From positions 1 through 62,817 of the forward strand of contig QHYE01000021.1 of the NCBI GenBank assembly GCA_003224055.1: DNA of 62,817 nt, read 5' to 3'. This stretch comes from Acidobacteriota bacterium. Lineage in GTDB: Bacteria; Acidobacteriota; Terriglobia; Acidiferrales; UBA7541. Made by a program: the position numbers and the translations under genes. Of the stretch, positions 1-62,817 are shown one piece after another (positions within the stretch are counted from its first letter, which is position 1; each line of letters opens with the position of its first letter). The notes under the pieces were generated by a model. It was given only the letters and a program-made list of their open reading frames with translations, had not been told where the DNA came from and searched no databases.

Positions 1-933
1 GATGTATTCCGATTTCGCTGGGAGGATACGCGCGATTTCCTTCTGGGTGTTTTCGATGCGCTCTGGAGTCGGGGGGTGCGAGGAGAAGACCTTGGGGATA
101 GTGCCGGGACGGCGCTTCTCATCGGCTTGGATGCGCTCGAAGAAGGTGACGTAGGAGTTGGGGTCGTAGCCGGCTTTGTACATGTACTGGAGGCCGAGGA
201 AATCGGCTTCGCGTTCGGCGTCGCGGCTAAACTTCAAATAGGTGATCGGAATGGCGAGGTTGAGGCCCTGATAGATGCCGTAGCCGGCCCAGCCGCCGGG
301 GCCGAGCAGGATTAGAGGAATGGTGGCGAGCTGCATGAGTTCGCCTTTGGTGGCGTTCTTCGTGCCGTGGCGGGCGGTGACGTGCGAAATTTCGTGGGCC
401 ATGACGCCGGCGAGCTCGGACTCTTCCTGGGCGCGGAGGATCAGGCCGCTATTGACGTAGAAAAAGCCGCCGGGCAGAGCGAAGGCGTTGACTTCGTCTG
501 AGTCGATGACCTTGATGGTGAAGGGCACGCGGGCGTCGGAGTTGCGGACGAGGTTCTGGCCGACGCGATTGACGTATTCGGTGACGATGGGGTCATCAAT
601 GAGCTTGGAGGAGCGCTCGACTTCCTGGGCGAGCTGCTTGCCGAGGCCAATTTCGCGTTCGAGGGAGTACAGGTTCATGCCTTTGCCGACGCTGCGGTTG
701 CCGATGGCTTCGACGTCTTCCTTGGAATTCTTGGGCTTGACCGTTTCCTGCTGCTGGACGGGTTGGGAGGCGGCGGGCTGCTGGGTTTTTGACTGCACGG
801 CAGGCTGCGGTTTGGAGGGATCCTGAGGGGGATCTTTAGGGGGATCCTGGCTTTGCGGAAGTGCGAAGGCAGGAGCGGCCATCAAGGCGCTTGCCAAGGC
901 CAATTTCAGGGCTTGCCGCAGAATCGATTGCAT
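1..933 (-). CDS. M48 family zinc metalloprotease, exported (C-terminus outside window)
   Basis: 311 codons are visible with no stop, so the 3' end lies off the left edge. The protein opens with a signal peptide of about 24 residues, followed by a Pro/Gln/Lys-rich linker to about residue 60 and then the peptidase domain. The zinc motif HEISH is at residues 180-184, and the third ligand is probably the Glu of EREAD near 240-244, the usual M48 arrangement. M48 proteins of this type (BepA/LoiP-like) act in the periplasm in quality control of outer-membrane proteins. That role here is inferred from the family. The start at 933 is supported by GGAGGT at 941-946, 7 nt upstream. A C-terminal TPR region cannot be assessed. 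Confidence 0.93.
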   Translation of the reverse strand, partial: MQSILRQALKLALASALMAAPAFALPQSQDPPKDPPQDPSKPQPAVQSKTQQPAASQPVQQQETVKPKNSKEDVEAIGNRSVGKGMNLYSLEREIGLGKQLAQEVERSSKLIDDPIVTEYVNRVGQNLVRNSDARVPFTIKVIDSDEVNAFALPGGFFYVNSGLILRAQEESELAGVMAHEISHVTARHGTKNATKGELMQLATIPLILLGPGGWAGYGIYQGLNLAIPITYLKFSRDAEREADFLGLQYMYKAGYDPNSYVTFFERIQADEKRRPGTIPKVFSSHPPTPERIENTQKEIARILPAKSEYI

Positions 934-1163
934 ATCGTGTACCTCCGCCTACCACGAGTATACACCTCGAAACCGCCGGGCAGGCACCTGCAATGTTCCA
1001 CTCACTACGATGTCAGACAGGGCGGGAAGGTTTTCTATTCCCGGGGAAGAGGCGCAAATTTGAGGTCGGGGCAAAGCGCGGAAGGTCGCGATGGAGAGAA
1101 CCGGGCAAAGGGAAACCGCGTTGTTGCGTCGTGACGAGTGTGTACCGGGCGAATTGGATGCAG

Positions 1164-1192
1164 TTGACACCCTTGGCGGGGCACTCTAGAGT
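1164..1192 (+). promoter_or_regulatory. Candidate sigma-70 promoter for the small gene at 1206
   Basis: A perfect TTGACA (1164-1169) and TAGAGT (1187-1192) are separated by 17 nt. The expected transcription start near 1199 is only about 7 nt before the ATG at 1206, so the mRNA would be almost leaderless. The rest of 934-1205 shows no gene. Confidence 0.5.
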
Positions 1193-1205
1193 CAAAGTCA
1201 GGCTT

Positions 1206-1430
1206 ATGGGCGTCTCGAAACTTCAAGTTGGGCAGCTGTGGAAGAAAGATGGGACGAAGGACATTTACCTCGTCACGAGGCTGTTTTCCGAGGCGCTAAG
1301 CACCATGGTGATCCTGCGGAAGTCCGGGTCGGAGGGCGAAGCGCAAATCCGCGTTCGCGTGGAGCGCGCGGCGGACGGCGCGCATAGCATTCCGGGATTT
1401 TCGCCCGCGCAGGAAGACGAAAAGTTCTAG
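1206..1430 (+). CDS. Small hypothetical protein, 74 aa
   Basis: A short soluble protein with no signal peptide or membrane segment. The N-terminal half (QVGQLWKKDGTKDIYLVTRL) looks like a folded beta-rich domain, and the tail is acidic. I do not recognise the family. The ATG at 1206 is preferred over upstream in-frame starts because coding-like composition begins there and a TTGACA/TAGAGT promoter ends 14 nt upstream. It converges with the bshB1-like gene, whose stop is 19 nt downstream. The Shine-Dalgarno match is weak (GTCAGG), which would fit a very short leader. Confidence 0.6.
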   Translation: MGVSKLQVGQLWKKDGTKDIYLVTRLFSEALSTMVILRKSGSEGEAQIRVRVERAADGAHSIPGFSPAQEDEKF

Positions 1431-1448
1431 CGTTCCTTCAAGCGCGCA

Positions 1449-2180
1449 TTAGATTGACCGCACTTCCAGCATTACCACATCCTCTACTTTCATCAGCTCT
1501 TTTTGCAGGAAAGGCTCGCCGTATTTCACGCCAATCATTTCGCCATAGTGGCGGGCGAGCTGGTTCATTTGGTCCTCGAGGCGGTCGATGGCGAGGAAGA
1601 CCTGCAGTTTCTTATGAGCCTTGGAGGACTCACCTTTTTGGGTCCGGAATTGCGAGGCGAAGGCGAGGATAGCTTTGTGGCGCTGGGAATATTGCGCGGT
1701 GATGTCCACAACGAAAGTGGGACGGACGTCGGCGAAGGAAGTGGCATAGAGGATCTTGAAGGGGCGGTGCGGCTCGCCTTCGAGCGGGAGCTGCTTGAGG
1801 CCGGCGAGGAAGCAGGCTTCGTAGCCGAGCGTGGAAGCGTGATAGTGGTCGGGGTGGCGTGCTTCCCAGTAGGGGAGGATGACGGTCTTCGGGCGAAGTT
1901 GGCGAAGGACGGCGGCGAGGCGGAGTTTGTGCTGCCGGGTGGGCTGGACGTCGGAATCGGGAACGCCGAGGGTGCCGCGCCACTTCGCGCGGAGGAGCTT
2001 GGCGGCTTTGGCGGCTTCCTTGGCGCGCGTTTCGGGAGTGCCGCGGGTGCCCATTTCGCCGGCCGTGAGATCGAGAATGCCGGTTTTGTAGCCGCGCTCC
2101 GCCATTTTGAGGAGCGTGCCGCCGCAGGTGAGTTCGACGTCATCGGGGTGAGCGGCGATTGCGAGCAGATCGAGATGCAT
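1449..2180 (-). CDS. bshB1: Bacillithiol biosynthesis deacetylase BshB1-like (PIG-L family)
   Basis: 243 aa of the LmbE/PIG-L fold. The zinc site AHPDD is near the N-terminus and the second metal/substrate motif RHPDH is mid-protein, both typical of BshB1. Family members hydrolyse the N-acetyl group of GlcNAc-malate during bacillithiol synthesis in the cytoplasm. BshA and BshC are not in this window. The start is placed at the ATG ending at 2180, where GGAGG sits 5 nt upstream; a longer form to 2222 would begin inside an intergenic palindrome. A related sugar or mycothiol-conjugate amidase is the main alternative. Confidence 0.85.
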   Translation of the reverse strand: MHLDLLAIAAHPDDVELTCGGTLLKMAERGYKTGILDLTAGEMGTRGTPETRAKEAAKAAKLLRAKWRGTLGVPDSDVQPTRQHKLRLAAVLRQLRPKTVILPYWEARHPDHYHASTLGYEACFLAGLKQLPLEGEPHRPFKILYATSFADVRPTFVVDITAQYSQRHKAILAFASQFRTQKGESSKAHKKLQVFLAIDRLEDQMNQLARHYGEMIGVKYGEPFLQKELMKVEDVVMLEVRSI

Positions 2181-2210
2181 GAGGGCCTCCGGCAGCTTGT
2201 GATTGTAAGG

Positions 2211-2236
2211 TAGGACGGACATTCTTGTCTGTCCTC
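2211..2236. repeat. Intergenic palindrome AGGACGGACA-TTCT-TGTCTGTCCT
   Basis: A nearly perfect 10-nt inverted repeat with a 4-nt loop lies between the divergent bshB1 and SDR genes. Its arms share the core GGACAGRC/GYCTGTCC with the longer elements at 2260-2306 and 8349-8396, so it is probably the same REP-like family. Confidence 0.6.
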
Positions 2237-2259
2237 TGTGAAGTTGAGCGGAAAAGAAA

Positions 2260-2306
2260 GAGGCAGGCCCTTCGAAGCTCAGGGCAAGCAGGAATGCCTG
2301 TCCTAC
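2260..2306. repeat. Dispersed palindromic element, copy 1
   Basis: A 47-nt stretch containing CAGGCCCTTCGAAGCTCAGG and ending GGAATGCCTGTCCTAC. It aligns over its whole length with 8349-8396, differing at only about five positions plus one gap. The ends are inverted (CAGGC ... GCCTG), so it can fold into a hairpin. It lies just upstream of the SDR gene. Confidence 0.7.
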
Positions 2307-2335
2307 GGGAATGTGTTAGGGTCGCAGATTCGAAG

Positions 2336-3085
2336 ATGATGGAAAAGGACGCAAAGCCGGACGGAGCATTGCAGGGCCGCGTGGCGCTCGTTACTGGGGC
2401 GGCGAAGCGGATCGGGCGGGCGGTGGCGGTGCGGTTGGCGGAAGAGGGCGCGGACGTTGTTGTTCACTATCGCGGTTCGAAAGAGAAAGCCGCGGAGGCC
2501 GTTGCGGAAATTGAGAAAATCGGGCGGCGCGCTGTGGCGGTTCAGGCGGACCTCGGTGATGTCTCGCAAATTAAACGCTTGATCGCTGAAGCGGGAAAAC
2601 AGTTTGGGCGGCTGGATATTTTGGTGAACAGCGCGGCGAATTTTCTGCCAGCGAGTATTGTTTCGACGACGGAGCAGGTGTGGGACGCATCACTGGGCAC
2701 AAACTTGAAGGCGCCGTTTTTCTGCGCGCAAGCGGCTGCGCCGCTGCTGAAGCGGAGCCGTGGCGCGATCATCAATTTTGCGGATGTGGGCGGGTTGCTG
2801 GCGTGGACGGGGTACATCCCTCACTGCGTTTCGAAAGCGGGCGTGATCATGCTGACGCGATGCCTGGCGAAGGAGCTTGCGCCGGAAGTGCGCGTGAATG
2901 CGATTGCGCCCGGCACGATTACGATGCCGGGAGATCCGCCGGAATGGGAAGAGGATTTCATCAAACGCGCGCCGCTGCTGCGGTCGGGCCGGCCTTCGGA
3001 TGTTGCGGAGACGGTAGTGTTTCTGGTGCGCTCGGAATTTATTACGGGTCAAGTGATCGTGGTGGATGGCGGTCGCACGTTGTGA
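2336..3085 (+). CDS. SDR-family oxidoreductase, pteridine-reductase-like, with altered catalytic Tyr
   Basis: 249 aa Rossmann protein. TGAAKRIG (20-27) is the cofactor-binding loop and resembles PTR1/FolM reductases, and NSAA near 98-101 matches the NNAG motif. Counting back from the active-site Lys167 (in HCVSK), the catalytic Tyr position 163 is His and the Ser position 150 is Asp. Asp in place of Ser is known in pteridine reductase PTR1, but loss of Tyr is not expected. It probably binds NAD(P)H; whether it reduces a pterin or an unrelated substrate cannot be told. Two ATGs (2336, 2339) are possible starts and neither has a strong ribosome-binding site. Confidence 0.85.
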   Translation: MMEKDAKPDGALQGRVALVTGAAKRIGRAVAVRLAEEGADVVVHYRGSKEKAAEAVAEIEKIGRRAVAVQADLGDVSQIKRLIAEAGKQFGRLDILVNSAANFLPASIVSTTEQVWDASLGTNLKAPFFCAQAAAPLLKRSRGAIINFADVGGLLAWTGYIPHCVSKAGVIMLTRCLAKELAPEVRVNAIAPGTITMPGDPPEWEEDFIKRAPLLRSGRPSDVAETVVFLVRSEFITGQVIVVDGGRTL

Positions 3086-3267
3086 ATAGGGCGAGACGAG
3101 CGCGAGTTTTCTTTCCGTGGCGGCGCAATGCTGAATGACCAATCCGAAGGTGGGCCGTGCAGAGAATTGCGGCGGGGTGTATTCTATGGCATTGAATGGC
3201 CGTATAAATCCGACGCGCTGGCCGCGAAACTAGCCCGAAAGCGAAAGACGAGGAACTGACCGAAGCA

Positions 3268-5946
3268 ATGGACAACGAATTAAAAACCCAGCCTCATGGA
3301 ATTCATGACGTAGAAATTCAGGAGTGGCTCGAGTCGCTGGATTCCGTACTGGAATCGAGCGGACCGGAAGTGGCAGCGGAGATTCTGGAGCGGCTGCGCG
3401 CGCACGCCACCGTCAATGGGATCGATCTACCCTTCAGCGCGAATACGCCGTATGCCAACACAATTCCCGCGCGGCTGGAACCGCTGTTCCCCGGGGATCA
3501 GGAGCTCGAGCGGCGGATCAAAAGCTTGATTCGCTGGAACGCGCTGGCGATGGTGGTGCGCGCGAATCGCGTGGAACACAACATCGGCGGGCACATTTCG
3601 ACGTATGCGTCCGCGGCGACGCTTTACGAAGTGGGCTTCAATCATTTTTTCCGCGCGCGAAGCGAGGAATTCGAAGGCGATACGGTTTATTTCCAAGGGC
3701 ACGCGTCGCCGGGAATTTACGCGCGCGCGTATCTGGAAGGCCGCATCAGCGCGCAGAAGCTGGAGAATTTCCGCCGAGAACTGAAGCCCGGGGGCGGGCT
3801 TTCTTCGTACCCGCATCCGTGGCTGATGCCGGACTTCTGGGAATTTCCGACGGTATCCATGGGCTTGAGCCCGCTCATGGCGATTTATCAGGCGCGCTTC
3901 AATCGCTATCTGGAAGATCGCGGGATGAAACCCGTGACGAATGCCAAAGTGTGGGCGTTCCTGGGCGACGGCGAGACGGACGAGCCGGAGTCTCTCGGTG
4001 CGATTACGCTGGCGTCGCGCGAGAAGCTGGACAATTTGATTTTCGTGGTCAATTGCAACTTGCAGCGGCTCGATGGGCCGGTGCGGGGCAACGGGCAGAT
4101 TATTCAGGAACTGGAATCGGCGTTCCGTGGTGCGGGCTGGAACGTGATTAAAGTTTTGTGGGGAAGCGAGTGGGATCCGATTTTGGAGCGCGACACGGAA
4201 GGCCTGCTCGTCAAGCGCATGGGCGAGCTGGTCGACGGCGAGTACCAGAAGCTGGTGGTTTCTTCCGGGGCATATGTGCGCGAGCATTTTTTTGGGAGCG
4301 ATCCGCGGCTGCTTCAGCTCGTCGAACCGATGTCGGATGAGAGCTTACGCCGGCTGCGGCTGGGCGGACACGATCCGCGCAAGGTGTATGCGGCGTACAA
4401 AGCGGCGGTCGAGCAAAAGGGCAAGCCGACGGTTATTTTGGCGCGCACGATCAAGGGTTATGGATTGGGCGAAGCGGGCGAGGGGAAGAACGTCACCCAC
4501 CAACAGAAGAAGCTGAACGAAGATGAGTTGCGGGAATTTCGGTCGCGCTTCGGGATTCCGCTGAACGATGAAGATTGCATCGAGGTGCCGTTCTACCGGC
4601 CGGCGGAGGACAGCGTCGAGATTCAATATCTGCGCGCGCGGCGCGAAGCGCTTGGCGGGTACGTTCCGACGCGCAGCATCCGTTCGAAACCGATCGTGGC
4701 GGATCACGATGAGCTTTTCAAGGAATTTCACGAAGGCAGCGAGGGCCGGGAAGTTTCCACGACGATGGCGTTCGTGCAAATGCTGCGAAAGATGCTCAAG
4801 GATCCGGAAATCGGCAAATTGATTGTGCCCATTGTGCCGGACGAAGCGCGCACTTTTGGAATGGAGTCCCTGTTCCGCACGGTGGGAATTTATTCGAGCA
4901 TCGGGCAGAAGTACGAACCTGTGGACGTGAACACGCTGCTTTATTACAAAGAAGCGAAAGACGGGCAGATTTTGGAAGAGGGCATTACGGAAGCCGGCTC
5001 GATGGCCTCGTTCATCGCTGCGGGGTCCGCCTACACGACGCACGGCATTAACACGATTCCATTTTTCATCTATTACTCGATGTTCGGCTTCCAGCGCATC
5101 GGAGATTTCATCTGGGCAGCGGCCGACATGCGCACACGCGGCTTCATGCTGGGCGGCACCGCGGGACGCACGACGCTTTCCGGAGAAGGACTCCAGCATC
5201 AGGATGGCAACAGCCACGTGCTGGCGTTGCCGGTGCCGAATGTGAAGGCGTACGATCCCGCATTTGCATTCGAATTGGCGGTGATCATTCAGGATGGCAT
5301 TCGCCGGATGTACAAAGACGGCGAAAGCATTTTCTATTACCTCACGGTCATGAACGAGCCGTACGCCATGCCGGCGATGCCGGGCGACGTAAAAGAGGGC
5401 ATTTTGAAGGGCATGTACCGGTTCCGGCGCGCGGCCAATGTGAAGTCGAAATTGCGCGCGCAACTTTTCGGCAGCGGGGCGATCTTGAATGAAGCTTTGC
5501 GGGCGCAGGAAATTCTGGAAACAAAGTACGGTGTGGCGGCGGACGTTTGGAGCGTGACCAGTTATAAGGAACTCTACAACGACGGCAATGAAACCGAACG
5601 ATGGAACCGCTTGCACCCGAGCGAAAAACCGCGTGTTCCGTTCGTTTCGCAATGCCTCGCGGACGCGCCCGGCGCGTTGGTTGCCGCTTCCGATTACCTG
5701 AAGACGCTGCCGAATATGATCAGCAAGTGGATGCCGCGGCGGCTGGCTTCGTTGGGAACGGATGGTTTTGGCCGGAGCGAAGGGCGTACGTCGTTGCGCG
5801 ATTTCTTCGAGGTCGATGCCCGCTTCATTGCAGTGGCGACGCTTCACGAGCTGTTCGCGGATGGGAAGTTAGAGCGCTCCGTCCTCGATAAAGCGATCAA
5901 GGATCTGGGCATTAACGCCGACAAACCGAATCCAGTGATTTCCTGA
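3268..5946 (+). CDS. aceE: Pyruvate dehydrogenase E1 component, homodimeric type
   Basis: 892 aa, the usual length for AceE. The thiamine-diphosphate motif runs from GDGETDEPE near residue 233 to NCN about 30 residues later. The N-terminus (DVEIQEWLESLDSVL) and the block GMESLFRTVGIYSS are typical of the single-chain E1 rather than the alpha/beta form. It decarboxylates pyruvate and acetylates the lipoyl domain of E2 in the cytoplasmic pyruvate dehydrogenase complex. Neither E2 (aceF) nor lpd is nearby, so the gene stands alone here. About 180 nt separate it from the SDR gene, and it converges with the Nudix gene. Confidence 0.97.
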   Translation: MDNELKTQPHGIHDVEIQEWLESLDSVLESSGPEVAAEILERLRAHATVNGIDLPFSANTPYANTIPARLEPLFPGDQELERRIKSLIRWNALAMVVRANRVEHNIGGHISTYASAATLYEVGFNHFFRARSEEFEGDTVYFQGHASPGIYARAYLEGRISAQKLENFRRELKPGGGLSSYPHPWLMPDFWEFPTVSMGLSPLMAIYQARFNRYLEDRGMKPVTNAKVWAFLGDGETDEPESLGAITLASREKLDNLIFVVNCNLQRLDGPVRGNGQIIQELESAFRGAGWNVIKVLWGSEWDPILERDTEGLLVKRMGELVDGEYQKLVVSSGAYVREHFFGSDPRLLQLVEPMSDESLRRLRLGGHDPRKVYAAYKAAVEQKGKPTVILARTIKGYGLGEAGEGKNVTHQQKKLNEDELREFRSRFGIPLNDEDCIEVPFYRPAEDSVEIQYLRARREALGGYVPTRSIRSKPIVADHDELFKEFHEGSEGREVSTTMAFVQMLRKMLKDPEIGKLIVPIVPDEARTFGMESLFRTVGIYSSIGQKYEPVDVNTLLYYKEAKDGQILEEGITEAGSMASFIAAGSAYTTHGINTIPFFIYYSMFGFQRIGDFIWAAADMRTRGFMLGGTAGRTTLSGEGLQHQDGNSHVLALPVPNVKAYDPAFAFELAVIIQDGIRRMYKDGESIFYYLTVMNEPYAMPAMPGDVKEGILKGMYRFRRAANVKSKLRAQLFGSGAILNEALRAQEILETKYGVAADVWSVTSYKELYNDGNETERWNRLHPSEKPRVPFVSQCLADAPGALVAASDYLKTLPNMISKWMPRRLASLGTDGFGRSEGRTSLRDFFEVDARFIAVATLHELFADGKLERSVLDKAIKDLGINADKPNPVIS

Positions 5947-5993
5947 GAGAGTTGCTGCAGCATTGGCCACGGCACGAACTATCGTGCAGCGTT

Positions 5994-6419
5994 TCAGGCG
6001 GAGTTCTCCAGAATTTCACGAGGCTTGATGCGGCCGGTGGCAAGCTGGGCGACGAGCTGAGCGTTGGCCGGCAGGAAATCGTAGGCTCCCAATTCTTTGG
6101 GAAGCACCCACGCAATTTGTTCGAACGCGCGAGGCGTGATTTCCGATTCTCCGATCTCGACCGCATAAAAAAGAATTTCCAGATCCTCCGGCGTTGCGGC
6201 GTACTTGTGGACCGTCCGCCCGATCGGCACGCTTCTTTGCATCCTCGCGCCAAGCTCCTCCTTCAGCTCGCGTGCGAGAGCCATTTCCGGAGTCTCCCCA
6301 GGTTCCGCTTTTCCGCCGGGAAATTCCCATTTAAGTGGAGACGTGTCATTGCGCTTGCGCTGGCCAATCAGCAGACGCCGGTCACCGCGTTCGATGACAG
6401 CGGCAACGACGGTCTTCAT
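5994..6419 (-). CDS. Nudix hydrolase, MutT-like
   Basis: 141 aa. The Nudix box begins GGKAEPGETPEMALARELKE and continues EELG, matching GX5EX7REUXEEXGU. The proteins closest in style are (d)NTP pyrophosphatases such as MutT, which clear 8-oxo-dGTP, but the substrate is not determined by sequence alone. The ATG at 6419 overlaps the stop of the upstream BtuF-like gene in an ATGA, so the two are translationally coupled. Confidence 0.9.
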   Translation of the reverse strand: MKTVVAAVIERGDRRLLIGQRKRNDTSPLKWEFPGGKAEPGETPEMALARELKEELGARMQRSVPIGRTVHKYAATPEDLEILFYAVEIGESEITPRAFEQIAWVLPKELGAYDFLPANAQLVAQLATGRIKPREILENSA

Positions 6420-7207
6420 CGCGATCCCCGGAGTTGATTTGCGGAATGCAGAAGCCTGTAGAGTGCGCGCGCGCCCTCGATAAGAGGCGGTCCGGGAGTG
6501 TTCAGTAGCTCGTCGCGAACAACGTGTACATGGCGCTCGCGAATCGCCGCCACGTCTCGCCACGCTTTCACTTCGTACGTTTTCCGAGGATCCGGTTTGT
6601 CACCGGTGGCGGCCCAGGCCAGCACGATGGCTTCGGGCTGGGCGGCGGCAACTTCTTCCTCCGTGACGCTTTTGCCCGCGGGCACAACCATTTCGCCGCC
6701 GCAGATTCTCACAAGCTCAGCGACCCAGGGAGGGGAACTGATTCTCGGATTCGGCCAGGCTTCGCAGTAGACGCGCACTCTGCGCTTCGTTCGCCGCGAC
6801 TTGTTCGCAATTGCCGCAAACTTGTGCCGCATCTGCCGTATGAGACGGCTAGCCGCGGCCGCGCGTTGCGTCAGCGCTCCAATGAGGAGGATATCGGCCT
6901 CGATATCGGAGAGCGTCCGCGGATTCATGGCCAGAAAATTCAGCGGATGTTCCAGGAGCTTAGCGACGGTCTCTTGTTTATAAGGAACGGAACCAATCAC
7001 GAGAGTAGGTTTCAGCCGCAGGATGTCCTCGACGGACTCCATGTGCCAGGAGTCGCCAAGCATTGGGAGTTTTGAAACCGGGGCGACATCGGGGCACCAT
7101 CTCGTGACTCCGACGAGGGATTTCCGCGCGCCGATCGCGCACAAGATCGATGTGGCGCTGGGCGCAAGCGAAACGATGCGCAACGCTGCTCGTCGAGGGG
7201 CCTTCAT
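6416..7207 (-). CDS. BtuF-like periplasmic-binding-fold protein, apparently without signal peptide
   Basis: 263 aa. The N-terminus RIVSLAPSATSILCAIGA and the segment LGDSWHMESVEDILRLKPTL are typical of the cobalamin/iron-chelate substrate-binding family (Peripla_BP_2). From the ATG at 7207 there is no signal peptide or lipobox; upstream codons are in frame to 7618 but run into the promoter region of the divergent gene and are not protein-like. The protein is therefore predicted cytoplasmic, unlike BtuF of B12 import systems. No permease or ATPase gene is adjacent. It is coupled to the downstream Nudix gene by an ATGA overlap. Confidence 0.8.
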   Translation of the reverse strand: MKAPRRAALRIVSLAPSATSILCAIGARKSLVGVTRWCPDVAPVSKLPMLGDSWHMESVEDILRLKPTLVIGSVPYKQETVAKLLEHPLNFLAMNPRTLSDIEADILLIGALTQRAAAASRLIRQMRHKFAAIANKSRRTKRRVRVYCEAWPNPRISSPPWVAELVRICGGEMVVPAGKSVTEEEVAAAQPEAIVLAWAATGDKPDPRKTYEVKAWRDVAAIRERHVHVVRDELLNTPGPPLIEGARALYRLLHSANQLRGSR

Positions 7208-7319
7208 GGTTTCCGGGAAAGCATAGCAGAGGCGATGGCGTCCCGCCGAAGCACAGGTCTGGATTGACGCGGCCTTGCGAGTATGATGCACTTCGTTCCC
7301 TGATCCCTGGAGGACGCTC

Positions 7320-8339
7320 GTGCGATTTTCGTTGCTTGCTCTTGTTCTTGTTCTGCCGCTTTCCGCCTCGACGCGCGCGCAATCTGTGCCGTCGAAACCC
7401 GAAGTCGTTCCGTACCACGCGACGATTGAGAGCGTGAAGTACGTGTTCGGTGTGGCCGCGCCGGTCGCGCATCTAAAACCGGGCAATATTCTCGAAGCGA
7501 ATTCGCTGGACTGTTTTGGGAATGCCATCAAGAAGCCTGGAGATCCGCTTACCCTGGTCAAAGGCGATAATCCGCTGACGGGCCCATTTTTTATTGATGG
7601 CGCGGAACCGGGGGACACGCTCGTCGTTCATATTCTCGATTTGCAGGTGGATGGCAACCATGGAATCGGCGCGTTTGCGCCGGGATTCGGCGCGCTCAAT
7701 CAAACCAATTACACGCCGATGCTGCATGCGCCGCTGCCGGAGAAAATCTGGTTTTATCCCATCGATCACGCCAGTAACACGGCGACGTTTCAGGCGCTCG
7801 ATTCGAATTACAAGGTGAAAATACCGCTACATCCGTTTCTCGGCTGCATCGGAGTTGCGCCCGCGGGCGGCGAAGCGCGCAGTTCCATCGTGCCCGCGGA
7901 GTTCGGCGGGAACATGGATGCGCCGGAAGCTTCGGCGGGAAACACGCTTTATTTGCCGGTGAATGTTTCGGGCGCGCTTTTTTATTTTGGCGACGGCCAT
8001 GCGGCGATGGGCGACGGCGAAATCGCCGGGACTGCGATCGAAGTGCCGATGAAAGCGCGGCTGCAATTTGACCTGGTGAAGGGAAAGCATACGAACTGGC
8101 CGCGCTTCGAGAACGAAAAGGAGATCATGGCTGTTGGTGCTTATCGCCCACTGGACGACGCGTTGCGCATCGCGTACACGGAGCTGGTGAGCTGGATCCA
8201 CGCAGATTACGGGCTCTCCGAGCTCGACGCGTATCAATTGCTTTCACAGGTGGGGAAGGTCCATGTCACGGAGATGGTGGATCCGAACTACGTGGTGATC
8301 GCCTCCATCGAGAAAAAGTATCTGCCCGCGAAGAAGTGA
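7320..8339 (+). CDS. Exported acetamidase/formamidase-family protein
   Basis: 339 aa starting at GTG with GGAGGA 5 nt upstream. A signal peptide ends near ALA-type residues STRAQS (about residue 21). The rest matches the FmdA/AmdA family: GPFFIDGAEPGDTLVVHI, DGNHGIG, FLGCIGVAPAGGE and YFGDGHAAMGDGEIAGTAIE are hallmark blocks. Family enzymes hydrolyse formamide or short amides to ammonia plus the acid. The signal peptide points to a periplasmic version, seen in soil bacteria. Divergent from the BtuF-like gene. Confidence 0.9.
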   Translation: MRFSLLALVLVLPLSASTRAQSVPSKPEVVPYHATIESVKYVFGVAAPVAHLKPGNILEANSLDCFGNAIKKPGDPLTLVKGDNPLTGPFFIDGAEPGDTLVVHILDLQVDGNHGIGAFAPGFGALNQTNYTPMLHAPLPEKIWFYPIDHASNTATFQALDSNYKVKIPLHPFLGCIGVAPAGGEARSSIVPAEFGGNMDAPEASAGNTLYLPVNVSGALFYFGDGHAAMGDGEIAGTAIEVPMKARLQFDLVKGKHTNWPRFENEKEIMAVGAYRPLDDALRIAYTELVSWIHADYGLSELDAYQLLSQVGKVHVTEMVDPNYVVIASIEKKYLPAKK

Positions 8340-8348
8340 GCATTTTCG

Positions 8349-8396
8349 GAGGACAGGCCCTTCGCGGCTCAGGGTAGGCGGGAATGCCTGTCCTAC
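8349..8396. repeat. Dispersed palindromic element, copy 2
   Basis: A 48-nt sequence starting GAGGACAGGCCCTTCGCGGC and ending GGAATGCCTGTCCTAC, aligned throughout with 2260-2306. The arms GGACAGGC and GCCTGTCC are exact inverted repeats. It occupies most of the gap between the acetamidase-like and NifU-like genes. Confidence 0.75.
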
Positions 8397-8459
8397 ACCG
8401 CGTGGATTTCATTCTTGGCGCGTTGCAGCGGCGGCAGTGCCTTTGCCATACTCTCGAAG

Positions 8460-8828
8460 ATGTTCAGCGAAGCCGTACTCGAACATTTTCGCAATCCGCG
8501 CAACGCCGGGGAGTTGCCCGATGCTACCGCAACCGTAGAGGTCAGCAACCCGGTCTGCGGGGACATCCTCAAGCTGGCTGCGCGAATTACCGGGGGACGT
8601 ATTGCGGAGGTGCGGTTTCTTTGCCGCGGCTGTACGACTTCGATCGCTTGCGCGTCTCTCTTGACGGAGCAACTCCGTGATCGGGCGCTAGCCGAAGCCC
8701 GCGACATAACCGCGGACTCTCTTTCGGTAGCTCTTGGCGGGCTGCCGGCCACAACCTTACACGGCGCGCAACTAGCCGCCGACGCTCTGGCAGCACTGCT
8801 GCAAAAAGTGGCTGCGGCTCCGCGCTAG
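8460..8828 (+). CDS. Iron-sulfur cluster assembly scaffold, NifU/IscU N-domain
   Basis: 122 aa with the IscU fold: HFRNPRNAGELP near the N-terminus, the first cluster Cys in NPVCGD, a second in CRGC and a third in ACASLL-type context. IscU-like proteins assemble and transfer Fe-S clusters in the cytoplasm. It is shorter than typical and the third Cys context is divergent. The stop TAG at 8826-8828 overlaps the stop of the convergent MobA-like gene on the other strand (shared CTAG). Start at 8460 has little Shine-Dalgarno sequence. Confidence 0.85.
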   Translation: MFSEAVLEHFRNPRNAGELPDATATVEVSNPVCGDILKLAARITGGRIAEVRFLCRGCTTSIACASLLTEQLRDRALAEARDITADSLSVALGGLPATTLHGAQLAADALAALLQKVAAAPR

Positions 8829-9412
8829 TCCGCCCCTCCGAAGGCCTTATTCATTGTTTCCGGGTCATTCAGGTTCAGTACGCAGCCCTCTTCATTCGTC
8901 TGGACCTCCTCGACTTCGCGGGAATGCGCCCAGACGACGGCGCGTGCTCCCGTCTCGAGCGGGGCACGCAGAAGTTCGTCGTACAAGCTCGCGGCGAAAA
9001 TCAAGGGATGGCCCCGGCGGCCCTCGTAAACGGGCAGGACAATCGGTTTTCCAGACTTGTAGAAGCGCTCCACCAATTCCTGGATCAGCGAGGCGCTGAT
9101 CAGCGGGTGATCGATCAGGCAGAGCAGGATTCCTTCCGTGCCCGATGGCAGGCTGCGCAGCGCGGCCTGGATGGAAGTAAGCTGCCCCTTCTCCCAGTCC
9201 TCGTTGATGACAATTTCGTCGGCTTTGAGATGGATCGCTTTCGCGATGGGCTCCGCGTCTGCGCCGAGCACAACACGGCGGACGCCGATTTGCGGATGCA
9301 CGATTACTTCCAGCAGATGTTCGAGGAAAGGGCGTCCCTGATAGGCGAGGAGCGCTTTCGGCGCGCCCATTCGGCTCGATGCCCCGCCGGAGAGGATGAC
9401 GGCGGCCAGCAT
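8825..9412 (-). CDS. Molybdenum-cofactor nucleotidyltransferase, MobA/MocA-like
   Basis: 195 aa NTP-transferase. The nucleotide loop LSGGASSRMGAPKALL is at the N-terminus, and the Mg-binding region CLIDHPLIS is mid-protein. Members attach CMP or GMP to molybdopterin. Ten nt upstream lies the xdhC-like gene in the same direction, which points to cofactor maturation for a molybdenum hydroxylase of the xanthine dehydrogenase/CO dehydrogenase type. No hydroxylase subunits are visible here. AAAGGA lies 6 nt before the ATG. Confidence 0.88.
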   Translation of the reverse strand: MLAAVILSGGASSRMGAPKALLAYQGRPFLEHLLEVIVHPQIGVRRVVLGADAEPIAKAIHLKADEIVINEDWEKGQLTSIQAALRSLPSGTEGILLCLIDHPLISASLIQELVERFYKSGKPIVLPVYEGRRGHPLIFAASLYDELLRAPLETGARAVVWAHSREVEEVQTNEEGCVLNLNDPETMNKAFGGAD

Positions 9413-9422
9413 GTGCTTCCTT

Positions 9423-10259
9423 TCAGCGCTCCCCCGTTTGGAAAATGGGCGCGGGGCGCGCTTCGTATTTCAATTTTTTGTGCGCCGCAGATTGCGCGTT
9501 GCGGCGCACGGCAATCAATTCCGCGACGATGCTGACGGCAATCTCTTCGGGCGATAGCGCGCCGATTTCCAAGCCCATGGGCGCGAAGACGCGTTCAAAT
9601 TCTTCGGGTTTGTAGCCGTCGTTTTCCAGCGCCTTGTAGACGGATAAGACTTTGCGCTTGCTTCCAATCATGCCGATATAACGCGCTTCGGTTCGCACCG
9701 CCCACGCTAGCACGCGCATGTCTTCTTTGTGGCCGCGCGTCACTATAAGCAGGTAGCTCGACGCATTGGGATGAATCTTGGCGAAAGCGTCCTCATAACT
9801 CGTATGGATGTCTGACGCCATGGGGAAGCGCCCGGCATTCGCGAAGGTTTCGCGATCGTCCACAATGCCTATGCCGAAGCCCGCCGCGCTGGCAGCTTTT
9901 GCCACCGCCATGGAAACGTGGCCGCCGCCGAAGAGGTGCAGCATGGGCTGCGGAAGAATTGGCTCAACAAAAACTTCCAGCGTGCCGCCGCAAATCAAAC
10001 CGTTGTCGTAACTCGCTTCGTTATTGAGGTTGAAAACCATTTTGCGCGGCGATTCCTTTTGCATGACTTCTTTCGCTGCCGCCCAGACCTCTGCCTCCAC
10101 GCAGCCGCCGCCAATGGTTCCGGAAATCGAGCCATCCTCGCGCACCAGCATCCGCGAACTTTCGTAGCTGGGGATTGAGCCGTTGGTGTGCACGATCGTG
10201 GCGAGCGCCGCGCGCTGTCCGGCGCGCCTCATCTTCACGATTTCTTCGAACAAGTCCAC
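9423..10259 (-). CDS. xdhC: XdhC/CoxI-family molybdenum hydroxylase maturation factor
   Basis: 278 aa. The N-terminal CoxI domain contains SGTIGGGCVEAEVW, and the C-terminal Rossmann domain contains LHLFGGGHVSMAVA and IGMIGSKRK, the standard XdhC layout. XdhC binds molybdenum cofactor and inserts the sulfurated form into xanthine dehydrogenase-like enzymes. The start is a GTG with GAGG upstream. First gene of a two-gene unit with the MobA-like gene. The cognate enzyme must lie elsewhere. Confidence 0.93.
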   Translation of the reverse strand: MDLFEEIVKMRRAGQRAALATIVHTNGSIPSYESSRMLVREDGSISGTIGGGCVEAEVWAAAKEVMQKESPRKMVFNLNNEASYDNGLICGGTLEVFVEPILPQPMLHLFGGGHVSMAVAKAASAAGFGIGIVDDRETFANAGRFPMASDIHTSYEDAFAKIHPNASSYLLIVTRGHKEDMRVLAWAVRTEARYIGMIGSKRKVLSVYKALENDGYKPEEFERVFAPMGLEIGALSPEEIAVSIVAELIAVRRNAQSAAHKKLKYEARPAPIFQTGER

Positions 10260-10378
10260 GTCTCGCCTCAGTCCTCAGCCTACGGCGGGCTTAGTTTGCT
10301 GTCAATGCGTGTTGGTTTCTGGACACTCTTTCTCCTGAATGCTACCTTTCGAACTCTATTCGACAGGGCGGAGGATTC

Positions 10379-11407
10379 ATGAAAGCAATCGTCTTTCATC
10401 AGCACGGCGGGCCAGAGGTTCTGAAATACGCCGACGTCCCCGACCCGGTCATACGCGCGAACGAAGTGCTCGTGCGGGTGAGGGCCTGCGCGCTGAATCA
10501 TCTCGATCTCTGGGTTCGTCTCGGGATCCATGGCGTGCCAATTCCGCTGCCGCACATTCCGGGAAGTGATGTGGCGGGCGAAATCGCGCAGATTGGCGCG
10601 GATATCACGACCGTGCGTGTCGGGCAAAAGGTTGTACTTGCGCCTGGCGTTTCGTGTGGCAAATGCCCCGCGTGCATCTCCGGGCAGGACAATCGCTGCC
10701 GCAACTTTACCAATCTTGGCTACATGATTGACGGCGGTTGCGCGGAATTTGTGCGCGTCCCAGAAGTAAATTGCATGCCGTATCCGGAAAACCTGAGCTT
10801 TGAAGAGGCGGCTTCCATTCCGTTGGTGTTTCAAACGGCGTGGCACATGCTGGTTGCTCGAGCGGAATTGCAGCCTGGCGAAGATGTGCTAATTCTCGGC
10901 GCGGGAAGCGGCGTGGGGAGCGCCGCGATCCAAATTGCCAAATTCTTCGGCGCGCGCGTGATTGCCACGGCTGGCAGCGACGTGAAGCTGCAAAAGGGCA
11001 AAGAGCTTGGCGCGGATCATCTCATCAATCACAAAACGCAGAAAATCCGCGACGAAGTGCGCCGCATCACAGGGAAGCGCGGAGTTGATGTCGTCTTCGA
11101 ACACGTTGGCACCGCCACTTGGGATGAAAGCTTCGCCAGCCTGGCGCCCTCCGGGCGGCTGGTGACATGCGGGGCCACCACCGGATTCGACGCCAGGGTG
11201 GACCTCCGCTTCCTTTTCAGCCGGCAGCTTTCGCTGCTCGGCTCGTACATGGGCACAAAATCGGAGCTGCTTACCGTGATGAAACTTGTCGCTGCGGGAC
11301 GCTTCAGGCTCGTGGTTGATCGCGTGTTTCCTCTGGCCGCTTGCGCGGAGGCACACGCCTACCTCGAATCCAGCTCGCAATTCGGCAAAGTGGTCCTCAA
11401 GGTTTAG
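10379..11407 (+). CDS. Zinc-containing alcohol dehydrogenase (MDR superfamily)
   Basis: 342 aa. Catalytic-zinc Cys (RACALNHLDLW region), the structural zinc lobe with four Cys in CGKCPACISGQDNRC, and the nucleotide loop GAGSGVGSAAIQIA are all present. It oxidises an alcohol or reduces an aldehyde, ketone or enone with NAD(P)H in the cytoplasm; the substrate cannot be predicted. CGGAGG precedes the ATG. An esterase and a Baeyer-Villiger-type monooxygenase follow on the same strand, so a joint role in ketone/alcohol catabolism is plausible but unproven. Confidence 0.93.
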   Translation: MKAIVFHQHGGPEVLKYADVPDPVIRANEVLVRVRACALNHLDLWVRLGIHGVPIPLPHIPGSDVAGEIAQIGADITTVRVGQKVVLAPGVSCGKCPACISGQDNRCRNFTNLGYMIDGGCAEFVRVPEVNCMPYPENLSFEEAASIPLVFQTAWHMLVARAELQPGEDVLILGAGSGVGSAAIQIAKFFGARVIATAGSDVKLQKGKELGADHLINHKTQKIRDEVRRITGKRGVDVVFEHVGTATWDESFASLAPSGRLVTCGATTGFDARVDLRFLFSRQLSLLGSYMGTKSELLTVMKLVAAGRFRLVVDRVFPLAACAEAHAYLESSSQFGKVVLKV

Positions 11408-11469
11408 TTTCGCCCGATATCTGATATCCTCGCGTCCTGCGTTACACAAAACGGGGACCGCAACGTAAG

Positions 11470-12393
11470 ATGGCCAGCATTCAAGCGCACCTCGCAGCAT
11501 GGATCGTCAAATGGCGGGTCAAGCGGCGTCTGAAAGGCGTGCGGGACTATCGCCGCGCCCGTGCCATTCTTAAACTGGACCCGTACAAAGTTCCATCTTC
11601 GATTCGTGTGACTCCTGCGTATCTCGGCGGGGTTCGCGGCGAGTGGGTCGAAGGACCAAAGCCCAGCGATCTCGTTCTCCTTTATTTGCACGGCGGCGGA
11701 TACTTCGGATGTTCCGCCGAGACGCACCGCCCGGTCACAGTGGGCTTCGCGCTCCACGGCCTTCGAGTCTATGCTCCCGACTATCGACTCGCGCCAGAAA
11801 ACCAGGTTCCCGCCGCTCTGGATGATGCTGTTGCCGTGTATCGCGCGCTTCTAGATGTCGGTCACGAACCCCAGCAGATCGTTGTTGCCGGTGAGTCGGC
11901 AGGCGGTGGCCTTTCACTTTCGCTGATGCTGGCGCTTCGCGCGGCTGGCGTTCCGCTTCCCGCGTGTGCTGCCGTTTTTTCGCCGTGGACTGATCTCGCT
12001 GCCACCGGCGAATCCATCCGCACGAACGCGAACCGATGTGCCATGTTCTCCGGGACGGATATCGCGCCCACGGCGCGCTACTATCTTGGCGACACGGATC
12101 CGCGCAATCCCCTCGCTTCTCCTCTGTATGCGGATCTCGCTGGGCTTCCGCCGCTGCTCATTCATGTGGGCGAGGACGAAGTCCTGCGGGATGATGCGAC
12201 GCGTCTCGCCGAACGCGCTCGCGCCGCGGGAGTGCCCGTTGAACTGAAAATCTGGCCGGTGGTTCCGCATGCTTGGCAACTCGCGCCGCACTTGATTCCA
12301 GAAGGCCGCGCGTCTTTGCGGGAAGCCGCTGAGTTTCTTCGCGCTCACGCGGCGACCGCGTACTCCGGCAAAGTGAAGATGACTCTCGCATGA
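11470..12393 (+). CDS. Alpha/beta hydrolase, hormone-sensitive-lipase family
   Basis: 307 aa. The oxyanion motif HGGGYFGCS and the nucleophile elbow GESAGGG define the HSL (family IV) carboxylesterases. The Asp (HVGEDEVLRDD) and His (VVPHAWQ) of the triad follow in order. It has no signal peptide, so it acts in the cytoplasm on short esters. Its stop overlaps the start of the next gene in ATGA, so it is coupled to the flavin monooxygenase. An esterase would cleave the ester a Baeyer-Villiger enzyme makes, which fits the pairing. Confidence 0.92.
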   Translation: MASIQAHLAAWIVKWRVKRRLKGVRDYRRARAILKLDPYKVPSSIRVTPAYLGGVRGEWVEGPKPSDLVLLYLHGGGYFGCSAETHRPVTVGFALHGLRVYAPDYRLAPENQVPAALDDAVAVYRALLDVGHEPQQIVVAGESAGGGLSLSLMLALRAAGVPLPACAAVFSPWTDLAATGESIRTNANRCAMFSGTDIAPTARYYLGDTDPRNPLASPLYADLAGLPPLLIHVGEDEVLRDDATRLAERARAAGVPVELKIWPVVPHAWQLAPHLIPEGRASLREAAEFLRAHAATAYSGKVKMTLA

Positions 12394-13886
12394 GTGAATC
12401 GTCCGCGCCGCGTTCGAATGCATCTGAGGAAGTCGTCGACGTCCTCATTGTCGGAGGCGGTTTTTCTGGACTCTGCATGGGCATCAAACTTTGGGAAGCC
12501 GGCATGAATTCCTTCCTCATCCTCGAGAAGAGCGCGGACGTCGGCGGGACGTGGTGGGACAATCGCTATCCCGGCTGCGCTTGCGACATCCCGTCGCATC
12601 TGTATTCCTTCTCATTCGAACCTTCAAACGAGTGGACGCGCATGTATCCCGGCCAGCAGGAAATTCACGATTATCTGAAACGCTGCGTCGAGCGCTATAA
12701 GCTCGCCCCGCATATTCGCGTGAACGCGCGTTTTCACGAAGCGGTCTGGGACGAAGCGGCCGGCGTGTGGCGCGCGAGCACCCAGGATGGAACGCGCATC
12801 CAGGCGCGCGTGCTGGTCTCCGGAATGGGCGCCCTGCACGTGCCGCGCTACCCGGATCTAAAGGGTCTCGGGCGTTTCAAAGGTCCCGCGTTTCATTCCG
12901 CAACGTGGGATCATAGCGTGGAGCTGGAAGGCAAGAACGTCGCGGTCGTGGGCACGGGCGCCAGCTCCATCCAATTCGTCCCGCAGATCGCCCCGCGTGT
13001 TGGAAAACTGCATCTTTTCCAGCGCACTCCGCCGTGGATCGTGCCGCGCCTCGATTTTGCCTTCAGCGAAAAGTGGAAGCGCCGCTTCCAGCGCATCCCG
13101 CTCACCCGCTGGGCCTTGCGGCAATACATTTTCTGGCGGCAGGAGTTTCGCGTCCTCGGGTTTCTTGGCAATGAATCGGTTCGAAAGAAGGCGGAAGCCA
13201 TCGCGCTCCGCCACATGGCGCGCAGGATCAAGGACCCGAAGTTGCGTGCGGCGCTCACGCCCAACTATCAATTGGGCTGCAAGCGCGTGCTCGTCTCGGA
13301 CGATTTCTATCCCGCACTCAACCTCCCCAACGTAGAACTCGTCACGGACGCGATTACCGAAGTGCGCGGGCATAGCATCGTCACCCAGGATGGCGTGGAG
13401 CGCCCCGTCGACGTTCTGATTTACGGCACTGGCTTTCGCGCCACCGAGCCGTTGATCGGCTGCCGTGTTGTCGGTCGCGGCGGCGTGGAAATTCACGACG
13501 CCTGGGGAAAAAGAATGACCGCGTATCTGGGCGTCACGGTAGCGGGATTTCCGAATTTTTTCATACTCCTCGGGCCCAACACCGGCCTCGGCCACAATTC
13601 CGTGGTCCTCATGATCGAAGCCCAGGTGCGCTACGCGATGAACTGCCTGAAACTCATGAAGCGTCGCAAGCAGCGCGTGATCGAAGTTCGAGCGGAATCC
13701 CAAAAGCGATTTGTCGAAGAGATTTATCGCCGCATGGGCGGCACCGTTTGGCAATCCGGCGGCTGCCGCAGTTGGTATCAGGATCAAAGCACCGGCGAAA
13801 TCACCACCCTGTGGCCCGGCTCCGTGATCGCCTACTTGCGCCGCACTCGCTCGGTCTCTCCGTCCGACTACGAACTATCTTCCTGA
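12390..13886 (+). CDS. Flavin-dependent monooxygenase, Baeyer-Villiger type
   Basis: 498 aa. The FAD loop GGGFSGL is near residue 23. The type-I Baeyer-Villiger fingerprint FxGxxxHxxxW is present as FKGPAFHSATWD, and a second Rossmann loop for NADPH follows (VVGTGASSIQ). These enzymes insert oxygen next to a ketone, giving an ester or lactone. The gene is coupled to the preceding esterase by ATGA, a common pairing because the ester product needs hydrolysis. The natural substrate is unknown. Confidence 0.92.
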   Translation: MSESSAPRSNASEEVVDVLIVGGGFSGLCMGIKLWEAGMNSFLILEKSADVGGTWWDNRYPGCACDIPSHLYSFSFEPSNEWTRMYPGQQEIHDYLKRCVERYKLAPHIRVNARFHEAVWDEAAGVWRASTQDGTRIQARVLVSGMGALHVPRYPDLKGLGRFKGPAFHSATWDHSVELEGKNVAVVGTGASSIQFVPQIAPRVGKLHLFQRTPPWIVPRLDFAFSEKWKRRFQRIPLTRWALRQYIFWRQEFRVLGFLGNESVRKKAEAIALRHMARRIKDPKLRAALTPNYQLGCKRVLVSDDFYPALNLPNVELVTDAITEVRGHSIVTQDGVERPVDVLIYGTGFRATEPLIGCRVVGRGGVEIHDAWGKRMTAYLGVTVAGFPNFFILLGPNTGLGHNSVVLMIEAQVRYAMNCLKLMKRRKQRVIEVRAESQKRFVEEIYRRMGGTVWQSGGCRSWYQDQSTGEITTLWPGSVIAYLRRTRSVSPSDYELSS

Positions 13887-13955
13887 TTCTCATCACACAC
13901 TTGCGCCATTTGTCTTGATCACCACGCTATGCGAATATAGTGTTGAAGAGGCCAA

Positions 13956-14495
13956 ATGAGCATATCCCTGGGCAAACACGTCACCCTGACCAAACCCGAT
14001 GACTTCGGGAAGCTTCTGGAAGACGAAGGCATTATCTTCACGCAGCTCGACAAGGCCGTGAACTGGGCGCGCAAGAGCTCCATCTGGCCGCTGGGTTTCG
14101 GTCTCGCGTGCTGTGCTATTGAAATGATGTCCATGGCCGCCGCGCGCTTTGACGTCGCGCGCTTCGGCGCCGAAGTCTTTCGCCCATCGCCGCGACAGTC
14201 CGACCTCATGATCGTCGCCGGCCGCCTCTCGCAGAAGATGGCCCCCGTCATTCGCCTGCTTTACGATCAAATGCCTGAGCCCAAGTGGGTCATCTCCATG
14301 GGCGCATGCGCCACATCCGGCGGCGTTTTCAACAATTACGCGATCGTGCAGGGTTGCAATCAGATCATTCCCATCGATGTTTACGTGCCCGGCTGCCCGC
14401 CGCGGCCCGAGGCGCTGCTCTACGCCATCCTCCAGCTCCAGAAAAAGATCGACAACGAAAAGGGCTCCTTCAAGCGCGCCCTGAATCTTGCTTAG
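13956..14495 (+). CDS. nuoB: NADH-quinone oxidoreductase subunit B
   Basis: 179 aa. It has the adjacent Cys pair in [10 protein letters not shown] plus the later Cys of GACATSGG and PGCPPRPEA, which together bind cluster N2 of complex I. NuoB is the last Fe-S carrier before quinone, on the cytoplasmic side. No other nuo gene flanks it, so this is a lone copy. GAGG precedes the ATG. A short sequence containing CGCTATGCGAA occurs just before and just after the gene (near 13925 and 14524). Confidence 0.95.
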
Positions 14496-14553
14496 TACCG
14501 CAGAGTTTGATTTGTAATCACATCGCTATGCGAACACAATCCATCCGCGCGCC

Positions 14554-15417
14554 GTGGGATTCGCTTGGCGTTCTTTGGTCATTACGTTGGTGGTTGTCTC
14601 CGCAGCCGCCCTCTCATTAAGTTGCGGAGGCGGCGCGACGCTGCAACCTCCTCCCACCAAGGGATTCACTCTTGTCTGGAGCGACGAATTCAGCGGCCCG
14701 GACAGCTCCTCACCCGATTCTTCGAAATGGACCTTTGATACCGGGGTTGGCAGCAACGGCTGGGGCAACAACGAACTCGAGTCCTACACCAATCGCGCGC
14801 AGAATGCGCAGCTCAAGGGCGGCAATCTGGTCATCACGGCGTTGAAAGAAACCTACGCGGATCCCATCGACAACGTCAGTCGCAATTACACCTCGGCGCG
14901 AATGAAAACGCAGGGGCTTTTCAATCAGGCGTACGGCCGCTTCGAAGCGGGCATCAAAATTCCCGCGGGGCAGGGGATGTGGCCGGCCTTCTGGATGTTA
15001 GGCAAAGACATCTCTTCGATCGGCTGGCCCAAGTGCGGCGAAATCGACATCATGGAAAACATCGGCAAGGAGCCCGGGATGGTTCACGGTTCGTTGCACG
15101 GCCCGAGCACTTCGGGCCCGACCAGCGACCTCACCGCGCCGTTCAGCCTCCCCGCCGGGCAGAATTTCGCCGACGATTTTCACCTTTACGCCGTCGAGTG
15201 GGAGCCCGGCACCATCCGCTTTTACGTCGATTCGAATCTCTACGCCACCTTCACGCAATCGCAGTGGCCCGCCGGCGGCACGTGGGTCTTCGATCACCCC
15301 TTCTTTCTCATTCTGAACGTCGCCGTGGGCGGCGATTGGCCCGGCTCGCCCGACGCCACCACTGTCTTCCCCCAGCAAATGCTCGTCGACTACGTGCGCG
15401 TCTATACCAAGCAATAG
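14554..15417 (+). CDS. GH16 family beta-glucanase-like lipoprotein
   Basis: 287 aa. The N-terminus has a hydrophobic segment ending in the lipobox LSLSC, so the enzyme is probably an anchored lipoprotein. The catalytic motif GEIDIMEN contains the two Glu of GH16, and LVWSDEFSG plus the final VDYVRVY are standard GH16 ends. Family members cut beta-1,3 or beta-1,3/1,4 glucans such as laminarin or lichenin. The start is a GTG without clear Shine-Dalgarno; an ATG at 14528 is out of frame. Confidence 0.92.
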   Translation: MGFAWRSLVITLVVVSAAALSLSCGGGATLQPPPTKGFTLVWSDEFSGPDSSSPDSSKWTFDTGVGSNGWGNNELESYTNRAQNAQLKGGNLVITALKETYADPIDNVSRNYTSARMKTQGLFNQAYGRFEAGIKIPAGQGMWPAFWMLGKDISSIGWPKCGEIDIMENIGKEPGMVHGSLHGPSTSGPTSDLTAPFSLPAGQNFADDFHLYAVEWEPGTIRFYVDSNLYATFTQSQWPAGGTWVFDHPFFLILNVAVGGDWPGSPDATTVFPQQMLVDYVRVYTKQ

Positions 15418-15497
15418 CGGTTCCGCTGTCCCCTAACAGTTTTCTTTTCGAATTGGTAGACCGAAAATCGCCCATTTTCCCGCGTTTGTCTCATTCT

Positions 15498-15545
15498 TCT
15501 CTGTGTACCTCTGTGCTCCCCATGCTCTCTGTGTTAAAACTCTTA
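15498..15545. repeat. Low-complexity intergenic CTCTGTG-rich stretch
   Basis: CTCTGTGTACCTCTGTG recurs here with CTCTGTG shortly after. It is a short satellite-like stretch between the GH16 and DinB-like genes and appears non-coding. Confidence 0.35.
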
Positions 15546-15578
15546 TTCGGTAGTCTTCCGAGAGAAGGGAATCACCGC

Positions 15579-16067
15579 ATGAACACAACCCCTGACCCCG
15601 CTCGCTATCTTCTGCGCCACACCGTTGCCACTGTCGCTTACCGCGCCGCCAAAGCCTTGCGCGGCGCGCCGGAGCACTTCGCCAGCTTTCACATCGGCGA
15701 CAAGACTCGCACCCCTGCGCAAATCCTCACGCACATGGGTGATCTTTTTGATTGGGCTCTGTCCATCGCGCAGGGAAAACAAGCCTGGCACGACTCCACG
15801 CCCCTCCCCTGGAACGCCGAAGTCGAGCGCTTCTTCGCCGCCGCAAAAAAGTTTGACGACTACCTCGCTTCCGCCGAACCTCTGCACGCCTCGGAAGAAG
15901 CCATTTTCCAGGGCGGCCTTGCCGACGCTTTGACTCACGTCGGCCAAATCGCCATGCTCCGCCGCCTCGGCGGTTCCCCCATTCTCGGTGAAAATTATTT
16001 CAAGGCGGACATCGCGGTTGGCCGCGTCGGCCCCGAGCAACCTGCTCCCCGCCGCGAATTCGAATGA
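15579..16067 (+). CDS. DinB-like four-helix protein
   Basis: 162 aa, predicted all-helical and soluble. Features fit the DinB/YfiT superfamily: an N-terminal helix, His in THMGDLFDWALSI as a possible metal ligand, and a C-terminal THVGQIAMLRRL block with a second His. These proteins often bind a metal with three His and act as thiol transferases, but many have no known role. The ATG at 15579 has GAGAGAAGGGA upstream. The frame stays open far upstream through the GH16 gene, but that part is out-of-frame read-through. Confidence 0.7.
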   Translation: MNTTPDPARYLLRHTVATVAYRAAKALRGAPEHFASFHIGDKTRTPAQILTHMGDLFDWALSIAQGKQAWHDSTPLPWNAEVERFFAAAKKFDDYLASAEPLHASEEAIFQGGLADALTHVGQIAMLRRLGGSPILGENYFKADIAVGRVGPEQPAPRREFE

Positions 16068-16070
16068 GAT

Positions 16071-17276
16071 TCAGTCTCCGCGCTGATTCTTCGCTACTTC
16101 GGCGCTCCAATACGTATTGAGTGCTTCCTGCAGCCGCCGGACTTTGGCTGGGTTCGGTTCTTTCTTCATCATTGCTTGCAGAATCGGTTCCAGGAATCGC
16201 CCGTATTTGGAAAGTGTCGCGCCGTCGCGCGTGGCGAGCGCTCGCTCCACGGCCTGCTCCGTCGCCGGTGTCACAATTTCCAGCCGCCCCACAAACACGC
16301 GCACCGTCTGCACCGGCGCCGGCCGAATCGAAAGCGGCAGCACCGCATTCACGAATTCGTCCGGCACGAGATACAAAAGCCGGCTGCCTTCCTCGAACCA
16401 CGAATTCCGCCAGGTCTCAACCATCGCGTGCGCTTCGTCCTGATAAAGCCCCCTCGAAACCAGTAACCCTTCCAATTCGCGTCCCAGCGAGCCCACGGTC
16501 TGCGTTAACTCAGGCGGGTCGAGGACCACGCGATCCTTCACCGTGCCGCCGACGCGAAATCCCACTTTTTCCCCGCGCCGTTCGAACAAAATGACGCCCG
16601 GAATCTCTTCGTCGCCGCGATTCTCGATCAGCACTTGCCCGCCGTTCGTCAATCGTGCTGCAACCGGCACCGCAAAATTCGCCACCCCGCGATAAAACAG
16701 AAATTTCTCCCGCTGCTCGCCGCGCGCCGTCCTTACAAACACTGGCGTCGAAGCTGTCTGCCGCGCCGCGTAGTAATGATTGTCGCGCCCGTCGGCAGGG
16801 AAGTCCGCCCGCAGACCCGGCGCCACGGTCACCGCATCCCACGAAATGCTCCCGTCCGGCTGCTTGCCGTTCAGCGAAGCGTCATACAACGTCGCCGCCG
16901 GCTCCACGCGGTTCGCCTGCGGATACCACTCCGTAATCACGCCTTTCGCAAAGCGAACGTTCACAGAAACGGTCTCTTCGCGCGCATCATAGAAATAAAG
17001 GACCGGCGTCTCCATGCGAACCGTCCCGCGCAGCCCCAGCTTGAATCCCGCGCTGCGAAAATGTTCGACGAATCCCGGCAAGTCCGTTGAGCCCGTCAGC
17101 GGTGACCACTCCACCGCTTGCCCCTTTTCGCCCGCAATGGAAGTGAATGTCCCCCACTCATGCGCCGTCAACCCGGAAAAAACCGCTGGGTTCTCCGAAC
17201 CCATCAGCCCCGCGGAAATGGTCAGGCAGCTTGCAAGAAGAACGCAGGACATCGCGCGCAAGGAATTCATGTTCAT
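16071..17276 (-). CDS. Exported protein of unknown function, 401 aa
   Basis: A signal peptide ends near SAGLMG (about residue 25). The mature part starts with the motif LTAHEWGTFTS, which I have seen conserved in large exported proteins of Acidobacteria and Planctomycetes without a known function. The rest is beta-rich with a helical C-terminal quarter. GGAGG lies 6 nt before the ATG. It converges with the DinB-like gene at a 3-nt gap. No enzyme motif was recognised. Confidence 0.8.
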   Translation of the reverse strand: MNMNSLRAMSCVLLASCLTISAGLMGSENPAVFSGLTAHEWGTFTSIAGEKGQAVEWSPLTGSTDLPGFVEHFRSAGFKLGLRGTVRMETPVLYFYDAREETVSVNVRFAKGVITEWYPQANRVEPAATLYDASLNGKQPDGSISWDAVTVAPGLRADFPADGRDNHYYAARQTASTPVFVRTARGEQREKFLFYRGVANFAVPVAARLTNGGQVLIENRGDEEIPGVILFERRGEKVGFRVGGTVKDRVVLDPPELTQTVGSLGRELEGLLVSRGLYQDEAHAMVETWRNSWFEEGSRLLYLVPDEFVNAVLPLSIRPAPVQTVRVFVGRLEIVTPATEQAVERALATRDGATLSKYGRFLEPILQAMMKKEPNPAKVRRLQEALNTYWSAEVAKNQRGD

Positions 17277-17388
17277 GGTCGGCCTCCGGAAACGGCAGCG
17301 GTTTGCTTCTCATCCGCTGCCATTCCAGACGCTAATTGGCCCGCCACTGTTAACAACCGAGCTTAGGTCGGGTACCGAAAGAGCTTCG

Positions 17389-18081
17389 TTAAGACTTCGG
17401 CGTCCCCGCCTTCTTCAGCCGCTCTCGGAAGTACGCCTTCCAACTCTCCGGCAATGCTGCCACTCGCAAGGCGCGCCGCACCGAGGCAACGTCGGCATCT
17501 CCGTATCTTTTTGCGACGTACAGCCGGGTAATTTCCGAGACGGGGACGGCGTTTGCGTCCCGGGCAATCACTTTGATCTCATCGCCGGCTCCTACTTTTC
17601 CCTCGCGCGTAACGGCGACGTAGAATCCCGTCCGGCCGCTCACCATGAATCGCCTCACCATATCGTCGGATCCAAATCTCACACCCAGCTTGTAGCAGGG
17701 CAGGCGCGGCTGCGTCACCACTACTTCCGCGGAGCCGATGGAGAACTGATCGCCAAGATGGACAGCGTCTTCCGCCAAGCCGCTCGTAGCACCAACCGCT
17801 GCAATGCCATCAATCGTAAAGTTCTCTCCAAACATACCCATCGGCAACTCCCGCCCAGGCAGCTCTTTCTTCCAGTAGTCGTAGTGTGCCAGCGGGTAGC
17901 AGTAAACCGCCTTGTGCTCTCCCCCGTGCACGGTCAGGTCCGCCTGACGGTCGCCTTCCAGATTCAGCTTGCGCAAAATGACGCGGCCTTTAACCGGTTC
18001 CTTAAAGATGGCCGTCGAAACAATTCTCCCATGCCACGTTACTTCGCGCAGCAGCCCGCTGTTCACTGAGACGAGCTTCAT
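17389..18081 (-). CDS. MOSC-domain protein, YiiM-like
   Basis: 230 aa. MOSC hallmarks are present: LEGDRQADLTVHGGEHKAVY near the N-terminus, GMFGENFT, and a conserved Cys in QPRLPCYKLG. YiiM-like MOSC proteins use molybdenum cofactor to reduce N-hydroxylated purines such as 6-N-hydroxylaminopurine. This one has the extra 3-alpha C-terminal region. The start is chosen at MKLVSVNSG, since residues further upstream are not conserved-looking. Molybdenum-cofactor handling genes also occur near 9-10 kb. Confidence 0.88.
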   Translation of the reverse strand: MKLVSVNSGLLREVTWHGRIVSTAIFKEPVKGRVILRKLNLEGDRQADLTVHGGEHKAVYCYPLAHYDYWKKELPGRELPMGMFGENFTIDGIAAVGATSGLAEDAVHLGDQFSIGSAEVVVTQPRLPCYKLGVRFGSDDMVRRFMVSGRTGFYVAVTREGKVGAGDEIKVIARDANAVPVSEITRLYVAKRYGDADVASVRRALRVAALPESWKAYFRERLKKAGTPKS

Positions 18082-18239
18082 CGTTTGCTTGTCCTTTGTT
18101 TGGTATCGCCAGGAGTGGCTTTGCTCTTCGATTCGAGGGTCGTGGCGAAAACTCGGACTCGTGTTTGAAATGCGTCTACTCTGAAGCACGGCCACTCTTG
18201 GGCGTGCCCCTCATCGCTCCGTGAGTCGGCGACCTGGCG

Positions 18240-18443
18240 CTATCGGCGCACGCTTACCAGCGCGGCATCGGCTTCATAGCCCTCATCTTGCACGGTCTTC
18301 TGCGCAGCCGCGCGAAGCGCCTGCTCGTCCGCATCCTTCGGCAAATTGCAAGAGCGCCGAATCACCTCTTCGCCGTTCACAATGCGAACCAGCCATTTGG
18401 ACTTGCTTCCGTCCCAGGAAACTTCCACTTGATCCGCACGCAT
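18240..18443 (-). CDS. Small hypothetical protein, 67 aa
   Basis: A short soluble protein: DQVEVSWDGSKSKWLVRIVN then a helical half ADEQALRAAAQKTVQ. The ATG at 18443 has GGGAGGTGA directly upstream, a strong ribosome-binding site that favours this start over the GTG six nt earlier. No known domain was recognised. Confidence 0.65.
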   Translation of the reverse strand: MRADQVEVSWDGSKSKWLVRIVNGEEVIRRSCNLPKDADEQALRAAAQKTVQDEGYEADAALVSVRR

Positions 18444-18771
18444 AGTCACCTCCCGCTGCGTTTCCCTGCGCCTTCATCTTATACCCCGTCTCTCTTCCAA
18501 ATGCGACGCCTGCCGCACCTTCTCCCGACTCGTCTAGCCGTTCGCGTCCTTGGTTTGGAAAGTGTTCCTTTTTGTACAGACGAGCCCTGGGTCGCAGTTA
18601 TAGTTTTTACCTCGGAATATAGGAGTGGAAATAGGCCCGCGATAGCTGTCTTTGGATTGCCTCCGGGGATGTTATCGCGGGCTTCCCGTCCTCAACGGTG
18701 GCACAGCCTCCAGGCTGTGACCGGCGGCTATCCTGAGAAACACTCGCGACAAACAGATATAATCGATCTGC
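18444..18771. other. Intergenic stretch with one small hairpin
   Basis: 328 nt without a supportable gene. It contains a perfect 8-nt inverted repeat, CACAGCCT-CC-AGGCTGTG at 18702-18719. There is no poly-T after it on either strand, so it is not an obvious terminator. Nothing else was seen. Confidence 0.5.
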
Positions 18772-19479
18772 ATGATCCCTCCTTCCTACAAACCTCGCAG
18801 GAAGTTCATGGAGCTGGCTGTCTCGGAGGCCAAACGCGCCGGTGACCGAGGCGACTATCCCATTGGCGCGGTCATCACACGCCTTACGGGCAGGGGCGAA
18901 GTGGTCATTGCCAGCGCCGGTAACCGGGTAAAAACTTCGGGATCAAGCATCAAGCACGTAGAGCTGGAAACGCTCAAATACGTATCAAGCGGCTATGGCC
19001 GCTACCTGCCCGACTTCGTCCTCTATTCCACGCACGAGCCCTGCGCCATGTGCGCCGGTGCCTGCGTGTGGTCTAGAATTGGCGCGGTCGTCTACGGCGT
19101 TTCCCAGGAAGACATTGCCGCTTTTGGCCGCAAGCGCGGTACGGAAGACTACAAGTGGCGAGCTTGTCTCATCCCCTGCCGGCTCGTGTTCGAGAAGGGC
19201 AATCACCACATTCCCGTCACCGGCGGTTTTCTCCGAAAAGAATGCCAAAAACTGTTCACTTACGGGGACCGCGCATCGGTAACGGATGCGAACTGGATTT
19301 CCCAACTCCTATTGCACCCAATGCCCGGCTCCAGCGGAGGAAATCTTCGAATCGAACGTAGTATGTGGCATTGCTTTCCTGGTGGGACCGCTGGTACAGC
19401 GGCCTGGATAGATACCGTCTGGTTCTATCGGTCCTACAGTCTTCATACTCTATTGTCTATAACCCATTCTTTACGTTAG
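18772..19479 (+). CDS. Nucleoside/nucleobase deaminase with C-terminal extension
   Basis: 235 aa. The cytidine-deaminase-like zinc site is present, HVE followed by PCAMCAGAC, in the order seen in guanine deaminases and TadA. The domain ends near residue 165. Residues 165-235 match nothing I know and may be a loose extension or read-through into former intergenic DNA, since typical relatives are about 160 aa. It likely deaminates a free base or nucleoside; a tRNA role is less likely because TadA's RNA-binding tail is not evident. Confidence 0.82.
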   Translation: MIPPSYKPRRKFMELAVSEAKRAGDRGDYPIGAVITRLTGRGEVVIASAGNRVKTSGSSIKHVELETLKYVSSGYGRYLPDFVLYSTHEPCAMCAGACVWSRIGAVVYGVSQEDIAAFGRKRGTEDYKWRACLIPCRLVFEKGNHHIPVTGGFLRKECQKLFTYGDRASVTDANWISQLLLHPMPGSSGGNLRIERSMWHCFPGGTAGTAAWIDTVWFYRSYSLHTLLSITHSLR

Positions 19480-19628
19480 TTAGCCCGACTATTCGGCCAG
19501 TCTGTTTCGAGGGTGTCCAAGAGTGAACAGATGCCCGTTTGCATCAACGGTTAGCATACGAGTCGGTTTTGGGGCTCGAGGTCGACTCGACAATAACGAT
19601 GAAGAGTAATCCTGCCAAGGAGCTTTGA

Positions 19629-20062
19629 ATGAAAAAACTTTTGTTGGTTATTTGTATGTTGAGTATGGGCGGCCTGGGCTGGGCGCAGTCGGCACCGCCT
19701 CTGGGTTCCGCGCAGAGCTTCGCAGTCCTGGGCGCCTCAGCGGTGACGAATACGGGCCCGACGGGCAGTTGACCGGGACCCTCACGCTCAACGGCAGCGG
19801 TGTCTACGTTTTCCAGATGAAGAGCACGCTTACCACAGCGAGCAAGTCCTCCGTGGTCCTGGCCAAGGGAGCGACGGCAGGAAATGTGTTCTGGCAGGTT
19901 GGCAACTTGGCGACGCTTGGCACCAACACCGCTTTTGCAGGAAGCATTCTCGCGAATATCAGCGACACCATCACCACCGGCGCCAGCGTTACCGGTCGAG
20001 TTTTCGCCCTCACGGGTGCCGTGACCCTCAGCGGGAACCGCATTCGCGCCGCGTCAAAATAA
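19629..20062 (+). pseudogene. DUF3494 (ice-binding-like) gene, internally deleted and frameshifted
   Basis: An ATG at 19629 with AAGGAG upstream opens a signal peptide (MKKLLLVICMLSMGG) followed by GSAQSFAVLGASAVTNTGPT, the exact start of a DUF3494 domain. That frame stops at TGA 19770-19772. From there the +2-shifted frame continues as LTGTLTLNGSGVYVFQ and AFAGSILANISDTI, which are later blocks of the same domain, ending at 20062. The middle of the domain is missing. I infer a deletion with a frame change near 19762-19770, leaving a non-functional gene. DUF3494 proteins include secreted ice-binding proteins. Confidence 0.85.
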
Positions 20063-20218
20063 ACGGCCAGCCAGGTGCCACGCGCGCGTGGCTGATCTCC
20101 AATCGCCTGTATCTTGGAATCCATCCTCCCGTACAATCTCACTGTAAGGAATATCCACCTGGACGCCAAATTTTATGAGTTACCATGTTATTAGGCTACC
20201 GACTTGGGAAGGACCTCG

Positions 20219-22825
20219 ATGCGTACAGTTTTCTCGGCTGTTCTATGCCTCATGCTGCTTTTGTTTTCTTCCGTAATCCTCCTGGGGCAGACTCCTCCCG
20301 CGCATCCTCTCCCTGCGGCCAAACAGGCGAATCTTCCGTCGGAAGACTTTAATGCCAAAGAGGCTTATACCCTTGAACTCATTCAAAACATCATCCGCTT
20401 CGAAGCCGATGGTAAGGGCCAGCGCGATCTCATTCTTCGTGCGCGCATCCAGTCTGAATCCGCCGTCCGCGAATTCGGTCTTCTGGTCTACCCCTTCGCT
20501 TCCAGTTTTGAATCGTTGGACGTCCTCTACGCGCGCGTCCGCAAGCCGGACGGCACCGTCGTAGAGACGCCTGCCTCGGATGTTCAGGAATTAGACTCCG
20601 CTGTCAGCCGAGAAGCCCCAATGTATACGGACCAGCGGGAAAAGCACGTGGCGATCAAATCTCTTTCTGCGGGCGACGTCCTGGAAGCCCATTTTCGCTG
20701 GACCGTTCACGATCCCATTGCGCCCGGCCGATTCTGGTATGACCACTCTTTTTTCCACGATGGAATCTGTGCCCAGGAAATTCTCGAGATCGACGTCCCT
20801 CTCCATCTTCAGGTGAAGCTCCGGAACGGCGACCTTCAACCCTCGGTTCGGGAAGAGAGTGGTCGCCGGTTGTATCGCTTTGAAACTTCCAATCGGAAAA
20901 AGCCAGACGACTCCAAAATTCCAGGCTGGGAGAAGAACTACCATGGCTTAAAGCCGCCTGATGTCCAACTCTCATCCTTTAACTCTTGGGATGAAGTCGG
21001 CACATGGTTTGCCGCCCTCGTGCAGCCCAAAATCGCAGTCACGCCCGAGATTCGCGCAAAAGCGGAGGATCTGACCAAAGGGAAAGTTACAGAAGACGAA
21101 AAAATCCACGCCCTCTATGATTTTGTTTCTAGTCGCTTTCGCTACATCGGGATTGACCTCGGCCTCAGCCGCTATACGCCCCATGGGGCCGCGGACGTTC
21201 TCACCAACCGATATGGAGATTGCAAAGATAAGCACACTCTATTTGCTGCTCTCCTATGGAGCGTCGGCATCTCCGCTTATCCCGCGCTGATCAGTTCGCG
21301 TTACCGCATTGACCCTTCCTTCCCCTCTGTCAGCCTTTTCGATCATGTCATTACCGCGATTCCGCGGGGCGATTCATTCTTGCTTCTAGACACCACTCCT
21401 GAAGTCGCCCCCTTCGGCCTCCTCGTCGCTGCTATCCGCGACCGAGAGGCCCTGGTCGCCCCCACATCTGGTCCCGCTCGCCTGGTCGCCACGCCAGCCG
21501 ACCCTCCGTTCTCTAACTATGAGCGCGTTCGCGTGGATTCTTCGATTGATGAAAAGGGAACCCTCGACGCCAAAATGCGGCTCGAAGAACGCGGCGATTC
21601 TGAACTTGGATTGCGGCTCGCTTATCGCTCTACCCCCCAAAATAAATGGCAGGAACTCACGCAAGGAATTGTCGCTCGCATGGGATTTGCTGGCTCCGTG
21701 AGCGATGTTTCCGTCGATCCACCGGAAGACACATCGCAACCCTTTTCCATTTCCTTTTCCTACCATCGCACGGAATTCCCGGATTGGAAGAACCATCGCA
21801 TTGTTCTTCCCGCTCCTCCTTTTTTCTTCCGCGATCTCACCGAAGAACAAAAGCTTTCCAAAGACCCACTACCCCTGGGACCCCTCCAGGACGTTACCTA
21901 CGACTCGACAATTAAGTTCCCCAAAGGATTTACTCCAATTCTTCCGGCCGCACCAGATCGCAAATTCGATTTCGCGGAGTTTACCGCCGCATACTCGTTT
22001 AAGGATAGTGTTCTCCATGGAACGCTTCATTTGAAAACGCTCCTTCACGAGATCCCCGGTAACAAGCGAGGTGAGTTCAGCGGGATGGCTAAGGCAGTTG
22101 ACGAAGCCGAGCGCCGCTATATCTTTGTCGGGGGCAATTTTCCCATCGGTGCAGCTCCTCCGGCCGCCGCTCTCTTTGGGCTTGTCCCCGGAAAGCCGGA
22201 AGACCTTATCCCCCGCCTTGAAGAAGCGCTGGCGGCAGACCCGGACAATTACGCCATTCTCGAGCGATTGAGCAGAGCGTATTCCGACGCTGGCCGTCCC
22301 GCCGATGCCGTGGCTATTCTGCAAAAATCTATCAACGATCATCCCGACGTTCCTCGTCACCTTTCGCTAGCTCTTGGCAGGGCCTATCTCCGCGTTCCAG
22401 ATACAGGAAAAGCGATGGCTATGTTTAAGACCGCTCTGGACGATGAGTCCGAACCCGAAGAACTGAACAGCGTCGCTTATGCCCTTGCGGAAGCCGGCGT
22501 CAATCTCTCCGAGGCCCTTGAGTACTCCACCCGTGCCGTTTCGTCGCTCTCGTCGAAGACGATGGATATCTCTCCGGATGACACTGAACCCTCGGACTTC
22601 GCTCTCATGCCCGAACTCGCTGCAAATTGGGATACTCTCGGTTGGATAAAGTTCCACCTCGGAGATTTGCCGGCCTCGGAGAGATACCTCGAAGCCGCCT
22701 GGGCACTTATGCAGGCTCCCGATATTGGGGAACATCTCGTGGAGGTTTATGAAAAACGCAGCAAGAAAGAAAAAGCCGCGGCCGTCTGCAATATGGCTTT
22801 AGCTGCTAGTCTCCTGAGTCATTGA
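20219..22825 (+). CDS. Exported DUF3857 / transglutaminase-like / TPR protein
   Basis: 868 aa. A signal peptide is followed by a DUF3857 beta domain (about 40-240), then a transglutaminase-like domain. Its triad is visible: Cys335 in YGDCKDKH, His in FDHVIT and Asp in LLDTTPE. A second beta region and TPR-like helices ([20 protein letters not shown] onward) complete the C-terminus. Such proteins are periplasmic in Bacteroidetes/Acidobacteria; function is unknown. GGAAGG precedes the ATG at 20219. The last codons have been altered by the IS630 insertion at 22807: the native end would read AASDP-stop, now AASLLSH-stop. Confidence 0.9.
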
Positions 22826-23939
22826 TTTCTGACATATTTGTTGTGCCCTGTACAGCCAGAGTGCGGGAAGCGAACCGGCCAATGCTGTTGAGCATCGCAT
22901 CGGCACTCTTGGTCCACACAAAGGGCTTGGGCTGCTCGTTGTGCACGGCGATGAATTCGGAGATCGCGGCTTCCAGTTCACGCACGCTGTAGTGCGAACC
23001 TCGTTTGATCTGGCGCTGTGACAGTAAGGCGAACCAGCGTTCCACCTGATTGATCCACGAACTGTGCGTGGGAGTGAAGTGCAGGTGGTAGCGAGGATGC
23101 CGTAGAAACCAGGCCCGAATTTCCTTGGTCTTGGGGGTGGCATAGTTGTCCAACACCAGATGGACGGTAAGCTCAGCCGGAACGGCACGATCGATCTGAT
23201 TCAAGAATTTGCGGAACTCGATGGCCCGATGGCGTGGCCAGCACTTCCCGATCACCGCTCCCGTGGCGATGTCCAACGCAGCGAACAGGCTGGTGGTGCC
23301 ATGGCGCTTGTAATCGTGAGTTCGACGCTCCGCCTGGCCGGGCAGCATCGGAAGAATCGGCTGGCTACGGCTCAGCGCCTGAATCTGACTCTTCTCATCC
23401 ACGCACAGCACCAGCGCATGATGCGGAGGGTTCAGGTACAAGCCGACGATGTCGCGCACCTGGTCGACCAACAGCGGATCGTTGGATAGTTGAAACGTCT
23501 CGCTGCGATGCGGACGCAACCCGAAGGCCCGCCAGATGCGACTCACCGTGGATTGACTCAAGCCGGTCCTCGCTGCCAAGCCGCGACTGCTCCAATGCGT
23601 TGCTCCTTTGGGAGCCTCTTCCAGAGTGAGGCGCACGGCCCGCTCGACACGGTCATCGCCGATCTGTCGTGGCGCTCCTGGTCGCATCTCGTCCCCTAAA
23701 GCAGCGAGTCCGCCGGTGATAAAACGATTCCGCCACAGGCCCACAGTAAAGCCCGTGGTGTGCAGCTTGGCGGCCACGGCAGCGTTGTTGTGCCCACTGG
23801 CACACTCCAGAATGATACGGGCGCGAAAGGCCAGGGATCGCGAACTCCGCGGTTGCCGCAGCAGTTGCCGCAAAGTGATCTTCTGTTCTGGGCTGACCAC
23901 CAGTTCTCGCTGCTTGGGACGTCCTCGTGGATGCGCCAT
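22806..23939 (-). CDS. IS630-family transposase
   Basis: 377 aa. An N-terminal helix-turn-helix region (to about 140) is followed by a DDE catalytic domain with Asp in CVDEKSQ, Asp in [13 protein letters not shown] and Glu in [11 protein letters not shown]. This is the standard IS630/Tc1-mariner arrangement. The frame is uninterrupted and the stop codon TAG uses the TA of the target duplication, so the element appears complete and possibly active. The start [10 protein letters not shown] is 55 nt inside the right end. Confidence 0.96.
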
Positions 23940-23994
23940 GATCCACGATAACCCCTCTTCTTTATTTATGCAATCTATTTATGACTCACCAGAC
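22809..23994 (-). mobile_element. Complete IS630-family insertion sequence, 1186 bp
   Basis: Terminal inverted repeats are visible: GTCTCCTGAGTCATTGAT at the left and, on the other strand from the right, GTCTGGTGAGTCATAAAT. TA dinucleotides flank both ends (22807-22808 and 23995-23996), matching the TA target duplication of this family. The element lies at the extreme 3' end of the DUF3857 gene. Confidence 0.93.
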
Positions 23995-23996
23995 TA

Positions 23997-24402
23997 GTGA
24001 CCCGTGAGGGGAGATTCCCTTATCGGGAATGGAGAGAGGTCCCTCGGTCGCGCTGCTCCCTCGCCGACAAGTTCGGGGCAGTGGCGATGGAAATCCTTCT
24101 TGGGGATTCTGGTTAACAGTAACACCCCCACCCCCTGTTTTTTGTAAGTGCGGAATCTAAAGGGCTTAGCGATCCTGTAAGCTCTTTGTTTGCAACACTT
24201 ACGGGATATTTCGTAAGTGTTGATTCTAAAGGGGCTTAGGGAAAGCAGAAAATGGAGAATGGAGGATGGAAAATGGCAGGTAAGGGAAGGAGCACAGGCG
24301 GAGAGGCGAGGAGACGGAGAAGTAGCGGACAAAGGAAGGCGCTCCTTTCTCCGCGGCGTTGAAGGACGAGCGGAGTATAACGCAGAAGGTACTTGCTGTC
24401 AA
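23997..24402 (-). repeat. Dispersed three-unit hairpin element with inward promoter, copy A
   Basis: The 604 nt from 23997 to 24600 hold no convincing gene. GTGACCCGTGA is at 23997-24007. The core is 24112-24240: GTTAAC, then TAACACCCCCACCCCCTGT, then three copies of a unit of form GTAAGTGTTGnnnnnAAAGnGCTTAS. Unit 1 (near 24142) and unit 3 (near 24213) are on the plus strand and unit 2 (24175-24203) on the minus strand, so CAACACTTAC/GTAAGTGTTG form a perfect 10-nt stem. The core is about 75-80% identical by eye to 60886-61014. The promoter at 24374-24402 reads towards it on the minus strand. Confidence 0.75.
24374..24402 (-). promoter_or_regulatory. Near-consensus sigma-70 promoter reading into repeat copy A
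   Basis: On the minus strand TTGACA (24402-24397) and TATACT (24379-24374) are 17 nt apart. Transcription would start near 24367, cross about 125 nt of purine/pyrimidine-biased leader and enter the repeat core, then reach the IS transposase. No gene start fits the leader. Confidence 0.65.
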
Positions 24403-24600
24403 TGTTTATTTAGTGTGTAATTCGAATGAATGTGGAAGGTGTTGAAAGGATATGATTTGCCGGTTCGCAGATGCAAAAACAGGACACTGAAAACCGCAGG
24501 ACACGGTACCTGGCCGGTTGGAATACCCGGAGGCTTGGGCTAAGATTCGCGTTGCAGGTACCATCCTCGTTTTGGCCACTACTAAAGAAGGCGGTAAGGA

Positions 24601-24924
24601 ATGGATTCCGAGCGCCGTCGTTCTCCACGCTATCCCATTATCGCGGATGCTGAAGTAATCGAAATCGCTTCCGATACAGAACTGAGCGCCAAGACCAGCG
24701 ATCTGAGCGCCGGCGGATGCTTCCTCGACATGCTGAATCCCTCGCTCGAAGGAACGGAGATTCTGGTGAGAATCACGCACGAAAACTCGACATTCACAGC
24801 GCTGGGAAGAGTGGTATTTCTGTTCCCCAATATGGGAATGGGGGTGATGTTTACGAGCGTCGACGCGGAGCAGCAGGCAATTCTGCAAAAGTGGCTCGAA
24901 GAGTTGGGTCGCAGCGAAGGATAG
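24601..24924 (+). CDS. PilZ-domain protein
   Basis: 107 aa single PilZ domain. The c-di-GMP motif RxxxR is in ERRRSPRYP at the N-terminus and the D/NxSxxG part is DLSAGG. Both halves are intact, so binding is expected. PilZ proteins act as effectors of c-di-GMP, often on motility or exopolysaccharide. AAGG precedes the ATG. A second PilZ gene is at 33019 and a diguanylate cyclase at 44.5 kb. The target is unknown. Confidence 0.92.
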   Translation: MDSERRRSPRYPIIADAEVIEIASDTELSAKTSDLSAGGCFLDMLNPSLEGTEILVRITHENSTFTALGRVVFLFPNMGMGVMFTSVDAEQQAILQKWLEELGRSEG

Positions 24925-25044
24925 AGGGAATAACCAATTCGGGAGCGCCGCGAAATCAATGAACCACTGTTTTCGCGGTATGCGCGAGTTTTTGAGGTGA
25001 GCAGCTTCGCGGCAAGCATCGTCGCGTGCGGCCCCCGCCAAACT

Positions 25045-25764
25045 CTAATGCCTCGTTAGACCGGCAAGCACTCCGTTCAAGGAATCCTGCCACGCATGGG
25101 CGATCATCCCAGGGCGAACGCTGCCGCGCCAATGGGCCAGAATCCCAAACATTGCTCCGTACAGGCCGATCAGAATCACCATCCGGAAGCCCTGGTACGC
25201 GTGGGCCGCGCCGAATGCCACGGCAGAAAGGAGAATGCCAGCGGGAACGCTCTTCGTCAGAGCCATGAACTGCCGTTGCAGATAACCCCGAAAGACTGTC
25301 TCCTCGCAAATGCCCGCGGTAATCGAGAGCGCTATCCAGACTGCTATTTCGGCACCGCGATGCGGGAGCATGAATTCCATATTGGGACGGTGCTCCGAGA
25401 CGCGCAGGAACCAGCCCAGGACAAGAAGGAGGCCGGCCGAAATGATCCAGAACGCCGCAGCGATTCCGATGTCCCGGAGCACTTGGCGGATGGACTGCCA
25501 ACGATCTCCCAGAACGAGGCGGACCCGCGCGCCACTACGCCGCACGCCCACCACTACAAAAATAAACAAGAGCCATTCAAATAAAAGGGTGAGCGCATAG
25601 AAGCGAAGGCGGTGCGGATTCACCGCGGCCCTCATCTGGTCCGCGATGATCCTTCCTAGAAACGCCCAAGCGCCCAGTATGGCGAGCAAAAAAATCGTGT
25701 GGAGTGGGCCGGCGGCCTGGCGATAACGGCCGGACTCGGACGGAGCCGGAGCAGAAGTCTCCAT
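25045..25764 (-). CDS. CPBP-family intramembrane metalloprotease
   Basis: 239 aa with about seven hydrophobic segments. The Abi/CAAX-protease motifs appear in order: EETVFRGYLQRQF (EExxxR), FGAAHAYQGF (FxxxH) and HAWQD. These are membrane glutamic-type proteases related to eukaryotic Rce1; bacterial roles include bacteriocin immunity and signalling, none assignable here. AGAGG lies before the ATG at 25764. The first segment may be preceded by a short cytoplasmic N-tail rich in Pro/Ser. Confidence 0.9.
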   Translation of the reverse strand: METSAPAPSESGRYRQAAGPLHTIFLLAILGAWAFLGRIIADQMRAAVNPHRLRFYALTLLFEWLLFIFVVVGVRRSGARVRLVLGDRWQSIRQVLRDIGIAAAFWIISAGLLLVLGWFLRVSEHRPNMEFMLPHRGAEIAVWIALSITAGICEETVFRGYLQRQFMALTKSVPAGILLSAVAFGAAHAYQGFRMVILIGLYGAMFGILAHWRGSVRPGMIAHAWQDSLNGVLAGLTRH

Positions 25765-25998
25765 GATTACCTCTTCTAGCTAGAATGCCATCTTCGCAGA
25801 TTGTAATAGCAGTTGGATGCCGGAACCCTATGTTTCGGGCCGCGCGCCCAGCCGCTCGTCGCGTGCGGATGTGTGCTATAGGGGGCAGGCTCCGGGCATG
25901 CGATCTGCCACCGTGACTTTACAGCGAACAATACTTCGGCTCCTGCAAGAGTCCGTGTCGCTGTCCAGCATCCCTGACAGTTCAGGGTCGGAGACTAT

Positions 25999-26346
25999 AT
26001 GAATCGAAATCTAAGAAAGTCCCTATGGGTGTTGGCCCTTGGGATCGCCTTTGCCGGGCTCAGCACGACTAGTCGAGCCGTCGCGCTTCCCGCACAGCAG
26101 GACAAGGATCAGGAGCGCAGCCGCTATCAAGAGCGCAACGACAATCAAGTGTACTTCCAGCAGGGCGTGCAGGATGGCCAGCACGATCGCCAGTTTGGCA
26201 GCAACCGGAGCGATCACCCGCAACCCACCGACGCGAAGAACCTCCGTGCCTACCGGGACGGCTATAAACAGGGCATCCGGAACACGGCATCCGGGCCCAA
26301 AGCGCCGGGAAGGGTGAGAAGAATCTGGTGGACGCGGCGCACGTAA
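25999..26346 (+). CDS. Exported hypothetical protein, 115 aa
   Basis: Signal peptide with a likely cleavage after SRAVALPA (about 31). The mature part is strongly hydrophilic, with two related GxxDG segments: QQGVQDGQHDRQFG and YRDGYKQGIR. The C-terminus is Arg/Trp-rich. No known domain. The 234 nt before it hold no other gene. Confidence 0.6.
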   Translation: MNRNLRKSLWVLALGIAFAGLSTTSRAVALPAQQDKDQERSRYQERNDNQVYFQQGVQDGQHDRQFGSNRSDHPQPTDAKNLRAYRDGYKQGIRNTASGPKAPGRVRRIWWTRRT

Positions 26347-26404
26347 GGAATCGGTGCAGCTAGGAAAGGCGATAGGGCTGTCTCGGTTAGAGGATCCACC
26401 TTTC

Positions 26405-26908
26405 TCATCGAAGCTGAATGGACACCTGCTCAGGCTGGCCCTCGCGCACATCTGGGTTGTCTATGATCAGCCGAAAATCGGATGCCCTCTGGCCGAGCTT
26501 GGCGGTGTCCCGGACGCCTATCAGCGTGCGGCTGACCGTAAAGATGTCACACCACTCTGAAGGGTGGCGCCGGTCCCCCGCCAGTAGGCCGCGTCCGCTG
26601 TAGTCAATTGTGTTGTCCGCTTTGTCAACGATTCGAACATACAGCAGGGTTTCATCGAACGGCTTCCCAAATGGCGGCGTTTTGTTGTCCAGCATTCGGT
26701 AATACACGCGAATTTCAAGGGTTGGGCCCTCACTGGGATGGACAAGCTTCACGGAGTCTTCTGTTCTCTCCACTTCAAACGAGAAGGGACCCATATTGAT
26801 CGGTTGATCCATCCGGTATTCCTGAGTCTTCTTCCCGCAACCGACCCAAGCGAGCGAGGCGCAGAGCGCGAGAACAATTCCCATGACCTGGCTAGCGCAA
26901 GCTTTCAT
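26405..26908 (-). CDS. Predicted lipoprotein of unknown function, 167 aa
   Basis: The N-terminal signal ends in AWVGC, a slightly atypical lipobox (Trp at -3). The mature part is beta-rich (DQPINMGPFSFEVER, LEIRVYYRML), resembling an immunoglobulin-like fold such as DUF4352, but this is weak. AAGGAG precedes the ATG at 26908. It overlaps the upstream lipoprotein gene by 17 nt, so the two are co-translated. Confidence 0.75.
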   Translation of the reverse strand: MKACASQVMGIVLALCASLAWVGCGKKTQEYRMDQPINMGPFSFEVERTEDSVKLVHPSEGPTLEIRVYYRMLDNKTPPFGKPFDETLLYVRIVDKADNTIDYSGRGLLAGDRRHPSEWCDIFTVSRTLIGVRDTAKLGQRASDFRLIIDNPDVREGQPEQVSIQLR

Positions 26909-27341
26909 AGATGCTCCTTGCCTCTTCCTTGCTTCGCCTAGCCGCATTCGCGTCCACGTCATTTGGAATCATCAAAGCCCCCTGAAAGCTGGTGTAAGCA
27001 TTCCAAATACGCAGGTTCAGCCGGTTCAAGGATTCGTCCTGCCATCTTTCCACCAAATTTCGACCCCCCGCCTTCTTGATTAGCCCGCCGAGCTCCTTGT
27101 ATTGCATAAGTGCTTCCGCTCTTGCTCTTTTGTCGCCTTTCAGTACGGCGTCCATGTGGGCGTCCAGCTTGTCCATGGTCACGAGCATCTCAGCTGCGCA
27201 TGGCAGGAACTCAGTCCGTGTGAGACCTTCTTCCTTGTAAACCAGTTTATCGCAGGCGGTTCTACGGTTGCCAGAGCAGGCAATCAACAGGATTGCGATA
27301 AATGAAGAAAAGAGAGCTGATAGGACAGTGAGTCGACTCAT
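26892..27341 (-). CDS. Predicted lipoprotein of unknown function, 149 aa
   Basis: Signal peptide with lipobox LIAC near residue 22, followed by a helical protein with Cys at CDKL and PCAAEM that could form a disulfide. No known domain. It is the first gene of a pair with 26405-26908 and overlaps it by 17 nt, suggesting the two lipoproteins work together in the envelope. Confidence 0.75.
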   Translation of the reverse strand: MSRLTVLSALFSSFIAILLIACSGNRRTACDKLVYKEEGLTRTEFLPCAAEMLVTMDKLDAHMDAVLKGDKRARAEALMQYKELGGLIKKAGGRNLVERWQDESLNRLNLRIWNAYTSFQGALMIPNDVDANAARRSKEEARSIYESLR

Positions 27342-27570
27342 TCGAAAGCACCAAAATGCATCCGAATTTCACGCTCTTGATTATAGCTCTCCTTGAGCCG
27401 AGATTGGCTTCGTTGGGCTCTATTACCATCTCTTCAGATTGGGATTTGATGTTTACCTGGAACAAAAAAGATCCTCACATGCGTCTCACTTTATATGGAA
27501 AAGTACTTGACAACGCCAACCTAGCGCGATAGGTTGGGTTACGGCGGAGAGAATTGAGGCACAAACCATC

Positions 27571-28845
27571 ATGTTGAAGCGGATTGTTGCGATCGTTGCT
27601 ATTTTTGTGTGCACGGCGGTTGCCTGGGCCATCCTGGGATCCAGCATTTTCTACAGAACGTATAACGCGGAGTCCGGCCTCGCCGGGCGCGTGGCTTCGA
27701 CGTGGGGAGCGCCGCAAGGGCAGGCGCCGCCGGCGATCGCGTACGAATGGCCGGAAGAAAAGGCCGTCGAGGTGGAAGAGAAGGGGAAGAAAATCACGCG
27801 GACGGAGCGGCAGATACATTCGGAGCCCGTGAGAATTGACACGAGCCGGGTGGCGGCGGCATTCCACATTGATTACCGGCAAAAAGGGCTGCTGTGGTTC
27901 AGCACGTATAAAGTGGATTTCGACGGAGCTTACACGTTTCAGAATCCCTCTTCGCGGGAAGAAGAATTTGTGTTTCGACTGCCGTTTCCCGCGCAGCAAG
28001 CGGTCTACGACAACGTGCAACTGCTGCTGGACGACAAGCCTCTGGCGCTAACCTTCAGCGGTTCGCAGGCCGTGGCGCGAACGCGGCTGGCGCCTGGCGC
28101 GAAATCCGTGCTGAAGGCAGCCTATCGCTCGCAGGGGCTCGACAATTGGAGATACACTTTTGCGCACGAGAATGCGGATGGCAGCGGAAAGGAAATTTCG
28201 CAGGCGCGCGACTTCCACCTGCTGGTGAAGACGGATTTTTCCGGTTTCGACTTCCCGGACAATTCGCTTTCGCCGACCGAAAAACGGCAGACGGCGAACG
28301 GCTGGGAGCTGGAGTGGAACTATCAGAATCTGGTGTCCGGATTCGACATCGCGCTGAAGATGCCGCAGAAGCTGCAGCCGGGTCCGCTGGCGGGGCGGAT
28401 CAGTTATTTCGCGCCGGTGTCGCTGTTCTTCTTTTTCTTTCTGGTGTTCATGCTGTCCACGCTGCGCGGGAACGACCTGCACCCGATGAATTATTTCTTC
28501 CTGGCGTGCGCGTTCTTTGCGTTTCATCTGCTGCTGGCGTATCTGGCGGATCATATTTCGATTCATGCGGCGTTTCCGATTTCGTCGGTGGTTTCGATTG
28601 CGCTGGTGGTCAGTTACTTGCGGCTGGTTGTGGACTTGCGCTTCGCGGTGGTGGATGCGGGACTGACGCAGCTGATCTATCTGGTGCTCTTTTCGTATGC
28701 GTTTTTCTTCGAAGGATTCACGGGATTGGCGGTGACGATTGGAGCGATCCTCACACTGTTTGTGGTGATGCAAATAACCGGGCGGATTCGGTGGGAGGAG
28801 AAGCTCGGCGAGCCGCAGCTGCGCAAGGGAGGAGTGCCGGCGTGA
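27571..28845 (+). CDS. CreD-like inner-membrane protein
   Basis: 424 aa. One N-terminal membrane segment, a large periplasmic beta-rich domain (about 30-270), then a cluster of about five or six membrane helices starting SLFFFFFLVFML. The block LHPMNYFFLACAFFAFHLLL resembles CreD (Cet), which affects colicin tolerance and beta-lactam sensitivity in enterobacteria. No creBC regulators are nearby, so only the topology and this block support the call. Confidence 0.65.
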   Translation: MLKRIVAIVAIFVCTAVAWAILGSSIFYRTYNAESGLAGRVASTWGAPQGQAPPAIAYEWPEEKAVEVEEKGKKITRTERQIHSEPVRIDTSRVAAAFHIDYRQKGLLWFSTYKVDFDGAYTFQNPSSREEEFVFRLPFPAQQAVYDNVQLLLDDKPLALTFSGSQAVARTRLAPGAKSVLKAAYRSQGLDNWRYTFAHENADGSGKEISQARDFHLLVKTDFSGFDFPDNSLSPTEKRQTANGWELEWNYQNLVSGFDIALKMPQKLQPGPLAGRISYFAPVSLFFFFFLVFMLSTLRGNDLHPMNYFFLACAFFAFHLLLAYLADHISIHAAFPISSVVSIALVVSYLRLVVDLRFAVVDAGLTQLIYLVLFSYAFFFEGFTGLAVTIGAILTLFVVMQITGRIRWEEKLGEPQLRKGGVPA

Positions 28846-28846
28846 G

Positions 28847-28900
28847 GAAATTGGAAATTAGAAACTGGAAATCAGAAACTAGAAACTAGAAATTGGAAAA
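28847..28900. repeat. Short tandem degenerate repeat (GAAAYTRGAAAT-like)
   Basis: GAAACTGGAAATCAGAAACT and similar 13-14-nt units recur four or five times directly after the CreD-like stop. It is low-complexity, non-coding and probably a slippage array. Confidence 0.6.
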
Positions 28901-29025
28901 GGGAGAAGAGGGCGGACTGAAGTTCGCCCACATATGGAGTAAGGCAGATTCTTTCCGACTAGGACGGAATCTGGCGAGCAGTTCCGTAGTAGCATTCGGG
29001 ACGCAAGATCAAGCGGCGGCCGCGG

Positions 29026-30300
29026 ATGCGCGAAGACGAGAGGCTTTCACCGGCGTTGTGGGGCGTGCTGACGCTCCTGTTTCTGGCGCTATTCATTAAC
29101 TACATCGATCGCGGGGCGCTTTCGATCGCCGCGCCAATCATCAAAGAGCAGTTCGGCATGTCACCTGGGAAATTGGGCGTGCTGCTTTCCGCATTTTTCT
29201 GGACGTACGCGAGTTTCTTGCTGATTTCCGGCTGGCTGGCGGACCGCTTCGACGCCGGATACGTTCTGGCGGCCGGGTTTTTCGTGTGGTCGGTGGCGAC
29301 GCTATTCACCGGCGTGCTGCCGGGCTTCGCGGGATTGTTTGCGATGCGGCTGCTGCTGGGAGCGGGCGAGTCCACGGCGTATCCGTGTTTTTCAAATCTG
29401 CTGGTGCGGCATTTTCCGGAGCGTCATCGCGGCTTTGCGAATGCGTTCATCAGCGTGGGGATTGCGGCGGGGCCTGCGTTCGGATTGCTGCTGGGGGCGC
29501 TGCTGATGGGGCGGTTCGGCTGGAGGCCGTATTTTATCGGGCTGGGCTGCGCAGGACTGCTGTGGCTGCCGTTGTGGCTCGCGAAGATGCCACGGAGGGC
29601 GGTTACCGCTGGCGCGACTGAGGGTCAAGCAGCGGAAGCCGGGCCGCGAATGTCGGACATCCTGCGGCGGAGGTCGGCGTGGGGAACGTTTCTCGGACAC
29701 TTTGGCGGGAACTACTTGCTCTACTGCCTGCTGACGTGGCTGCCGTATTACCTGGTGCGCGAGCGGCACTTTTCGCTGCAACGCATGGGAAGGATCGGCG
29801 CGCTGGCGTACCTGCTGATGGCGTGCGTGGCGGTGATTTCGGGCGCGGCTTCGGACCGATGGATTGCGGCGGGGCGGAGCGAAACGTTCGTGCGGAAAGC
29901 AATGATGGGGACGGGGCAATTGGTCGGAGGAATATTCCTGGTGGCGTGCGCGATGGCCGGGCCGGAACTTGCGGTGACGTTTCTGCTGGTGGCGAGCGCG
30001 GCTTTCGGGATGAACGCGTCGAACATTTGGGCGATCACGCAGACGCTGGCGGGGCCGCGGGCGGCGGGAAGGTGGACCGGCTTGCAAAACTTTGTTGGGA
30101 ATTTGGCCGGCGTAGCGGCGCCGGCGGTGACGGGATTCGCGGTCGAGCGCACGGGAAATTTCGTGTGGGCCTTTCTGATCACGGGGGTGATTTCGATTCT
30201 TGGCGCGACGAGCTGGGTGTTCGTGCTGGGACGCGTTGAACCTGTGCAGTGGAGCAGCGCTGGGGCGCGCGCCGACGGATCGCCGATTGTCTCGCGGTAA
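29026..30300 (+). CDS. MFS transporter, ACS-like family
   Basis: 424 aa with about 12 membrane helices. NYIDRGALSIAAPII in helix 1 and GWLADRF between helices 2 and 3 are typical of the anion:cation symporter group (hexuronate, galactonate, glucarate transporters). WxxPYF-like and RxxGRW segments are also present. The substrate is probably an organic acid or sugar acid, not determinable here. No catabolic genes are adjacent. Confidence 0.9.
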   Translation: MREDERLSPALWGVLTLLFLALFINYIDRGALSIAAPIIKEQFGMSPGKLGVLLSAFFWTYASFLLISGWLADRFDAGYVLAAGFFVWSVATLFTGVLPGFAGLFAMRLLLGAGESTAYPCFSNLLVRHFPERHRGFANAFISVGIAAGPAFGLLLGALLMGRFGWRPYFIGLGCAGLLWLPLWLAKMPRRAVTAGATEGQAAEAGPRMSDILRRRSAWGTFLGHFGGNYLLYCLLTWLPYYLVRERHFSLQRMGRIGALAYLLMACVAVISGAASDRWIAAGRSETFVRKAMMGTGQLVGGIFLVACAMAGPELAVTFLLVASAAFGMNASNIWAITQTLAGPRAAGRWTGLQNFVGNLAGVAAPAVTGFAVERTGNFVWAFLITGVISILGATSWVFVLGRVEPVQWSSAGARADGSPIVSR

Positions 30301-30378
30301 AGACGAGAGTGCAGAGAGGGCCGACCAAAGTCTGTTCCTACATCCTCACCTTCACAAGATCCGTGGAAAGAGTTTTGG

Positions 30379-30837
30379 TCAGGAGTTCCAGGCGACGCGT
30401 GTCAATTGTTTCTTGCGCGACTCCCATTCCGCGCCGGAGAGGATGCGCGGTGCGACATCGATCAGGCGGGGGGTAAGCTGGAAGACGGTCGCGGGGTTCC
30501 AGGGGCGGCCGTCTCGTGTGCGGTACTCCCGGATGTTCAGGGCCTCGGCCATACTCTTGAAAGAAATATCCTGAACGATCATCTCTGCGAGAAACTTAAG
30601 CGTTTGCATCTCCAGTGGGTCGTCTTCCAGATGGTGGCAGTCCGAAGAGATGCGTAGGCCAAAGGGGATCTCCTCGGAGGCGCCGGAGGCTTCCTGCGGC
30701 TCGGGCGTGGCAGAGGACTCCACTTCGCGTTCCCATTCCAGGGCGACGAGGCTCCAACCGGCATCGTGCATCTTTGAGAGATACATGGAAGTCGGCAGGA
30801 TGGTCACTTTCTCGCGCATGCGGTCGATCTTTTTCAC
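30379..30837 (-). CDS. Hypothetical protein with recombinase-like helical segment, 152 aa
   Basis: No signal peptide. The C-terminal half, AEALNIREYRTRDGRPWNPA followed by RLIDVAPRI, resembles the helix-turn-helix region of Recombinase-family proteins (low-confidence likeness). The N-terminus has a conserved-looking SMYLSKMHDAGWSLVALEWE. There is no catalytic serine recombinase domain. It may be a DNA-binding regulator. Confidence 0.6.
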   Translation of the reverse strand: MKKIDRMREKVTILPTSMYLSKMHDAGWSLVALEWEREVESSATPEPQEASGASEEIPFGLRISSDCHHLEDDPLEMQTLKFLAEMIVQDISFKSMAEALNIREYRTRDGRPWNPATVFQLTPRLIDVAPRILSGAEWESRKKQLTRVAWNS

Positions 30838-31097
30838 GGAAGCCTCCCTGGTTTAGAATTACCAGACGTGGAAGACGGATTTTCCCACCCGAAGTCAAGG
30901 CAATCTTCATGCCGTAGGCGGTAGGAGCAGAAGTCATAGAATCAAAAAGACTTCCTTCAAAGCGCAAAGACCCGGACGATTCGCGGGCGTCCGGTGCCGG
31001 GATGAATCTGTCGCGTTGCCGGACACTAGAACGGCCGGAAAACGGCCTAGTGGCCCGATAGGGTAGAATCACATGCGCGATAATCTTGGAGGGCGCG

Positions 31098-31556
31098 ATG
31101 CCGAGAAAACCGACTGCCGACGATGCGCGTTTGATACTCGAACTCTATAACCTGAGGCGCGAGCCGGAAATGCGCAAGGCGCGCCAATGGTGGCTGACCA
31201 CGTTTTGGCCGGAGAATGCCGATGATTTCATGAAAGTGGCGATGGCCTTTGGATCGGAAGAGAACAACTGGCTGCGGCAGGTTGGCAGCTACTGGGGAAT
31301 TGCGACGTCTTTTCTCGTGAATGGTGTCGTGAGCGAAAAGCTGTTCTTTGAGCCAGCGTTTTGCGGCGAACTGTACTTCATGTTTGCCAAAGTGCGGCCC
31401 TTTCTCAAAGAGCTTCGTGAAAAAGCGAAAAACCCCGATCTATTTTTGTTGTCCGAGAAGGCCATCCTGGGATCGAAGCTGGGGCGCGCGCATTTTGCAA
31501 AGATTGAACCGCGCGTCGCGATGCTGCGGCAGCAGCGGCAAAAGGCCGGAGCTTGA
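31098..31556 (+). CDS. Hypothetical helical protein, 152 aa
   Basis: Soluble, helix-rich, with aromatic clusters (RQWWLTTFWPENADDFMKV and GSYWGIATSFLV). GGAGGG sits 6 nt before the ATG at 31098, deciding this start over an in-frame GTG-type start at 31086. Its stop overlaps the TTG start of the M23 gene (TTGA), so the two are coupled. No family recognised. Confidence 0.75.
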   Translation: MPRKPTADDARLILELYNLRREPEMRKARQWWLTTFWPENADDFMKVAMAFGSEENNWLRQVGSYWGIATSFLVNGVVSEKLFFEPAFCGELYFMFAKVRPFLKELREKAKNPDLFLLSEKAILGSKLGRAHFAKIEPRVAMLRQQRQKAGA

Positions 31557-32470
31557 GTCCCGTTCGACAGTGGCGAATCTTGTTCGCGTTCCTGTGTCTC
31601 GGGCCGGGTGCTTTGCTACGCCCGGGCGGAGTGACGGCGAAGGAAGCGCGCTATTGCGGCGCTGGAGCGACATTGCGCCTAAGTTCGCCGGTCTCGAGCC
31701 AGGGAAGCTTGCTGCTCGTGGAACTGAAAAGCGCGCGGCCGCTGACGGAAGTCAAAGGCGATTGGGGCGGCCGGAGCGTCCCTTTCTGGCAGGAGGAGGG
31801 CCACGAGGCAGTGCATGCAGGTTTATTGGGCGTCGATTTGGAAAAGGCGCCCGGCCGGTATGAGCTGAAAGTAACGGCGCAAAAGGCTGCCGGCGAGAAG
31901 ATTGTTTGCAGCGCCAACATCACCGTGAGAGCTGGGAAATTTGCGACCGAACGGCTGCGGGTAGGGAAAGAGTTCGTCGAGCCTAATCCAGAGCAAGTCA
32001 AGCGCGCCAATGAGGAGCGCGACCGTTTGCGCGAGATTTTCGACCGCGTTACGCCGGAGCGACTTTGGAATGGCAAATTTCGCGTGCCACTGGATGGAGT
32101 AGCGGCCGGTTCGAATTTCGGGAAGCGGCGAATTCTAAACGGAAATCCGGGGTCGCCCCACGGCGGTGCGGATTTGCCGGGGACGACAGGAACGCCCGTG
32201 CATGCCGCGCAGCGGGGCAGGGTGGTTCTGGCCGATGAGCTGTTTTTCGCAGGCAATACCCTCGTTTTGGATCATGGGCTGGGGATCTATACCTTTTACG
32301 GGCACCTGTCTGAGATCAGCGCAAGAGTAGGAGATACTCTCGAGGCTGGTGATGTGCTGGGGAAGGTGGGGGCCACAGGGCGGGTCACCGGGCCGCACCT
32401 CCATTGGGGGCTTACTGTCGAGAGGGCCCGTGTAAACCCCTTGCAAATCGTCAAGCTACTCGGGCCCTGA
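31553..32470 (+). CDS. Exported M23-family peptidase
   Basis: 305 aa from a TTG start coupled to the upstream gene, with GGAG just before. A signal peptide is followed by an N-terminal Ig-like region, then the M23 (LytM) domain. Metal ligands are visible: HGGADLPG (HxxxD) and GPHLHWGL (HxH), with the conserved FYGHLSEI between. M23 enzymes cut peptidoglycan cross-links or act as regulators of amidases. All ligands are present, so it should be active. Confidence 0.92.
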   Translation: MSPVRQWRILFAFLCLGPGALLRPGGVTAKEARYCGAGATLRLSSPVSSQGSLLLVELKSARPLTEVKGDWGGRSVPFWQEEGHEAVHAGLLGVDLEKAPGRYELKVTAQKAAGEKIVCSANITVRAGKFATERLRVGKEFVEPNPEQVKRANEERDRLREIFDRVTPERLWNGKFRVPLDGVAAGSNFGKRRILNGNPGSPHGGADLPGTTGTPVHAAQRGRVVLADELFFAGNTLVLDHGLGIYTFYGHLSEISARVGDTLEAGDVLGKVGATGRVTGPHLHWGLTVERARVNPLQIVKLLGP

Positions 32471-33018
32471 GACAGTGCTCCCGGCCCGGCACCAAGATCC
32501 TCTGCATTGAAACGGAAGGACACCTTCGGACACTACAGGGGAGCTGGAAGCCTGAAAGGACAGGATAGTGGAGAAAAGCGCGAATTTTTTTTCCACAGGC
32601 AAGCTGGGAAAAGACTTTCCTGCTGTTTCTCGGTCCGCCTGCTCCTCGGGAACAGACCAAGAGCCTGCACAAATACCGGATAATGACAGGGATACGAGCC
32701 GTGGCTGGAGGCCTCCCTCGGGCGTACAGGTAAGGAGCTAATCGACATCTTACACACTGGGCTGGCTCGCAACATGCTCTTCGCCCTCACATGTTGTCGC
32801 CGCCAGAAAGGGGTAAGTACAGGGGTACTGTTTTGGAAAGGCGTTTCATGGTACCGTCCAGCCATTGCGCTTGGAGGGTCCAGAAGTCAACCTTGGGCTG
32901 TGTGGGCAAGGTTCGTGCTAATCACCTCTATTCTGTTGTTCTTTCGCTTCGGCACCCTGCTGACGCGAAATAGCATGGCGAGGCCCGCCGCTCGGAAGTA
33001 AGTCCAAGGCCAGCAGTT
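32471..33018. other. Intergenic, 548 nt, no gene recognised
   Basis: Open frames here are short and have no protein-like composition. A run of eight or more T occurs near 32585. I see no riboswitch or terminator I can defend. The PilZ gene starts directly after it. Confidence 0.5.
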
Positions 33019-33426
33019 ATGGAAATCAAGTTTGAGGTCCCGGTCGAAATGTCTTTACTACATTTTCGGTGCAAAGAACGGCGGCGGACGCTTCGGGTAG
33101 CTTTGACGGTTCCCCTGACGGTCCATGGGAAAAGAGACAACGGCGAGAAGTTCAGCGCACAGACGAATTCGCAGTCGGTGAACCGGCACGGAGCGCTGTT
33201 TCCGCTGGAAGAAATCGTGTTGGTGGGACAAACGGTCATTCTTGTAAACGACAATACCACTCAATCCATGGAGTGCCGCGTCGTTTCGATTCACCGCGCA
33301 CGCGACGGCAAGCAATATATCGGTGTGGAGTTCATCTCTCCGGAAACCAATTTCTGGCACATGCAATTCCCAATTCCAGGCTCGAAGCCGCTTCGCCGCG
33401 TGGGTCCCACCAAGGTTTCTGCCTAG
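33019..33426 (+). CDS. PilZ-domain protein, second copy
   Basis: 135 aa. After a short N-tail, CKERRRTLRV carries the RxxxR half of the c-di-GMP site. The second half, usually DxSxxG, is VNRHGA, that is a diverged SVNRHG, so binding may be weaker than in the 24601 protein. VGVEFIS near the end is typical PilZ. It stands alone on its strand. Confidence 0.82.
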   Translation: MEIKFEVPVEMSLLHFRCKERRRTLRVALTVPLTVHGKRDNGEKFSAQTNSQSVNRHGALFPLEEIVLVGQTVILVNDNTTQSMECRVVSIHRARDGKQYIGVEFISPETNFWHMQFPIPGSKPLRRVGPTKVSA

Positions 33427-33499
33427 CCTGCAACAACTAAAACTCCAAACACTTAAAGTTTAGGTGCATCGCACAGGAGCCTTGCTTTAGGATTTGTGC

Positions 33500-33982
33500 G
33501 TGGCGGACAATCCCTATCGTCTTGGACTCATTTCCGATACGCACGGATTGCTGCGCCGTGAAGCGGTGGAGGCGCTGCGCGGGTCGGAGTTGATCATTCA
33601 TGCCGGAGACGTCGGGGATGCCAAGATTCTGGAGGAGCTGAGAAAACTGGCTCCGGTCGTGGCCGTGCGTGGAAATGTGGATACGCAAAAGTGGGCCAGG
33701 ACACTGCCATTGACGACGGTTGCGGAAGCCGGCGCGGTGTTGATCTACGTGTTGCACGATGTGAACGCCCTGGATTTGAATCCGGCCGCCGCTGGGTTTC
33801 GACTGGTCGTGAGCGGTCATTCCCATAAGCCCGGAAAGATCGAGCGCGACGGCGTCTTGTACATCAACCCCGGAAGCGCCGGCCCGCGCAGGTTTCAACT
33901 GCCCGTAAGCGTGGCGCGGCTGAACGTCGCGCAAGAACCGTGGAACCTGGAATTCGTGGATCTCGAGGCCGGTGAGAAGTGA
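33500..33982 (+). CDS. YfcE-type metallophosphoesterase
   Basis: 160 aa. Metal ligands are present in order: LISDTHG, HAGDVGD, RGNVD and SGHSHKPG, ending with LYINPGSAGPRR. This is the YfcE/MJ0936 family of small cytoplasmic phosphodiesterases. Natural substrate unknown. GTG at 33500 is preferred since AGGA lies 7 nt upstream; a TTG at 33494 is also in frame. Confidence 0.92.
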   Translation: MADNPYRLGLISDTHGLLRREAVEALRGSELIIHAGDVGDAKILEELRKLAPVVAVRGNVDTQKWARTLPLTTVAEAGAVLIYVLHDVNALDLNPAAAGFRLVVSGHSHKPGKIERDGVLYINPGSAGPRRFQLPVSVARLNVAQEPWNLEFVDLEAGEK

Positions 33983-34063
33983 ACCTGTGCAGCACGCAGT
34001 GGAAAAATTCAGCGATGCGTGCTTCGGGTAACCGGGCGGGAAGGAAAGTGGTAGACTCCGCGT

Positions 34064-34480
34064 ATGGCCACCAAAAAGAGGAGTAAGAAGAAAGCAAAGA
34101 GAAAAGCTGTGGGCAAGAAGGCTGCCCCCAGGAAAAAGCCGGCGCAAAAGAAGACTGCGCCGAAAAGAAAGCCTTTGCGAAAAAAGGCGGCGCGGAGCAA
34201 GAAGAGAGTCCGGGGAAAGAGCGAAGACATCGGGAGTGTGGTGTTCGAGCCCAAGGGCCTGGGAGCGCGGTCGGCTGGGCAGTCCGGTGATTTGCAGGGA
34301 TTGTCCGGCATCGCGGGAGCGGCTTCGGAAAGCGTGGAAGAATTGCTTGAGGAAGGAAACGCGTTTGAGGCTGAATTAGTCAAGGGCGTGGAAGACGCCG
34401 GTGATGCGGACGCGGGCGAAGTGAAGACCCACGAAGTGCCCGAAGACGATGTTCCCGAGGAGTATTTCGGCGAGAAATAA
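34064..34480 (+). CDS. Two-part Lys-rich / acidic protein, histone H1-like N-terminus
   Basis: 138 aa. Residues 1-52 are almost entirely Lys, Arg, Ala and Pro, repeating AxKK-type units like bacterial histone H1/AlgP tails. Residues 55-138 are acidic (SVEELLEEGNAFEAELVKGV, then EVPEDDVPEEYF) and look like a conserved acidobacterial segment. The basic half suggests DNA or RNA binding; the acidic half may regulate it or bind a partner. This is inference from composition only. Confidence 0.8.
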   Translation: MATKKRSKKKAKRKAVGKKAAPRKKPAQKKTAPKRKPLRKKAARSKKRVRGKSEDIGSVVFEPKGLGARSAGQSGDLQGLSGIAGAASESVEELLEEGNAFEAELVKGVEDAGDADAGEVKTHEVPEDDVPEEYFGEK

Positions 34481-34533
34481 GAGAGTGTTCTAAAGCTGCG
34501 GCGGGGCGGCGTTTCTTTCGATTCGAATTCCGC

Positions 34534-35556
34534 TCACCTTTCGTGCGTCGCGGGAATCCAGGCGAGGCCATCGACGCCAGGAGTGAGTTCGATGGACTGT
34601 TGCATTTCCCAAGCGCGCAGGTCGAGAACGGCGATCTTCCCTGCGCCGGTTCCGCTGATGTAGGCAATTTCCCCGCCCGGGCGAATTAAAATCTCCGACG
34701 ATCTCGTCGAAACCTCCAGCGATCGCACCACCTTCAAGGTCTGCAAATCGACGACGAAGAGGCGATTAGCCACCATGCCGAGGGCCAGCAGCCAGCGGCC
34801 ATCAGGAGTTGCCTCCGAGGCGTAGGCCGGACTCGGCAGTTCGATCCATTTCGCAATCTTGTTCGTGGCCGTGTCGATGACCGCAATCCGAGGCGCGTCC
34901 TGATCGTGGGTGAACACGCTCAGCCCGTCGGGAGACATGGAGATGCGCTGAACCTTCTTCGCGACAGGAATCGTGGCTATCAGGCTGCGTTTCGCAAGAT
35001 CGAGAACGCTGACGCTGCCGGCACCCACGTTGGCGGTGTAGCCGCGGTGGCCGTCACGAGAAAGAACCAGCATGTGCGATTCGGGCTGGCCGGTGGGAAT
35101 TTCCGCGAGCACTTTCCGCGTGGAAGGATCGATGACGTCTACCGCGTTGGCAAGTTCTGCGGTGACATACAGCAAGCCGTCCGGTCCAAATTCGGCGCGG
35201 TGCGGCCGAAGCCCTTTGCCAAGATCAATGGTGCCGGCAAGCTTGTGGTCCTGCAAATCAACGACGTCAATCGTGCTTCCATCCATGCCGGGCCTCCCGA
35301 CCCCGGAGTTTCCATAGATCGGAACGTACGCGAAGCGGCCATCCTTCGAAACGACGACTTCGTGGCCGTTCACGCCAACGACCACTTTCGCGAGCTCGCG
35401 GCGGCTCTCGGGATCAACAACAAGAACCGTGTGCTCCATCTGATTCGCCACGACGAGCAGCCCCCGAGCTGACGGCGTGGGGTTGCCTTCTCTGAACGGG
35501 GATGACGTCATAAGAAGAATTGCCGAAGCCGCGAGTAACAAAATGCGTCCGAACAC
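34534..35556 (-). CDS. Exported YVTN/cytochrome D1-like beta-propeller protein
   Basis: 340 aa from a GTG with GAGG upstream. A signal peptide is followed by at least six repeated blades of form VVDxxxRKVLAEIPTG, SVLDLAKRSLIATIPV and VIDTATNKIAKWIEL, typical of YncE-like YVTN propellers. No haem-binding motif is seen. Such proteins are often periplasmic with unknown ligands. It converges with the 34064 gene. Confidence 0.88.
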   Translation of the reverse strand: MFGRILLLAASAILLMTSSPFREGNPTPSARGLLVVANQMEHTVLVVDPESRRELAKVVVGVNGHEVVVSKDGRFAYVPIYGNSGVGRPGMDGSTIDVVDLQDHKLAGTIDLGKGLRPHRAEFGPDGLLYVTAELANAVDVIDPSTRKVLAEIPTGQPESHMLVLSRDGHRGYTANVGAGSVSVLDLAKRSLIATIPVAKKVQRISMSPDGLSVFTHDQDAPRIAVIDTATNKIAKWIELPSPAYASEATPDGRWLLALGMVANRLFVVDLQTLKVVRSLEVSTRSSEILIRPGGEIAYISGTGAGKIAVLDLRAWEMQQSIELTPGVDGLAWIPATHER

Positions 35557-35626
35557 GAGCCACCTCGACGGAATCCCTGTCTCATTCGAATGTAGAGAAA
35601 CTCAGTGAGTATATCCTCTCCGAAAC

Positions 35627-36055
35627 TCAGCGGCTAGGCCGGTGTTTCCTCTTCGATGCTTTCTTGCGCGCTGGCTTGCGCCTGGAGTGCTTAGATTGGA
35701 GGAGCTTGGAGCTGGACAAAGACTCGCGGAGTTTCTTTGGAAGTTTGGCGGCAACCAGTTCGTACGATTCGCGCAACAGGCCGGCGAGTTCATTGCGCGG
35801 CACGGCGTCTCTGGTTTCCAGCGCAACCCATTGCGCGCGGGCCAGGTACGGGGCGGGAATGACATGGGGCCGCTCTGTTAGTTCGGCAAAGTTCTCCGGT
35901 GAAGCCTTGAAAGAGAGATAAACCGGAGCAGGTTCGAGCGGGGTGACCGCGAACATCTTCCCGCCGACCTTGAATACCAAATCGTATCCCCACTGAATCT
36001 GCTCGGTCGCGCCGGGAAACGAGAGGCATAGTTCGCGCAGCCAATCGACATTCAT
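35627..36055 (-). CDS. MmcQ/YjbR-family DNA-binding-like protein
   Basis: 142 aa. The YjbR fold is indicated by LCLSFPGATEQIQWGYDLVF, MFAVTPLE, FKASPENF, and the final RESYELVAAKLPKKLRE. The last 25 residues are highly basic (Lys/Arg), an unusual tail that could add nucleic-acid affinity. Function of the family is not established. Confidence 0.85.
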   Translation of the reverse strand: MNVDWLRELCLSFPGATEQIQWGYDLVFKVGGKMFAVTPLEPAPVYLSFKASPENFAELTERPHVIPAPYLARAQWVALETRDAVPRNELAGLLRESYELVAAKLPKKLRESLSSSKLLQSKHSRRKPARKKASKRKHRPSR

Positions 36056-36140
36056 GCCAAAGAGTTTACGGCAAAAATTTGAACCAAAGACGGGGATTTG
36101 GAGGCAAGGACACTGCTGGTGTGGAAGTTGGAATCGGAGG

Positions 36141-36168
36141 AAGGGCCCCGCGTTGTTGCGGAGCCCTT
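36141..36168 (-). terminator. Hairpin downstream of the outer-membrane protein gene
   Basis: AAGGGCCCCGC and GCGGAGCCCTT form an 11-nt stem with a 6-nt loop, 17 nt after the stop at 36185. There is no good T-run, so it may be a weak terminator or mRNA 3' stabiliser. Confidence 0.5.
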
Positions 36169-36184
36169 CTCCCGAAGGTGTGGT

Positions 36185-36727
36185 TTACTTACCCCAGCGG
36201 TAAACGATGCCCGCCGAGATTCGTCCGTTGTTCTGGTGCGTGCCGCCAAACTTCGTGTACAAGTATTCTGCTTGTATCAAACGAATGGCGACATGGTTGG
36301 TCATTTCGTAATCGGCTCCGCCGCCGAAGGCCATCGCGAAGGAACTATCCGAAGTGGAGCCGAAACCGGTGGCACTGGCACTGATACGTTCCCCTCCGAA
36401 CAGCACCTGAGCGAATGGAGACAACCTACCATGCGAGCGGTACGTCAATTTGGGACCAAACAAGTAGTTCACGAGATGGGCGCTTGATCCTGAAGGCAAG
36501 CCAGTCACCTTGCAAGCACCAAAATCGCCCACCACCCCGAACCAGTGATTGAGGTTTCCCGCCACCGAGCCTGCTCCACCCTGGCAGTTGGACCCTGTTG
36601 CGCCACCGCCCGGATTGAACCGGATGAACTGATAACCACCAAAAATCTCCGCCTTGGGATAATCCTGGGCTGCCGCTGATCCCGCAACCAACAGGATAAG
36701 CCCCACTAGAATGAACAGTTTACGCAT
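36185..36727 (-). CDS. Outer-membrane beta-barrel protein
   Basis: 180 aa. A signal peptide ends in GSAAAQ (about 20). The mature protein has alternating beta strands such as AEIFGGYQFIRF and LTYRSHGRLSPFAQVLFGG and ends in an aromatic/basic RISAGIVYRWGK, consistent with an OmpA/OmpW-like 8-stranded barrel. Two Cys (SNCQ, GACK) could form a loop disulfide. AGGAGG lies 5 nt before the ATG at 36727. No ligand is predictable. Confidence 0.82.
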   Translation of the reverse strand: MRKLFILVGLILLVAGSAAAQDYPKAEIFGGYQFIRFNPGGGATGSNCQGGAGSVAGNLNHWFGVVGDFGACKVTGLPSGSSAHLVNYLFGPKLTYRSHGRLSPFAQVLFGGERISASATGFGSTSDSSFAMAFGGGADYEMTNHVAIRLIQAEYLYTKFGGTHQNNGRISAGIVYRWGK

Positions 36728-36796
36728 CTTCCCTCCTAGAATGTGCCTTGGGCACAAGGACTATGATGCGGTGGTGGTACTAGGAGTTCAAGGACC

Positions 36797-36844
36797 TTGT
36801 CGTCCCTTGTTCCTTATTTGGCAATACTCCTCTGGGGACGACAA
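36797..36844. repeat. Inverted repeat TTGTCGTCCC / GGGACGACAA
   Basis: Perfect 10-nt arms separated by 28 nt in the 224-nt gap between the DUF1761 and outer-membrane genes. There is no T-run, so it is not a classic terminator; it could be an operator or mRNA structure. Confidence 0.45.
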
Positions 36845-36951
36845 GCGAGGGGTCCCCGAAACGGGAACGAGGGCTCGATGACCCCCAGATTGGACGCCGT
36901 CCACCGATTCCCGCACTGCAAGACACCTCAATTGCAGCGAAACTTCACCGC

Positions 36952-37377
36952 TTAAGTCCAGCCGGTGAGGATTGCGGCCATGGCGAGATAGCACACCAGC
37001 TGGTAGCCGGTATTGATCCCGAAGAGCTTCATGCTTTGCTTTGTGAACAGCGCCGAGGTGAACTGCACCGTGGCCACGAAGCCCAGCCAAGCGTGGAACC
37101 CAACCAACAGGCCGATATGCAGGCTCTCCACGCGCATCTCGTGCAGAAAAAGTGCCAGTATGAAAGCAGAGATTAGGCTGGCTAAGAAGGAGCCGCCATA
37201 GGCCGGGCCGGCGCTTTTCTTCATTTCCTCCATCTTGGCTTTGTCGTTGGGGTCGTAGCCCATCTCTTTCATCCAGGGTTTCGCGAAAAGCAAAGGGGAG
37301 TACCACAGAAATCCGACTACCATCGTGGAGACGGCGGCAACCAACACGGCTAGCAGATTGATGTTATGGAAATGCAT
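36952..37377 (-). CDS. DUF1761 membrane protein
   Basis: 141 aa with four hydrophobic segments. The first starts NLLAVLVAAVSTMVVGFLWY, followed by FAKPWMKEMG, the hallmark of DUF1761. Function unknown. AGAGGAG lies upstream of the ATG at 37377. The final helices include GFHAWLGFVATVQF. Confidence 0.85.
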   Translation of the reverse strand: MHFHNINLLAVLVAAVSTMVVGFLWYSPLLFAKPWMKEMGYDPNDKAKMEEMKKSAGPAYGGSFLASLISAFILALFLHEMRVESLHIGLLVGFHAWLGFVATVQFTSALFTKQSMKLFGINTGYQLVCYLAMAAILTGWT

Positions 37378-37533
37378 GGCTGGACTCCTCTTTGCGAAAG
37401 TTGGTGGGATCTGTGGGCTGCATCCTATGACGCGCCGCAATGGGATGCAAAGGAAAAGAAACCGGCGCGATTCTTATGCGCTCGAAATCTGCTTCAAGCA
37501 CTAAGGGGACTCAGACGCGACACCCCGCCGCCT

Positions 37534-38082
37534 TCAATGAGCGCGGCGGAATTCGAAATAATCGCGGCCCGCGTACATCCGGTAGCTGCCCGTGGTCGAA
37601 GACGCGACGACTTGCAGCGGAACCGGCCGCTTTAATTCGGCATCCCGCTGCGAAGTCCCATTCAAAACATCATTGGCTCCGATGTCCATCACCACAAACT
37701 TGCCGCCTCCCAGGAACCCGAACCCGTAAGCGCCGGGCTTCAAGGTCTGTCCGCCGATCTCCAGAGTCACTTCGTTGAGAAGATAGGCCTGATACTTCTC
37801 GCGAATGCTGGTCGAGTAACCGGAATTGTCCACCATGCCCGCAAGAACGTAAAAATCGTCGGCAAATCGCACGCCACCGGTGTTGCGGAATTGCACCGGC
37901 GCGCTCTGGCCGCGGAAGAAAACTCGTTCCGGAAAAAGTTTCGCGGTGATGTCCGCGGCCTTGAGGGCTGCTTCCTTGCCTTCCGCGGGAGCATTGCCGG
38001 CCTGCGTTGTCTCAAGGTGACGCAGAGCGAAGGTCAAGAGCAAGACGGTCGAGAAAACCAACAACTTTACGAATCGCGCCAT
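37534..38082 (-). CDS. Exported hypothetical protein, 182 aa
   Basis: N-terminal signal (LLVFSTVLLLTFAL), then a beta-rich domain with FPERVFFRGQSAPVQFRNTG and YGFGFLGGGKFVVMDIG. It appears conserved-type but I cannot assign a family. It lies in a group of small exported genes on the same strand. Confidence 0.7.
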   Translation of the reverse strand: MARFVKLLVFSTVLLLTFALRHLETTQAGNAPAEGKEAALKAADITAKLFPERVFFRGQSAPVQFRNTGGVRFADDFYVLAGMVDNSGYSTSIREKYQAYLLNEVTLEIGGQTLKPGAYGFGFLGGGKFVVMDIGANDVLNGTSQRDAELKRPVPLQVVASSTTGSYRMYAGRDYFEFRRAH

Positions 38083-38165
38083 GGATGCTCCTTTCAGGAT
38101 GCGTGCATCCTACAACATTTCTAATATCCACGGGAGTTGGAGCCCGCTTCGAGAAAAATCCTGCC

Positions 38166-38199
38166 GAAAATGAAAAGGGCTGGCTAAGAGGCAGCCCTT
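38166..38199 (-). terminator. Rho-independent terminator after the 38219 gene
   Basis: On the minus strand AAGGGCTG-loop-CAGCCCTT is followed at once by TTTTCATTTTC. It lies 20 nt after the stop at 38219. Confidence 0.75.
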
Positions 38200-38218
38200 C
38201 GTCAGTGAATGTGGCGCC

Positions 38219-39073
38219 TTATTTGGGGGCGGGGACGTGGAAAATCAAAGAGCGAGCGACCTCTCCACGGGAGGCATCTGCGTCAAGCAGGCTAACGAAT
38301 AGGTTTGTTATCGCCTCCTGCTCTTCCTGTGAGCGGTGTTCGCGATCGGCGAGGAAGGCGGCACGAGCCTTATCCCCCGCGGCAAGGTCCTTCGCGTCGA
38401 CCCAGGTGAAATGTGTGAACTCGCCGCTGGTGCGTACTTCTTCCACCTCCAGGCCGTATGCGAGTATCACACCGTCGGCAAGGAGTTTCTCGTAGACCGG
38501 CTTATTGTATTTCTCCCACGCTTTGCGGTACTCGGCGCCTTTGCCGGGTTTGACCTTCACGAATCCGTATCGTGTGTAGGGTAGTGCTCCCGCAGGTGTC
38601 GTGGAGGATTCGTTTGAAACTAGGCTACGCGTGATGTAGTCATGCGTTTTGCTCATGTCAGCAATCTCTCTAAGGCGATCGTTAACCGACGCAGCGGGTT
38701 TCTGGCTCTTTTTCCCTGCTGGCGCTATGGAATCGGTCGAACTAAATTTTGCAATCTGCGCACGCATCGCTCCGTCTACTTTTTCTATTCCCGACCAGTC
38801 AGACACGACGTACCAAATCCAATGGGTCCCCATGCCCGGAACCCGGAGCATGGAAGCCTGGACGCCCCAAGCCAACACTACGCCGTCGGCCATGAGTTTG
38901 TCGCGCACGGGCTGCCCCACCGTTTTGATCAGGTCTATAAAATCATCTTCTTTGCCCGGATTGATGGTGTACACGTACCAGAAGGTGAGCGGTTGAGGCT
39001 TCGCCTGCTGCGCGGCACTCGAAATGCACGACAGTAAAATTGCCAACAGACAGAAAAACAGACGCTTCTTCAT
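38219..39073 (-). CDS. Exported protein with two ferredoxin-like (NIPSNAP/ABM-type) repeats
   Basis: 284 aa with a signal peptide ending near SSAAQQ (22). Two matching halves follow: NPGKEDDFIDLIK with KLMADGVVLAWGVQ, and KPGKGAEYRKAWE with KLLADGVILAYGLE. This points to an internal duplication of a dimeric alpha/beta-barrel-like domain. Related small domains act in monooxygenases or bind hydrophobic ligands. No catalytic residue stands out. It is followed by a good terminator. Confidence 0.78.
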   Translation of the reverse strand: MKKRLFFCLLAILLSCISSAAQQAKPQPLTFWYVYTINPGKEDDFIDLIKTVGQPVRDKLMADGVVLAWGVQASMLRVPGMGTHWIWYVVSDWSGIEKVDGAMRAQIAKFSSTDSIAPAGKKSQKPAASVNDRLREIADMSKTHDYITRSLVSNESSTTPAGALPYTRYGFVKVKPGKGAEYRKAWEKYNKPVYEKLLADGVILAYGLEVEEVRTSGEFTHFTWVDAKDLAAGDKARAAFLADREHRSQEEQEAITNLFVSLLDADASRGEVARSLIFHVPAPK

Positions 39074-39326
39074 AATCGGTTCTCTCCTTCAAAGTTTGCT
39101 GCCTGCACCGTGAAAACGGCTGGGACGCAGATGTAGATGAAGCTAGGACGATGCGGCAGGCGCTCAACGCCCTTGCCTCGAAAGGGCCGACCTGGGTGAG
39201 AATGCACATCCTTTTAGCATCAGGACGGAGGTGCGTCAAGGGATTCGCAGCTCGATCGTGAGCGTGCAAGGGTTGGAATGGTATATTACGCGCGCTTGCG
39301 CGAAGTTGTTTGACAGGAGGACTGCA

Positions 39327-41174
39327 ATGCTGGATCGTCGAGATTTCATGAGGACTTGCTCGGGACTGGGGCTGGCGGGAACGCTCTTCCCGGGCGTGCT
39401 ATGGGCGCAGGCGCAAGCGCAGGGCGCAAAGAAAATCACTAAGGAAATGATCGAGAACGCCGCGGCCATTGCGGATGTGCCGATCGCGGATGATTGCAAG
39501 GAAATGATGCTCGAGAACCTGAACGATCAAGCCAAGGGCTACGAAGAAATCTACAAGCTGCACATTCCGAATTCCGTGGAACCCGCGCTCATTTTCAGTC
39601 CTGTCGTGTCTGGAACGAAGTACGAGACGGAAAAATGGCCGATGAAAATGTCGGCGGCACCGAAGACTTGGTCAAGAAGCGTGCCGAAGAATCTCGACGA
39701 CTTGGCATTTGCGTCGGTGCGAGAGCTGGCGGAACTGGTTCGGACGAAGAAGGTTTCGTCCATCGCACTGACGGAAATGTACCTGGGACGGTTGAAAAAG
39801 AATGACCCGGCGCTGAAATTCGTGGTGACGCTGACCGAGGAGCGCGCGCGGGCTCAGGCGAAGAAGGCCGACGAAGAAATTGCAGCGGGGAAATATCGAG
39901 GGCCGCTGCACGGGCTGCCGTGGGGCGCCAAGGATCTGTTGTCGACAAAAGGGTATCGAACCACCTGGGGCGCGGGCGGATTCGAAACGCAGATCTTCGA
40001 TGAAGATGCGACCGTGGTAAAGCGGTTGGACAAAGCCGGGGCGGTGCTGGTGGCGAAATTGACTTTGGGTGCGCTGGCACAGGGCGATGTCTGGTTTGGA
40101 GGCGTGACCCGCAATCCTTGGAATACGAATCAGGGCTCGAGCGGCTCGTCTGCTGGGCCTGCTTCGGCCACGGCAGCGGGATGTGTAGCGTTCAGCATCG
40201 GCTCGGAAACACTTGGCTCAATTTCCTCGCCTTCGACGCGCTGCGGCTGCACAGGCCTGCGGCCATCGTTCGGCCTCGTCCCGCGCACCGGAGCAATGGC
40301 GCTCTCGTGGAGCATGGACAAGCTCGGCCCCATCTGCCGCACGGTGGAAGATTGCGCGCTGGTCCTCCATGCGATTTACGGACCCGACGGCAGCGACCGC
40401 ACCGTGCAACCGGCGGCTTTCAATTGGGACGCGAATCTCGATTGGCGAAAATTGCGCGTCGGTTATTTGAAGGCTGACTTCGAAAAAAAACCCGACGAGC
40501 AGCAAGAAACGGCGAAGGAGGAGCCGGCCGCGACGCCGGAAGAACTGAAAAAAGGGGAGGAGCGGAAGAAACGCCGGGAAGCGGCGCGAGCACGAGCGGA
40601 GTACGACAAAAAGTACAACGAGGCGGCCCTCGCGAAATTGAAAGAAATGGGCATGAAGCTCGTGCCGGTGAAGATGCCGAAATTTCCGTACGATGCCATG
40701 GTCGCGATGCTCACGGCGGAAGCTGCGGCGGCGTTTGATGATCTCACGCGCTCTGGGAAGGACAAGCTTTTGACGGCGCAGAAGGATTTTGACTGGCCAA
40801 ACAGCTTCCGCTCCGCGCGATTCATTCCTGCGGTGGAATATATTCAAGCAGCGCGCGCTCGAAGGATGGCTATGGATGCTGTGGCGAAAGTATTCGAAGA
40901 ATTCGATGTGATCGTGGCGCCAACCAGCAGCCAACAGCTCGTGATCACGAACTTGACTGGTCAGCCAGCTGTAATTTTGCCGAATGGATTCCGCGGGAGT
41001 GATGCGCCAAAGTCATCTTTCGAGGATCCAGGCGATTTCCGGAATTCGGGCGGACCAGGCACTCCGGTGAGTCTGACTTTCCTTGGAGGTTTGTATCGAG
41101 AAGCGGAGCTGCTGGCCTTCGCGCGCGCGTATCAAGAAGCTACCGGATTTCATGTGCAGCATCCTAAGCTCTAG
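39327..41174 (+). CDS. Tat-exported amidase (amidase signature family)
   Basis: 615 aa. The N-terminus MLDRRDFMRTCSGLGLAG is a twin-arginine signal. The amidase signature triad is visible: Lys in PWGAKDLLS, cis-Ser in GSSGSSAGPAS, and nucleophile Ser in GSETLGSISSPS. A Lys/Glu-rich insert (about residues 395-435) splits the catalytic domain, unlike most relatives. AGGAGG is 7 nt before the ATG. It likely hydrolyses an amide in the periplasm; the substrate is unknown. Confidence 0.93.
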   Translation: MLDRRDFMRTCSGLGLAGTLFPGVLWAQAQAQGAKKITKEMIENAAAIADVPIADDCKEMMLENLNDQAKGYEEIYKLHIPNSVEPALIFSPVVSGTKYETEKWPMKMSAAPKTWSRSVPKNLDDLAFASVRELAELVRTKKVSSIALTEMYLGRLKKNDPALKFVVTLTEERARAQAKKADEEIAAGKYRGPLHGLPWGAKDLLSTKGYRTTWGAGGFETQIFDEDATVVKRLDKAGAVLVAKLTLGALAQGDVWFGGVTRNPWNTNQGSSGSSAGPASATAAGCVAFSIGSETLGSISSPSTRCGCTGLRPSFGLVPRTGAMALSWSMDKLGPICRTVEDCALVLHAIYGPDGSDRTVQPAAFNWDANLDWRKLRVGYLKADFEKKPDEQQETAKEEPAATPEELKKGEERKKRREAARARAEYDKKYNEAALAKLKEMGMKLVPVKMPKFPYDAMVAMLTAEAAAAFDDLTRSGKDKLLTAQKDFDWPNSFRSARFIPAVEYIQAARARRMAMDAVAKVFEEFDVIVAPTSSQQLVITNLTGQPAVILPNGFRGSDAPKSSFEDPGDFRNSGGPGTPVSLTFLGGLYREAELLAFARAYQEATGFHVQHPKL

Positions 41175-41250
41175 AAATTTTCTATCCCAATCGTTTGCTG
41201 CCGAAAGTTTTCTGGAGTCAGAAGGAGCGGTGTGGCGACATGCAGCTCAG

Positions 41251-41760
41251 CTACATTCCTTTCTCCATGGGATAGCCCTTGCCGACCCAGTCGGTGGCAA
41301 AGTTCGTGGGGAGAACGAGCACGCGCAGGTTGTTGAACCCCATGTCTCGGAGAGCGGTGAATGCGGGGCGAATGTTGGGGCACTTTTCGAACGGACAGCA
41401 GCCGCAATAAATCACCAGATTCGTGGAGCGCGGTAAGCTGTCCGCCCATTTTTTAATCTCGCCCAGGCCTTGTTCCGTGGAGGCGCTCCCGTGAAATGAG
41501 GCTCCGGGAATGTGTCCCCCCGCGAAAAGAGTGCGGAAGCCCACGTAAACTATGGTCGGAGGAGTTCCATTTTTTTGAGCGAGCTCACCGGCTAAGTCCG
41601 CAGCCTGCAGAGCTTGCGAACTGGACCAAGGATCGGAAGATCTCTTTTCGTCGCCGCGGATTCCGCTGGCAGTGAAAACTGTTGCGGAAAGCCCGGCCAG
41701 AATCGGCAAGGCCAGGGCGAGAACAAATTTGACTCTGCGCGCACCACTCGCTGCGGACAT
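41251..41760 (-). CDS. Exported rhodanese-like protein
   Basis: 169 aa. A signal-like N-terminus is followed by a single rhodanese domain. HIPGASFHG and the loop YCGCCPFEKC carry the expected motifs; the likely active Cys is in CGCC, and the unusual Cys-rich loop (four Cys) could bind metal or form disulfides. Rhodaneses transfer sulfane sulfur. It converges with the amidase gene. Confidence 0.85.
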   Translation of the reverse strand: MSAASGARRVKFVLALALPILAGLSATVFTASGIRGDEKRSSDPWSSSQALQAADLAGELAQKNGTPPTIVYVGFRTLFAGGHIPGASFHGSASTEQGLGEIKKWADSLPRSTNLVIYCGCCPFEKCPNIRPAFTALRDMGFNNLRVLVLPTNFATDWVGKGYPMEKGM

Positions 41761-41863
41761 GGAATGAATCCTCTGGAAAGCAACTCGATTGTATCCCCAA
41801 ATTCAACGGACGCATTGCAACGAGTAAAGCTGCGCTCCTTCGCGCGTCCGGGAAATGCGCGGC

Positions 41864-42835
41864 TTACTTCTTGAATTCGAGGCGCGTGCGATGGAGCTTG
41901 TTCGCGGTGGTGCGCAATGTTTCGGGAATATTTTTGTTCGTGGTGAGACGCTTCAGGTCGATGGCGTTGAGAATCGGAAGCATGTGCAGGCTGACATCGA
42001 TCGGCGTCTTGGGATTGTTGATGAGATTGCGCACGACCGTATAGTTCTTGCGGAAATTGCGGTTGTTGGCGATGAGTCGCAGGATTTCATCGGTGAGGCT
42101 GGACATTGAAGCAAACGCCTCGACTTCCTGATCCGTCAGCCGCGGAGACTGCAGTACCGCGCGCTGCACAACTTTGTTGCTGTCGCGTATTAGAGTACGC
42201 CGGGCGTCCGCGCCGCCCTTGATTGCGAATTGCACGCGCTGGGCCACGGTCATTTTCGCGAGGCGCTGGAGCAGCGTTTGCCGCCTCGCGGCATCGGGCT
42301 CCGCAGCGGCGGCGGCTTCGGCAAGGGCCGCTTCGTCCATCGGAGCGCCCGGGCCGTGAATCTCATGGAGCTGATTTTTTTGATCCACGGTCAGCGAAGT
42401 GGAATGCTCCAGCGCCGAAGCCAGCGCTGCTGATTCGCTGACGCGATCGAGTTCTTCCATCAGCGACTGGATGCCGATCGCCGAAAGATGCCGCACCACG
42501 GGAATGAGATATTCGGCGGGACAATTCTTGTTTTGCACCATGGCGTCACAGACGCCCGGCTTGTCCGCGAGATGTTTCGCGGCGTAGGAAAGCAATGCAG
42601 GCAACACGTGCTCGCGCCTGATGGCTTCCACGAACGATTCGATGGGCTGCGAAAGAATCGCGTCCTGCGCGCGCTCGGACACCATTTCGTCGGCGTCGCC
42701 CGCCAGCACCGCCAAAAGTTCCGCGCGATCCGCGGGAGCAAGATGCGCGCCGCCGGCGCAAACGGCTAACTTGCGCTCGCGCGTGGCGCGGCCGTGGCGC
42801 AAGTCCTCCATCAGTTCAGGGCTGAGTGGTTCCAC
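41864..42835 (-). CDS. Helical-repeat protein of unknown function, 323 aa
   Basis: All-helical and soluble, with HEAT/ARM-like spacing: AHLADKPGVCDAMVQN, AVLQSPRLTDQEVEAFASM, VVRNLINNPKTPIDVSLHML. This resembles proteins often labelled DUF2336-like, but I am not certain. It begins with a GTG inside the 3' end of the RodZ-like gene (20-nt overlap), so expression is coupled. The pairing suggests a role in envelope or cell-shape control, by context only. Confidence 0.75.
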   Translation of the reverse strand: MEPLSPELMEDLRHGRATRERKLAVCAGGAHLAPADRAELLAVLAGDADEMVSERAQDAILSQPIESFVEAIRREHVLPALLSYAAKHLADKPGVCDAMVQNKNCPAEYLIPVVRHLSAIGIQSLMEELDRVSESAALASALEHSTSLTVDQKNQLHEIHGPGAPMDEAALAEAAAAAEPDAARRQTLLQRLAKMTVAQRVQFAIKGGADARRTLIRDSNKVVQRAVLQSPRLTDQEVEAFASMSSLTDEILRLIANNRNFRKNYTVVRNLINNPKTPIDVSLHMLPILNAIDLKRLTTNKNIPETLRTTANKLHRTRLEFKK

Positions 42836-43562
42836 CGGATGCCTGCCTCAAATCTTTCTGGCTAAGCACCATTGTACCGGAGGAGCCGGGCGCGCCAAGC
42901 GGCGGCATCGCCTGCCCGTTCAATTCCAGCAATACGGCCGAAGAGTCGCCCGCGGTCACTTCAAATTGCTGTTTGGCAGAGAAGTGGCGCGTCTCGCCGG
43001 CGGGCAGCTCGGTATCGAGCAAGAGCTTGCCGTCCGCCATGACGCGTACACGTGTGGTGGCAGAAGTGGAAACTGAAAGATCGAGCGAGGAATCCGCCGC
43101 TGTGGCGCCAGGGGAGGAACTATTTTGAGACGCCGCTGCGGGCGAAGAAGAAACCGCGGATTGTTTCGCGGCGCGATGCGCGGCGTAGCGGCGCCAGCCG
43201 TACCGGCCAGCGTAGAAAAGTGCAATCACAATCAAAAGGACGACGACTACCGCTGCCATGGGAAGCCATTTCGGAGGCGATGGGATTCGCTCTTCCGGTT
43301 TGGCGGGCTCGGCTAGCGCCTGGCCGCCACGAGCCATGTCGTATTCGCCGAGGAGCGATTCCTCATCGAGGCCGAGGTAACGCGCGATAGTGCGCACAAA
43401 TCCGTGGCCGAACACGCCTCCGGGAAGCTTTTCCCAGTCTTCATTTTCGAGAGCCAGCAGGAAGCGGGTGCTGATGCGCGTGGCTTTGGTGAGCTCTTCC
43501 AAGGAAACTTCGCGCATCTCGCGCTCGCGCTTCAGGCGTTCGCCAAAATTTCCCCTGGCCAT
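42816..43562 (-). CDS. RodZ-like helix-turn-helix membrane protein
   Basis: 248 aa. An N-terminal HTH_25 domain (FGERLKREREMREVSLEELT to about 90) precedes one membrane helix (WLPMAAVVVVLLIVIALFY) and a periplasmic DUF4115 domain near 165-230 (LLLDTELPAGETRHFSAKQQ). This is RodZ, which links MreB to the membrane in rod-shaped cells. The start is at the ATG 43562, with a good promoter about 90 nt upstream; the frame stays open beyond but is not protein-like. Confidence 0.9.
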   Translation of the reverse strand: MARGNFGERLKREREMREVSLEELTKATRISTRFLLALENEDWEKLPGGVFGHGFVRTIARYLGLDEESLLGEYDMARGGQALAEPAKPEERIPSPPKWLPMAAVVVVLLIVIALFYAGRYGWRRYAAHRAAKQSAVSSSPAAASQNSSSPGATAADSSLDLSVSTSATTRVRVMADGKLLLDTELPAGETRHFSAKQQFEVTAGDSSAVLLELNGQAMPPLGAPGSSGTMVLSQKDLRQASGGTTQP

Positions 43563-43655
43563 GAACGGGAACCTGTCCTTGATGATCCCAGTGCAACCGT
43601 GAAGAGGTTGACGAGGCGGGCGCTCGCAAAGAAACGGCGTGGGATCCCTGAACGG

Positions 43656-43685
43656 ACTATAGGCGGGGCGGCAAGCTGCTGTCAA
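43656..43685 (-). promoter_or_regulatory. Sigma-70 promoter for the RodZ-like gene
   Basis: On the minus strand TTGACA (43685-43680) and TATAGT (43661-43656) are 18 nt apart, giving a start near 43648 and an 86-nt leader. TTGACAGCA is shared with the promoter at 24402. Confidence 0.65.
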
Positions 43686-43854
43686 ACAAAGAGGAAAGTG
43701 GTCAGTGGGTAGTGGACAGTGGTTAGTGAAGAGAGGAAGGGGGGACGGGATTGGGAGAGAAACGGAAAGGGCAGTGGGTAGGGATGAGTGAGTGGCAAGG
43801 GGAGGGCAATGAGTTTCAGAATGGGAATTGTTGGTATACACCCCGGTCGTTTTC

Positions 43855-44070
43855 GTATGAGTGGCAAATACAGGACTTACAGGTGACAAGTCTGTATGAG
43901 TGGCAAGTAAAGGAGTTAAAGCAGTTGTGTTTTCAGCGAATTGCGAGCGACTTATATGTTGCAAACAAAGGACTTGCAGAGATTGGAGGGCGGGGGAAAA
44001 GGGGAATGGCGTCCAACGTGTGGCGAGTGAATCGCGGGCGAGGATTTTGATTGGCAAACACAGAGGAGGA
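43855..44070 (+). repeat. Degenerate tandem relatives of the hairpin-element unit
   Basis: Four related segments: GAGTGGCAAATACAGGACTT (43855-43882 region), GAGTGGCAAGTAAAGGAGTT (43894-43924), TGTTGCAAACAAAGGACTTG (43953-43981) and ATTGGCAAACACAGAGG (44044-44070). The third matches the central unit of copy A (GTGTTGCAAACAAAGAGCTT) closely. Confidence 0.5.
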
Positions 44071-44412
44071 TAGCACAAAAGTATAGTACGTGTCCATTAC
44101 TATTTGCGTATCATTCGAACGGGACGATAAGGCGTTGAACAGTCGAGGGTTGGACAAACCAGGATGGCGCGTCAAGAAGCAGGAATCGGAGACTGGAAGC
44201 CGGGGGAATGTCGAAATGATCCGCGCGATACATTCGAGAAAAAGTCAAAAGCCCCGCCCTCCAAAACCGAGGGCACCCAGAGTCCTCGGAAGGTCGACGT
44301 CCGGGCCACCCGTCCAGTTATTTGTTTTATTCGAGGGGTGAGATGGGGTTGATCGAAATTGATTCGGTCGAGTAAAGGGATCGGGAGCAGCTATCGATGA
44401 TTCATGGCAAAA

Positions 44413-44500
44413 CCCCCACACGCAACAACGGCGTGTGGGGCACCCGACTGCGCGTTCGGGCTAATCATCTCGGCCACGCGCCCGTGTGGGGCACCTAGCG
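44413..44500. repeat. Hairpin plus duplicated GTGTGGGGCACC
   Basis: CCCCACACGC and GCGTGTGGGG form a perfect 10-nt stem with a 7-nt loop. GTGTGGGGCACC occurs again about 50 nt later. The second copy contains the first in-frame GTG of the GGDEF frame, which is a reason to doubt that start. Confidence 0.55.
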
Positions 44501-44568
44501 ACACCCGGTCAGCGCCTGGCCTCAAGCATTGAGGATGGCAAGATAGCCACGCCTGTACCACGAGCGGG

Positions 44569-44598
44569 TTGCGTAGCTTTTTACGAGGGGCCTATACT
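44569..44598 (+). promoter_or_regulatory. Candidate promoter for the GAF-GGDEF gene
   Basis: TTGCGT (44569-44574) and TATACT (44593-44598) are 18 nt apart. The start would be near 44605, before a GTG at 44618. Confidence 0.4.
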
Positions 44599-44617
44599 GG
44601 CGGAGATTCGCCGATGT

Positions 44618-45856
44618 GTGTTCGCTTTGGGCGAATCGACGTTGCGTTGCGGCTGCCGCGATGCGGTGGACCGCTTTGCGCGGGAAGCAGAGGAAGTGGC
44701 AGAGAATCTTCTCAGGGGACAGGTTCAAACCAGCGTGGAAGAAGTAAAGCCGTTCCCGGCCGTCGATCGCCGCCGCACTCCCGCGGTGCCGTTCGAGCAG
44801 CGCGAAAAGGGCGAGGTCGCCATTTTCCAGGAGTTGGGGAAGGCGCTGACGTCTTCGCTGCAGCTCGATCAAGTTCTCCGCACCATCATGGAAAAGATTG
44901 ACGAGTTCCTGCGGCCGGACAACTGGTCGCTGCTGCTGCTCGACGAAACCACGCAAGAACTGTACTTCGAACTGGCGGTAGGCAAAGCCTCGCAAGCGCT
45001 GAAGGACGTGCGCATCAAGGTGGGGCAGGGAATTGCCGGTTGGGTGGCGCAGCACGGCGAGACCGTGGTCGTGCCGGACACGGCAAAGGACACGCGATTC
45101 TTCGGGAAGGTCGACGAAAAAACAAAAACCGAGACGCAGTCGATCGTCGCGGTGCCCGTAAAGTTTCGCGACACCTGCCTGGGCGTAATCGAGCTGATCA
45201 ATTGCATCGGGCCCGAAGGCTTCGATCCGCGAGACTTGAAACTGCTGGAAGCGCTCTCGGACTTTGCCGCCATCGCTCTCGAGAATGCGCGCCACGTGAA
45301 GAGAATTCACGAGCTGACCATCAAGGACGACTGCACCTCGCTGTATAACGCGCGGCACATGAGCTTCATCCTGGAGACGGAAATCTACCGCTCGCAGCGG
45401 TACGATTACGAGTTTTCGATCGTTTTTATCGATCTCGATCATTTCAAGCAGGTGAACGACACGCACGGACATCTCGTCGGGTCACGATTGCTGGCGGAGA
45501 TCGGCAACGCGCTGAAGGAGCATTGCCGGCTGATCGATTTTGCGTTCCGGTACGGCGGCGATGAATTCGTGATCCTGCTGCCGCAAACGTCAAAAGAGAA
45601 TGCATTGAACGTCGCGCGCCGTTTGCACAAATTGATTCGCGAGAACACCTGGCTTGTGCCCGAAGGATTGAACATCAAACTGACGCCCAGCGTCGGCGTG
45701 GCCTCCTACCCTGTGGATTCGCGCAGCAAGGAAGGGCTGCTGCATCTCGCGGATGAAGCCATGTACCTGGTGAAGAACACGCAGCGCGACAGCGTGGCGG
45801 CCGCGAATATGGGAATCCTGCCGAATACGGCGGCCAGCGCTGAGACGGCTGGCTAA
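44618..45856 (+). CDS. GAF-domain diguanylate cyclase
   Basis: 412 aa from GTG 44618; the frame is open back to 44486 but that part lies in repeat and promoter DNA, so the start is uncertain. A GAF domain (FQELGKALTSSLQLDQVLRT onward) precedes a GGDEF domain with the intact site YGGDEF. RLID lies five residues before it, matching the inhibitory RxxD I-site. It should make c-di-GMP from two GTP and be product-inhibited. The GAF ligand is unknown. Two PilZ proteins in the window are possible receivers. It precedes the lipopolysaccharide-export genes. Confidence 0.92.
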   Translation: MFALGESTLRCGCRDAVDRFAREAEEVAENLLRGQVQTSVEEVKPFPAVDRRRTPAVPFEQREKGEVAIFQELGKALTSSLQLDQVLRTIMEKIDEFLRPDNWSLLLLDETTQELYFELAVGKASQALKDVRIKVGQGIAGWVAQHGETVVVPDTAKDTRFFGKVDEKTKTETQSIVAVPVKFRDTCLGVIELINCIGPEGFDPRDLKLLEALSDFAAIALENARHVKRIHELTIKDDCTSLYNARHMSFILETEIYRSQRYDYEFSIVFIDLDHFKQVNDTHGHLVGSRLLAEIGNALKEHCRLIDFAFRYGGDEFVILLPQTSKENALNVARRLHKLIRENTWLVPEGLNIKLTPSVGVASYPVDSRSKEGLLHLADEAMYLVKNTQRDSVAAANMGILPNTAASAETAG

Positions 45857-45924
45857 TTCTTCCTTTCTCCGGCCACTAATCCCCGCGCCTATACACTCCT
45901 GCAAAATTTTGCTTAACTGAATCC

Positions 45925-48282
45925 ATGAAGAGAAGCGAAGCCGCTCGATACGCTCGCTGGTCCGCGGGGGCAGCTTTATTGCTGGCGAGCCTGACGGGCG
46001 GAGTCTATCTGCAGCGCAAATGGGTCGAGTACCGGGAGAAGCGAAATGCGCCCGCGCCCGCGCCCAAGGATGTGACGCGGCTCTCGAGCGGGCTGACCTT
46101 TTCGAAGATGGACGGCGATCGCAAGATCTTCACCGTGGAGGCCTCCAAGGCAACGGATTTCAAGGACAAAGACGCGAGCCTCCTCGAAGAGGTCAAGATC
46201 ACCATCTTTGGCAAGACTGGGGCGCGGCACGACACCGTCCACACGAGGAGTTGCCAATACGAAAAAATGAGCGGGAGCATCGCCTGCAGCGGTGAGGTGC
46301 AGATGGATCTGGAGAGTGCGGCGTATGCAGAACGCGCGGCAAGAAATCCCGCGCCGGCCGCGGGACAAAAAGTGCATGTGGAGACGCGCGAGGTGACCTT
46401 CAACCGAGCCAGCGGGACCGCGCATTCGAACCAGCTCGTAAAATTTTCTTTTCCGAGCGGTACGGGAGAAGCTGTGGGCGTGGAGTACGACTCCGAGGTA
46501 GGAAAAGTGCGCCTGCTTCGGGATGTCCGCATGTCGCTCGTGCCTCCGAGAAGCGAAGCGGCGGGCAAGAAGGCGGCGAAGACGGGCCCGGAGGATCCCG
46601 TTCATGTGACTGCGAAGAGCCTCGATTTTGCACGGGACTCAAGACGGATGCGTCTCCAAGGTCCTGTAACCGCGGAAACTTCGCAAGCACGGTTGGTGGC
46701 CGGCGAGTTGACGCTGGCGCTGGACAGCGGCTTTCACGCCGAGAAGCTGATGGCTACCGCTGGGGCTGGTGAGAGAAAACCGGAGCTTGCGATTCAACAA
46801 GCGGATGGTCCCGCGAATTTGAGCGCGGAAACATTGACTGCCTATTTCGCCCCCGAGGGTTGGCTGACGAGGATGGAAGGGGCAGGAAACGTGCAGGGAT
46901 TGCGGCGCAGCGGAATAGGAGAGGATGAGTTCAAGGCAGAGAACGCTTCGCTGAGTCTTTGGCCGAAGGTCAGCCAGCCGAAGGAGTTGAATTTAAACGG
47001 AAATGTGTGGATGAAAACACTCGCGGAGAATACCGGCAGCGCGAGACTGCTGCAGACCAGCGCGCTTCTTGTGGAGTTCGCCGGGGGAGCACAAGGACAA
47101 ACGAGCAGACCACGGCGAGCGGAAACGCTCGGGGCGGGGAGTATCGAATGGACGGACGCGGCGCCGCCAAGCGGAGCGCCGGGGACAGCCGCGAGCAATG
47201 CGGCAGCAACGACAAAATTGCAAGCGGACAACCTGGGGTTGGAATTCGGAGCGGAGGGCAGAGCGAGGCAAATGGTTGCGACCGGCAATGTTCGTACGGA
47301 ACGTGCCGTCGCGGACGCGCCGTTACAAACAGCGACGGCGCAAAACGGAGTCGCGCAGTTGCAGGCGACGGGCGGCTGGTCGCAGATGGATCTGCAAGGA
47401 AATGTAAAATTGAAGGAGGGCAATCGCAGCGGCCAGGCGGATCATGCTGTTTTTGTCCGCGCCACGCAAAGCGCAACGTTGACGGGCAACGCGCTCGCGC
47501 GCGACGGTGCGACAGAGACCAGGGCCGCGAAAATTACATTTTCGCAAGCCACCGGAGAAATTCGCGCCGAGGGCGGCGTGCACTCGACGCAATTTTCATC
47601 CAAGGACGGCGCCATCCAACTTGCCGCTGCACCCGCAAATATTTCCTCGGACACCCTGCAGGCAAATTCGAAAACGGGAAGAGCGCTCTACGGCAGACAC
47701 GCGCGGCTGTGGCAGGGAGACTCCGTGATGGAAGCGGATTCCATCGAGTTGCTGCGCGATGCGAAAGTCCTGAACGCCGCGGGAAACGTGCGCGCCGTTT
47801 TCCCTCAATATGCGGCGTCGCCGGGCGGCCAGGCGCTGACCGCGCAAGCCGCAAGGAAAAAACCGGTGTTGTGGCACGTGACGGCAGAAACGCTCACCTA
47901 CTCCGATGCCCAGAACCGCGCCCACCTGGAGAAAAACGTCGTCGTGCAATCGGCGGAACAAAAGATTCACGCGGCCGCGATGGATTTGTATTTTACGGGT
48001 GGGTCCGCGAATTCATCCGCGGGAGCCAAGCAGATCAGCCGCGCAGTCGGTACCGGCGGGGTCATTGTCGAACAAGGTGAGCGGAAAGCCACTGCCGAGC
48101 GCGGCGAGTACACCGCAGGCGAAGGAAAATTCGTCATGAGCGGCGGAAATCCCACGATTTACGACGCTTCCCAGGGCACCACCACCGGCCGTCAATTGAC
48201 CTTCTTTTTAGCGGATGATACGATCATCGTCGACTCTGAAAATGGTTCCCGGACTTTGACGAAGCACCGAGTCGAAAAATAA
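45925..48282 (+). CDS. LptC-LptA/OstA fusion, lipopolysaccharide-export periplasmic bridge
   Basis: 785 aa. One N-terminal membrane helix ([16 protein letters not shown]) is followed by a LptC-like beta-jellyroll ([20 protein letters not shown]), then several OstA/LptA-like repeats; [19 protein letters not shown] near the end is a typical LptA/OstA block. In model bacteria LptC and LptA are separate proteins that carry lipopolysaccharide from LptBFG to LptD. The fused long form is seen in Acidobacteria. lptB follows 32 nt downstream. Confidence 0.88.
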
Positions 48283-48314
48283 CGCGACCGCTGTGCGGCC
48301 GCCCGTGGCGAGGT

Positions 48315-49040
48315 ATGCTGAAGCTCCAGGCCGTCGATCTAAGCAAGACTTACCGTGGCCGCAAGGTCGTTGATGACGTGGAACTGGAGATCGGTCAGGG
48401 TGAAGTGGTCGGACTTCTCGGCCCGAACGGCGCAGGAAAGACCACGACCTTCTACATTATCGTTGGTCTTGCCCGGCCTGACTCTGGCCGCGTTCTCCTC
48501 AACGACGAAGAAATCACGGACTTGCCGATGTATCTCCGGGCCCGCAGCGGCATCAGCTACCTCCCGCAGGAACCTTCGGTTTTTCGCCAACTGACCAGCG
48601 AAGAGAATTTGCTAGCCGTCCTGGAAACGCTGCCGCTTACGCCGGAACAGCAGCGCGACCGCCTGGAAGAGCTGCTGGTACAGATGGGGCTGGAGACGGT
48701 TCGAACGAGCAAGGCCTACACCCTCTCCGGCGGAGAGCGCCGCCGCCTGGAAATCGCCCGCTCCCTAACCCTCCAGCCTTCCTTTATTCTCCTCGACGAA
48801 CCTTTTTCCGGTATTGACCCTCTAACCGTGAAGGATCTCCAGGAGATCATCCGGGATCTGGCCAAGTCCGGGATCGGCGTTTTGATCACGGATCATAACG
48901 TCCGGGAAACCTTGAGCGTGACGGATCGCGCATACATCCTGAAAAGTGGCAAGATATTCCGTAAGGGCCGCCCCGCGGAGTTGAGCGAAGATCCGGAAGT
49001 GCGGCGCGTTTATCTGGGCGATCATTTCCGCCTGAACTAG
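48315..49040 (+). CDS. lptB: Lipopolysaccharide export ATPase LptB
   Basis: 241 aa ABC ATPase. Walker [10 protein letters not shown], signature [15 protein letters not shown] and Walker [14 protein letters not shown] are intact, and [10 protein letters not shown] is the LptB-specific switch region. It powers extraction of lipopolysaccharide from the inner membrane with LptFG, which are not in this window. It lies between the LptC-LptA fusion and rpoN, a conserved order in many Gram-negatives. Confidence 0.96.
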
Positions 49041-49069
49041 GGGCTGCAAGAGAGAAAACGGAACCACTC

Positions 49070-50512
49070 ATGGCTTGGCAGGGACTCAAACTCAATCTCC
49101 GCGTCTCGCAGAAGCAGATTCTGACGCCCGGCCTCGTTCAAATGGTCAGCGTTCTCGCGCTGAACCGCCTCGAGCTGCGCGAGATGATCAACCAGGAGAT
49201 GATTGCGAACCCGCTTCTGGAAGAGCAGAACGAAGAACCCACGCAGACGGACAATTACAGCGACGAAACTTTCCTAAAAGCTGAAACAGAAAAGGTTCCG
49301 GAAAAGCCCGCCGCCAATCCCTTCGACGAGTTCGATGTCGGCAGTTTCTTCAATCAATACCTGGACAGCGGCGGAGACGGCGGTCAATCGCAGGAACGCG
49401 AAGTTTCCGAGCGCCCGTCCTTCGAAAAGTTTCTCTCCTCGCAGAGCGGCCTTTCCGATCACCTCGAATGGCAGCTCAGCGTGACCATCTGTTCGGACAC
49501 CGTGAAGGAAATCGCCGAGAACATTATCGGGAACCTCGATGAGAACGGGTATCTCACGGCGTCCAACGAAGACCTGCTGCAGAACGGAAAATATTTGCAG
49601 GACGATCTGGACGATGCCCTGGCCGTCGTGCAGGATTTCGACCCCATCGGTGTCGGCGCGCGGGACTTGCGCGAATGCCTGCTGCTGCAACTGAAGGCTT
49701 TCGATCCTCAGAACACGCTGGCGCAGCAAATCGTCTCCGAACATTTGAAGCAAGTCCAATCCAACCAGCTGAAGGAAGTAGCGCGCGCCTTGAACCGGCC
49801 GCTCGAAGTGGTGAAACACTCGTTGGACACGATCAAGAAGCTCGATCCGCGTCCCGGCTTGCGCTACAACAAAACGGAGCCGCGGCTCGTCGAGCCGGAT
49901 GTGTACTTCCGGAAGGTGGACGATCAGTGGCAGCCGTTCCTGAATGAAGACGACATGCCGCAACTGCGGCTGAGCCCGACCTACCGGCGGTTGCTCGTCA
50001 AAGACGCCGCGGACCGCGACGTTCGAAACTATGTGAAAGAGCGCTTCACCGCCGCCGTCCAGTTGATGAAAAACATCGAGCAGCGCAAGCACACCATTCT
50101 GCGGGTCTGCCAGTCCATCATCGCGCGCCAGGGCGAATTTCTCGATCACGGGCAGGACGCGCTCAAGCCCATGATGATCAAGGAAGTAGCGGAAGAAGTC
50201 GGCGTACATCCCTCGACGGTAAGCCGCGCCGTGGCCAGCAAGTATGCGCACACGCCGCAGGGCGTGCTGGAGCTGCGTTCCTTCTTCAGCGAATCGGTCA
50301 ACGGGCCGGAGGGCGGCGGCATGTCATTGCTCACGCTCAAGCGGCTCGTCAAAAAGATGATCGAAGAAGAAGATTCGACGAAGCCGCTGACCGACGAACA
50401 GATCGCCAAGAAACTCGATGACACGGGAATTCACGTCACCCGCCGCACCGTCGCGAAGTACCGCGAAGACATGCGCATACCCAGCACCCACCAGCGCCGG
50501 GAAAAGAACTGA
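49070..50512 (+). CDS. rpoN: RNA polymerase sigma-54 factor
   Basis: 480 aa. Region I (LRVSQKQILTPGLVQMVSVL) binds activators, an acidic stretch follows, and the C-terminus carries the RpoN box RRTVAKYRE. Sigma-54 recognises -24/-12 promoters and needs an ATPase activator. It sits directly after lptB and before rapZ. The hpf and ptsN genes that often lie between are absent here. Confidence 0.97.
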   Translation: MAWQGLKLNLRVSQKQILTPGLVQMVSVLALNRLELREMINQEMIANPLLEEQNEEPTQTDNYSDETFLKAETEKVPEKPAANPFDEFDVGSFFNQYLDSGGDGGQSQEREVSERPSFEKFLSSQSGLSDHLEWQLSVTICSDTVKEIAENIIGNLDENGYLTASNEDLLQNGKYLQDDLDDALAVVQDFDPIGVGARDLRECLLLQLKAFDPQNTLAQQIVSEHLKQVQSNQLKEVARALNRPLEVVKHSLDTIKKLDPRPGLRYNKTEPRLVEPDVYFRKVDDQWQPFLNEDDMPQLRLSPTYRRLLVKDAADRDVRNYVKERFTAAVQLMKNIEQRKHTILRVCQSIIARQGEFLDHGQDALKPMMIKEVAEEVGVHPSTVSRAVASKYAHTPQGVLELRSFFSESVNGPEGGGMSLLTLKRLVKKMIEEEDSTKPLTDEQIAKKLDDTGIHVTRRTVAKYREDMRIPSTHQRREKN

Positions 50513-50525
50513 GCCCGCGCCTCCC

Positions 50526-51401
50526 GTGAAGCCGCACGCACGACAGAACTCACGGCATCTCGTCATCCTCACCGGGCTTTCCGGCTCCGGAAAAAGCACC
50601 GTCCTGCATGCGTTCGAGGACATGGGTTTTTACTGCGTGGATAATTTGCCCGTGGAGCTGATGCCGATCTTTGCGGAGTTGCACGCCGCCGGTGAAGGCG
50701 ATTTCGCTCGGGCCGCGCTGCTCGTGGACGCGCGCGAGGGCGTGCAATTGGAAAAATTGCCGCCGCTGCTCAAACATTTGAAAAAAGATCATCCCATGAC
50801 GCTCGTTTTCATCGAGGCCAGCGAAGATGCGCTGCTGCGCCGTTACAGCGAGACGCGCCGTCCGCACCCGCTCGGGAAGAACTATTCGGTGCGCGAGAGT
50901 CTGTCTCATGAACGTGCGTTGATGGATCCCATTCGCAAGCTCGCGGACGTGGTCATCGATACCACGCAATTCAACGTGCATGAATTGCGTCATTTCATCA
51001 CCGCGCGGTTCAAGAATCCAGACAAGCGCCCGATGCTCGTCTCGGTCGTGAGTTTTGGATATCGCTACGGCGTGCCGTCGGACGCCGACCTCGTTTTCGA
51101 CGTACGCTTCCTGCCGAATCCCCATTTTGTGCCGCGCCTGCGTCCCTTCACCGGCAAAGACCCGAAAGTCCGGCGCTATATCCGCTCCTTTCCCCAGACG
51201 GGAGAATTCTTGCGGCGCATCGAAGGCCTGCTCACCTATCTGATCCCGCACTATATTCACGAAGGAAAAAGCTATCTCACCATCGCGTTTGGGTGCACCG
51301 GTGGAAAGCACCGCTCGGTGATGCTCGCGGAAGCCGTGGAGAAATCCATGGAGAAGCACGGTTATTCGGCCAAGGTGATTCACCGCGACATCGATAAGTA
51401 A
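50526..51401 (+). CDS. rapZ: RNase adapter protein RapZ
   Basis: 291 aa. The N-terminal P-loop GLSGSGKST is intact, and the C-terminal block ending HRSVMLAEAVEKSM with FGCTGGKH is typical RapZ (YvcJ). In E. coli it controls glmS through small RNAs and binds GlcN6P; in other bacteria it has a nucleotide-binding role. The GTG at 50526 gives the normal length; an upstream in-frame region overlaps rpoN and is not expected to be translated. Confidence 0.95.
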   Translation: MKPHARQNSRHLVILTGLSGSGKSTVLHAFEDMGFYCVDNLPVELMPIFAELHAAGEGDFARAALLVDAREGVQLEKLPPLLKHLKKDHPMTLVFIEASEDALLRRYSETRRPHPLGKNYSVRESLSHERALMDPIRKLADVVIDTTQFNVHELRHFITARFKNPDKRPMLVSVVSFGYRYGVPSDADLVFDVRFLPNPHFVPRLRPFTGKDPKVRRYIRSFPQTGEFLRRIEGLLTYLIPHYIHEGKSYLTIAFGCTGGKHRSVMLAEAVEKSMEKHGYSAKVIHRDIDK

Positions 51402-51505
51402 AAGCGGGACCCCGTGCTTTCAAATTCCGCCGTCCCCGGAAACTTGACACGCCGCGACGCGGCGAATAGCGTAGCAAGTGCTGATCCTGAGGGGGAGTTT
51501 GGGGC

Positions 51506-53380
51506 GTGGCCTCATTTTTTTCACCACAATTGAAACGGCTTTTCGGCTACGTGCGGCCCTACCGTTTTCGCATGAGCCTGGGAGTCGTGTTGCTGGCGAT
51601 CGTTGCCCTGGCCGAGGGCGCCGTCACGCTGCTGATCGTGCCCATTTTTGATCGTGTACTCAATCCAGCCACCAGTGATTCCAACGTTTTGCTCTTCAGG
51701 GTGCCCTTCGGTGGCCCACCGATTTACGTGAACCATCTCTTCCCGCACAGCATTCACAACGTTTGGACGGTAGTCACCCTTTCGATGCTGGTGCTGTTCG
51801 GAATCAAGTCGCTGTGCGAGTTTGCCGGCGTAAGCTTGATTCAGTTCGTCGGACACCGTGCCATCACGGATTTGCGCAACGCCGTCTACACGAAAATCAT
51901 TCGCCAGCCCATCGGATTTTTCCAGCAGCAATCCGCTGGAAGGGTGTTCTCCGCGGTCATTAACGACGTGGAGCGCGCGCGCCTCGCCATTTCCGAATAT
52001 CTCGCCGAACTGTTTCGCCAGATGTTTTTGTTTCCCGTCTTCCTGTTCATTTTGCTTTACATCGATTGGAAGATGGCGCTGGCCTGCGGCGTCTTTCTGC
52101 CTATGATCGTCTGGCCCATCAGCAAGTTGGGCCTCCGCATCCGGCGTTCTGTGGAGAATAGCCAGGCCCGGCTTGGCGAACTTACACAGATTCTTCAGGA
52201 GACCGTCGGCGGCAATCGCATCGTAAAAGCTTTCGGAATGGAAGATTTCGAAATAGGGAATTTCCAGGCAGCTTCGAAACGTCTGCTGCGCGAAACGATG
52301 CGCTGGGTCCGCGCGCAGGTGGCCACCTCGCCGCTCATGGATTTGCTTCAGCCGGTCGTCATTTCCCTGCTTCTCCTTTATGCCCGCGACCGCATCCGCC
52401 TGAATTTAATGACCACGGGAATGTTCATCGCCTTCGTTTACGCGCTTTTCAAGTCCTATGAACCGATCAAGCGTATTGGCGCGGTCTACCAGCAGTTTCA
52501 GCAGGCGCAGGGCGCCACTACCCAAGTCCTTGCCTACCTCGATCTCACCGAGGAAGACCAGGACGCTCCCGCCGCGGTTGAGCTTCCCGCCTTTACCCGC
52601 GAGGTCCAGTATGACCGCGTCAGTTTCTCCTACGACGCGGCCCCCGTTTTGCGGAATATTGAGTTCACTGCCCGCAAGGGCGAAGTCGTCGCCTTCGTCG
52701 GCACGAGCGGCGCGGGCAAGACGACGCTCGTCAATTTGCTTCCGCGTTTTTACGACGTCACGTCTGGCGCGGTTCGCATCGACGGTCTCGACGTCCGGGA
52801 AGCAAAGCTCCGCTCTCTGCGCGGACAAATCGCCATGGTCACACAGGAAAATATCCTGTTCCACGACACCGTTTGGAACAACATCTGTTATGGTTTGACA
52901 AGTGTGTCCAGGGAAAAAGTCGTAGTCGCCGCACAAGCTGCGCTGGCGCACGATTTCATTATGGAACTCCCGAAAGGCTACGACACCCTGATCGGTGAAC
53001 GCGGCACGCGCCTCAGCGGCGGGCAACGGCAGCGTATCGCGATCGCACGGGCAATCCTGAAAGACTCGCCGATTCTCATTTTGGACGAAGCCACTTCCGA
53101 ACTGGATGCCGAGTCAGAACTGTTCGTGCAGAAGGCCCTCGTCAACTTGATGGTGGGGCGGACCACTTTCGTGATTGCGCATCGCCTTTCGACGATTCGC
53201 CGCGCGGACAAGATTCTCGTTTTGGAAGAAGGGCAGATCCGCGAAAGCGGAACGCACTCGGAGCTGTTGGCGCGCGGCGGCACCTATTCCCGGCTTTACG
53301 ATTTGCAATTTGCGGATGACGACATGGCGCCCGCGCAGGCGGCGCCTGCGAATCTGACGGCAACAACCGATTCCATATGA
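51506..53380 (+). CDS. MsbA-like ABC exporter (fused membrane and ATPase domains)
   Basis: 624 aa from a GTG with GGGGGAG upstream. Six membrane helices (about 20-320) precede an ATPase with Walker A GTSGAGKTT, signature LSGGQRQRIAIARAI and Walker B ILILDEATSELD. This is the type-IV half-exporter form of MsbA or multidrug/lipid exporters. Location after the lpt genes supports a role in lipid A flipping, but multidrug export cannot be excluded. It overlaps yicC by ATGA. Confidence 0.93.
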   Translation: MASFFSPQLKRLFGYVRPYRFRMSLGVVLLAIVALAEGAVTLLIVPIFDRVLNPATSDSNVLLFRVPFGGPPIYVNHLFPHSIHNVWTVVTLSMLVLFGIKSLCEFAGVSLIQFVGHRAITDLRNAVYTKIIRQPIGFFQQQSAGRVFSAVINDVERARLAISEYLAELFRQMFLFPVFLFILLYIDWKMALACGVFLPMIVWPISKLGLRIRRSVENSQARLGELTQILQETVGGNRIVKAFGMEDFEIGNFQAASKRLLRETMRWVRAQVATSPLMDLLQPVVISLLLLYARDRIRLNLMTTGMFIAFVYALFKSYEPIKRIGAVYQQFQQAQGATTQVLAYLDLTEEDQDAPAAVELPAFTREVQYDRVSFSYDAAPVLRNIEFTARKGEVVAFVGTSGAGKTTLVNLLPRFYDVTSGAVRIDGLDVREAKLRSLRGQIAMVTQENILFHDTVWNNICYGLTSVSREKVVVAAQAALAHDFIMELPKGYDTLIGERGTRLSGGQRQRIAIARAILKDSPILILDEATSELDAESELFVQKALVNLMVGRTTFVIAHRLSTIRRADKILVLEEGQIRESGTHSELLARGGTYSRLYDLQFADDDMAPAQAAPANLTATTDSI

Positions 53381-54315
53381 GCGAAAAAAAAGTAGCACAA
53401 ACGAAACGGGCCGAGTGTCTTTCGATGACCGGATACGCGCAGGCACGCAAAGAGGAAGACGGCTGGGCCGTTCGCGTCAGCGTCAAGAGCGTGAACCACA
53501 GGTTTCTCGATCTCAAACTCCGCATGCCCGATGGATTCGATTTCTACGAATTGCGGCTCCGGCAAATGGTCCGCGAGCGAATTCATCGAGGGCACTTGGA
53601 CGTGCATGTCCATATTGAGCCGGGCACAGCGGCGCCCGTGCAGGTGAACAAGGAGATTGCGAAAGCGTATCTCCATGCGGCGGAAGTATTGCGCCAGGAG
53701 ACTAGCGCCGCGGCCAGCGTTGACGTTGTTTCTTTGCTCCGGCTCCCGGGCGTGATCTCCGGGCTGTCCGGGGCAGTGCCGGAGACGGAAGAAGAGCAGG
53801 AACGTCTCGCGCTGGTCCTCGAGGGTTGCTTGCGCGAAGCGCTCGCCAAGCTGGACGATATGCGGCGCGCCGAAGGGAAGCATCTCGTCGAAGAGCTCCG
53901 CGAACGATTGGCGCGGATCAGCGGGCTCACCGAAGAAGTGCGCGGGCTGGTCGTGACATTGCGTCCGGCATTTGCGCGGCGGTTGGAGGCGCGGCTGAAG
54001 GAGTTGCTCGGCGGAACCTCAATTGAACCCGCGCGGCTTGCCCAGGAAGCCGCGCTGCTTGCGGAGCGCAGCGATATCAGTGAAGAATTGGACCGGTTGC
54101 GGAGCCATCTGCAGCAGTTTACGAAGCTTCTGGATGGCGCCGGCGAGCTGGGGAAAAAACTGGATTTTCTGCTGCAAGAAATGCATCGCGAAGCGAACAC
54201 CCTGTTGTCCAAAACGCCCGGTGTGGAAAACGAAGCGCTGGCGATTACCGGACTGGCGCTGGAAATCAAGGCGGAGATCGAAAAACTGCGGGAGCAGGTA
54301 CAAAACATCGAATGA
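53377..54315 (+). CDS. yicC: YicC-family endoribonuclease-like protein
   Basis: 312 aa. The N-terminal domain starts CLSMTGYAQARKEEDGWAVR and includes KSVNHRFLDLKLRMP. The C-terminal DUF1732 block has DISEELDRLRSHLQQF and GKKLDFLLQEMHREANTL. YicC affects small-RNA turnover in E. coli. It overlaps the upstream exporter and gmk by ATGA on both sides, so it is part of a tight operon. Confidence 0.95.
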   Translation: MSEKKVAQTKRAECLSMTGYAQARKEEDGWAVRVSVKSVNHRFLDLKLRMPDGFDFYELRLRQMVRERIHRGHLDVHVHIEPGTAAPVQVNKEIAKAYLHAAEVLRQETSAAASVDVVSLLRLPGVISGLSGAVPETEEEQERLALVLEGCLREALAKLDDMRRAEGKHLVEELRERLARISGLTEEVRGLVVTLRPAFARRLEARLKELLGGTSIEPARLAQEAALLAERSDISEELDRLRSHLQQFTKLLDGAGELGKKLDFLLQEMHREANTLLSKTPGVENEALAITGLALEIKAEIEKLREQVQNIE

Positions 54316-54956
54316 GCGAGGGGAAGGAATTTGCGCCGCTGGTGGTGATCGTTTCGGGGCCTTCGGGATCGGGCAAATCCACGCTGGTGCAGAAAATTCT
54401 GGAGCTGCCCGGGACCATGCCCTCGATCTCGTGTACTACACGGGCGCGCCGCGCGACCGAGGCCAGCGGGAAGTGTTATGATTTCGTTACGGAAGCGGAA
54501 TTCGACGCCATGGTCGCGCGCGGCGAGTTCCTGGAGTACGCGCGAGTTTTCGGGAAACATTCCTACGGCACGCCGAAGAAGTGGCTGGAGGAATCGCGGA
54601 AGAAGGGACTCGATCTGGTCCTCGAGATCGATGTGCAAGGCGCGGCGCAGGTCGAGGAAAAGTTGCCGGAGTCCGTGGCGATTTTTATTTTGCCACCGTC
54701 GCGGGAAGAGTTGGAACGAAGGCTGCGCGCCCGCGGCCAGGATTCCGATGAAGAGATTGCGCGGCGGCTGGCCAAGGCGCGGGACGAGATTGCGATGTTC
54801 GGCAAATACTACGATTATTGTGTGGTGAATGAAGACGTGGAGCGCGCGAGACGCGAGGCGCAGGCGATTGTAATCGCGCTGCGCTGTACGAGCGCGCGGC
54901 GCCGGGCCCGGGTGGAAAGACTTCTGGCATCGTTTTGGGGGGAAAGACTGAAATGA
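54312..54956 (+). CDS. gmk: Guanylate kinase
   Basis: 214 aa. P-loop SGPSGSGKST and the GMP-binding pair (SCTTRARRATE, then YDFVTEAEFDAM) are present. It phosphorylates GMP to GDP in the cytoplasm. It overlaps yicC and rpoZ by ATGA, the yicC-gmk-rpoZ-coaBC order known in many bacteria. The C-terminal tail is slightly extended and basic. Confidence 0.97.
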   Translation: MSEGKEFAPLVVIVSGPSGSGKSTLVQKILELPGTMPSISCTTRARRATEASGKCYDFVTEAEFDAMVARGEFLEYARVFGKHSYGTPKKWLEESRKKGLDLVLEIDVQGAAQVEEKLPESVAIFILPPSREELERRLRARGQDSDEEIARRLAKARDEIAMFGKYYDYCVVNEDVERARREAQAIVIALRCTSARRRARVERLLASFWGERLK

Positions 54957-55180
54957 CTGTGCTGACCAAAGCTCCTGAGAGCCAGTTTGCGTATGTAGTG
55001 CTTGCCGCAAGACGCGCGCGGCAGCTTATGGCGGGTGCGCCGCCGTTGATCGACAATCCAAGAACCTTGAAGGCCACGCGAATCGCATGCGATGAGCTGG
55101 AGCACAGCCTGATCGAGTACGAATTCGTGGAGCCGGATTCGATCGATACGGACAAGGACGGCAACAAGCGGCGGAAGTAG
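54953..55180 (+). CDS. rpoZ: RNA polymerase omega subunit
   Basis: 75 aa from the ATG overlapping the gmk stop. FAYVVLAARRARQLMAGAPP and KATRIACDELEHSLIEYE match RpoZ, which helps beta-prime fold and assemble. The C-terminal tail is Lys/Arg-rich. Context between gmk and coaBC confirms the call. Confidence 0.95.
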   Translation: MTVLTKAPESQFAYVVLAARRARQLMAGAPPLIDNPRTLKATRIACDELEHSLIEYEFVEPDSIDTDKDGNKRRK

Positions 55181-55199
55181 CGCGCCGCGGAAGGCAGGA

Positions 55200-56438
55200 A
55201 TGCGAATCACGCTTGGTGTGACCGGTGGCGTGGCGGCTTACAAAGCCGCGGAGCTCGTGCGTCGTCTGCAGCAGGACGGATTCACCGTGCAGGTGGTGAT
55301 GACACGTAGCGCGCGGGAATTTGTTACACCGCTCACGTTTGCATCGCTGAGCGGGCAGAAAGTGATTACCGACCTCTTCGGCGATTCCTCGGGCGGCGAA
55401 GCCAACCTCGAAAGCGCCATTGAACACATCGCCGTCGCGCAGCGAACGGATTTGTTGCTGGTGGCGCCGGCGACGGCGGACATCATCGCCAAATTTGCGC
55501 GCGGGATTGCAGATGATTTTCTCACCACGTTGTACCTCGCCTCAACCGCGCCGGTGGTGATCGCGCCGGCCATGAACGTGAATATGTGGAACCATGCGGC
55601 GACGCAGGAAAATGTGGAGATGCTGCGCGCGCGCGGCGTGACGATTGTCGATCCCGCGGAGGGCTACCTAGCTTGCGGGATGATAGGCGCGGGGCGGCTG
55701 GCAGGTCAGGATGACATTATCGCGGCCGTTCGCGAAGTCCTGAAGGCGGAGCGCGACTTGAGCGGCGACACCGTTCTGGTGACCGGTGGGCCGACATACG
55801 AGGACCTTGATCCGGTGCGCTATTTGACGAACCGCTCATCCGGGAAAATGGGCTACGCGGTTGCCGACGCGGCGGCGCGGCGCGGCGCGAAAGTGATTCT
55901 GGTGAGCGGGCCGGTAAACCTGGAGACTCCCGCGGGCGTAGAACGCGTGGATGTTCGCTCCGCGAAAGAGATGCACCGCGCTGTCGTCGCGCGAATCGCG
56001 GATGCCACAGTTGCGATCCTTGCGGCAGCCGTTGCGGATTACCGCCCAGTGGAACAGCATGCGGAGAAAATCAAGAAGGCCAGCGCGCCGCTGACGATTT
56101 CGCTCGAAGCGACCACCGACATTCTGGCGGAAGTGGCCAAGAACAAGGGCCAAAGAATTATTGTCGGCTTTGCCGCGGAAACAAACCACGTTGCGGAAAA
56201 CGCGCGCAAGAAACTTTTAGCGAAAAACGCTGATTTGATCGTGGCCAACGACGTCACCGCGGAAGGCGCGGGCTTCGACCAGGACACCAATATCGTCACT
56301 CTTTTCTCGCGCGACGGCCGCGACCTCGCCCTGCCAAAATTGAGCAAGAGTGAAGTGGCGCAGCGGATCCTGGACGAAGTCGTGCGGCTGCGAGGCGTGC
56401 TCCAGGGAACGACGGCTGCGAAACGTTCCGCTGTTTGA
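55200..56438 (+). CDS. coaBC: Bifunctional phosphopantothenoylcysteine decarboxylase/synthetase
   Basis: 412 aa. The CoaC half begins TLGVTGGVAAYKAAELVRRL and contains the catalytic His in EHIAVAQ and PAMNVNMW. The CoaB half starts VTGGPTYEDLDPVRYLTNRS with the nucleotide-binding SSGKMGYAVA. It makes 4'-phosphopantetheine from phosphopantothenate and Cys for coenzyme A. It follows rpoZ by 19 nt. Confidence 0.97.
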   Translation: MRITLGVTGGVAAYKAAELVRRLQQDGFTVQVVMTRSAREFVTPLTFASLSGQKVITDLFGDSSGGEANLESAIEHIAVAQRTDLLLVAPATADIIAKFARGIADDFLTTLYLASTAPVVIAPAMNVNMWNHAATQENVEMLRARGVTIVDPAEGYLACGMIGAGRLAGQDDIIAAVREVLKAERDLSGDTVLVTGGPTYEDLDPVRYLTNRSSGKMGYAVADAAARRGAKVILVSGPVNLETPAGVERVDVRSAKEMHRAVVARIADATVAILAAAVADYRPVEQHAEKIKKASAPLTISLEATTDILAEVAKNKGQRIIVGFAAETNHVAENARKKLLAKNADLIVANDVTAEGAGFDQDTNIVTLFSRDGRDLALPKLSKSEVAQRILDEVVRLRGVLQGTTAAKRSAV

Positions 56439-56445
56439 TCCCGCC

Positions 56446-57339
56446 ATGGCCGAGCGCATCCCCGAAGCTCTCCGGAAGAAAATTACGGATCGCCTGCACT
56501 TCTACGAAGATCTTGGAATCCGCCAGTTTTATCAGGATCGAATCTGTGGGCCTAGCGAAAGTTCGCCACCTGTTGCTTTTGTTTCGCCGCCAGACATCAT
56601 AGAGGAAATGCCTTTGCCGAAACCCGTACGCAAGCCCGAATTGCCGAAAGCTGCGCCAGTTACGGCGGCGGTTGCGCCGAGAATTTCACCGTTGCCTTTG
56701 CCGGTGGCGGCAGGGCCGTCGCTTTTTGAATCCATTGACAAGATCGCGGATGACACGCTGCTTAAGATTCGCGAAGATCTCGGCGAGTGCACGCGCTGCA
56801 AACTTCACGGCACGCGGCACACCATTGTTTTCGGGGACGGAAACCCGAAAGCGGAACTTGTTTTTGTCGGGGAGGGGCCCGGCGCCGATGAAGACGCGCA
56901 AGGATTGCCGTTCGTCGGGCGCGCCGGAAAACTGCTGACGCAAATGATCGAAGCCATGGGCTTGCAGCGCAAGGACGTTTACATCTGCAACGTGGTGAAA
57001 TGCCGGCCGCCGGAAAACCGCCAGCCGGAGGAGGACGAAGTCAGCACCTGCTCGCCATTTCTTCTGCGGCAGATCGACGCCATCGCTCCGAAAGTAATTG
57101 TCTGCCTCGGCGCCGTTGCGGCAAAAACATTGCTGCAAACCAACCGCGGGATTTCACAATTTCGCGGAGAGTGGCTGGAATTCCGCGGAAGAAAATTGCT
57201 AGCAACGTATCATCCGGCTTATCTGCTGCGCAATCCACCCGCGAAGAGTGAAGTCTGGAAAGATCTCCAAAAAGTGATGGCCGTCCTCGGCCTCGAAGTC
57301 AAAAAAGGCAAGCCTGCCGAGGCAGGCAAGTCCGCGTAA
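56446..57339 (+). CDS. Family-4 uracil-DNA glycosylase
   Basis: 297 aa. A Pro/Ala-rich N-terminal extension (to about 95) precedes the glycosylase domain. The Fe-S cluster Cys are in ECTRCKL, VVKCRPP and STCSPF. The active-site motif GEGPGADEDAQGLPFVG and the later ATYHPAYLLR are typical of family 4, which removes uracil from DNA and is common in thermophiles and Acidobacteria. The start is the ATG 7 nt after coaBC. Confidence 0.93.
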   Translation: MAERIPEALRKKITDRLHFYEDLGIRQFYQDRICGPSESSPPVAFVSPPDIIEEMPLPKPVRKPELPKAAPVTAAVAPRISPLPLPVAAGPSLFESIDKIADDTLLKIREDLGECTRCKLHGTRHTIVFGDGNPKAELVFVGEGPGADEDAQGLPFVGRAGKLLTQMIEAMGLQRKDVYICNVVKCRPPENRQPEEDEVSTCSPFLLRQIDAIAPKVIVCLGAVAAKTLLQTNRGISQFRGEWLEFRGRKLLATYHPAYLLRNPPAKSEVWKDLQKVMAVLGLEVKKGKPAEAGKSA

Positions 57340-57345
57340 TCCATC

Positions 57346-58218
57346 ATGGGAATTCTGCTGGGCCTCCTGACGGCGCTCACCTGGGGCGGCGCCGATTTTC
57401 TCGCGCGATTTGCCACTCGCCGCATTGGCACGCTTCGCGCGATGTTTTACATGCAGGGCATCGGGTTTGTCCTGCTCACGATTTTCTTGCCGTGGCTCGG
57501 AGGATGGGGACACCTCACGGACGGATCCGGCTGGCGGCCATGGGCGTGGGGCTTGCTCGCGGGCGGCATCAGCGCGTTTTCGACGCTGGCGCTCTATCGG
57601 GCGTTTGAAATCGGAAAAATGTCCGTGGTCGCGCCTCTCTCGGCAAGTTATCCAGCGCTGACCCTTTTGCTGTCGCGATTGAGCGGCGAGCCGCTGACCG
57701 GCGTGCGGACGGCGGGAATCTTTTGCGTGTTGCTGGGCGCGATTGTGGTGGCGAGGGGAGAGAAGGCGCCAGATGCCGGGGATACCGAGGCAATGAACCG
57801 CAGCGGAGCCGGAATCGATTGGGCGATTCTTGCGGGAATAGGATTCGGTTTCCTTTTCTGGCTTCTGGGAACGCAGATCGTGCCGCGAGTGGGCGCCACG
57901 CAGACGGTTTGGATGATTCGCCTGACCAGTGCGGCCGTAGCCGCGATTTTGATTCTTGCCGGAAGGCAACCGATGCGCCTGCCGCGGGATAACACCAGGT
58001 GGCTGGTTTTCACGATGGGCTTTCTAGATACGGCTGCCTTCATCCTCAGCAATCGCAGCATGCAGATGGAACACATCGCGGTAGTGAGCGTGCTCGGCTC
58101 GCTCTATGGAGCAGTGACTGTGGCATTTGCGGCAATCTTTCTCCGCGAGCGCATTTCACGGTGGCAGCTTGCGGGCATCGTTACGATTTTCGCGGGGATT
58201 TTTATGATTAGCCAATAG
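57346..58218 (+). CDS. DMT/EamA-family transporter
   Basis: 290 aa with about ten membrane helices in two EamA repeats (first MGILLGLLTALTWGGADFLA; second starting IDWAILAGIGFGFLFWLL). VAPLSASYPALTLLLSRLSG is the usual end-of-repeat-1 block. Substrate is unknown; family members export amino acids or metabolites. It is 6 nt after the glycosylase gene. Confidence 0.9.
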   Translation: MGILLGLLTALTWGGADFLARFATRRIGTLRAMFYMQGIGFVLLTIFLPWLGGWGHLTDGSGWRPWAWGLLAGGISAFSTLALYRAFEIGKMSVVAPLSASYPALTLLLSRLSGEPLTGVRTAGIFCVLLGAIVVARGEKAPDAGDTEAMNRSGAGIDWAILAGIGFGFLFWLLGTQIVPRVGATQTVWMIRLTSAAVAAILILAGRQPMRLPRDNTRWLVFTMGFLDTAAFILSNRSMQMEHIAVVSVLGSLYGAVTVAFAAIFLRERISRWQLAGIVTIFAGIFMISQ

Positions 58219-58295
58219 TTTTTCCGCTTCCTCCAGAATCATTCAGCGTCCCTCTTTCTGCTGTGTTTCCTCCTGCTGATACACTACACGGCGAG

Positions 58296-60812
58296 ATGAA
58301 CTGCACTTTTTGCAACGTGGCGCTGGCGGTGCCGCTGCGCACGACGTTTACCTACGCGATCCCGGAAGCGTTGTGCGGAACTCTGCAACCCGGCAGCCGC
58401 GTGCTTGTGCCGTTCCGGAAGAAAGCGATGGTCGGCGTCGTCGTCGAATTCGCGGAGAGTGTGCCGGCAGGCACGAAGATTCGCGAGATCACGCGCATCT
58501 TGGATTTTGTTCCCGCGCTCACACCAAAATTGATCGAGCTGGCGCAATGGATTGCGGGGTATTACCTGGCGCCGATCGGCGAAGTTTTTCGAGCGATGCT
58601 GCCGCCGCTGACGGAGCTGAAATCGCAACGACAAATTCATTTGACGGCTGCGGGGCGTGAGGCAGCCGAAAGTTTGAGCGGCGGCGAATTGTCGCACGGA
58701 CTTACGCGCAGCGAAGTAGAGCTCCTCGCAAAGCTTAAGAATAAAAGTGGCGCTATGCCGTTTGGTCCTGCGGCAAAACTTGGCGTCGATGCTTCGGGAT
58801 TGCAAAGACTGCGGCGGCGCGGACTCATTGAAATCCGAGAAATTACCGCAGGAAGAAAACGCAGAGTGCAACGCATCGTGGCGTGGAAGGGAGGCGAGGC
58901 GGCACCGTTGGCGAAAGAAGACGAAGAAAAAGAAAACGCAGAGACGCCCTTCGGCTCCGCTCTGGGCAAGCAGAGCGCGCAGAGAAAGCGCGGAGAAGAA
59001 CGCGTGCGGAAATTGCTGGAAACGGAGCGGGGGCCCCTGCCCCTGCCGCAACTGCTGAAGATCGCGAAGGTGACGCGCGCGCTGATCGAGCGGATGTTGC
59101 TTGACGGATTGCTGGAAAGTTGGGAAGAGCCCATTGATCCGGCAGAGGATCCGTTTGAAGCGGGGTACACGCCGCCGGCGCATGAGTTGAATGCGGACCA
59201 GGAGAGCGTGCTCAAAGCGATCCGTGCGCGATTTGAACTGCGCGAATTCGGCGTGCAGCTGCTGCACGGCGTGACGGGCAGCGGAAAGACCGAAGTGTAT
59301 CTGCGCGCGGTGCAGGACACGCTGGCGCGCGGGAAGACGGCGATCATTCTGGTGCCGGAAATTGCATTGACGTTGTGGATTGGACGGCAATGCCGGTCGT
59401 GGTTTGGTGCGAAGTTCGAGGGCGTGGCGGTGCTGCATTCGGCGCTGAGCGACGTGGAGCGGGCGCGCGAATGGTGGCGCGTGAGGAACGGAGAGGCGCG
59501 CGTCGTTGTCGGTACGCGGTCGGCGATATTTGCACCGCTCGAAAATGTCGGGTTAATCATCGTCGATGAAGAACAGGAGAACAGCTACAAACAGGAAGAG
59601 ACGCCGCGCTATCACGGGCGGGATGTGGCCATCGTGCGCGCGAAGATGGAAGGCGCGCTGGCGCTGCTGGGATCGGCGACGCCGTCGATGGAGACGTATC
59701 ATCACGCGCGCAATGGGAAATATGAACTGCTTACGCTGGCTTCGCGCGTGGCGGAGCGTTCTCTCGCGAGCGTCGAAATCGTGGATCTGCGTGATGAATT
59801 TCAGCAAACCCACCAGGCCAGCCCGATTTCCGCGAAGTTGCATGCGGGCATTCAGGAATGCCTGACGAGTGGCGCGCAGGCGCTGGTGTTGATCAACCGG
59901 CGCGGCTATTCGTGGTCGGTCTTGTGCAGAAGCTGCGGAGCGTCGGTGCAATGCGCGAACTGCAGCATCTCGATGACGCATCACAAACAGCGCAACCGGC
60001 TGGAGTGCCACTACTGCGGATCGATCCAGCAGATACCGAAGCAATGCCCGAAGTGCCAGTCGAAATACGTTTATTTTTTCGGCGAAGGCTCGGAGCACCT
60101 GGAAGAAAGGCTACGCAAGGAATTTCCCGGCGCGCGCATCGCGCGGGTGGACCGGGACACGGCGCGGACCAAAAGGCAGTACCAAGAAACGCTCGGAGCC
60201 TTCGCGGGCGGCGCGCTGGATATTCTGGTCGGCACGCAGATGCTTGCGAAAGGACATGATTTTCAACGCGTCACGCTGGTCGGCGTGGTTTCTGCGGATT
60301 CCTCGTTGAGCCTGCCGGATTTTCGCGCAGCGGAGCGGACGTTTCAGTTGCTGACGCAGGTGGCCGGCCGCGCAGGCCGCGGCGAACTCGCCGGTCAGGT
60401 TCTCATCCAAACCTTTTATCCCGAGCATTACGCCATTCAGGACGCCGTCAAGCAGGACTACGTTTCGTTTTTTGAGCGGGAGTTGCATTTCCGGCGAATG
60501 ATGGCGTACCCGCCGTTCACGTCTCTGGCGAGTGTGATTGTGCGGGATATGAGCCTCGAGAAGGCGATTCGCTGGTCGCGGCAGCTTTCCGAATATTTTT
60601 CGCCGCATGACGACAAGGACGTGCGAATCCTGGGACCGGCCACGGCGCCTCTGGCACGATTGAAAAAGGAGCACCGGTTCCAGTTTCTGCTGAAATCGCC
60701 GAAGCGATCGGTGTTGACGAGGCTGCTGGGCGGGGCGATGGCCTATTGCGATGCCAAGGATATCCCTCAGACCGCCGTGCTGGTGGATATGGATCCGCTG
60801 AGCTTGCTGTGA
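58296..60812 (+). CDS. priA: Primosomal helicase PriA
   Basis: 838 aa from the ATG 58296 (an upstream start at 58263 adds 11 residues). An N-terminal DNA-binding domain precedes Walker A GVTGSGKTE, then DEEQ at 424-427 where PriA normally has DEEH. The helicase core continues YKQEETPRYHGRDVAI. Eight Cys of the zinc domain are present (CRSCGASVQCANC, CHYCG, CPKC). RVDRDTA, LVGTQMLAKGHDF and QVAGRAGR complete the helicase. It restarts stalled replication forks. It ends the long same-strand block. Confidence 0.95.
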   Translation: MNCTFCNVALAVPLRTTFTYAIPEALCGTLQPGSRVLVPFRKKAMVGVVVEFAESVPAGTKIREITRILDFVPALTPKLIELAQWIAGYYLAPIGEVFRAMLPPLTELKSQRQIHLTAAGREAAESLSGGELSHGLTRSEVELLAKLKNKSGAMPFGPAAKLGVDASGLQRLRRRGLIEIREITAGRKRRVQRIVAWKGGEAAPLAKEDEEKENAETPFGSALGKQSAQRKRGEERVRKLLETERGPLPLPQLLKIAKVTRALIERMLLDGLLESWEEPIDPAEDPFEAGYTPPAHELNADQESVLKAIRARFELREFGVQLLHGVTGSGKTEVYLRAVQDTLARGKTAIILVPEIALTLWIGRQCRSWFGAKFEGVAVLHSALSDVERAREWWRVRNGEARVVVGTRSAIFAPLENVGLIIVDEEQENSYKQEETPRYHGRDVAIVRAKMEGALALLGSATPSMETYHHARNGKYELLTLASRVAERSLASVEIVDLRDEFQQTHQASPISAKLHAGIQECLTSGAQALVLINRRGYSWSVLCRSCGASVQCANCSISMTHHKQRNRLECHYCGSIQQIPKQCPKCQSKYVYFFGEGSEHLEERLRKEFPGARIARVDRDTARTKRQYQETLGAFAGGALDILVGTQMLAKGHDFQRVTLVGVVSADSSLSLPDFRAAERTFQLLTQVAGRAGRGELAGQVLIQTFYPEHYAIQDAVKQDYVSFFERELHFRRMMAYPPFTSLASVIVRDMSLEKAIRWSRQLSEYFSPHDDKDVRILGPATAPLARLKKEHRFQFLLKSPKRSVLTRLLGGAMAYCDAKDIPQTAVLVDMDPLSLL

Positions 60813-60818
60813 GCGGAT

Positions 60819-61180
60819 GTGACCCGTGACTGGTGACTCGTGATTCTTCCTGGGCTATGGGATAGCATTCCATCCAGGATTTCTAGTTAACGATAACACC
60901 CCCTCCCCCTGTGTTTTTTGTAAGTGTTGATTCTAAAGAGCTTAGCTTTTCTGTAAGTCTTTTGTTTTCAACACTTACAAGCAAGTCCACAAGTGTTGAT
61001 TCTAAGAGACTTGCATTGCGCCAGAATTGCGCAGAATGGGCTGTTTCTCGTCGTATTCAAAGGAGTAAGAGGGTTCCCCGCAGGTGGCGCGACCTAGTTC
61101 CTAGGCTAACAGGGAGGGAGCGCAGGCAATCGCGCAGGTTTACCTGAGTGTGATTATACCTCCGGGTTACTTAAAGTCAA
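60819..61180 (-). repeat. Dispersed three-unit hairpin element with inward promoter, copy B
   Basis: The 495 nt between priA and the TonB gene hold no gene. GTGACCCGTGA is at 60819-60829, seven nt after the priA stop. The core at 60886-61014 starts GTTAAC and runs through a C-rich tract, a plus unit (near 60919), a minus unit (60951-60980) and a plus unit (near 60989), the two plus units 69 nt apart exactly as in copy A. A minus-strand promoter lies at 61153-61180. Confidence 0.75.
61153..61180 (-). promoter_or_regulatory. Near-consensus sigma-70 promoter reading into repeat copy B
   Basis: On the minus strand TTGACT (61180-61175) and TATAAT (61158-61153) are 16 nt apart. Transcription would start near 61146 and cross about 132 nt of leader, with possible small hairpins such as CAGGTAAACCTG, before the repeat core and the priA 3' end. 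Confidence 0.65.
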
Positions 61181-61307
61181 GAGGAAAAGCGGTAGCGGGT
61201 CAGTTTCCGGTAGCGCGTTAACCAGGCATTGAGTCGAGTTGTTTGGAAGACTGCTGCGCCCCGAAAGAATATTTGCATTGAGGGCGCGGCTCGTGAGAGA
61301 TCGATTC

Positions 61308-62174
61308 TCAGGGACAGCACCTAAAGTTTATCTCAACGTTTATGTGGACCGGAACCGGCTGGCCATTCAAAGTCGAGGGCCGGAACTTCCACTGCTTCAG
61401 TGCCAATACTGCCTGCTCATCGAGCCCCATCCCCAATGGTTCCAGGATGGCAATGTCAACCGCACTACCCGTGGTATCGACCACGACTCCTAAGACAGAT
61501 CGCCCCTCGATGTGACGGGACTCAGCCTCTTTGGTGTACTTTGGATCTTGCATGTGGACAGCTTTGGGCGGAATAGGCGCCCCAGTCGGCGCAATCGCGG
61601 GCTTTAACGGTACAACCTTGCTTTTCTCGAGAGTGGCTTCCCAAGCGGCTGACCTAGCCTGCGAGTCGGTCCCGGTCAGGTAATATCTCCAGTAGTCCGG
61701 CAGCAACGGCCGTAGGTCTTCTCCCGGTTCAATTAAGATCTTCCTGAATATTGGATAAAGTGCTGCCTCTGTGTCGACATTTGAAACGGGCCTCGCTATG
61801 TGGATCTTCAATTTGCCGATCATAACGGGACGCGGCTTTTCATTCTGGAACAAAGTACCCAGCCGATTTCCCACAACCTCAATACTTTGCGTCGAGACCG
61901 TAACGCCTGTGATCTCAACATATGCAAGCGTCCACGGCCCTGAATTAGCACCGCTAAGTAGTATGCCGTTCTGATCGTATTCAAGATCCGTCCGAGAATA
62001 GAAGTTCCGTAGCAGCAAAATCTTGCCCTTGTATGTGGAGTTGAGCTGGTCTTGCACGCTCCCTGTTTGAGCCCAGATCGGAATCGATCCCACGTACATC
62101 AGACCAATCACCAGAGAACACGAACGTCTGGCACGCTGAATAGGGGTCATGAACCACCGCTTTGAATCTAGCAT
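61308..62174 (-). CDS. TonB C-terminal-domain protein, exported
   Basis: 288 aa; the first ATG is at 62174 but the ATG at 62150 (MTPIQRARR) gives a better signal peptide and could be the true start. After an N-terminal beta-rich domain of unknown type, the C-terminus is a TonB-like domain: GRSVLGVVVDTTGSAVDIAI, then ALKQWKFRPSTLNGQPVPV. It has no N-terminal anchor like classical TonB. No ExbBD or receptor is adjacent. It may bridge envelope layers, by inference. Confidence 0.82.
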   Translation of the reverse strand: MLDSKRWFMTPIQRARRSCSLVIGLMYVGSIPIWAQTGSVQDQLNSTYKGKILLLRNFYSRTDLEYDQNGILLSGANSGPWTLAYVEITGVTVSTQSIEVVGNRLGTLFQNEKPRPVMIGKLKIHIARPVSNVDTEAALYPIFRKILIEPGEDLRPLLPDYWRYYLTGTDSQARSAAWEATLEKSKVVPLKPAIAPTGAPIPPKAVHMQDPKYTKEAESRHIEGRSVLGVVVDTTGSAVDIAILEPLGMGLDEQAVLALKQWKFRPSTLNGQPVPVHINVEINFRCCP

Positions 62175-62281
62175 TTTAACGAATTGCGCGACAATGCCCA
62201 GGAACAGGTGCTAAGCACGGCCCTCGATTATAGTCAACCAGCCTCGCAGACGGTATGACTCCTGATAAATCGGATAACCGG

Positions 62282-62817
62282 GTGCGCCGTGAAAGGCGCT
62301 GGTCCACAGCGGGGGTATACCCGCCCGGGAACTGGTTCGCTCCACCCGGTAGCAATCAGAGCAGCGGTGGAGGCAACGAGACTGCTGAAGCCTCTGGTGC
62401 AGAGGGTCGCTATGGCGACTCGGCGAGCATGCAGGCCGTAACGTGAGTGAACGCTGAGCAGGCCTCGAAAAGACTAATGCAGGAGCCGACCCGCCCCGAT
62501 TATGGGGAAGGCCGAAGCGGAGGGAATGGTATGAGCGAACAAATTCCATCTGACCTGCCGGGGTATTGGCGACGGCATGCAGGCAAAGGGGACCATGCGT
62601 AACACGGGAAGTCCCAGCGGTGATCGCGGTTTTCGGATCAACTGGCAACTCGCGAGAGATAGGCCGGGCCGTTTGGGATGGCGGAGAGGCTCATAGTACC
62701 GATGAAGCCGGGTAATTCCAGTGGAGGGAAGGGGCCTCAGTTGAAAGGAAACGCAAGAAGCAACGAAGGACCGAGGGATTGGCGATGAGCCTAACAACTC
62801 CACTTAGCGTTCAGAAG
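62282..62817 (+). mobile_element. Group II intron, 5' part (rest outside window)
   Basis: The sequence from 62282 starts GTGCGCC, the GUGYG 5' end of group II introns. The following 500 nt contain blocks I recognise from bacterial retrointrons, such as GATGGCGGAGAGGCTCATAG and GTACCGATGAAGCCGGGTAA, before an ORF. The 5' exon is the 107-nt gap upstream of the TonB gene (62175-62281). Domains V-VI and the 3' splice site lie beyond 62817. Confidence 0.85.
62785..62817 (+). CDS. Group II intron reverse transcriptase/maturase, first 11 codons
   Basis: The ATG at 62785 opens MSLTTPLSVQK, resembling the start of LtrA-type intron-encoded proteins (…TPxSVQKLQ). Only these codons are in the window, so domains cannot be seen. 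The position about 500 nt after the intron 5' end fits an ORF in domain IV. Confidence 0.65.
   Translation, partial: MSLTTPLSVQK

What the first reader, a model, noticed from the sequence alone, without database searches (positions are those of the whole stretch)
23997..24402. Dispersed element: three hairpin-like units (+,-,+) and a strong promoter pointing into them
Seen directly: 23997-24402 and 60819-61180 share the same architecture. Both start with GTGACCCGTGA at a gene end, then GTTAAC, a CCCCCnCCCCC tract, and three copies of GTAAGTGTTGnnnnnAAAGnGCTTAS in +,-,+ order with 69 nt between the plus units. On the minus strand a TTGACA/TATACT (24402) or TTGACT/TATAAT (61180) promoter lies at nearly the same distance (about 125 and 132 nt). 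The leaders differ in sequence while the core and layout are kept. This suggests a mobile or regulatory element that makes a small structured RNA antisense to gene ends. No named family is known to me.
Basis: partly seen in the sequence, partly recalled or inferred. Interest (0 to 1): 0.65.

Follow-up and report, generated by a model that had tools for sequence, protein, structure and literature searches.

The report
Promoter-driven dispersed repeat in soil Acidobacteriota
Scattered between the genes of a group of soil bacteria are dozens of copies of a short DNA element that often carries its own start signal for making RNA and a set of repeated boxes that evolution seems to keep intact; it matched no named family, and what its RNA would do is unknown.

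Summary
Both units belong to one dispersed intergenic family: 40 distinct copies examined in this genome, matches in 32 of 36 genomes of the genus, thinning out in related genera. An exact 3'-end pattern found only Acidobacteria MAGs among 84,980 species. The minus strand is the sense strand. A strong sigma70-like promoter facing the boxes is a recurrent part: 55 of 95 copies against 5, 3 and 1 of 95 in controls; in 38 other copies 18 against 1. It is about as common where the neighbour gene could not use it. Order in sense direction: promoter, leader, three boxes (+,-,+), A-run, G-tract. The boxes are conserved as sequence more than as a fold. At sites shared by species, positions conserved in other copies show 11% mismatches, other positions 40%. 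Match number does not follow Y1 (RAYT-type) transposases; eight genomes with 40-86 matches have no reverse-transcriptase match. Best reading: promoter-bearing non-coding RNA elements whose boxes are under selection. No transcript was seen, and about half the copies lack a strong promoter.

The parts
24374..24402 (-). copy 1 promoter: TTGACA (24402-24397), 17-nt spacer, TATACT (24379-24374)
   Evidence: recurrent feature of the family
24240..24373 (-). copy 1 leader between promoter and boxes (alike in L002 and L003 by eye; not the class I leader)
24213..24239 (+). copy 1 box unit 3 (first box in sense direction)
24177..24202 (-). copy 1 box unit 2, inverted
24144..24169 (+). copy 1 box unit 1 (last box in sense direction)
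24125..24143 (-). copy 1 end in sense direction: A-run then GGGGGTGGGGG (plus strand CCCCCACCCCC-TGTTTTTT)
24112..24124 (.). GTTAACAGTAACA module beside the G-tract; such a module (up to 3 mismatches) is in 29 of 40 own-genome copies and 7 of 56 others
61153..61180 (-). copy 2 promoter: TTGACT (61180-61175), 16-nt spacer, TATAAT (61158-61153)
61015..61152 (-). copy 2 leader
60989..61014 (+). copy 2 box unit 3
60953..60978 (-). copy 2 box unit 2, inverted
60920..60945 (+). copy 2 box unit 1
60899..60919 (-). copy 2 end in sense direction: A-run then GGGGGAGGGGG (plus strand CCCCCTCCCCC-TGTGTTTTTT)
60886..60898 (.). GTTAACGATAACA module beside the G-tract
58263..60812 (+). priA, left neighbour of copy 2; of the 20 orthologous ends looked at (35 of 36 genomes had a match), 2 carry this element by profile and 3 more a sister subtype by eye

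Best explanation
The two units are members of a dispersed family of promoter-bearing, non-coding RNA elements of one family of Acidobacteriota. SHOWN: many intergenic copies; a sigma70-like promoter facing the boxes in about half of them, far above controls; the order promoter - leader - box (+) - box (-) - box (+) - A-run - G-tract; a boundary at the G-tract; sites shared between species; conserved positions kept at those sites while other positions drift. INFERRED: RNA polymerase starts about 115-135 nt before the first box (window: near 24367 and 61146) and makes an RNA of about 245 nt up to the end of the G-tract. In it the middle box can pair with either the first or the last box, giving two mutually exclusive hairpins. 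The RNA works through the boxes, as binding sites for an unknown protein or partner RNA, mostly in trans, because the element stands in any orientation to its neighbours. It spreads now and then as a non-autonomous element by an unknown enzyme, and copies are then kept by selection.
For: Copies: 40 distinct ones from the own genome and 56 from others; matches in 32 of 36 genomes of the genus, 41 of 299 of the class. Match counts overstate copies: 34 of 36 own-genome loci with a match gave 64 matches, about 1.9 each, because the inverted boxes match twice. Intergenic, mixed orientation: none of 96 inside a called gene, left neighbour + 41, - 53 of 94. Promoter (score 12 or more): 55 of 95 vs 5 (other strand), 3 and 1 (left flank); 38 other copies: 18 vs 1 of 38, 0 and 1 of 37 downstream, 4 of 190 shuffles. 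It belongs to the element: 21 of 40 copies whose left neighbour reads against it, 32 of 53 whose left neighbour could use it. Leader and promoter alike in sequence in 28 copies. Shared sites: 16 between-species pairs. Constraint, columns defined on 47 other copies: mismatches 72/649 vs 206/514 in 11 pairs. No consistent reading frame: ORFs of 25 codons or more on the sense strand in 58 of 96, antisense 57 of 96; class I 10 of 28, at differing positions.
Against: No transcript was seen. 40 of 95 and 20 of 38 copies lack a promoter of score 12 within 350 nt. RNAalifold predicts 0 pairs; box sequence conservation fits DNA-binding sites as well as RNA. In 20 of 95 copies a terminator-like site lies on the sense strand within 230 nt before the boxes (antisense 1 of 95), which could keep the boxes untranscribed. 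I saw no shared terminator after the G-tract by eye. Of 14 shared-site pairs compared, 4 are less alike than the mean of unrelated pairs (mean 0.740 vs 0.701), so new insertion or conversion at some sites is possible; one further pair sharing 298 nt of flank (L035/L050) has it on opposite sides.
Confidence: 0.55

Rival explanations
1. A selfish, MITE-like or ERIC/BOX/Correia-like interspersed repeat that carries a promoter but has no host function; constraint reflects only what its mobilising enzyme needs.
For: 0 to 91 matches per genome within one genus, mixed orientation to genes, different subtypes at one site, sigma70-like promoters in known repeats of this kind (PMC10969869, passages), some such repeats transcribed (PMC3049150, abstract).
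Against: Copies at sites shared by species keep the conserved positions while much of the intergenic region is hardly alignable; a dead insertion should decay evenly. No terminal inverted repeat was recognised by eye, and the three mobilising gene families counted do not track it (correlation computed only for Y1).
Confidence: 0.3
2. REP/TIR sequences of a RAYT or TIRYT transposase (Y1 family), as reported for Koribacter.
For: TIRYT genes with repeated TIRs are reported in Acidobacteria (PMC3733652, section 16); an element lies within about 200-1300 nt of some Y1 genes.
Against: Of 40 Y1 loci fetched (a part of those listed; some cut by contig ends, some chosen because an element was known nearby) none has elements on both sides; 6 have one at E<=1e-3, 10 at E<=1. 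Match number and Y1 count are unrelated over 36 genomes (Spearman 0.05, p 0.77); G006 has 91 matches and no Y1 match.
Confidence: 0.06
3. A cis-acting leader or 3' element that controls the neighbouring gene (attenuator or antisense 3' element).
For: Two mutually exclusive hairpins are possible. At shared sites the left flank matches in 13 pairs and the right flank in 5.
Against: Orientation to the left gene is mixed (41 vs 53) and the distance runs from about 0 to 772 nt.
Confidence: 0.07
4. A retroposed RNA: conserved 3' end with variable 5' leaders, copied by a resident reverse transcriptase.
For: A boundary at the G-tract and several unlike leaders; G000, G006 and G023 do have RVT_1 matches.
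Against: In class I copies the promoter is carried along, and G048, G013, G014, G008, G051, G045, G012 and G004 with 40-86 matches have no RVT_1 match (drafts of 77-98% completeness).
Confidence: 0.02

Closest known systems
Correia repeat enclosed elements (Neisseria) and other promoter-bearing MITEs
   Same: Short, mostly intergenic, multi-copy, carry sigma70-like promoters (PMC10969869, passages)
   Different: No terminal inverted repeat recognised here and target duplication not tested; promoter faces inward into a box array in +,-,+ order; G-tract end
BOX elements of Streptococcus pneumoniae
   Same: Small interspersed repeats with extensive secondary structure, some expressed (PMC3049150, abstract and section list); modular make-up is recalled
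   Different: Unrelated taxon; the abstract states no promoter of their own; here a promoter is found in about half of the copies
ERIC sequences
   Same: About 120-130 nt imperfect palindrome between genes (recalled); counted among MITEs in the review
   Different: Different taxon; here promoter and leader make the unit about 280-320 nt
REPtrons/TIRtrons with RAYT/TIRYT transposases (PMC3733652, section 16)
   Same: Dispersed inverted repeats in Acidobacteria; the TIR motif GGGGWSAS recalls the G-tract
   Different: No element pair around the Y1 loci examined and no link of numbers; GGGGTGGG does not fit GGGGWSAS at position 7
Bordetella bprJ repeat (PMC3110155, abstract)
   Same: A small RNA sequence that proved to belong to a repeat of about 90 bp in many copies with features of mobile elements
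   Different: Betaproteobacteria; no sequence comparison was made

Membership tests
Rfam families (release 15) | score above the family's gathering threshold | tested here: not met
   nothing over the element in the window or in 20 loci; (24000-24410, permissive): 4 matches, all far below gathering scores
REP/RAYT or TIRYT (Y1 transposase) repeats | repeat pair flanking a Y1 transposase gene | tested here: not met
   40 Y1 loci, none with elements on both sides; some loci are cut by contig ends
REP/RAYT or TIRYT (Y1 transposase) repeats | repeats present where the transposase is present | tested here: not met
   Spearman 0.05 over 36 genomes; G006 91 matches, no Y1
REP/RAYT or TIRYT (Y1 transposase) repeats | identity with the Koribacter ORF1552 TIR repeat | not testable with these tools
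   the sequences are in a figure of PMC3733652 that is not held
MITE | terminal inverted repeats shared with an autonomous element | tested here: inconclusive
   C-rich 5' start and G-tract end, no clear TIR by eye; an autonomous relative was sought only through three gene families
MITE | target-site duplication | not tested
   flanks at shared sites are too diverged; no strain-level empty site was at hand
promoter-bearing intergenic repeats (kind) | multi-copy, intergenic, own sigma70-like promoter | tested here: met
   (promoter in about half of the copies)
structured non-coding RNA family | conserved secondary structure with covariation | tested here: inconclusive
   0 pairs by RNAalifold; named hairpins 76.6% and 81.4% paired; covariation score 0.141 vs 0.118 and 0.090 vs 0.077 in shuffles; strongest compensatory pair columns 21:58 (UA 29, GC 28)
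structured non-coding RNA family | transcript | not testable with these tools
   no expression data

The most novel reading that the evidence does not exclude
A lineage-specific system of dozens of paralogous small RNA genes per genome, ending in an A-run and G-tract and presenting the same boxes, that act together in trans (for example as a distributed sponge for one RNA-binding protein), and that arose from a mobile element still changing copy number between species.
Probability: 0.3. Interest if true: 0.8.

Novelty: new variant of a known kind. Interest (0 to 1): 0.6.

Why it matters
Interspersed intergenic repeats are often read as inert palindromes or transposon remnants. Here an inward promoter is a recurrent part, and the boxes seem to be kept at single loci over species distances. 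That makes a direct test possible of whether a repeat family has become a set of RNA genes. It also gives soil Acidobacteriota, which have few described non-coding RNAs (recalled), a family that can be looked for at once in existing transcriptomes.

Tried and rejected
Y1/RAYT origin: counted, fetched and scanned, rejected for want of flanking pairs and of correlation; against this, some Y1 genes do lie within about 200-1300 nt of an element. Reverse transcriptase and IS91-type Y2 transposase as movers: no RVT_1 match in eight genomes with 40-86 element matches and no Y2 match in G000, G048, G023, G014 and G008, though G000, G006 and G023 have RVT_1 matches and G006 and G013 one Y2 match each. 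Protein coding of the class I leader: one plus-strand frame reads like VGEKVT.WDGKILKELEGL, spacing is constant in 19 of 20 copies, 4 of 20 have a stop at the same eighth codon, the others stay open for 15 to 69 codons; ORFs of 25 codons or more are no commoner on the sense strand (58 of 96) than antisense (57 of 96), and in class I occur in 10 of 28 at differing positions. A consensus RNA fold: none. Viral contigs: 0 matches to the exact 3'-end pattern, a narrow pattern. Literature: six searches; in the listings seen (5 of 5, 7 of 7, 20 of 72, 20 of 106, 1 of 1, 12 of 249 papers, titles and starts of abstracts) none described this repeat; only open-licence papers are held. My note calls the copy 2 neighbour ClpB; Pfam shows PriA.

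Limits: gene neighbours come from a simple codon-score gene finder written here, with 25 nt of overlap allowed, not from an annotation. Match counts count the same copy about 1.9 times and are capped at 101 scored candidates per genome. The promoter score and its threshold of 12 are my own; other thresholds are printed (at 10, one search gives 21 against 6 of 38). In one search copies under 25 bits or under 60 model positions, and duplicates, were dropped, leaving 96; one with a short flank was dropped, leaving 95. Alignment A1 has 69 of the 71 rows listed (L005 and L161 left out). In one search, 2 of 40 fetched loci were left out because they had been used before. One search used 11 of 16 shared-site pairs (2 not in A1, 3 redundant); its five clearest pairs were picked by mutual similarity. 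The conserved columns were drawn from the same rows and are partly circular; one search mends that.

Full report
WHAT IS THERE. They are copies of a dispersed family. With the 130-nt core of copy 1 as query, 55 matching pieces were found in the own genome (40 of 51 candidates scored), 31 of them at E below 1e-4. Forty distinct own-genome copies were examined. A profile of 69 copies gives 75 matches in the own genome, matches in 32 of 36 genomes of the genus, and up to 91 matches in one. These are matches, not copies: over 36 own-genome loci, 34 had a match and together gave 64, so 91 matches means roughly 50 copies. In a sample of 299 genomes of the class, 41 have a match: 28 of the own genus, 11 in six other genera of the same family, and two weak single matches in another family. 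The exact pattern of the 3' end occurs in 16 stretches among 84,980 species, all titled Acidobacteria MAGs, 9 of them labelled gp2 (the own genome may be left out there), and in no viral contig.

ANATOMY. The minus strand of the window is the sense strand. Of 96 copies examined (40 own, 56 from other genomes), none lies inside a called gene. The order is: promoter, leader, box, inverted box, box, A-run, G-tract, typically G5NG5, shorter in many copies of other species. C5NC5 occurs only 36 times in 4.5 Mb; by my reading of the flanks 29 of these lie in elements of this or a sister subtype. Beyond the G-tract the sequence differs between copies. In the own genome a GTTAACCATAACA module follows in 29 of 40 copies, in other genomes in 7 of 56, so it is not a constant part.

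PROMOTER. A sigma70-like promoter scoring 12 or more lies within 350 nt upstream of the first box, facing the boxes, in 55 of 95 copies. Controls give 5 (same DNA, other strand), 3 and 1 (left flank, two strands) of 95. In 38 copies not in the first set, the counts are 18 against 1 of 38, 0 and 1 of 37 downstream, and 4 of 190 shuffles. The promoter is about as common where the left gene cannot use it (21 of 40) as where it could (32 of 53). In 28 copies picked by one leader class, most promoter columns and part of the sequence before them are conserved (mostly 60-90% per column), with the -35 at about 153-156 nt from the boxes in many. Other leaders differ in sequence. In 20 of 95 copies a terminator-like site lies on the sense strand within 230 nt before the boxes, on the other strand in 1. 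Against the reading: 40 of 95 and 20 of 38 copies show no strong promoter, and I saw no shared terminator after the G-tract.

STRUCTURE OR SEQUENCE. The first and last boxes are direct repeats and the middle one is inverted, so the middle can pair with either. Named pairings are formed in 76.6% and 81.4% of cells, against 25-42% in slid versions, but covariation exceeds shuffles only a little, and RNAalifold predicts no pair. Ten single copies of my choice have z-scores from -0.83 to -6.54; the longer transcript of copy 1 has -2.69 and that of L010 +0.41. I conclude that box sequence is conserved first, and pairing is possible but not shown to be selected.

EVOLUTION. Among copies sampled from three species (40, 21 and 20), 16 pairs between species share flanking DNA on the same side and in the same orientation, among them the priA site of copy 2; one more pair shares 298 nt on opposite sides. 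In the alignments seen, much of the rest of the intergenic DNA is hardly alignable. The 14 pairs that could be compared have a mean core identity of 0.740 against 0.701 for unrelated pairs; 4 lie below that mean, so replacement or new insertion happens too. With conserved columns defined on 47 other copies, mismatches in 11 pairs are 72 of 649 in conserved columns and 206 of 514 elsewhere; in the five mutually most similar pairs 13 of 295 and 80 of 234. At the priA site, of 20 genomes looked at, 2 carry this element by profile and 3 more a sister subtype by eye, all with the C-tract on the priA coding strand; in the other 15 the profile finds none within 700 nt and I saw none in the 400 nt printed.

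WHAT IT IS NOT. No Rfam family. Not, on the tests made, the flanking repeats of a Y1 transposase. No dependence on a resident reverse transcriptase or Y2 transposase was seen. No consistent reading frame was found.

MECHANISM. Shown: family, promoter in about half of the copies, order, constraint. Inferred: transcription from the promoter into the boxes, an RNA of about 245 nt, action through the boxes, probably in trans, and occasional spread by an unknown enzyme. The chief rival is a selfish promoter-bearing repeat without host function; constraint at shared sites speaks against it but does not exclude it.

NOVELTY. Promoter-bearing intergenic repeats are a known kind (PMC10969869, passages; compare PMC3049150, abstract). 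This family, with an inward promoter, a +,-,+ box array and a G-tract end, was not seen in the listings of six literature searches, three of which were long and listed only in part. I rate it a new variant of that kind.

Noticed in passing
L200 (own genome contig C128, about 11.9-14.6 kb): A transposon with an IS1595-like transposase (family name recalled, not tested) sits inside one element copy; the letters TTTGTAAG stand on both sides, as an 8-bp target duplication would.
   Followed up: partly
L017 about 1590 and L030 about 1595: Two copies are cut at nearly the same base of the middle box by the same sequence (GGCTCTGTTGACATCC...), perhaps an insertion sequence that targets the box.
   Followed up: no
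L167 16-186; window 62307-62446: Group II introns (RF02001, RF02003). Near the one in L167 stands a C-tract and T-run like the end of this element.
   Followed up: partly
G000 copies, just beyond the GTTAACC module: A short hairpin whose arms differ from copy to copy but pair perfectly in several copies (AGACATGC/GCATGTCT, ACGCATCC/GGATGCGT, AGCTATCC/GGATAGCT), often followed by a like CCTGAGCGACC...GAAGGACCTCTCT stretch.
   Followed up: no
L143, L144, L145 (after priA in G013, G023, G048); L166, L189 in the own genome: Sister subtypes with other boxes; by eye the first three have the same promoter direction and G-tract end.
   Followed up: partly
several G014 and G023 copies, beyond the G-tract: A further box-like array (TAACTCCTTTTCTGTCACATCCTTAGCAGCCCCC...ATCGAATCACATCCTTACAAAAAC) follows, so elements can stand in tandem.
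   Followed up: no
window 22806-23939: Transposase gene next to copy 1 (DDE_3, HTH_32), IS630-type by recall.
   Followed up: no
L050 967-1080 and about 1500-1730: A short, probably decayed Y1 transposase match about 400-500 nt from an element of the second subtype.
   Followed up: partly
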